Origin: Verrucomicrobiota bacterium | GTDB lineage: Bacteria > Verrucomicrobiota > Verrucomicrobiia > Opitutales > UBA953 | Length of the DNA stretch: 34,066 bases | Assembly: GCA_030831965.1 (NCBI GenBank) | Contig: JAURJZ010000037.1 | Span: 1 to 34,066 of the forward strand | Reading direction: 5' to 3' | In this document: one piece after another, positions 1 to 34,066 of the stretch | Layout: each line of letters opens with the position of its first letter | Numbering within the stretch: the stretch's first letter is position 1 | Translations under genes and position numbers: made by a program | Notes under the pieces: model-generated | What the model was told of the DNA's origin: nothing | Seen by the model: the letters and a program-made list of their open reading frames with translations, nothing else | Database searches by the model: none

Positions 1-1
1 C

Positions 2-865
2 GCCGCGCTCGCTCCAGCCGCGGACTTACCGTTGCCTCCGCTGACGACCGGACAACCCACCGCGGGGAAACGTGTGGCCGTCACGGCCCCGGAATACGCC
101 GGCACCCAGGTGCACCACCTCATCGCATTGCCGACGGACTGGAGCCCTCAAGCCCAAGCCCAAGGCAAGCGCTGGCCGGTGATCGTCGAATACACGGGCA
201 ACCTGCATCCCGCCTCCGGCTCCACCGGGGAGGTCGAAGGCGCCGCCTTAGGCCACGGGCTGAGCCGCGGTCAGGCCATCTGGGTTGTCCTGCCCTACGT
301 GGCGGCCGACCGTCGGCATAACGAGGTCACCTGGTGGGGTGACGTCGTCGCGACGGTGGCGTACGCCAAGCAACACGTGCCACGCATCTGCGCGGAGTAC
401 GGCGGTGACCCTCGCCAAGTCCTGCTCTGCGGTTTCTCACGCGGCGCCATCGCCGTCTCCTTCCTCGGGCTCCATGACGATGAGATTGCCCGACTCTGGT
501 GCGGCTTTTGGGCGCACGACCACTTTGACGGGACGCGCAGTTGGTCAGGACAGGCTTGGAGTAGCCCCTTACCTCGCTATCAAAAGGAAACCGCCGCCCG
601 GCTCGAACGCCTGCAAGGCCGGCCTTTACTGGTCACGCAAGGCATCGCTGGCACGGGCACCCGCGAGTTCCTGACGCCGTTGCTCCCTCCTTCCGCCTGG
701 ACTTGTCGCGACGTCGACATGACGGCCGTGGGCGGCCCCTTCCCAAACACAATGGCGAAGGATCCGCACAATGACCGCTGGCTCCTGCGGGACTCCCCGG
801 CTGCCGAGGAAGTCCGCCGCTGGTGGGCGCAGGTCTTGAACGATACCAAAAAGAAGCCCCGGTAG
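2..865 (+). CDS. Secreted alpha/beta-hydrolase-fold protein, 5' end outside the window
   Basis: The frame is open from the left edge to a TAG at 863-865. A TTG at 32 could serve as a start, but the preceding codons read AALAPAADLPL, which looks like the end of a signal peptide, so I treat the gene as 5'-truncated. Counting from codon 32, a nucleophile elbow GFSRG lies at residues 134-138 (Ser136). An upstream strand reads WPVIVEYTG, and a late DPHNDRW segment could supply the catalytic His. These features fit the alpha/beta hydrolase fold (esterase or peptidase-like), probably acting outside the cytoplasm. The substrate is unknown. Base composition is lower in GC than the neighbours (39 of 60 bases at 361-420), and TTA leucine codons occur several times, which suggests a different origin. 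The stop codon lies inside the pnp terminator hairpin. Confidence 0.75.
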   Translation, partial: AALAPAADLPLPPLTTGQPTAGKRVAVTAPEYAGTQVHHLIALPTDWSPQAQAQGKRWPVIVEYTGNLHPASGSTGEVEGAALGHGLSRGQAIWVVLPYVAADRRHNEVTWWGDVVATVAYAKQHVPRICAEYGGDPRQVLLCGFSRGAIAVSFLGLHDDEIARLWCGFWAHDHFDGTRSWSGQAWSSPLPRYQKETAARLERLQGRPLLVTQGIAGTGTREFLTPLLPPSAWTCRDVDMTAVGGPFPNTMAKDPHNDRWLLRDSPAAEEVRRWWAQVLNDTKKKPR

Positions 866-878
866 GAACCGGGGCTTC
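848..878 (-). terminator. Intrinsic terminator of rpsO-pnp
   Basis: A perfect 10-bp inverted repeat, GAAGCCCCGG (853-862) and CCGGGGCTTC (869-878), encloses a 6-nt loop. Read on the minus strand it is followed by five T residues (852-848), the classical Rho-independent layout, 22 nt after the pnp stop. The loop contains the TAG stop of the convergent hydrolase gene, so the two 3' ends share this element. Confidence 0.85.
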
Positions 879-899
879 GGAGGAGTCGGGGCTTAGGCC

Positions 900-3140
900 T
901 TAGGCTTCGCCACCTTCGCTGTCACCGCCGCGTTCGCGGAAGGGACGGCGTTCGCCGCGTTCCGGACGGTCGCCACGGGGGCGGTCCATCGGCTTCGGGG
1001 CGGGGGTGTATTCGCGGCCTTCCTTCTCGGCGATGGCGGCGCGGCGCGAGAGGCGCACGCGACCCTTGTCGTCGATGCCGACGCACTTCACGATGATCTC
1101 GTCGCCGAGCTTCACGATGTCTTCGACGCGGTTCACGCGGAAGTCAGCGAGCTCGGAGATGTGCACGAGGCCTTCCTGACCCGGGAGGCATTCGACGAAA
1201 GCGCCGAATTCCTTGACCGAGCGCACGATACCCTTGTACGTCTTTTCGAGTTCGATCTGGGCCGAGATGAGGTTCACCTCGTTGACCGCGCGGGCCAGCT
1301 TTTCGCCGTCCGTCGCGAAGATCGTGACCCAACCGGAATCGTCCTGGTCGATGTCGATCTGGCAACCCGTGTACTCGGTGATGCGCTTGATGTTCTTGCC
1401 GCCCGGGCCGATGAGGGCGCCGATCTTGTCGGACGGGATCTTCATGCGGTGGGTGCGGGGGGTGTGCTCCTTGAGCTCGGCGCGGTGGGCCGGCAGGGTC
1501 TTCTCCATGATCCCGAGGATGGCGTCGCGGGCCACCGTGTTCTGGGCGACGGCCTCCTTGACGATGGCGAAGGGCAGGCCGTGGATCTTGAGGTCGAGCT
1601 GGAAGGCGGTGATGCCCTCGCGCGTGCCGCAGATCTTGAAGTCCATGTCGCCGAAGTGGTCCTCGGCGCCGATGATGTCGGTCAGGACCTTGTGGGCGAC
1701 GATCCTGCCGTCCCTCTCATCCGAGACGAGGCCGCAGGAGATGCCGGCCACGGGGGCCTTGAGGGGCACGCCGGCGTCCATCAGGGCGAGCGAGCCGCCG
1801 CAGACCGAGGCCATCGAGGTGGAGCCGTTGGACTCCATGATCTCGGAGACGAGGCGGATGGAGTAGGGGAAGTCCTGCTCGGAGGGCAGCACGGAGAGCA
1901 GGGCGCGCTCGGCGAGGTTGCCGTGGCCGGTCTCGCGCCGGCTGGTCATGCCGAAGCGGCCGGTCTCCCCGACCGAGAAGGGCGGGAAGTTGTAGTGCAG
2001 GAGGAAGGAGCGGGTCTTGGGGCCGCCGGTGATGGCGTCGATCTCCTGGGCGTCCTTGGAGGTGCCGAGGGTGGCGAGGACGAGGCCCTGGGTCTCGCCG
2101 CGCTGGAAGAGCGAGGAGCCGTGGACGCGGGGGAGGACGTCGATCGCGCAGCTGATCTTGCGGAGGTCGGCGGGGCCGCGGCCGTCGGCGCGCTTGCCGG
2201 CCTCGAGGATGGCGGAGCGGTAGACCTTCTCCTGGAGCTTCTCGAAGGCCATCTTGACGTGGCGGGCGTCGAAGGTGGCGCCGATCTCGGCGGCGCAGGC
2301 CTCCTTGGCCTTCTCCATGACGGCCTTGACCGCGTTGCCGCGGGCGGCCTTGGACTCGATGAAGATGGCCTTGCGGAGCTGGTCGCCCTCGGCGGCGACG
2401 CGCTCGCAGACGGCGACGACCTTGGCGTCGGGCAGCTGGAGGGCGAAGGTGCGCTTGGCCTTGCCGATCTTGGCGGCCAGCTCGCGCTGGGCCTTGATCA
2501 GGGGCTGGATGGCCTTGTGGCCGAACTCAAGGGCGGCGAGGAAGTCGGCCTCGGCGATCTGGTCGGCCTCGCCCTCGATCATCATCATGTCGCGCTCGTT
2601 GCCGACGTAGATGAGGTTGAGGTCGGACTCGAAGATCTGCGAGTGGGTGGGGTTGGCGACGAACTGGCCGTTGACGCGGCCGACCCGGACGCCGGCGATG
2701 GGGCCGTTCCAGGGGATGTCCGAGGTGAAGACCGCGGCGGAGGCGGCGGTGACCATCAGCGCGTCGGGGTCGTTCTCGCCGTCGGCGGAGAGGACGAGGC
2801 CGATGACCTGCACCTCGTTGAGGAAACCCTCGGGGAAGAGGGGGCGGAGGGGACGGTCGCAGAGGCGCGAGGTGATGATCTCCTTGTCGGAGGGCTTGCC
2901 CTCGCGGCGGAAGTAGCTGCCGGGGAAGCGGCCGGCGGCGGCGAACTTCTCGCGGTAGTCGACGGTCAGGGGGAAGAAGTCCTGGTCGGGGTTGCGCAGG
3001 CCCTCGGCCGCGGTGGCGGAGACGAAGAGGACGGTGTCGCCCTTGCGGATGGTGACGGAGCCGTTGGCCAGCCGGCCGATGCTCCCGGTGCTGATGGTGA
3101 TGCCGAGTTCCTCGACGGTCACGCTGTGTTCTTGTTTCAT
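900..3140 (-). CDS. pnp: Polyribonucleotide nucleotidyltransferase (PNPase)
   Basis: PNPase degrades RNA 3' to 5' by phosphorolysis and is a core enzyme of cytoplasmic mRNA turnover. The 746-residue product has normal family length. It has two RNase PH-like domains; the first contains [20 protein letters not shown] around 55-74, and the second contains [14 protein letters not shown] around 438-450 and the catalytic region [10 protein letters not shown] around 493-502. An all-helical linker lies between them. A KH domain with GPGG at 578-581 and an S1 domain (about 633-702) follow. The Arg/Gly/Glu-rich tail (about 710-746) is probably disordered. The gene lies 115 nt after rpsO in the conserved rpsO-pnp order. 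The ATG has no Shine-Dalgarno sequence; the bases before it are C/A-rich. Confidence 0.98.
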
Positions 3141-3255
3141 GTGGGTTGTTTTGGGTTGGTGCCGGCGGGATGCCGGCGGGTTTGGGTTTGGTGGGTGAAG
3201 ACGGAAGGAGGGGCTCGCCTCGCGGCGGGCCGCCCGGGGTCCCTGGCTCAGGCGC

Positions 3256-3519
3256 TCACTTGCGCAGGCCGAGCTTGGTGATGATCGCGTTGTAGCGCTC
3301 GACCTCGTTGGCCTTGAGGTAGTTGAGCAGCTTGCGGCGGCGATTGGTCATCTGGATGAGCCCGCGGCGGCTGTGGAAGTCCTTGCGATGGCCGCGCAGG
3401 TGCTCGGTCAGGTGGTTGATGCGAGCGGTCAGCAGGGCGACCTGGACCTCGGGGGAACCGGTGTCCTTGGCGTCCTTCTGGTGCTGCTTGATGAGGTCCG
3501 ACTTGTCGGGGGTCGACAT
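3256..3519 (-). CDS. rpsO: 30S ribosomal protein S15
   Basis: S15 is an 87-residue primary binding protein of the small subunit that contacts the three-way junction of 16S rRNA. The sequence is clear: an N-terminal [21 protein letters not shown] segment (residues 22-42), then [11 protein letters not shown], the basic [10 protein letters not shown], and a C-terminal [12 protein letters not shown]. Length matches the family. It is the first gene of the rpsO-pnp unit. A candidate promoter lies about 150 nt upstream, giving a leader of roughly 140 nt with inverted repeats, which fits the autogenous control known for S15 in several phyla. The ATG follows a C/A-rich stretch with no Shine-Dalgarno sequence. 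Confidence 0.98.
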
Positions 3520-3601
3520 GGTGGTGTGGTGGGTTTGTTGGTGTTGGGGCCGTCCTGGGGTTGTTCCCGCGGGCCAGCTACGCGCCGACCTCGCCGTGTG
3601 G

Positions 3602-3647
3602 GAGCGGGGTTTCCGCCGGCCCTTGCGAGAGGGGCTCCGCCCCGCTC
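3602..3647 (-). promoter_or_regulatory. Candidate structured leader of rpsO mRNA (possible S15 autoregulatory element)
   Basis: Two structures compete for the same bases. A long-range 8-bp helix pairs GAGCGGGG (3602-3609) with CCCCGCTC (3640-3647). A local hairpin uses GGGGC (3631-3635) and GCCCC (3639-3643) around a 3-nt loop, extended by GAG/CTC with one mismatch. Both lie in the predicted rpsO leader, 83-128 nt before the ATG. S15 regulates its own mRNA through structurally diverse leaders in other bacteria; assigning that role here is inference. Confidence 0.4.
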
Positions 3648-3668
3648 ACTCACGAAGATTAGGGGTTC

Positions 3669-3697
3669 TAAGTGTCGAGTCGACGTCCCGATGGCAA
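3669..3697 (-). promoter_or_regulatory. Candidate promoter of rpsO-pnp
   Basis: On the minus strand TTGCCA (3697-3692, preceded by CC) is followed after 17 nt by CACTTA (3674-3669). This predicts a start near 3662 and a leader of about 140 nt. The same CCTTGCCA box precedes two other genes in the window. Confidence 0.4.
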
Positions 3698-3811
3698 GGA
3701 CAAACGAGGGGGACAAAAGGGGCTCGGGGGATGATGCCTGAAGTTCCAAAGCCTCGGGCTCCTTCCTCTCTTCCTCCCGGCGCTCTGCGCCATCCGTGCC
3801 CCTGTGCCCCT

Positions 3812-3846
3812 GTGCAGCCGTGCACCCCGGCAGCGCTTGCGCCGCC
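3812..3846 (-). terminator. Tandem hairpins after the pentaheme cytochrome gene
   Basis: Just past the TAA stop on the minus strand a 7-bp stem (one G-U pair) with a CAAG loop spans 3846-3829. A 5-bp stem GTGCA/TGCAC follows at 3825-3812. No T-tract follows, so termination here is only plausible. Confidence 0.35.
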
Positions 3847-3848
3847 GC

Positions 3849-5840
3849 TTATTTAACCGTCCTGAGGTGTTCCCAGAGGGCCTTGAACTGGGCCTGGGCT
3901 TCGCCATCGAGGACGTCGGTCAACTGGGTCTGCCCTTCCTCGTCGGCGTACTTGGGCATCTTGGTGAGGGGGTCGACGCGGGTGGGGGCGAGCATCCAGC
4001 GCGCGTAGAAGGGCTCGCGGAGGCGCTTGGTGGCGGTGGCGAGGTTGGTGGCGGGGGCCTCGAAGGCGCCGGTGGCGGGGCGGCTCGAGACGGGGTGGCA
4101 CTGGATGCAGTTGAAGCCGCCGGCCTGGCCGAGGAGGGTCTCGCCCTGCCCCGCCGCCTCGGCGTCAACCGCCGGCGCCTGCGGATCCGCGACCGGGAAG
4201 CCGTGCTGGTGGCTGAGGCCCTCGGCGAGGCCCTTGGCGTGGGCGGCGTACCCGGGCATGCGGTGGGTCATCCAATAGCGGGGCTTGTCGGCGAGCTCGC
4301 CTGCGATGAAGGCGGCGGACCACTCGGGCCTCAGCTTCTCGCCGAGCCAGGTGAGCGGAGGGATGCGGCCGTCGGGGATGGGGTCGCCCTCGGCGGGAGC
4401 GGGAGCCTTGGCGCGGAGCGCGGCGGCCTCGTCCTTGAGCCCGACGATGGGGGCGGCGCGGCCGTCGTGCTCGTGGCACTGGACGCAACGCAGCTCGGTG
4501 ATCTGGCGAAGGGCGAACTCGGCGGGGACGTCGGCGCGAAGCGAGGAGAAGTCGGTCTTGGAGAAGGCGCGCAGGGCGGCGATCTGCGCGGGCGCGAGCG
4601 CGAAGTCGAGGCCCTTGCCGCGGGCCGCGGGCCCGTCGGCCACGCAGCCCTTGTCCCACCCCTTGGCCAGCGTGTCGGCCAGGCTGGGATGGTTGCCCAC
4701 GGGGGCGTTGGCGTGGCAGTCGAGGCAGCCGGAGCTCGCGAGGAGGGCGGCGCCCTTGGCGGGGTCGCCCTTGGGAGCCGCGGACAGCGAGCCCTTGGCG
4801 CTGGCGAGCAGGTAGGCCGCGAGCTGGCTTGCCTCATCCAGGGAGAGGCGGAAGTTGGGCATCCGCGACGAGGGATGGTTCTTGGCGGGGTCGCGGAGGT
4901 AGTCGACCAAGGCGGCCCCGTGCCACTTGGCGGCGACGTGAGCGAGGGGGAGGCGCTCGGCGGCGGCCTTGGGTGCGTCCGGCTGGCCATGGCAGGCGAG
5001 GCAGCCGAGGTTGGCGAAGAGGGCGGCGCCCTTGGCGGCCTGCTCGGGTGTGAATGCCGGCTCGGGAGCAGGCTTGCCCTGGGAGACGAGGAAGGCGGCG
5101 AGGTCGGCGGCGCGGGGATCAATGGCGCCGTCCTTGCCCGCGGGGAAGACGCGGGGCATGAGGGTGCCGGGCCGGAAGTGGTGCGGGTCCTGGATCCAGG
5201 CGGCGAGGTAGCCTTCCCTCATGCGCTCGCCGTAATTGGCGAGGATGGGGGCGGACTGGGCGAGCTCGGGCATGCCTTGCCCGGCGGCGGGGACCTTGTC
5301 GGGGCCGAGGTGGCACTGGGCGCAGCGGAGCTGGGCGAAGAGGAGCCGGCCCTCGCGGAGGGCCATGCCGGGGGCGACCTTGGCGGGATCATGCCGGAGC
5401 GCATCGGGCGGGACGGGCTCGCGGGGGAAGGCGCGCGAGGACCAGTCGAGGCGGAAGGTGGCGTCGCCCTGGGCCGGCGAGGCGTACTCGACGACCAGGG
5501 AGTTGTCGCCCTTGTTCAGGGTGACCTCCTTGCCCTCGGCGCCCTCGAGCACCTTCCGGCCGTTGAGCGTGACCGCGGCCTGCCCGTTGTGCGTGGCGTG
5601 GAAGCGCACCTCCATGCGCAGGTCGGAGACGAGGACGCCCTCCCAGCGGGCCTTGAACGGTCCGGCGGGGAGGAACACGGAGGGCGGCTGGCCGGCCGGC
5701 ACGTGGAGGGCGGCGAGGCGGTCGCGGCGGGCGTCGACCTTGCCGCCCGACGACAGCTCAAGGGCGAGCCCGGTCTCCGTCGCCGCCGGGAGGGAGGCGA
5801 GGGAGAGGGCGAGGGTGAGCGCCAACCGGAACCGCGGCAT
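3849..5840 (-). CDS. Secreted pentaheme c-type cytochrome with N-terminal PA14/jelly-roll-like domain
   Basis: The 663-residue product begins with a signal peptide (MPRFRLALTLALSLASLPAA). A beta-rich domain (about 28-135) with FLPAGPFKARWEG and VTLNGRKVLEG resembles PA14-type carbohydrate-binding modules. Five CxxCH heme sites follow: CAQCH 173-177, CLACH 280-284, CLDCH 372-376, CVQCH 452-456 and CIQCH 578-582. Candidate distal Met ligands sit in TLMPR, SRMPNF, HRMPGY and TKMPK. It should carry electrons in the periplasm. The start lies 3 bp after the stop of the propeller gene upstream, so the two are almost certainly co-transcribed. I infer that the cytochrome accepts electrons from, or docks with, that protein. 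No terminal oxidase or named enzyme is adjacent to fix the pathway. Confidence 0.88.
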   Translation of the reverse strand: MPRFRLALTLALSLASLPAATETGLALELSSGGKVDARRDRLAALHVPAGQPPSVFLPAGPFKARWEGVLVSDLRMEVRFHATHNGQAAVTLNGRKVLEGAEGKEVTLNKGDNSLVVEYASPAQGDATFRLDWSSRAFPREPVPPDALRHDPAKVAPGMALREGRLLFAQLRCAQCHLGPDKVPAAGQGMPELAQSAPILANYGERMREGYLAAWIQDPHHFRPGTLMPRVFPAGKDGAIDPRAADLAAFLVSQGKPAPEPAFTPEQAAKGAALFANLGCLACHGQPDAPKAAAERLPLAHVAAKWHGAALVDYLRDPAKNHPSSRMPNFRLSLDEASQLAAYLLASAKGSLSAAPKGDPAKGAALLASSGCLDCHANAPVGNHPSLADTLAKGWDKGCVADGPAARGKGLDFALAPAQIAALRAFSKTDFSSLRADVPAEFALRQITELRCVQCHEHDGRAAPIVGLKDEAAALRAKAPAPAEGDPIPDGRIPPLTWLGEKLRPEWSAAFIAGELADKPRYWMTHRMPGYAAHAKGLAEGLSHQHGFPVADPQAPAVDAEAAGQGETLLGQAGGFNCIQCHPVSSRPATGAFEAPATNLATATKRLREPFYARWMLAPTRVDPLTKMPKYADEEGQTQLTDVLDGEAQAQFKALWEHLRTVK

Positions 5841-5843
5841 GCC

Positions 5844-8441
5844 TTACTTCTTGCCCGAGCAGGACCCGCAGCCGCAACAACCGAATCGTCTGCGGAAGAT
5901 CCGCCAGATGACGGCGGCGGCGACGACAAGCCCGGCCGCGAGGATCCAGCCGGGGGTGCCGGAGGCGCCCTCGGAAGGGGCGGACGCGGCGGCCGGCGAG
6001 AGGATGGAGACGTAGTCCCTGCCGGCCTGGGCGGCGGGGGGGACGACGTTGATGGTGTGGCAGATCTCGTCGGGGACGCGCGAGCCGTCCTCGGCCCTGA
6101 GGTTGAGCTTGATCCGCGAGACCATGACCGGCTTGAGCCCGGGCACCTCGAGGAAGACGGACTTCCGGTCGGGGGCGAGCTTGACGGACCTGATGGCGAC
6201 CGGGGTGGTGCCGTGGCCCTTGGCATCCTTCGCGTCCTTGGCGTCGAGCTTGAGCTCGGGCGAGCCGTAGTCGGCGGACCAGCGGACATTGTTCTGCTCG
6301 AGGGCGTAGTTCTGGAGGTCGGAGGCGGAGGCCGGGTCGAGCGGGCCGGTGAAGCCGACGGTGATGCCGGCGTCGGTCACGCCGAGCGTGGCCGGCAGGG
6401 TGACGGACTTGCCGTTGAAGCGGACGCGGTGGATGGCGCCGTCGCGGGCCGCGTTGGTCTGCCAGCCCTTGAGGCCGCCGACATACAGCTGGCCGTCATA
6501 GGGGCTGAAGCGGGGGCGCATGATGCCGCTCCCGAAACGCAGGGGGAGCTTGACCACCCCGCCCTGCTGGACATCGCCCACGCGCTCCTGGAGCACGAGG
6601 AAGAGCGAGGACTTGCCGTAGGAGGTGTAGAGCATGCGGCCCTTGAGGGGACCCCACCGGTCGGAGGTGACCCAGGCCTGGCCGCCGTTGGAGTTGTCGA
6701 CGTCGTGGGGAATCCAGCAGAGCGGCTTGGGCGTCGCCTTGTCCGGGGCGGGCGACCGATGCGAGAGGTCGGGCACCATGACGAAGTGGGGAGCCTTGAT
6801 GGCGTGGCCGGGCTCGGGCAGGATGCTGAGGTAGTCGACGGGCACCCAGGTGCCCTGGTTGTCGCCGTTGGAGACCTCGCCGTTGGGGCCCACGCCCATG
6901 CCGTTGGGGGCGCGGATGCCGGTGGCGACGACGTCGAGGCGGGAGCCGTCGGGCGGGAGCCGGAAGATGGCGCCGTGGTGGGGGCTGAGGGGACCCCAGC
7001 CGCGGCCTCCCGGGTTCACGGGGCCGCCCTTGAGGAAGTAGAGGTTGCCCTGCGGGTCGACCTGGAGGTCGAAGGCGAACTCGTGGAAGTTGGGCGTGAT
7101 CTGGACGTCGTTGTTGAAGTTTTCATACAGGTCGGCCTCGCCGTCGCCGTCGAGGTCGGAGAGGCGGGTGATCTGGTCGCGGCCTAGGACATGGACCTTG
7201 CCGTTGATGACCTTGAGGCCGAGGCCGTGGAAGAGACCGGTGGCGAAGCGGCGCCAGCTGACCTTGGCCAGGGTGGCGTCGAGGGGCGAGCTGACCCAGA
7301 CATCGCCGCTCCAGGTGGAGAACGCGATCCGGTTGCCCTCGAGGAAGTCGATCCCGCCGACGCGCATCCACGAGTCGTAGGGGTTCTTCTCGGGGACCGG
7401 GATGGTGTCGACCAGGTAGGGCGCGGCCTCGAGCTCGCGGATGCGCTCGGGGTTGGGGTTGCTGGCCTTGCGCAGGCGCTCGAGGGCCTTCTGCTGCTCG
7501 ACCTCGCCCAGGGTGCCCTCGAGCTCGACGACCTGCGTCCAGCGGCCGGGTCCGCCCTTGGTGAGCGGGGTCAGGGCGGCGGGGGCGGCGGAGCCGGCCG
7601 CGGACTTGGCGGCGGCCGCGAGGTCGGCGGCGGGCGCCTTGGCGTAGGTGACCTTGAAGGTGGCGGCCTTGCCGGGGCGGAGCGAGAGGCTGTTGTCGCG
7701 GATGACGAGCCCGGCGGGGTCGGCGCCCGGGACGGCGACCACCACGACCTGCTCGCCCTTGCCGGCATGGATGTGGGCCTGGCCGTCGCGGAGCTCCATG
7801 CGGCCGCCGGTGGGCAGGTCGGCGAGCTTGACGGCGGCGTCGAGCGAGCCGGCGATGACCTCGAAGGCCCGGGTCATGACCTTGCGTCCGGCCGACTCCT
7901 CTACCGCCCCGAGCTCTAGCACCTGGGCCTGGCCCACGGAATACCAGAAGACGACCTGCTCGCCGCTCAGGTAGAGCCCGCGGTACTTGGCGACCGAGGC
8001 GGGCACGGGGCCGAGGGGGACCTTGGCGTAGGCGTCGCCGCCCGTCGGGAGCGGCCGGGGATCGGCGAAGGCGCCGTCCTGGCTCCAGCCGGGACCGGGA
8101 TTGGTCTCGTAGAAGATCTCCGCGCCCTGGGCGGGCCCGGGGTTGGGACCGTGGCCGCCGTCGAAGGTCACCCCGCGGAGGCGGAGCCAACCCCCGGTCC
8201 AACCGCCGGCCATGCGGACGGTCTCGGTGTCGAAGAGGGAGCAGGCCTCCCGCTTGCCGTGGCGCACGGCGATGCCCTTGTTGGCCACGCTGCCCTGGCC
8301 GTTGAGGGTGGTTTGCCCCCGGGCGTTCTCGTAGGTGGCGCTGAGGAAGGGACCGTAGTCCATCGCCTCGTGGCGAGGCTGGGCGAGGAGCGCCGCCGGC
8401 GCAAGGAGCAGGAGGGCGAGGCGGGCGGACGGGGGAATCAT
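5844..8441 (-). CDS. Membrane-anchored DUF6797-like / beta-propeller protein with C-terminal cysteine cluster
   Basis: The 865-residue protein has an N-terminal signal peptide (about 1-21) and a beta-rich N-terminal region (about 25-250) resembling the DUF6797 domain of Verrucomicrobiota. A soluble glucose dehydrogenase-like propeller follows (about 350-690), of the type fused to heme domains in PVC-group proteins; it contains GIDFLEGNRIAFSTWSGDVW and an EF-hand-like DLDGDGEADLYE at 429-440. A beta-sandwich-like segment precedes a single transmembrane helix (about 832-849), then RRR and a short tail with Cys855, 856, 858 and 861. The positive flank places the tail in the cytoplasm and the propeller outside. 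There is no CxxCH; heme is probably supplied by the downstream pentaheme protein. Substrate is unknown; sugar or polyol oxidation is one possibility. A weak TTGGCT-17-CGATTT promoter lies 11 nt before the ATG. Confidence 0.8.
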   Translation of the reverse strand: MIPPSARLALLLLAPAALLAQPRHEAMDYGPFLSATYENARGQTTLNGQGSVANKGIAVRHGKREACSLFDTETVRMAGGWTGGWLRLRGVTFDGGHGPNPGPAQGAEIFYETNPGPGWSQDGAFADPRPLPTGGDAYAKVPLGPVPASVAKYRGLYLSGEQVVFWYSVGQAQVLELGAVEESAGRKVMTRAFEVIAGSLDAAVKLADLPTGGRMELRDGQAHIHAGKGEQVVVVAVPGADPAGLVIRDNSLSLRPGKAATFKVTYAKAPAADLAAAAKSAAGSAAPAALTPLTKGGPGRWTQVVELEGTLGEVEQQKALERLRKASNPNPERIRELEAAPYLVDTIPVPEKNPYDSWMRVGGIDFLEGNRIAFSTWSGDVWVSSPLDATLAKVSWRRFATGLFHGLGLKVINGKVHVLGRDQITRLSDLDGDGEADLYENFNNDVQITPNFHEFAFDLQVDPQGNLYFLKGGPVNPGGRGWGPLSPHHGAIFRLPPDGSRLDVVATGIRAPNGMGVGPNGEVSNGDNQGTWVPVDYLSILPEPGHAIKAPHFVMVPDLSHRSPAPDKATPKPLCWIPHDVDNSNGGQAWVTSDRWGPLKGRMLYTSYGKSSLFLVLQERVGDVQQGGVVKLPLRFGSGIMRPRFSPYDGQLYVGGLKGWQTNAARDGAIHRVRFNGKSVTLPATLGVTDAGITVGFTGPLDPASASDLQNYALEQNNVRWSADYGSPELKLDAKDAKDAKGHGTTPVAIRSVKLAPDRKSVFLEVPGLKPVMVSRIKLNLRAEDGSRVPDEICHTINVVPPAAQAGRDYVSILSPAAASAPSEGASGTPGWILAAGLVVAAAVIWRIFRRRFGCCGCGSCSGKK

Positions 8442-8513
8442 GGGTGCAGGGAAAATCGGGTACCGGGGGGTGTCCAGCCAATGGACGTCCCGGCGACGCG
8501 GGTGGTTCCGAGG

Positions 8514-11500
8514 CTAGGCGAAATAATCCACCCCGCCCTCGAAAAGCGGCTGGTGCTTGCGGCCCGGGATGTTGGCCGCGACCCCGGCGCCGCGGCGCTC
8601 GCTGTGCCCCATCTTGCCGAGGACGCGCCCGCAGGGGCTGGTGATGCCCTCGATGGCGTGGTCCGACCCGTTGGGGTTGTCGGCGATGGCGTTGGACGGC
8701 GCCCCGGCCGGGTCGGCGTACTGGAACGCGACCTGCCCGCGCGCGGCGAGGTCGGCGAGGACGGCGGGAGAGGCGGTGAAGCGTCCCTCGCCATGGGAGA
8801 ACGGCACGGCGTGGAGCTCGCCGGGCCGCATCCGGGAGAGCCAAGGGGAGAGCACCGAGGCGACGCGGGTCGTGGCGTAGCGGGAAAGGTGGCGTCCGAT
8901 GCGGTTGTGGAAGAGCGTGGGGGCGGAAGGGTCGATGTCCCGGATCTCGCCGTAGGGCACGAGGCCGACCTTGATCAGGGCCTGGAAGCCGTTGCAGATG
9001 CCGAGGCCCAGGCCGTCGCGCGACCGGAGGAGGTCCATCACGCTGTCGCGCACGATGGGCGAGCGCAGGACGGCGGCGATGAACTTGCCCGAGCCGTCGG
9101 GCTCGTCGCCGGCGCTGAAGCCGCCGGGGATGACGAGGATCTGCGAGCGGCGGATGGCGGCCGCGAAGGCGGCCAGGGATTCCGCGAGCGCGGCCGGCCC
9201 GAGGTTGCGCAGGACCAGGATCTCGGGCTCGGCGCCCGCCTGGCGGAAGGCGCGGGCGGTGTCGTACTCGCAGTTGGTGCCGGGGAAGACGGGGATGACG
9301 ACGCGGGGGCGGGCGACGCGCACCTTGGGACGGGCGGTGGCGCGGACCGGGTGGGCGAGCGCGGGCGGGGAGCCGGCGGGCTCGGCCGCGCGGGTCGGGT
9401 AGACCGGCTCAAGGGTGGCCTCATGGGCCGCCAGCAGCCCGTCAAGGGCGAGCGAGGCGCCCGGCCAGGCGAGGACGGGCTCGGCGGCGGTGCGGCCGAG
9501 CACGACATGGGGCAGGTCGCCCAGGTCGGCCGCGGAGGCCACCTCGAGGACGAGGGCGCCGTAGCGAGGCAGGAGGAAGTCGCGCGGCGGGGGGGCGTCG
9601 AGCCGGACGCCGACGCGGTTGCCGAAGGCCATGCGGGCGAGCGCGTGCCCCACCCCGCCCTGGCGGACGGCGGCGGCGGCGCGGACCTTGCCGGCGCGCG
9701 CGAGGGCGTGGACAAGCGCGAGGCGCCGACGCACCTCGGCGAGGTCGGGAAGAAGCGCGTCGGTCATCGGCGCTTCGACGAGCGCAAGCAGCGAGCCGGC
9801 CTGCTTGAGCTCGGCCGAGACCGCGTGGCGCGCCAGGCCGGGCGCGATGGCGAAGGCCACGAGGGTCGGAGGCACGTCGAGATCCTTGAACGAGCCCGAC
9901 ATGCTGTCCTTGCCGCCGATGGCCGCCGTGCCGAACTCAAGCTGGGCCTCCAGGGCGCCGAGGAGGGCGACGAGCGGCTTGCCCCAGCGCGCGGGGTCGG
10001 AGCCGAGCTTCTCGAAATATTCCTGGAGCGTGAGCCGAGCGCGCGCCGGGTCGCCCCCGGCGGCGGTGAGGCGGGCGAGGGCCTCGGTCACGGCGCAGAC
10101 CGCCCCGTGTCCGGGCGACCACTGGGCGACCTCGGGGTTGTAGCCGTGGGCCATGGTCGTGCAGGCCTCGGTCTCGCCGAGGAGGACCGGGAGCTTGGCC
10201 ACCATGGCCTCCTGGGGGGTGGTCTGGGTGGCGCCGCCGAAGGGATGGAGGACGGTGTTGGCGCCGATGGAGGCGTCGAAACGCTCGACCAGCCCGCGCT
10301 GCCCGGCATGGGGAAGGGCGGCCAGGCAGGCGAGCAGCTCGGCGGGCCCGGGAGCCTGGGCGGGCGGGACGAAGGGATGCCGCGTCGCGTCGGGCGCGAG
10401 GACGCGCGCGGCGGCGGACTGGGTGACGCCGTTGGTGTCGAGGAAGGCCCGGGCGATGTCCACCACGGGCCGGCCGCGCCACTCCATGACGAGCCGCCCG
10501 CTGTCCGTCACGTCGGCGACCGCCACGGCCTCGAGGTTCTCGCGCGCGGCGGCGGCGAGGAAGGCGGGCACATCGGAGGGGGCGAGCACGACGGCCATGC
10601 GCTCCTGCGACTCCGAGAGGGCGATCTCCGTGCCGTCGAGCCCGTCGTACTTGAGCGGGACGCGGTCGAGATGGACGTGGAGCGACGGGGCGAGCTCGCC
10701 GATCGCGACCGACACGCCCCCCGCCCCGAAGTCGTTGCAGCGCTTGATCAGGCGGCTGACGGCCTCGTCGCGGAAGAGCCGCTGGAGCTTGCGCTCGGTG
10801 GGGGCGTCGCCCTTCTGCACCTCGGCCGAGCTCCGCAGCGCGGTCTCGGTGTGTTCCTTGGATGAGCCGGTGGCGCCGCCGACGCCGTCGCGGCCCGTGC
10901 GGCCGCCGACGAGCACGATGACATCGCCCGGGGCCGGGGCCTCGCGGCGGACGGCCCGGCGGGGCCCGGCGGCGACCACGGCGCCGATTTCCATGCGCTT
11001 GGCGACGAAGCCGGGATGGTAGTGCTCGGCGACCAGGCCCGTCGCGAGGCCGATCTGGTTGCCGTAGGCGGAGTAGCCGGCCGCGGCCTCGCGGCAGATC
11101 TTGCGCTGGGAAAGCTTGCCGGGGAGCGTCTGCTCGAGCGGCTGGAGGGGGTTGGCGGCGCCGGTGACGCGCATGGCCTGGTAGACATAGGAGCGGCCGC
11201 TGAGCGGGTCGCGGATGGCCCCGCCGAGGCAGGTGGCGGCGCCGCCGAAGGGCTCGATCTCGGTCGGGTGGTTGTGCGTCTCGTTCTTGAACATCACGAG
11301 CCACTCCTCGGGACGTCCGTCGACCTCGATGGGCACGACGAGCGAGGCCGCGTTGACCTCCTCGGACTCCTCCTGGTCGTCGAGCAACCCCCGGCGCCGG
11401 AGCTCGCGGGCGGCGAGGGTCGCGAGGTCCATCAGGCAGACCGGCTTGCCGTCGCGCCCGAGGCCGAGCCGCACCTGGCGGTAGCGCTCCCAGGCGGCGC

Positions 11501-12242
11501 GGAAGGGCGCGAGCAGCGGCGAGGGCTCGAACTCGACCGAGGTCAGCGTGGCGAGGAAGGTGGTGTGCCGGCAATGGTCGGACCAGTAGGTGTCGAGCAG
11601 GCGGATCTCGGTCACGGTCGGCTCGCGGCGGGCCTCGTCGCGGAAATGGGCCTGGCAGAAGGCGAGGTCGGCCTCGGACATCGCGAGGCCCATCCGGCGG
11701 CGCAGCTCGGCCAGGCCGGCCGGGTCCAACCCCCGGAATCCGGCGAGGGCGGCCACGGGCGCGGGCTCGGGCGCGGAGCGACGGAGCGTCGCGGGCTTGT
11801 CGAGCGAGGCCTCGCGGGAGTCGACCGGGTTGACAAGGAAGGCCTTGATGCGCTCCAGGTCGGCGGGGCTCGGCGAGCCGCCGACCACGTAGGTGCGCGC
11901 GGCGGCGACGAGGGGGCGCTCACCCCCGCCCACGATCTGCAGGCACTGCGAGGCGGAGTCGGCGCGCTGGTCAAACTGCCCGGGAAGGAACTCGACGGCG
12001 AAGGCGACCTCGCCCGGGGCGAGGGGGAAGGTTTCCCGGTGGACATCGTCGACCGGCGGCTCGGCGAAGACGGTGGGTATCGCGGCCTCGAGGGCGGAGG
12101 CCGGGAGGCCGTCCACGTCGTAGCGCTGGAGGATGCGCAGGCCGGAGAGACCCGGGAGCGCGAGCTGCTCGCGGAGGTCGCGCAGCAGGCCCTCCGCCTC
12201 CGAGCGGAAAGCGGGCTTCTTCTCCACGAACAGGCGCCACAT
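8514..12242 (-). CDS. purL: Phosphoribosylformylglycinamidine synthase, single-chain type
   Basis: FGAM synthase converts FGAR, glutamine and ATP to FGAM, the fourth step of purine synthesis. The 1242-residue chain starts MWRLFVEKKPAF, typical of the clostridial/Bacteroidetes large PurL family (TIGR01857-like). It contains the duplicated synthetase core (SDHCRHTTF; ETHNHPTEIEPFGGAATCLGG). The glutaminase domain begins near residue 981 (FPGTNCEYDTARAF). Catalytic Cys1083 is in GICNGFQ, and His1213 and Glu1215 are in GHSERR, the expected H-x-E spacing. The open frame continues 60 codons upstream, but those residues look like translated intergenic DNA, and a TTGCCC/TTAAGT promoter lies inside it, so the ATG at 12242 is chosen. 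No purS or purQ is needed. Confidence 0.96.
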   Translation of the reverse strand: MWRLFVEKKPAFRSEAEGLLRDLREQLALPGLSGLRILQRYDVDGLPASALEAAIPTVFAEPPVDDVHRETFPLAPGEVAFAVEFLPGQFDQRADSASQCLQIVGGGERPLVAAARTYVVGGSPSPADLERIKAFLVNPVDSREASLDKPATLRRSAPEPAPVAALAGFRGLDPAGLAELRRRMGLAMSEADLAFCQAHFRDEARREPTVTEIRLLDTYWSDHCRHTTFLATLTSVEFEPSPLLAPFRAAWERYRQVRLGLGRDGKPVCLMDLATLAARELRRRGLLDDQEESEEVNAASLVVPIEVDGRPEEWLVMFKNETHNHPTEIEPFGGAATCLGGAIRDPLSGRSYVYQAMRVTGAANPLQPLEQTLPGKLSQRKICREAAAGYSAYGNQIGLATGLVAEHYHPGFVAKRMEIGAVVAAGPRRAVRREAPAPGDVIVLVGGRTGRDGVGGATGSSKEHTETALRSSAEVQKGDAPTERKLQRLFRDEAVSRLIKRCNDFGAGGVSVAIGELAPSLHVHLDRVPLKYDGLDGTEIALSESQERMAVVLAPSDVPAFLAAAARENLEAVAVADVTDSGRLVMEWRGRPVVDIARAFLDTNGVTQSAAARVLAPDATRHPFVPPAQAPGPAELLACLAALPHAGQRGLVERFDASIGANTVLHPFGGATQTTPQEAMVAKLPVLLGETEACTTMAHGYNPEVAQWSPGHGAVCAVTEALARLTAAGGDPARARLTLQEYFEKLGSDPARWGKPLVALLGALEAQLEFGTAAIGGKDSMSGSFKDLDVPPTLVAFAIAPGLARHAVSAELKQAGSLLALVEAPMTDALLPDLAEVRRRLALVHALARAGKVRAAAAVRQGGVGHALARMAFGNRVGVRLDAPPPRDFLLPRYGALVLEVASAADLGDLPHVVLGRTAAEPVLAWPGASLALDGLLAAHEATLEPVYPTRAAEPAGSPPALAHPVRATARPKVRVARPRVVIPVFPGTNCEYDTARAFRQAGAEPEILVLRNLGPAALAESLAAFAAAIRRSQILVIPGGFSAGDEPDGSGKFIAAVLRSPIVRDSVMDLLRSRDGLGLGICNGFQALIKVGLVPYGEIRDIDPSAPTLFHNRIGRHLSRYATTRVASVLSPWLSRMRPGELHAVPFSHGEGRFTASPAVLADLAARGQVAFQYADPAGAPSNAIADNPNGSDHAIEGITSPCGRVLGKMGHSERRGAGVAANIPGRKHQPLFEGGVDYFA

Positions 12243-12251
12243 GGGGCGACC

Positions 12252-12281
12252 ACTTAAGGGGAGCACCGCCCCGGAGGGCAA
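12252..12281 (-). promoter_or_regulatory. Candidate promoter of purL
   Basis: On the minus strand TTGCCC (12281-12276) is separated by 18 nt from TTAAGT (12257-12252). The ATG at 12242 is 9 nt further on, so the mRNA would have almost no leader. Confidence 0.4.
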
Positions 12282-12380
12282 GAAGGGATGGAACCGCGGG
12301 GAGGCTGGCTCGCCGCGCGTCGGCCGAGAGGAGGCGGGCGTGGCAGCCGGCGGAGCCGTCCCCGGACTCGCGCGCGTCCC

Positions 12381-12420
12381 GTCCGGCCGGCCGACCCCGC
12401 GGGAGGCCGACCGGGCGGAC
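12381..12420 (-). terminator. Imperfect GC-rich hairpin after ppdK
   Basis: Bases 12381-12396 and 12405-12420 can pair at 13 of 16 positions around an 8-nt loop, starting 23 nt past the ppdK stop. There is no T-tract. It may protect or terminate the ppdK transcript. Confidence 0.3.
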
Positions 12421-12442
12421 ACGGGAGGAGTCGCGCCAGGGC

Positions 12443-15217
<2,775 letters not shown>

Positions 15218-15282
15218 GGTGGTTGGAAGGTCGTCGGAGGGATATGAACAGGCGTCCACCTGCGGGGGGACGCCAGACGGTG

Positions 15283-15311
15283 AGCAAGCCCCCCGCCCGC
15301 TGGGCTGTCAA
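15283..15311 (-). promoter_or_regulatory. Candidate promoter of ppdK
   Basis: A consensus -35 TTGACA (15311-15306, minus strand) is followed after 17 nt by a poor -10 CTTGCT (15288-15283). The predicted leader is about 60 nt. The -35 is convincing; the -10 is not. Confidence 0.35.
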
Positions 15312-15394
15312 AGCGAAAGGGCGGGGGCGCACCATGGCCGCGCAGGGCCTCGAAAGAGGCGCGATGGCCAAGGACCCGCGGCGCAGCCGCTCCC

Positions 15395-15422
15395 TTGCCT
15401 AGGGTCGGGAAGTCGCTAATGC
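15395..15422 (+). promoter_or_regulatory. Candidate promoter of thiD
   Basis: CTTGCCT (TTGCCT at 15395-15400) precedes TAATGC (15417-15422) by 16 nt. The -10 abuts the first ATG (15423) and lies 12 nt before the second (15435), so if it is real the second ATG would be used with a very short leader. Confidence 0.3.
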
Positions 15423-16253
15423 ATGGGGCTGACCATGCCCCCCTCCCCCGACACCCCCCTTGCCCCGACCCTGCCCTGCGCGCTTTCCATCGCGGGGTCG
15501 GACTCGGGGGGCGGCGCCGGGATTCAGGCCGACCTCCTGAGCTTCGCCGCGCAGGGGGTCTACGGCGCAACCGCCCTCACCTGCGTCACCGCCCAGAATC
15601 CGGACGGGGTGTCGGCGGTGCATCCCTGCCCGCCCGAGGTTGTGACGGCGCAGATCCGCCAGGTGCTCGCCTTCTATCCCGTGCGGGCCGCCAAGACCGG
15701 CATGCTGTTCAGCGAGGCCATCGTCCAGGCGACGGCGCGGGCGCTCGCCGACGCGGGCAACCTGCCGCTGGTCGTCGACCCCGTGATGGTCGCCTCGAGC
15801 GGCGCGCGTCTCCTGCAGGAGGGGGCGATCCGCGCGCTGGCCGGCGACCTCATCCCGCTGGCGACGGTCGTCACCCCCAACCTCGACGAGGCGGAGATCC
15901 TGCTCGGGCGCCGCCCCAGGGCCACGGAGATCGGTCGCATGGCCGACGCCGCCGAGCTGGCGCGCAGGCTCGGGGCGGCCGTCCTGCTCAAGGGAGGGCA
16001 TGGCGAGGGCGACGAGCTGGTCGACCTGCTCGTCGACGCCGGCGGCCGCGCCCTGGCCACGCGGCGGGCGGCGAGGGTCGGCGGCGTCGACACCCACGGG
16101 AGCGGGTGCACGCTCTCGGCGGCGCTCGCCGCTAGGCTGGCCCTCGGGGACACGCTGGCCGACGCCTTCGCGGCGGCTCACGCCTACCTCCAGCGCGGCC
16201 TCGCCGGGGCGATCGCGGTCGGCCCGCGCCGCCAGATCCGCCACCTGCCCTGA
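15423..16253 (+). CDS. thiD: Hydroxymethylpyrimidine/phosphomethylpyrimidine kinase
   Basis: ThiD phosphorylates HMP and then HMP-phosphate to give the pyrophosphate used for thiamine synthesis. The 276-residue ribokinase-fold protein has the N-terminal substrate motif AGSDSGGGAGIQADL, a conserved AAKTGML strand, VVDPVMVASSGARLL, TPNLDEAEILLG, and the C-terminal anion-hole motif VDTHGSGCTLSAALAA. Length is normal for the family. Two in-frame ATGs (15423 and 15435) are possible; the second is favoured by the promoter candidate, the first gives the longest product. The gene is divergent from ppdK and convergent with ilvB; no other thi genes are adjacent. Confidence 0.94.
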   Translation: MGLTMPPSPDTPLAPTLPCALSIAGSDSGGGAGIQADLLSFAAQGVYGATALTCVTAQNPDGVSAVHPCPPEVVTAQIRQVLAFYPVRAAKTGMLFSEAIVQATARALADAGNLPLVVDPVMVASSGARLLQEGAIRALAGDLIPLATVVTPNLDEAEILLGRRPRATEIGRMADAAELARRLGAAVLLKGGHGEGDELVDLLVDAGGRALATRRAARVGGVDTHGSGCTLSAALAARLALGDTLADAFAAAHAYLQRGLAGAIAVGPRRQIRHLP

Positions 16254-16260
16254 AAGCGAG

Positions 16261-16283
16261 GCGGGCGCCCGTCGGGCGCCCGC
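16261..16283. terminator. Shared hairpin between thiD and ilvB
   Basis: A perfect 10-bp stem, GCGGGCGCCC (16261-16270) and GGGCGCCCGC (16274-16283), encloses the loop GTC. It sits between convergent stop codons, 7 nt after thiD and 24 nt after ilvB. There is no T-tract on either side. Confidence 0.6.
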
Positions 16284-16307
16284 GTGCGGCGAGGACGGGG
16301 GCGTCGC

Positions 16308-18116
16308 TCACTCGGTGAGGATCTCCATCGCGGACTTCTTCTGCGGGATGAAGGGGAGGACGTGCTCGGTGTAGGGCACGATGACGTCGAGGAGGTAGGG
16401 GCCCTTGTGGGCGAGCATCTCCCTGATGGCGGCGCGGAGCTCGGAGCGCTTGGTCACGCGGCGGGCCTTGACGCCGAAACCCTGGGCGATGCCCACCATG
16501 TCGGGATAGATCCCGTCGAGGTTCTCGGGCGAGCCGATGTTGTTGGGGTCGCCGAGGATGGTGTGGCCGCGGACGCCGGCGTAGAAGCGGTCCTCCCACT
16601 GGACGACCATGCCGAGGTGCTGGTTGTTGAGGAGGAGCACCTTGGCGTCGATCTTCTCGACCACCATGCAGGCCATCTCCTGGATGTTCATCAGGAAGGA
16701 GCCGTCGCCGTCGATGTCGATCACCTGCTTGTCGGGCCGGGCGACCTTGGCGCCGATGGCGGCGGGCAGGCCGAAGCCCATGGTGCCGGCGCCGAGCGAG
16801 GAGATGAAGGTCCGGGGCTCGTCGAAGTGGTAATACTGCGGGGCCCACATCTGGTGCTGGCCGACGCCCGTGCTGATGATCGCCTTGCCCTTGGACTCCT
16901 CGAAGAGCACCTCGACCGCCTCCTGGGGCAGGATGTGGGGCGACTTGGAGTGGTCGTAGACGAAGGGGAAGGGATGCTGCCTCTTCCAGCCGTCGATCGT
17001 CCGGTACCACTCGGACAGGTTGGGCTTGCGGAAGCCGCGCTTGGCGAGGGCGGCGAGGCGGGCGAGCGCGTGCTTGGCGTCGGAGTGGATCGGATGGTGG
17101 GCGAACTTGTTCTTGTGGTGCTCCGACCGGTCGATGTCGATGTGGACGATGGTGGCCTCGGGGGCGAACTTCTCGATCGCCCCGGTGATCCGGTCGTCGA
17201 AGCGCGCCCCGACGCAGATGAGGAGGTCGCTCTTGCAGACCGCCCAGTTGCCCGCGACGGTTCCGTGCATCCCGTACCAGTAGAGCGACAGGCGGTGCTT
17301 GGCCGGGAAGGCGCCCAGGCCCATCAGGGTCGAGGCGACGGGGATGCCGGCGGCCTCGGCGAAGGCGCGCAGCTCGCGGTGGGCGTGGCCCGAGAGGATG
17401 CCGCCGCCGACGTAGAGGACGGGGCGCCTCGACTTCTCGATCAGGCGCAGGACGGGGAGCAGCTCGGCGTCGGGGGCCTTGGGGGGGACCTGGAGGCCGG
17501 GAATGTCGACCGCGTCGGGCGTGCGGGGGAAGACGGGCACGAACTCGGCCTGCTGGACGTCCTTGGGGATGTCGATGACCACGGGCCCGGGGCGGCCGGT
17601 GGTGGCGATCTTGAACGCCTTGTACATGATCATGGGCAGCTCCTCGTGGTTGAGCACGAGGAACGAGTGCTTCACGATCGGCAGGGTCATGCCGTAGAAG
17701 TCGGTCTCCTGGAAGGCGGCGCGGCCGATGAACTGCTGGTAGACCTGGCCCGTGATGCAGACCAGGGGGATGGAGTCCATGTGGGCGTCGGCGATCGCCG
17801 TCACCAGGTTGGTCGCGCCGGGGCCGGAGGTGGCCATGCAGACGCCGGGCTTGCCCGTGGCGCGGGAGTAACCCTGGGCCATGAAGGCGCCCCCCTGCTC
17901 GTGGCGGGGGAGGATGGTGCGGATCTTGCGGGTGCGGGTCAGCGCCTGGTGCAGCTCCATCGAGGCGCCGCCCGGGTAGGCGAAGATGGTGTCGACCCCC
18001 AGGTTCTCCAGGCAGCGCACGACGACGTCGCACCCGCGCATGACGCCGCCCGTCCTCGCCGAGACGGCGGTCATGGGCTTGGCGGTGGACTTCTTGGCGA
18101 CGGTTTTCTTGCTCAT
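16308..18116 (-). CDS. ilvB: Acetolactate synthase, large (catalytic) subunit
   Basis: This ThDP enzyme condenses two pyruvates to acetolactate, or pyruvate with 2-ketobutyrate, at the start of branched-chain amino acid synthesis. The 602-residue product has the catalytic Glu73 in [13 protein letters not shown], then SGPGATN, a FAD-domain middle region, and the ThDP/Mg motif GDGSF (470-474) through NN (497-498). A Lys/Ala-rich N-terminal extension (1-25) is unusual but short. The frame is open 59 codons further upstream; the ATG at 18116 is chosen because the core begins soon after it. No ilvN regulatory subunit lies next to it and none is fused at the C-terminus. The leader is C-rich without a Shine-Dalgarno sequence. 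A catabolic acetolactate synthase is less likely given the FAD-type AHAS features. Confidence 0.94.
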
Positions 18117-18151
18117 GGGTCTGGGTGGGGCACGGCCCCGGGGAATGGGTG

Positions 18152-18179
18152 AGAAAAGGAGCCCGACATGGGGGGGCAA
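18152..18179 (-). promoter_or_regulatory. Candidate promoter of ilvB
   Basis: On the minus strand CTTGCCC (TTGCCC at 18179-18174) is followed after 16 nt by TTTTCT (18157-18152). The predicted leader is about 30 nt. Confidence 0.3.
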
Positions 18180-18212
18180 GTGTGAATAACCGCCCAGGGG
18201 CCCTCCCGGCCG

Positions 18213-18241
18213 TTGCCAAGCCCCGAAAATCCCCCTAAAAC
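18213..18241 (+). promoter_or_regulatory. Candidate promoter of the sulfatase operon
   Basis: TTGCCA (18213-18218; 5 of 6 to consensus) and TAAAAC (18236-18241; 4 of 6) are separated by exactly 17 nt. The ATG follows after only 6 nt, so transcription should begin at or next to the start codon. This is the best example of the leaderless pattern in the window. Confidence 0.55.
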
Positions 18242-18247
18242 TCCTCC

Positions 18248-19855
18248 ATGCTGGTTTCCTGCCTCGCCGCCCTTGCCCTGCTTGCGACGGCACCCGGAGG
18301 GACCGGCGCGGCCGACAAAGACCGGCCGCCCGACATCCTCATCGTGCTGGCGGACGACCTCGGATACTCCGACCTGGGCTGCTACGGCGGCGAGATTCCC
18401 ACCCCGAACCTGGACCGACTCGCCGCGGGAGGTCTCCGGCTGACCGAGTTCTACAACACCGCCCGCTGCTGGCCCTCGCGCGCCGCGCTCCTCACGGGAT
18501 ACCATGCGCAGGCGGTCCGCAGGGACGCCTTCCCGGGAGCGGACTTCAAGGGCGCGACCGGCCGCCGCCCAGCCTGGGCGAAGCTGCTTCCCGAGCGTCT
18601 CAAGGCCGCCGGCTACCGAAGCTTCCTCTCCGGCAAGTGGCACGTGGACGGCCAACCCCGGGAACAGGGCTTCGACCGCGCCCACACGGTCGACGACCAC
18701 AACCGTTACTTCTCCCCGCGGGATCACACCCTGGACGGCAGGCCGATGCCCACGCCGGAAGCGGGCTACCTTGCCACCACCGCGATCGCCGACCATGCCA
18801 TCGCGTTCATCCGCGAGCATGCCGCGGCCCACGCCGGCAAGCCCCTCCTCGGCTACCTCGCCTTCACCGCCCCCCACTTCCCCCTGCAGGCACCCGCCGA
18901 GGACATCGCCCGCCACGCCGACCGCTACCTCGCGGGATGGGAGAACGCGCGCGCCGCCCGCCACGCCCGCCAGGCCGAGCTCGGACTCGCCGTCGGCGCC
19001 CTGGCGGCGGTCGAGCGCGACCTCGGCGGCCCCCATCCCGCGGCCGCGGCGGCCCTGGCCAGGCTCGGCCCCGGCGAAGTCGACCGCTCGCCGCCCTGGG
19101 CGACGCTGCGCGACGGCCAGCGGGCGTTCCAGGCCTCCAAGATGGCGGTGCATGCGGCGATGGTCGAGCGGATGGACCGCGAGGTCGGCCGCGTCGTCGA
19201 GGAGCTGCGCAGGCTCGGCCGGCTGGACGACACCCTCATCCTCTTCCTCTCCGACAACGGGGCCAGCTCGGAGCTGGTGGTGCGCGGCGACGGCCACGAT
19301 CCCGCGGCCCCGCCGGGATCGGCCGCGAGCTTCCTCTGCCTCGGGCCTGGCTGGGCCTCCGTCGCCAACACCCCCTTCCGGCGCCACAAGTCGTGGGTGC
19401 ACGAGGGAGGCATCTCGACCCCGCTCATCGCCCACTGGCCGTCGGGCATCGCCCTCCGCGGCGCCATCCGCAGGGGCACCGGCCATGTCGTCGACCTCGC
19501 CCCCACCCTGCTTGAGCTGGCGGGTCTGCCCGCGCGCGCCGCCGAGGGCGAGCCCGCGATGCATGGCTCAAGCCTCCTGCGGCTGCTCCGATCGGGCGAG
19601 GAGCCCGGGCCTCGCCGTCTCTGGTGGCTGCACGAGGGCAACGCGGCCTACCGGGACGGCGACTGGAAGATCGTGCGGGAGCGCGGGAAGCCCTGGGCCC
19701 TGCACCGCATCACCGACGACCGCGCGGAGCAGAACGACCTGTCCGCCCGCGAGCCCGCCCTCCTCGGGCGGCTCACCCAGGCATGGGAAGACGAGCTGCA
19801 ATCCCACATCCGCCTCGCCACGACCGGCGCGCCCGCCCCCGACCCCGCGCGATGA
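18248..19855 (+). CDS. Secreted sulfatase (formylglycine type) 1
   Basis: Family S1 sulfatases hydrolyse sulfate esters using a Cys converted to formylglycine. The 535-residue product has a signal peptide (about 1-21), the metal-binding [19 protein letters not shown] (Asp36, Asp37), the modification signature [11 protein letters not shown] with Cys74, SGKWH, and a later metal site LFLSDNGA. It is probably periplasmic or outer-surface, acting on sulfated polysaccharides; the exact substrate cannot be told. Its stop overlaps the start of the second sulfatase (ATGA at 19852-19855), so the two are translationally coupled. An activating FGE or anSME must be encoded elsewhere. There is no Shine-Dalgarno sequence; the mRNA is probably leaderless. 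Confidence 0.93.
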
Positions 19856-21402
19856 TCCAACGCCTCCTCCCCTTCCTTGTCCTTGCCGCCAGCCTGGCCG
19901 CCAAGCCGCGCAACGTCGTCTTCCTGTTCTCCGACGACCACGCCCTGAGCGCGATCGCCGCCTACGGGCCCAGCCACCTGTCCGGTTTCGCGCGAACCCC
20001 CAACATCGACCGTCTGGCCAAGGAGGGGATGCTCTTCCGAAATTGCTTCGTCCATAACTCCATCTGCACGCCCAGCCGGGCCGGCGTGCTGACCGGGCGG
20101 CACAGCCACCGCAACGGGGTCCACACCCTGGCCGACGCCATCGACCCCCAGCGTCGGCATCTCGCGCATTTCCTGCGCGACGCCGGCTATCAGACGGCGG
20201 TCTTCGGCAAGTGGCACCTGCACACCCAGCCCCAGGGCTTCGACGCCTGGGAGGTCTTCCGCAACCAAGGGGAGTACGAGAACCCCGTCTACCTCAGCGC
20301 GGCCCATCCGAACGGCAGGAGGGAGCAGGGCTACTCCGAGGACCTCTCCACCCAGAAGGCGCTCGACTGGCTCGGCGCGCGCGACCCGTCCAAGCCCTTC
20401 CTGCTGATGCTCCATTTCAAGGCGCCTCACCGGAACTGGATTCCCGCGACCCGCCACCGGGAGCGGTTCGCCGGCGTCACCCTGCCCGAGCCGCCGACGC
20501 TGATGGACGACCACCAGGGCCGCTCCGTCGCCCTCACCCGCAACGGGCAGACCATCGGCAAGGACTTCCGCGTTCGCGACGACCTCAAGCTGGACCCACC
20601 CGACGGGCCCAAGGGTCCGGAGCTTCGCCTCTGGGCGCTGCGCGAGCTGGGCAAACGACACGGGGGGCTCAGCGAGGCGCAGGCCGCCGCCCTCGCGGAG
20701 TTCGACCCGGCGCTCTATCGCCGCTGGTCCTACCAGCAGTACGCCAAGGACTACGTCAACACCGCCCAGGCGGTGGACGACAACGTCGGCCGGGTCCTCG
20801 ACTGGCTCAAGGCCAGCGGGTTGGAGCAGGACACCGTCGTGGTCTACAGCTCCGACCAGGGCTTCTACGTCGGCGAGCACGGGCTCTTCGACAAGCGCTG
20901 GATGTACGAGGAAAGCCAGCGCATGCCCCTTCTGGTCCGCGCGCCCGGCGTGACCAAGCCCGGGTCCGAGGCCAAGGCCTTCGCGATGAACCTGGACCTC
21001 GCCCCCACCCTGCTCGAGCTCTGCGGCGTCGCCGCGCCCTCCGGCGAGGCGGAGCGCTTCGACGGCCGGTCGCTCGCGCCCGTGCTGCGCGGCGAGACGC
21101 CGGCCGACTGGCGCGACCTCGTCTACTACCGCTACTGGGAGCACAACTCGGGGGAGCACCCCGTGCCCGGCTGCTACGGCATCCGCACCGCGCGCTTCAA
21201 GCTGATCCATTACCACGGCAAACCCCTGGGCATGAGGGCGGCCAACCCCAGGCCGACCGAGCCGGAATGGGAGCTCTTCGACCTCGAGAGGGACCCCCGC
21301 GAGATGCGCAGCGTCTACCACGACCCGGCCTACGCGGCGACGCGGGACGAGCTCAAGGCCCGCCTGGCCGCGGAGCGGGCCCGCATCGGGGACAGCCGCT
21401 GA
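19852..21402 (+). CDS. Secreted sulfatase (formylglycine type) 2
   Basis: The 516-residue product has a short signal peptide ([17 protein letters not shown]), the metal site VVFLFSDDHALSAIAAYG (Asp28, Asp29), the signature CTPSRAGVLTGR with Cys72, FGKWHLHTQPQGFD, and a second metal site VVYSSDQGFYVGEHGLFDKRW near 331-351. The C-terminal YGIRTARFKLIHYHG is typical of iduronate/heparan-type S1 sulfatases, but substrate is not proven. The start overlaps the previous gene by 4 nt (ATGA); the open frame extending further upstream is inside that gene. Two different sulfatases in one unit suggest removal of sulfates at different positions of one glycan. No glycoside hydrolase or SusC/D-like transporter is nearby. 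Confidence 0.93.
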   Translation: MIQRLLPFLVLAASLAAKPRNVVFLFSDDHALSAIAAYGPSHLSGFARTPNIDRLAKEGMLFRNCFVHNSICTPSRAGVLTGRHSHRNGVHTLADAIDPQRRHLAHFLRDAGYQTAVFGKWHLHTQPQGFDAWEVFRNQGEYENPVYLSAAHPNGRREQGYSEDLSTQKALDWLGARDPSKPFLLMLHFKAPHRNWIPATRHRERFAGVTLPEPPTLMDDHQGRSVALTRNGQTIGKDFRVRDDLKLDPPDGPKGPELRLWALRELGKRHGGLSEAQAAALAEFDPALYRRWSYQQYAKDYVNTAQAVDDNVGRVLDWLKASGLEQDTVVVYSSDQGFYVGEHGLFDKRWMYEESQRMPLLVRAPGVTKPGSEAKAFAMNLDLAPTLLELCGVAAPSGEAERFDGRSLAPVLRGETPADWRDLVYYRYWEHNSGEHPVPGCYGIRTARFKLIHYHGKPLGMRAANPRPTEPEWELFDLERDPREMRSVYHDPAYAATRDELKARLAAERARIGDSR

Positions 21403-21426
21403 GCAAGCCCGCGCCCGGAAACGAAA

Positions 21427-21449
21427 CGGGCCCCTCGGCGAGGGGCCCG
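21427..21449. terminator. Shared hairpin between sulfatase 2 and the ThuA-like gene
   Basis: A perfect 10-bp stem, CGGGCCCCTC (21427-21436) and GAGGGGCCCG (21440-21449), has the loop GGC. On the minus strand it is followed by a T-rich TTTCGTTTC, so it probably terminates the ThuA-like gene and may also act on the sulfatase operon. The geometry matches the hairpin at 16261-16283. Confidence 0.65.
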
Positions 21450-21466
21450 GAGCCTGGCGACGGGCC

Positions 21467-22252
21467 TCAGCGCCCGCCCGGACCGTAGCCGGCGACGGGC
21501 TTGCCGTCGTCGCCAAGCTTGCCGGCGGACCAAAGGAGGCCGCGGGCGACGAGGTCGAGGTAGCGCGCGTCGCCAACCGTCTCGTTGTTGTGGCCGAGGG
21601 TGAGGCCGAAGACGCGGGTCTTGCCGGGACCGTACGTGGTGGCCCAGCCCATCACGAGGTCGCTCGTCTTGTCCTTCGCCGCCTGGCGGCCGCGGATGAT
21701 GGCGGTGCCCTCGGCGATTTTCACGTTGTTGTAGAGCTCCTCCTTGCCGGTGGTCCAGGCGGCGAGACCGACGGTGATGGGGTGACGGGGCTCGGTGAAG
21801 ACGACCTCGATCGGGAGCTGGGGCCCGTGCCCGGTCGTCTGCAGGCCCAGGAACTCGACCCACTTGGGGTTCTTGCCGATGCCGTAGGAGTGCATCGCGC
21901 AGTGGAGGTTGACCGCCGGGACGCCGTCGCGGTGGGCCTTGAGGATGCGGTCAACGTAGGCCTCGTCCTTGATGTCGGCCGTGCACTCGTCGTGGATGAC
22001 GACATCGAACCCCTTGTGCCAATCCTCCTTCTCATAGACCTCGAAGCGGGCGCTGGTGGCCTTGGACGGGTTGAAGGCGTGGACAATCTCGACGTGGGCG
22101 CGGGCCTTGAGACCCTCCTCGAGCAGCTTGCGCTGGGTGGCGTAGTCGTGGCAGCAACCCCCGGTCACCAGGAGGACGCGCAGGGGCTTGGTTTCGGCGG
22201 CGGCCATCGGGGCGACGGCGGCGAGGAGCAGGGCGATGAGGCGCATGGGCAT
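21467..22252 (-). CDS. ThuA-like secreted protein
   Basis: ThuA-like proteins have a class I glutamine amidotransferase-like flavodoxin fold and are abundant in Verrucomicrobiota and Planctomycetes; trehalose utilisation is the name-giving but not general role. The 261-residue product has a signal peptide (MRLIALLLAAVAPMAAA), the first strand RVLLVTGGCCHDYATQRKLL, AVNLHCAMHSYG around the usual nucleophile-elbow position, a PITVG segment, ELYNN, and the conserved VFGLTLGHNNET near the C-terminus. Starts at 22252 or 22246 are possible; the second fits the promoter candidate, which abuts the first ATG. It converges on the sulfatase operon, so a role in handling released sugars is conceivable but unproven. 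Confidence 0.85.
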   Translation of the reverse strand: MPMRLIALLLAAVAPMAAAETKPLRVLLVTGGCCHDYATQRKLLEEGLKARAHVEIVHAFNPSKATSARFEVYEKEDWHKGFDVVIHDECTADIKDEAYVDRILKAHRDGVPAVNLHCAMHSYGIGKNPKWVEFLGLQTTGHGPQLPIEVVFTEPRHPITVGLAAWTTGKEELYNNVKIAEGTAIIRGRQAAKDKTSDLVMGWATTYGPGKTRVFGLTLGHNNETVGDARYLDLVARGLLWSAGKLGDDGKPVAGYGPGGR

Positions 22253-22280
22253 GGGCTAGCCGACAACCCCGCGCTGGCAA
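22253..22280 (-). promoter_or_regulatory. Candidate promoter of the ThuA-like gene
   Basis: On the minus strand CCTTGCCA (TTGCCA at 22280-22275) and TAGCCC (22258-22253) are 16 nt apart. The second ATG (22246) falls 6 nt after the -10, which predicts a leaderless message. Confidence 0.4.
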
Positions 22281-22333
22281 GGTTCCGTTTCGCGTCAGGC
22301 GCCGGGAAACAGGGTCGCCGGGGAGCGGGGCCC

Positions 22334-23257
22334 TCAGTGGCCGGCCAGCCAGCGCTCGGCCTCGATGGCCGCCCGGCAGCCCATGCCGGCGGCCGTGATG
22401 GCCTGGCGGTAGACATGGTCGGCGCAGTCGCCCGCGACGAACACGCCGGGGATGGGGGTCGAGACCGTGTTGGGGCCGGCGACGAAGTAGCCGTTGGCAT
22501 CGACCGGCAGCTGGCCCGCGAAGACCTGGGTGTTGGGCACGTGCCCGATGGCGACGAAGACGCCCTTGCAGGGGATGACCCGCTCGCCCGCCGCCTTGTC
22601 GGCGACGCGCAGGCCCTCCACCTTGCCGTCCGCGCCGCCGAGGACCGCGAGGGGCGCGCAGTTGAGCGCGAGGCTGACCTTGGGATGCTCCTTGACGCGG
22701 CGGACCATGATGTCGGACGCCCGGAAGGCGTCGCGCCGGTGCACGAGGGTGACCTTGCTCGCGAAGCGCGTGAGGAAGAGGGCCTCCTCGCAGGCGGAGT
22801 CGCCGCCGCCGACCACCACCACCTCCAGGTTCCGGTAGAAGGCGCCGTCGCAGGTCGCGCAGGTCGTCACGCCCTTGCCGCCGTAGTACTCCTGCTCGCC
22901 GGGGATGCCGAGGAGCCGGGGCGAGGCGCCGGTGGCGAGGATGACCGCCTTGGCCTCGTGGGTCTTCTCCGCGCCGCGCAGGCGGCGGACAGGCCCGGCC
23001 AGCTCGGCGGACTCGATCCGGTCGTACTCGAAGCGGGCGCCGAAGCGCTCGGCCTGGGCGCGCATGGCGCCGATCAGCTCGTTGCCGTCGACACCGTGGG
23101 CGAAGCCGGGGAAGTTCTCCACCTCCGAGGTGGTGGTCAGCTGGCCGCCGGGCTGGCCGCCCTCGAGGACGAGCGGGCTGAGATTGGCGCGGGCGGCGTA
23201 GATGGCGGCGGTCAGGCCGGCGCAACCGGTGCCGAGGATGATCACGTTTTCGGGCAT
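22334..23257 (-). CDS. trxB: Thioredoxin reductase
   Basis: TrxB transfers electrons from NADPH through FAD to thioredoxin in the cytoplasm. The 307-residue protein has the FAD-binding [20 protein letters not shown] (5-24), the redox-active CATC at 133-136, the NADPH-binding [14 protein letters not shown], and the C-terminal FAD motif [23 protein letters not shown]. The open frame extends more than 1,000 codons upstream because it runs antisense to secA; the ATG at 23257 beginning MPENVIILG is clearly the start. An AAAGGA 7 nt upstream looks like a Shine-Dalgarno sequence but also sits where the -10 is expected. Confidence 0.96.
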
Positions 23258-23265
23258 GGGTGCAT

Positions 23266-23293
23266 CCTTTGGGGGCGGGGACGCCGGGGGCAA
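23266..23293 (-). promoter_or_regulatory. Candidate promoter of trxB
   Basis: On the minus strand CCTTGCCC (TTGCCC at 23293-23288) is followed after 16 nt by CAAAGG (23271-23266), 8 nt before the ATG. The -10 is weak. Confidence 0.3.
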
Positions 23294-23317
23294 GGCGAGA
23301 GCGACAGCCCTTCCTCC

Positions 23318-23346
23318 TTGCGCCGCGCGGCCCCCGGGGGTTGATT
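23318..23346 (+). promoter_or_regulatory. Candidate promoter of secA-lnt-protease
   Basis: TTGCGC (23318-23323) and TTGATT (23341-23346) are 17 nt apart. The predicted leader before the ATG at 23366 is about 12 nt. A TTG at 23345 lies inside the -10 and so is an unlikely start. Confidence 0.3.
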
Positions 23347-23365
23347 GGCGGCCGACCATCCCGCG

Positions 23366-26344
<2,979 letters not shown>

Positions 26345-26348
26345 GCCC

Positions 26349-27935
26349 ATGGCCGCCGGACCCGGACGCCATCTGCCCTGGGTAGCCGGAACGGCCTCCG
26401 CCCTCCTGCTCTTCCTCGCCTTCCTTCCGGGAGCAGGCGGGTGGGCGGGCTTCGTCTGGGCGATCCCCCTGGCGCTCTGGTCGGCGTCCCAACCCGCGTG
26501 GGGCAGGTGGATGCGCGTCACGGCGGTCGCCTCGGGGGCGACCTGGCTCGGCCTGCTGGCCTGGCTTCGGCACGTCCACCCCCCGCTCGGCTGGGCCGGC
26601 TGGATCCTCCTCTCGCTCTACTGCGCCGCCTACCTTTGGGCCTGGCTGCTAGCCCTGCGCTGGGTTTTCGGGACGCTCGGCGAGCGCGGGGCGGCCGACC
26701 GCATCGCGGGTTGCGCCGGCCTGGCCGGCCTCTGGGTCGGGCTGGAGGCGCTCCGGGGCTGGGCCTTCACGGGTTTCGGCTGGCTGCCGCTCGCGGCGAG
26801 CCAGTTCGAGAACCCCGTGATGCTGGCGCTTTGCCAAGCGACCGGGCCGCTCGGACCCTCCGCGGCGCTCGTGCTCGCCAACCTGGGGCTGGCGCGGTGG
26901 GCGCTCCGGCAGCTCGCGGAGCGGACGGCGCCGGCGGGCGGGCCTCTCCGGGGGTTCACGCCCGAGCTCTACCTCGGCCTGCTTCCCGTGGCCGCGGCCT
27001 TCTGGCTGCACATCGACGCGGCGACGGGCCGGCCGGAGACGGTGGCGGTGCGGGTCGCGGCGGCGCAGCCCGACGTCGACCCCAACCGCAAGTGGGACGC
27101 CGCCGGCGCCAACGAGCTGGTCCGCTCGCTCGGCGAGATGACGCTCGAGGCGGCCGGATCCAAGCCCGACCTCATCCTCTGGCCGGAGGCGGCGACGCCC
27201 TTCCCCCTCGACTCCCCCGCCTACGCCTCGCGCCTCCGCGCGCTGGCGGCGGCGAGCGGCGCCACCCTCGTCGTCGGGGCGATCGAGCGGCGCGAGCCCG
27301 GCTACGCCAACGGCATCGCCGCCATCGGACCCGAGGGGCCGACCGGGCCGGCCTATGCCAAGCGGCGGCTGGTGCCGTTCGGGGAATATGTGCCCGGGGC
27401 CGATTGGCTGCCCCTGCGCAAGGTCGTGCCGATTCCCGAGGATTGCGTGCGCGGCGAGGGGCCGACCCCCTTGCTCGCCCCGCTCCGCGACGGGGGCACG
27501 GTCGCGCTTGGCGCGCTGGTGTGCTACGAGGACATCTTTCCCGGGCTGGCCCGCGACCACGCGCTGCGGGGCGCCCAGGCCCTGGTGGTCCTGACGAACG
27601 ACGCCTGGTACGGCCGCGAGCTCGGGGCCTGGCAGCACGCCGCCCACAGCGGCCTCCTCGCGGCGTCGACCCGCCTGCCGGTGCTCCGCTGCGGCAACGC
27701 CGGCTGGAGCGGCGTGGTGACGGCGTCGGGGCGCGCCGCGCCGGCGCTGAGGGGGGGCACGATCTATTTCCGCGGCGCCGCCGACCTCGGCGAGGTCCTC
27801 CTCCCGGCCAGGCCCCTGCCGAGCTTCTGGACGCTGCGCGGCGACTGGCTCGTGCCGCCGGCGCTCGCCCTGGCCGGGCTCGCCGCCTTGCGTCGACGGC
27901 GTTTTGTCCCAAGGTGGCGGCTGCCCGCCCCCTGA
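26349..27935 (+). CDS. lnt: Apolipoprotein N-acyltransferase
   Basis: Lnt adds the third acyl chain to lipoproteins at the periplasmic face of the inner membrane. The 528-residue product has several N-terminal transmembrane helices (within about 10-220), including [11 protein letters not shown] and [20 protein letters not shown], followed by a nitrilase-like domain. Catalytic Glu280 is in [11 protein letters not shown], Lys338 in [15 protein letters not shown], and Cys392 in [10 protein letters not shown], the correct order and spacing. A last hydrophobic segment ([14 protein letters not shown]) and a basic tail close the chain. It begins 4 nt after the secA stop and ends 10 nt before the protease gene, so the three are probably one operon. 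Confidence 0.95.
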
Positions 27936-27945
27936 TCCGCAACGC

Positions 27946-28830
27946 ATGCGACGCCTCCTCACGCTGCTCCTGGTCGCCCTGCTGCCCGCGGCCGCGACCG
28001 CGCAGCAGCGCCCGAAGGTCGCCAAGCCGGAGCTGCCCGAGACGGGCTTCGCCTCGGTGCGGCTCGCGATGCGCTCGATCCCCACGGTCAAGGTCACGGT
28101 CAACGGCGCGGAGCTCACCCTCGGGGTCGACACCGGCTGCCAGGGCTCGGGCGTGCTGACCACCCGGGCGTGCGAGAGGCTCGGGCTCGAGCCGAGCCTC
28201 ACCATCCCGACGATGGGCAACACCGGCCGGAGCGAGACCGACTTCGTCTTCATCCGCGAGCTCGCGATGGGCGGGGCGGTCTGGCGCGACTTCCACCTGG
28301 CGGTCCTCCCCCTGGAGGGCATCGGCCTCGACGGCCTGGTCGGGGCCGAGATCCTCTTCGGTCAGCCCTTCTACATGGACCTCGCCAACCGGGTGATGAT
28401 CCTGGGCAAGATTCCCGACACCTCGGGCGCGCGCGAGGTGCCATGCTTCAGCCGCGGCGGGCACGTCAACCTCAACATCGAGGTCGAGGGCCGCAAGGTT
28501 CCCATGCTCCTCGATTCCGGCGCCTCCCAGTCCTACGTCACCTCGATGAAATACCGGGGCAAGGTGGCCTACAAGGGCTACGCGCCAGTCGCCACGGTCC
28601 GCGGGGTCTCGATGCGCCGCCAGGAGGTCTGCCTGCCGGCGTCGATGAGCCTGGGCGGGCTGCCGCTGCGCGGCGTGACCCTTCACCGGGACAACGAGCA
28701 CAACATCCTCGGGGACGACTTCCTCCTCGCCCACCCCGTCGCCGTCGACCGGGCCAGCCGACGGCTCTGGCTCTTCGAGCCGATCCGCCTGCATGGGCGG
28801 GCGCCCGCCAAGCCCGCCCCGGGCCGCTGA
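27946..28830 (+). CDS. Secreted double-lobed retropepsin-like aspartyl protease
   Basis: The 294-residue product has a signal peptide (MRRLLTLLLVALLPAAATAQ). Two aspartyl protease half-sites follow. Lobe 1 has the catalytic LGVDTGCQGSGV (Asp62) and the hydrophobic-hydrophobic-Gly element LDGLVGAEILFG (128-139). Lobe 2 has MLLDSGASQSYV (Asp190) and HNILGDDFLLAHPV (252-265). Retropepsins normally dimerise to make one active site; here both halves are on one chain, suggesting a single-chain periplasmic protease. An in-frame start 42 nt upstream lies inside lnt and is rejected because ATG 27946 gives the signal peptide. Substrate is unknown. It is the last gene of the secA-lnt unit. Confidence 0.82.
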   Translation: MRRLLTLLLVALLPAAATAQQRPKVAKPELPETGFASVRLAMRSIPTVKVTVNGAELTLGVDTGCQGSGVLTTRACERLGLEPSLTIPTMGNTGRSETDFVFIRELAMGGAVWRDFHLAVLPLEGIGLDGLVGAEILFGQPFYMDLANRVMILGKIPDTSGAREVPCFSRGGHVNLNIEVEGRKVPMLLDSGASQSYVTSMKYRGKVAYKGYAPVATVRGVSMRRQEVCLPASMSLGGLPLRGVTLHRDNEHNILGDDFLLAHPVAVDRASRRLWLFEPIRLHGRAPAKPAPGR

Positions 28831-28836
28831 CCGGGC

Positions 28837-29574
28837 TCAGCGCCGCTTGCGGCTGCGTCCGCCGGAGGACCCCTCGCCCTCCTCGCCGCCGGGCTCGGGA
28901 TCGCGCTCGTCCTCGTCGCCCCAGCGCATGGTCTCGTCCTCGGCCAGCCGCTCGTCGCCCTCGGGCAGGTCCTCGATGTCGTCCTCGGCGGCGCGGCGGG
29001 CGGGCTTGTCCTCATCCTCGTCGTCGACGGGCAGCTCATGCCCCTCCGGAACGTAGTCGAGGATGACGTTGATCTCGTCCAGCGTGTGGATGTCGCGCCC
29101 CTCGATCAGGGCCTGGTTGCGCAGGTCGCCGACATGCTCGTCGATGTCCTCGAAGGTCAGCTTCTGCTCGAGCTTGATGTTGTCGTTGAGGAATTTCACC
29201 CGCAGCCGCATGATGTGCTCGAGGAAGTCGGCGTAGGCGCCCTTGTCGCCGTCCTTGACGTTGGGCAGGCCGAAGAGCTGCTCCTCGGACTCGAGGATGT
29301 GCTCGGCGACGCGGGCGAGGCGCACCGTGTCGTCCTTGTCCACCGACTGGATCTGGAAGGGCACGAACGCCGCCTCGATGATCTCGTTGGACAGGCCGTA
29401 TTCCCGGAGCGGGTCGAGCTGGTCCAGGATCCAGGGAAGCTGGCGGGGGTCGAGGATGCCCAGGCCGTCCGGGTCGTAGTGGCGGGGATCGGAGGTCTCG
29501 CGCACCCACCACTTGGCGGTCTTGGCGTCGAACTTGACCGTGCACCAGAGGAGCTTGGACGAGGTGGGGAGCAT
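28837..29574 (-). CDS. Unrecognised protein with acidic tail and basic C-terminus
   Basis: I do not recognise a family. The 245-residue protein has no signal peptide or membrane segment. Residues 1-180 look folded, with mixed beta and amphipathic helix. They start with LLWCTVKFDAKTAKWWVRE, which has a strand-turn-strand look, and include helical stretches such as IPMTA-free charged segments near 84-102 and FLEHIMRLRVKFLNDNIKLEQ (117-137). Residues 183-232 are dominated by Asp and Glu with DDEDEDK, EDDIEDLPEGDE and GDEDERDPE, and are probably disordered. The chain ends GGRSRKRR. Such a tail suggests binding to a basic or nucleic-acid-binding partner, or electrostatic autoregulation; this is inference. 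Its stop is 6 bp from the stop of the convergent protease gene, and it diverges from pyrD. Confidence 0.8.
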   Translation of the reverse strand: MLPTSSKLLWCTVKFDAKTAKWWVRETSDPRHYDPDGLGILDPRQLPWILDQLDPLREYGLSNEIIEAAFVPFQIQSVDKDDTVRLARVAEHILESEEQLFGLPNVKDGDKGAYADFLEHIMRLRVKFLNDNIKLEQKLTFEDIDEHVGDLRNQALIEGRDIHTLDEINVILDYVPEGHELPVDDEDEDKPARRAAEDDIEDLPEGDERLAEDETMRWGDEDERDPEPGGEEGEGSSGGRSRKRR

Positions 29575-29582
29575 GGGGGAAC

Positions 29583-29611
29583 CGAAATGTCGAGCCGACG
29601 GGGGCTGGCAA
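29583..29611 (-). promoter_or_regulatory. Candidate promoter of the acidic-tailed protein gene
   Basis: On the minus strand CCTTGCCA (TTGCCA at 29611-29606) precedes ATTTCG (29588-29583) by 17 nt. The ATG is 8 nt later. The ten bases GCTGGCAAGG on the plus strand are identical to those upstream of the ThuA-like gene. Confidence 0.4.
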
Positions 29612-29672
29612 GGGTTTTGCTCCGGGCGGTTCCGCCTTCACCCCGCGGCCCGCCCGCCACTAGGATGACCTC

Positions 29673-30734
29673 ATGGGCCTCCTCTACGACCGCGCCATCC
29701 GCCCCCTGCTCTTCCGCATGGACCCGGAACGCGCCCACGCCCTCGGGCTCCGCGGCATGGCGACGCTCGGCGCCTGCTCGCCCCTGCGCGCCCTGCTCGA
29801 GCGGTCAACCCTGCCCGCCGGCGCGCGCCCGATCGAGCTCGCCGGTCTCCGCTTCCCCAACGCGGTGGGGCTGGCCGCCGGGTTCGACAAGGAGGCGGTG
29901 GCCTGGAGGGCCGCCGCCGCGCTTGGCTTCGGGCACGTCGAGGTGGGGACCGTGACGCGGCTGGGGCAGCCGGGAAATCCCGCGCCCCGGATGTTCCGCT
30001 ATCCCGCGATCCGCGGGGTCGTCAACCGGCTCGGCTTCCCCAACGCCGGCGCGGAGGCCGTGGCCGGGCGCCTCGCGAAGGCCCCCCCGAGGGGCGACCG
30101 GGCCATCCCCCTGGGAATCAACCTCGGCAAATCGAAGGTCGTCGACCCCGCCGACGCCGAGGCGGTCGCCCAGGACTACCTCGCCTCGCTGCGCCTGCTG
30201 GCGCCCCACGCCGACTACCTCACGGTCAACATCAGCAGCCCCAACACGCCGGGACTCCGCACCCTCCAGGACCGCGCCCCGCTCACCTCGCTGCTGCGCC
30301 ACCTCATGGCGGCGAGCCGGGATCTCGAGGGCGGGACGCGGCCGGTCTTCCTCAAGATCGCCCCCGACCTCAACCCGCGGCAGCTCGACGACATCCTGGC
30401 GGTCGTGGCCGAGACCGGCCTGGCCGGCATCATCGCGACCAACACCACCCTCGCCCGTCCCCCGGGAACCGAGGGCTGCGAGATCCAGGGAGGCCTCAGC
30501 GGCGCGCCCCTGCTTGGGCGGTCCCTCGGCGTCGTGCGCTACCTCTGCCGGGCCTCCCAGGGCCGGATTCCCGTCATCGGCTGCGGCGGCATCCTGTCCG
30601 CCGCGGACGCCGGACGCTTCCTCGACGAGGGCGCGCGGCTCGTCCAGCTCTACTCCGGGCTCATCTTCCGCGGACCCTCGCTGGCCCGCGAGGTGGCCCG
30701 GGGCCTTTCCGTTCGCCAACGCCCCTGGATCTGA
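29673..30734 (+). CDS. pyrD: Dihydroorotate dehydrogenase (quinone), class 2
   Basis: PyrD oxidises dihydroorotate to orotate in pyrimidine synthesis, passing electrons to quinone at the inner membrane. The 353-residue protein starts with the amphipathic membrane-associating segment MGLLYDRAIRPLLFRMDPERAH typical of class 2 in function, split here for display as residues 1-22. It contains LAAGFDKEAVAW (67-78), EVGTVT, GVVNRLGFPNAG, the catalytic-loop NISSPNTPGLRTLQ (186-199) with the class 2 serine, and the FMN phosphate-binding IGCGGILSAADAGRFLDEGA. A TAGGAT lies 8 nt before the ATG and may be the -10 of a near-leaderless promoter. The next gene begins 1 nt after the stop. Confidence 0.95.
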   Translation: MGLLYDRAIRPLLFRMDPERAHALGLRGMATLGACSPLRALLERSTLPAGARPIELAGLRFPNAVGLAAGFDKEAVAWRAAAALGFGHVEVGTVTRLGQPGNPAPRMFRYPAIRGVVNRLGFPNAGAEAVAGRLAKAPPRGDRAIPLGINLGKSKVVDPADAEAVAQDYLASLRLLAPHADYLTVNISSPNTPGLRTLQDRAPLTSLLRHLMAASRDLEGGTRPVFLKIAPDLNPRQLDDILAVVAETGLAGIIATNTTLARPPGTEGCEIQGGLSGAPLLGRSLGVVRYLCRASQGRIPVIGCGGILSAADAGRFLDEGARLVQLYSGLIFRGPSLAREVARGLSVRQRPWI

Positions 30735-30735
30735 C

Positions 30736-31446
30736 ATGCACCTCCCCGCCCTGATCGTCCTCGCCGCCGCCACCCTCGCGGCCAAGCCCGCCCGCAAGGG
30801 CGACCCCATGGCGCCCGAGACCTGGGTCGCCGCTCCCGCCGCGCACCAGGGCAAGACGGTGCGCACCGCGGCTCTCCGGCTCGAGGAGCCGGGGCTGGTG
30901 GCCGGCGACGCGCCCGCGGCCGCCCTCCGCCTGGAAGGGGGCAACGACAAGGGCGAGACCGGCGGCGCCATCATCGCGCTCGTCCCCGTCGGGCAATTCC
31001 AATCCTTCGCCGAGACCTACTCCAAGATGGAGGCCGGCAAGGGCCGGGGAGGCTTCGGCGCCATCGCCAAGCCCAAGGTCGTGGCGGGCACCTTCGCCGT
31101 CGTCGCCGGCGAGCCCGCCCTGCTGGTCGGCCTTCCCGCCGACGCGGCCACCCGCCTGCCCAAGCCCTCCGAGCTGCTCAAGGCGCAGCTGGCCAGGGCG
31201 AGGGAGGAACTGCTCAAGCCGTCGCGCCCCGGCTGGCAACGCAAGGCCTTCGTCCTGTCCCGGCTCGACCAACGCAACCAGGCCGAGACCACGCGCGAGC
31301 TCCAGCGCCTGTGCGACCTGGCCAACGCGGCCGACAAGACCCGGCGGCTCACCCCGCGCGAGGCCGTGCGGCTCGCGCGCGAGGGGGAGTCGCTCGTGTT
31401 GCCGGATGAGAAGGCCAAGACCGAGTGGCTGCTCACCTGGGAATGA
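30736..31446 (+). CDS. Secreted hypothetical protein
   Basis: I do not recognise a family. The 236-residue product has a short signal peptide (MHLPALIVLAAATLAA, probably cleaved before KPARKG). The N-terminal half is beta-rich (GKTVRTAALRLEEPGLVAGD; GAIIALVPVGQFQSFAETY; VVAGTFAVVAGEPALLVG), which could be a small barrel or OB-like domain. The C-terminal half is helical and charged, with SELLKAQLARAREELLKP and LTPREAVRLAREGESL. The ATG follows the pyrD stop by 1 nt, so it is translationally coupled, although no functional link with pyrimidine synthesis is evident. An upstream in-frame start at 30514 lies inside pyrD and is rejected. Confidence 0.78.
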   Translation: MHLPALIVLAAATLAAKPARKGDPMAPETWVAAPAAHQGKTVRTAALRLEEPGLVAGDAPAAALRLEGGNDKGETGGAIIALVPVGQFQSFAETYSKMEAGKGRGGFGAIAKPKVVAGTFAVVAGEPALLVGLPADAATRLPKPSELLKAQLARAREELLKPSRPGWQRKAFVLSRLDQRNQAETTRELQRLCDLANAADKTRRLTPREAVRLAREGESLVLPDEKAKTEWLLTWE

Positions 31447-31469
31447 GCGGGCCTCAGCGTGCGGCCCGC
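31447..31469. terminator. Shared hairpin between the secreted hypothetical and SOUL genes
   Basis: A 7-bp stem GCGGGCC (31447-31453) and GGCCCGC (31463-31469) encloses a 9-nt loop that includes the SOUL gene stop codon. It begins one base after the + strand stop. There is no T-tract. Confidence 0.4.
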
Positions 31470-31993
31470 CGGACGGGAATGTGCACCTCGCTGCGCTTGA
31501 GGAAACCCGGCACGAAGGGGCTGTCCCAGTAGACCGCGTAGGGCTCGCCAACCTCGGAGACTCCCGGCTGCGTCGCAAGCCAGGCGCGGAGGCGCGCCAG
31601 GTTCTCCCGGTACGACTTCTCCGTGTAGCTGCCGCGGATGCCGATGGCCGCCACGGCGCGCGCGGGGACGCTCTCCAAGGCGACCTCGGGAGTCGGCCTA
31701 AGGTCGACCCGAGCCGCCGAGGCGGCATCGCAATGGAAGATCATCACACCCGGCTCGATCCGCGCCTCGACCGGCGCCGTCATCGGGATGCGGTTCGACT
31801 GGATATACCGGAAAAGCTTCCCGAACATCCGGTTGTTGGCGGAAAAATAGCCCGAATCGGAACGCGCGACCATCAGGCGGGAGGCGGGCAGGTCCTTGAC
31901 CTCGCAGACCGCGGGGTCGGTCTTCGGGTAGGCGAGCTCGACGGCGGGGGCCATGGCGGGAAGGATCAGGGCGAGAAGCAACGGGCACCTCAT
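31454..31993 (-). CDS. Secreted SOUL-family heme-binding-like protein
   Basis: The 179-residue protein has a signal peptide (MRCPLLLALILPAMAPA). The SOUL core follows: DSGYFSANNRMFGKLFRYIQ, then IPMTAPV (69-75), the family hallmark, GVMIFHC, and a C-terminal YAVYWDSPFVPGFLKRSEVHIPV. SOUL proteins bind heme or other tetrapyrroles, or simply have the fold; the sequence does not settle ligand or role. The open frame extends 72 codons upstream across the divergent DUF502 gene; ATG 31993 is chosen because it gives the signal peptide and has a promoter 5 nt away. Confidence 0.88.
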   Translation of the reverse strand: MRCPLLLALILPAMAPAVELAYPKTDPAVCEVKDLPASRLMVARSDSGYFSANNRMFGKLFRYIQSNRIPMTAPVEARIEPGVMIFHCDAASAARVDLRPTPEVALESVPARAVAAIGIRGSYTEKSYRENLARLRAWLATQPGVSEVGEPYAVYWDSPFVPGFLKRSEVHIPVRRAAR

Positions 31994-31998
31994 CCCGA

Positions 31999-32027
31999 CA
32001 CCCTGCGGGATTTGCCACCCTTGGCAA
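31999..32027 (-). promoter_or_regulatory. Candidate promoter of the SOUL gene
   Basis: On the minus strand TTGCCA (32027-32022) and AGGGTG (32004-31999) are 17 nt apart, 5 nt before the ATG. The -10 is poor. The -35 is one arm of the inverted repeat at 32011-32028. Confidence 0.35.
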
Positions 32028-32028
32028 A
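32011..32028. repeat. Inverted repeat in the SOUL/DUF502 divergent region
   Basis: TTTGCCA (32011-32017) and TGGCAAA (32022-32028) form a perfect 7-bp inverted repeat with a 4-bp spacer CCCT. It may be an operator controlling both genes, or two back-to-back -35 boxes. Confidence 0.5.
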
Positions 32029-32044
32029 CCGGGAGGCTTGCCGC

Positions 32045-32073
32045 TTGCCTCCCGGCGCGGCGCCGCTTGGCTG
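32045..32073 (+). promoter_or_regulatory. Candidate promoter of the DUF502-RecO-like-helicase operon
   Basis: CTTGCCT (TTGCCT at 32045-32050) precedes TGGCTG (32068-32073) by 17 nt. The ATG follows 5 nt later. The -10 is weak. Confidence 0.3.
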
Positions 32074-32078
32074 GAACC

Positions 32079-32762
32079 ATGGAATCCAGCAAGGAATCGG
32101 GCACCTTCCTCTCGAGGCTCGGGGGGAATTTCCTGACCGGCCTTCTCCTCCTGCTCCCCCTCGGGCTGACGCTCTGGATCCTCTCCATCCTGCTCGACCT
32201 GATGGGCATCTACGCCCAGCCCCTGGTCGAGGCGGGCGTGCGGATCCTGCACGGCAGCCTCGGCCAGCCGGAACCCTCCCTCGAGGGCGGCCTGTGGCGC
32301 CAGGGCGTGATCCTGGTCTCGGCGATCCTCTCGGCCATCTTCCTCACCATCGTCGGCTTCCTCTCCAAGCGCCTGTTCGGACGCATCCTGCACAACGCCT
32401 TCGCCTCCCTCCTCGGCCGGGTGCCGGGACTGAGCGGCCTCTACGGCTCGATCAAGCAGATGGTCGACGCGCTCACCGGCCAGAACAGGCAGACCTTCCG
32501 CCGGGTCGTGCTCGTCGAGTTTCCCCGCCCCGGATGCTGGGCCATCGGCTTCGTGACCAACGAGCAGCCGGAGGCCTTCAGCGAGGCCATCGGCCGGCAG
32601 GTGGTCAATGTCTTCGTCCCGAACGCGCCCGCGCCGACCGCCGGGTTCATCCTCCAGGTCGAGCCCTCGCAGATTCGCGAGACGAAGCTGGGCGTTTCCC
32701 AGGCCATCGGCCTGCTCGTCTCGTTCGGCGCGATCATGCCGAGGTCGGACGACAAGGCCTGA
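32079..32762 (+). CDS. DUF502 family membrane protein
   Basis: The 227-residue protein has two transmembrane helices: NFLTGLLLLLPLGLTLWILS (about 17-36, extending to about 42) and GVILVSAILSAIFLTIVGFL (about 76-95). The conserved DUF502 segment RVPGLSGLYGSIKQMVDAL (114-132) follows, then a soluble beta-rich C-terminal half with VVLVEFPRPGCWAIGFVT and VFVPNAPAPTAGFILQV. The family is widespread with no settled biochemical role. An upstream in-frame start is rejected because it lies in the divergent promoter region. The RecO-like gene begins 1 nt after its stop, so these genes are probably one operon. Confidence 0.9.
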   Translation: MESSKESGTFLSRLGGNFLTGLLLLLPLGLTLWILSILLDLMGIYAQPLVEAGVRILHGSLGQPEPSLEGGLWRQGVILVSAILSAIFLTIVGFLSKRLFGRILHNAFASLLGRVPGLSGLYGSIKQMVDALTGQNRQTFRRVVLVEFPRPGCWAIGFVTNEQPEAFSEAIGRQVVNVFVPNAPAPTAGFILQVEPSQIRETKLGVSQAIGLLVSFGAIMPRSDDKA

Positions 32763-32763
32763 G

Positions 32764-33363
32764 ATGCCCTCGGGCCCGTTCCGCTGCCTCGTCCTTGGGC
32801 GCGAGCCCTCCGGCGAGTCGCACCTGCTCCTCAGCCTCCTTGAGCCCGAGGAGGGCGTGCACCCCTGCCTGATCCGGGCGAACCGCAGGGGGGACGGGCG
32901 CCCCGACCTGTTCGACGAGGCGGAGGTGGCGCTGGAGCGCCCGCGCGGGGGGTCCAACCGCTTCGTGCGCGACTACCGCGTCCTGCGCCGTCAAACGGGC
33001 ATCGGCCGCAGCCCGCAGGCCCTGGAACGGGCCAGCCGGCTCGGCAACCTCGTCCGCCGCAACCCGCCCCCGCCCGAATCCGCCGCGGTCGCCTTCCGCA
33101 TCGTGCAGGAGACGCTCGACGCCATGGCGGCCCGGCCCCGCCCCGACGCGGCCTACCTCAAGGCCCTCTGGCTCCTGCTCAAGGATGGCGGCTGGCCGGT
33201 CGAGGCCGACTGGCTCGGCCGCCTCGGCGCGAGGGCGGCGGCGGCCGCCGCGGTCCTCGCCGCGCCGCTCGACGCGCAGACGGTCGACGCCGCCGCGGTC
33301 GCCGCCCTCAGCCTCGACCTCGAGCGATGGGCGGCCGGCGAGGTCCACTACGTCCTGCCCTGA
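32764..33363 (+). CDS. RecO-like protein
   Basis: The N-terminus FRCLVLGREPSGESHLLLSLLEPEEG (about residues 6-31) matches the oligonucleotide-binding-fold start of RecO, where a Leu-rich strand is followed by a GES/D turn and a hydrophobic helix. RecO helps load RecA onto SSB-coated single-stranded DNA and anneals strands. The middle (ALERASRLGNLVRRN) resembles the RecO helical domain. At 199 residues it is shorter than typical RecO, and it has no CxxC zinc knuckle, so it may be a divergent RecO or a paralogue. It sits 1 nt after DUF502 and overlaps the nuclease-helicase gene by one base (TGATG), which supports a DNA repair role. Confidence 0.55.
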   Translation: MPSGPFRCLVLGREPSGESHLLLSLLEPEEGVHPCLIRANRRGDGRPDLFDEAEVALERPRGGSNRFVRDYRVLRRQTGIGRSPQALERASRLGNLVRRNPPPPESAAVAFRIVQETLDAMAARPRPDAAYLKALWLLLKDGGWPVEADWLGRLGARAAAAAAVLAAPLDAQTVDAAAVAALSLDLERWAAGEVHYVLP

Positions 33364-34066
33364 TGCGCATCGACGCCGACAACTGGCGCATCGTCCTCAG
33401 CGCCCAGGATTTCGCCGGATTCCGCCCGGGTCCCGCCGCGGGACGCGCCGCCCCCGCCTGGCGGGCGGAGGCCGGACGCCAATGGCACGAGACCCTGCGG
33501 CAGGAGGCGGACGCCCTCGCCCAAGGCTGGCGATTCGAGGTCGCGGTGGAGGCCGAGCTCAAGGCCAAGGGCTGGATCCTGCGGATCAGCGGCAGGGCCG
33601 ACCAGTGGCGCGATTCCGGCGGCGACATCGAGATCGTCGAGGTCAAGACCGTGCTCGGCGGGCTTCCTCGGGCGGAGCGTCTCCTGCGCGAATCCCACCC
33701 CCATCACTTCCTCCAGCTGGGCGCCTACTGCCACGCCGCCCGCCTCCTGCCCGGCACCCGCTCCGTGCGGGGACGGCTTGTCCTGGTCGACCCCACTCAG
33801 GGAAACCGGCAGGAAATCGCCCTGGGCGACGAGGACGAGCGGGCGCTGCAAGCCCAGGCCGAGCTCATCGCCGCCCATGCGGAGAACCGACGCGCCGGCC
33901 ACGCCCGCCTGCTCGCCCTGCCCGACCGGCTGCCGTTCGCCGAGCCCCGCCCGGAGTGGCTGGAGGCGGGGGCCGAGCTCGACGCCACCGCCGGGCTTGC
34001 CCTGCGGCTCCTCGTCGCCCCCACCGGATTCGGCAAGACCTCCGCCGCCCTCCGCCACGGGCTCGC
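33363..34066 (+). CDS. PD-(D/E)XK nuclease fused to a superfamily 2-type helicase, 3' end outside the window
   Basis: The frame starts at ATG 33363, overlapping the RecO-like stop, and is open to the right edge (about 234 codons). Residues 1-150 carry a RecB/Cas4-like nuclease: motif I GRQWH (38-42), GRAD with Asp80, EVK (93-95) and QLGAY (118-122), all in the right order. There is no cysteine quartet for an iron-sulfur cluster in this part. After a helical linker a Walker A, APTGFGKT (219-226), opens a helicase domain. The order and the PTGxGKT motif match DinG/XPD-like helicases with an N-terminal nuclease known from Firmicutes. The role is probably DNA repair or processing; the helicase family needs the missing 3' part. 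Confidence 0.75.
   Translation, partial: MRIDADNWRIVLSAQDFAGFRPGPAAGRAAPAWRAEAGRQWHETLRQEADALAQGWRFEVAVEAELKAKGWILRISGRADQWRDSGGDIEIVEVKTVLGGLPRAERLLRESHPHHFLQLGAYCHAARLLPGTRSVRGRLVLVDPTQGNRQEIALGDEDERALQAQAELIAAHAENRRAGHARLLALPDRLPFAEPRPEWLEAGAELDATAGLALRLLVAPTGFGKTSAALRHGL

Follow-up and report, generated by a model that had tools for sequence, protein, structure and literature searches.

What do the three genes at the right-hand end of this DNA do together, and do they form an undescribed repair system? The window, which is the whole stretch of 34,066 nucleotides that was analysed, makes up all of contig C13 in a genome of 1.85 Mb and 98% completeness, from an aquatic bacterium of the order Opitutales (Verrucomicrobiota), and it ends in a cluster of genes for a DUF502 membrane protein, a short RecO-like protein, and the N-terminal part of a nuclease-helicase (Table 1). 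A preliminary description had held that overlapping stop and start codons join all three genes, that the RecO-like protein lacks zinc cysteines and is a special partner of a nuclease-helicase of the XPD/DinG kind, and that the pair may be an undescribed system; it proposed to look for an open frame with Fe-S cysteines beyond the contig end and for a canonical recO elsewhere in the genome. Our analysis suggests that this is probably a housekeeping DUF502-recO-EndoDinG repair cluster, in which a RecA-loading mediator is co-expressed with a helicase-nuclease. EndoDinG is a barely studied subgroup of the DinG helicases without an assigned pathway.

Table 1. Features of the gene cluster at the end of the window (positions in the window)
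Feature	Position	Strand	Remark or evidence
DUF502 membrane protein gene	32079..32762	+	first of cluster; Pfam PF04367, E 1.8e-29
recO, short (199 aa), zinc-less recombination mediator	32764..33363	+	sole recO found in the genome
TGATG stop/start overlap, recO to nuclease-helicase gene	33361..33365	+	sequence
EndoDinG-type gene, 5' part (residues 1-234)	33363..34066	+	rest on contig C31 (L008:2-1834)
PD-(D/E)XK (RecB/Cas4-type) nuclease domain	33456..33893	+	PDDEXK_1 match, conserved residues
Walker A APTGFGKT, helicase motor	34017..34040	+	sequence; K225 and T226 invariant (103 of 103 rows)

The recO stop codon shares one base with the ATG of the nuclease-helicase gene at 33363, and a TGATG or TAATG overlap was present in all 15 relatives from the two nearest genera in which recO was read through. 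In contrast, a one-base gap separates the TGA of DUF502 (32760-32762) from the ATG of recO (32764), and this junction is therefore near-touching and not overlapping. Thus, the overlapping joins of the preliminary description hold for recO and the nuclease-helicase gene, but not for DUF502 and recO. A promoter scan showed no sigma-70-like site upstream of DUF502, and an Rfam search of the DNA returned nothing, both of which are uninformative in this GC-rich genome. Elsewhere in the window, two predicted proteins (28840-29574 on the minus strand and 30700-31443 on the plus strand) had no Pfam match at E up to 0.001.

The nuclease-helicase gene could be completed from contig C31, whose bases 1-249 duplicate the end of C13 apart from a single synonymous mismatch. 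The break between the contigs (window 34066 / G000:C31:1-249) was probably caused by strain variation, and the long overlap with its single silent mismatch allows the two to be joined. C31 prolongs the frame by 610 codons up to a TGA, giving a protein of 762 aa, so that the frame stays open beyond the contig end as anticipated. Close relatives all encode the protein in a single open frame of equal length, and the join is therefore sound. Furthermore, full-length orthologues within the genus share 72-79% identity, which excludes chance as the origin of this frame.

The joined protein is almost certainly a helicase-nuclease of the EndoDinG type, as judged from its sequence and from the model of a relative. 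Pfam domains PDDEXK_1 (residues 32-176), DEAD_2 (309-395), and Helicase_C_2 (587-742) were all found above cut-off, and the window part by itself matched PDDEXK_1 with 31.2 bits against the Pfam cut-off of 22. The nuclease residues H42, E59, D80, E93-x-K95, and Q118-x3-Y122 lie upstream of Walker A, and helicase motifs II-VI are present, which bears out both the RecB/Cas4-like motif set and the XPD/DinG kinship seen from the window. Residues H42, E59, D80, E93, K95, Q118, and Y122 occur in nearly all of the 103 members compared and in all 31 that lack the Fe-S cysteines; Walker A, DEAH, and motif VI are kept in essentially all 103, including these 31, with motif VI missing from one fragment. 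The conservation of the nuclease and helicase residues suggests that the enzyme is intact. The top PDB match by sequence was DinG of Finegoldia magna (9kqh, E 1.7e-25). A structural model, made not for the window protein but for a 63%-identical orthologue on L109 (pLDDT 88.1), matched 9kqh over its full length (776 columns, TMq 0.73, E 1.6e-41). The fusion architecture is already described: the text of a 2025 review names the combination of a nuclease with DinG EndoDinG, and gives H, E, D, E, and K as its nuclease residues and a CCCC Fe-S motif (Cheng 2025, PMC11981726). The architecture described in that text thus takes away the claim of an undescribed system as far as the fusion is concerned.

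Could the gene instead belong to a defence or CRISPR module, of the type IV-A DinG or the Cas4-like kind? PADLOC models do match it (typeIV_DinG, E 2.5e-49; Cas4, E 7.7e-5), but these matches stem from homologous domains. The matches to the curated DinG, YoaA, Cas4, and Csf4 models were far below cut-off, with 8.5 versus 400 bits for Csf4 and 20.7 versus 65 bits for Cas4. The gene is also shared vertically across the order, beside recO, and we regard a role in defence as very improbable. An identity as Cas4 or CasDinG (Csf4) was rejected on the sub-cut-off scores and on the absence of any CRISPR-like array from the scanned stretches; neither CRISPR arrays nor cas genes were seen next to orthologues. 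As a separate observation, G055:C1 and G087, of genus g24, carry several near-equal, scattered PDDEXK_1 proteins of ~315 aa (five in G055), which are probably the nuclease of a mobile element.

The Fe-S cysteines looked for in the extended protein are absent: none of the four is found in its Fe-S region, where VPPW stands in place of the VCPYE of others. They are missing from all sampled EndoDinG proteins of the window's GTDB family and from those of a few other Opitutales, while in the remaining Opitutales EndoDinG proteins this region holds either three cysteines or a minimum of four. Outside Opitutales, every EndoDinG in the compared set has at least four. The tree backs descent from Fe-S-bearing forms, and we therefore name the protein an Fe-S-less variant of the EndoDinG architecture. 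Parsimony places three changes on the tree, but well-supported branches force only one; therefore, we do not claim several independent losses. For the comparison of Fe-S loss with loss of the recO link, the tree holds only 1 to 3 independent pairs.

Fe-S loss need not mean the loss of unwinding, since SaDinG and PaCasDinG, Fe-S-less DinG proteins of other subgroups, are active and can be strong helicases (PMC12345164). By analogy with S. aureus DinG and CasDinG, the Fe-S domain of the window protein is predicted to act as a “pseudo Fe-S” domain. In the text of the review, pseudo Fe-S domains are given only for CasDinG, CasDinG-HNH, and some ExoDinG proteins (PMC11981726). Thus, going by that text, the Fe-S-less EndoDinG lineage appears to be new. 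In Opitutales, the cysteines run from four to three to none with nuclease and helicase residues unchanged, and this natural series is well suited to the question of what the Fe-S cluster does for XPD/DinG helicases.

We are nearly certain that the middle gene encodes RecO, on the strength of a predicted structure and of profile comparison. The AF2 model of the 199-aa protein (pLDDT 91.7) shows an OB-fold followed by a helical domain, as in RecO. All 11 Foldseek matches to the PDB with E <= 0.001 were RecO, from Deinococcus, Thermus, E. coli, and Campylobacter, and the best, 1u5k_B, covered the whole protein (E 2.3e-8, TMq 0.78). A PDB sequence search with the RecO alignment gave only chance helical matches, and it was the structural search that decided. 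In addition, hhalign aligned residues 1-128 with canonical RecO (probability 97.8, E 8.2e-13). The family models responded weakly: Pfam RecO_N matched the window protein with E 0.12 and its relatives repeatedly and in register (best E 2.8e-4), PF11967 gave 12.9 bits, below its cut-off of 27, and TIGR00613 (NCBIfam recO, cut-off 48.7 bits) had no match anywhere in the window's genome. In related genomes, TIGR00613 matches the exact coordinates of the same gene, with up to 28 bits; together with the profile-profile match, this indicates that the sub-cut-off scores reflect divergence and not non-membership. TIGR00613 and PF11967 remain under cut-off in most Opitutales (L040-L069, L109-L149), so that automatic annotation would report recO as missing there. 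The zinc cysteines are lacking as the preliminary description had stated, with no CxxC pairs and hence no C4 zinc site. This is ordinary, as RecO of E. coli and of T. thermophilus is also without the site (PMC12192639).

Of 103 Opitutales, 76 carry the Opitutales-type RecO, always in a single copy; among the 88 good genomes, 73 do. Only two weak matches to it lay beyond the order, and the recO model matches 162 of 195 genomes of the phylum sample. A search of the window's genome with the recO family model found no second recO, canonical or otherwise, and recF and recR are present elsewhere in the genome. Among the 94 loci for which sufficient sequence before recO was fetched, 83 have DUF502 on the recO strand and no more than 400 nt ahead of it, and this gene order includes two loci outside the class with a canonical zinc-bearing RecO. 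Structure, profile match, synteny with DUF502, and single copy together indicate that the gene is the orthologous recO, shortened and diverged. It is the single recO of its lineage, and the notion of a special partner protein is not supported. Genome G102 carries an Opitutales-type recO on C15 and a second RecO on C23 (L070:790-1308); the latter is the short type of other orders of the class and reflects either bin contamination or a transferred copy.

How firmly is recO tied to EndoDinG? Among 58 genomes with both genes, 19 have the two within 250 nt and 9 more have them within 2.4 kb, in each case on one strand; in the other 30 they lie apart. In the linked pairs (28/58), which come from many families, recO is always upstream on the same strand, and in many separate families it lies directly before EndoDinG, often with a stop/start overlap or a spacing below 30 nt; named Opitutae, Opitutales, Opitutaceae, and Opitutus loci repeat the pair. 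The operon-like arrangement of the preliminary description is thus found across the order, although conservation of the pair is partial. Across the order sample, the counts are 58 genomes with both genes, 4 with EndoDinG only, 18 with RecO only, and 23 with neither (Fisher p 2.5e-8, a value inflated by shared ancestry and reduced genomes). In genus g3 of the window's family, RecO is kept and EndoDinG is missing in every genome examined. The linked state requires about 11 changes on the tree, which indicates a loose arrangement, and the gene orders are consistent with an old arrangement that was broken many times. Separation in 30 of 58 genomes, together with 18 genomes that have RecO but no EndoDinG, shows that neither gene needs the other; the link is real but not obligatory, and there is no dependency. 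In the phyla examined outside Opitutales with the Opitutales RecO profile, no RecO was found beside EndoDinG. The linkage of EndoDinG with recO in Opitutales is new, as is the Fe-S-less lineage. The preliminary description had named, as grounds against its own reading, a gene that was the only recO and had no conserved link with the helicase; the former is the case, but the link is partly conserved. At four loci (L053, L058, L064, and L117), some 0.9-1 kb separates recO from the helicase gene, and the intervening gene encodes an exported protein, LolA-like by eye.

The most probable role of the cluster is recombinational repair, in which EndoDinG would travel 5'-3' on single-stranded DNA, unwind forks, flaps, or broken ends, and cut the displaced strand, making or trimming single-stranded DNA at gaps, flaps, or ends for use by RecO(R). 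RecO, with its OB-fold and helical bundle, would join RecR (and RecF) in displacing SSB and loading RecA. The stop/start overlap may couple translation of the two genes. We judge the chances to be even that RecO and EndoDinG serve one repair process; a stable physical complex of the two is unlikely. The repeated place behind recO leads to the testable suggestion that EndoDinG acts in the RecFOR branch of recombination.

It is also quite possible, at somewhat less than an even chance, that the genes are ordinary operon neighbours, encoding independent repair proteins without a joint mechanism and served by one promoter region that came down from the Opitutales ancestor. DUF502, which has no known repair link, accompanies recO more constantly than any other gene. 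Operon position by itself is weak evidence of joint function, and DUF502 has that position too. The separated genes in 30 of 58 genomes, the 18 more with RecO alone, and the LolA-like lipoprotein gene between recO and EndoDinG in several genomes agree with mere neighbourhood. In contrast, the location of recO immediately upstream and in the same orientation in many separate families argues against it, as does the co-occurrence in the order sample, allowing for its inflation by kinship.

A far stronger association, in which short RecO and Fe-S-less EndoDinG make up one machine standing in for AddAB/RecBCD in the genus, is improbable. EndoDinG supplies the sole PDDEXK_1 domain detected in the genome, so that neither AddAB nor a RecB nuclease came to light, and RecF, RecR, and RecO are all present. 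However, the PF12705 scan is insensitive and missed the EndoDinG of G006; the absence of AddAB/RecBCD from the genome is therefore only hinted at. Moreover, many Opitutales carry the linked pair plus AddA/AddB-like frames (e.g. G058 and G070). Still less probable is the full version of this idea, a bound pair of Fe-S-free EndoDinG and minimal RecO that would pass single-stranded DNA to the RecA loader and replace AddAB/RecBCD. We favor the housekeeping repair cluster, and the reading as an undescribed system is not supported.

Four comparisons place the two proteins among known systems: (i) the RecO family (TIGR00613, PF11967; PDB 1u5k, 1w3s, 8ab0), with which the window RecO shares the OB-fold, the helical bundle, and the DUF502-recO neighbourhood, but from which it differs in its 199-aa length, the absence of zinc cysteines, and scores under the Pfam and NCBIfam cut-offs; (ii) Finegoldia magna DinG (9kqh), a full-length structural match for the model of the 63%-identical relative, which keeps the Fe-S-region cysteines and has about 20% identity; (iii) S. 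aureus DinG (ExoDinG) and P. aeruginosa CasDinG, which likewise lost the Fe-S ligands and kept the helicase motor, although neither has a PD-(D/E)XK domain, SaDinG carrying a DnaQ-type 3'-5' exonuclease and CasDinG no nuclease; and (iv) the EndoDinG subgroup itself, represented by DinG of B. bacteriovorus HD100 (PMC11981726). The text of that review mentions neither Verrucomicrobiota or Opitutales nor a recO neighbour. By its sequence, the window protein fits the subgroup in its nuclease domain and SF2 core and departs from it in the CCCC motif. In the review text, EndoDinG is described with CCCC, whereas the window protein has no Fe-S cysteines and adjoins recO. Both have the N-terminal PD-(D/E)XK domain, the H/E/D/E/K residues, and the SF2 XPD/DinG motor, and Bdellovibrionales relatives were retrieved with the same EndoDinG profile.
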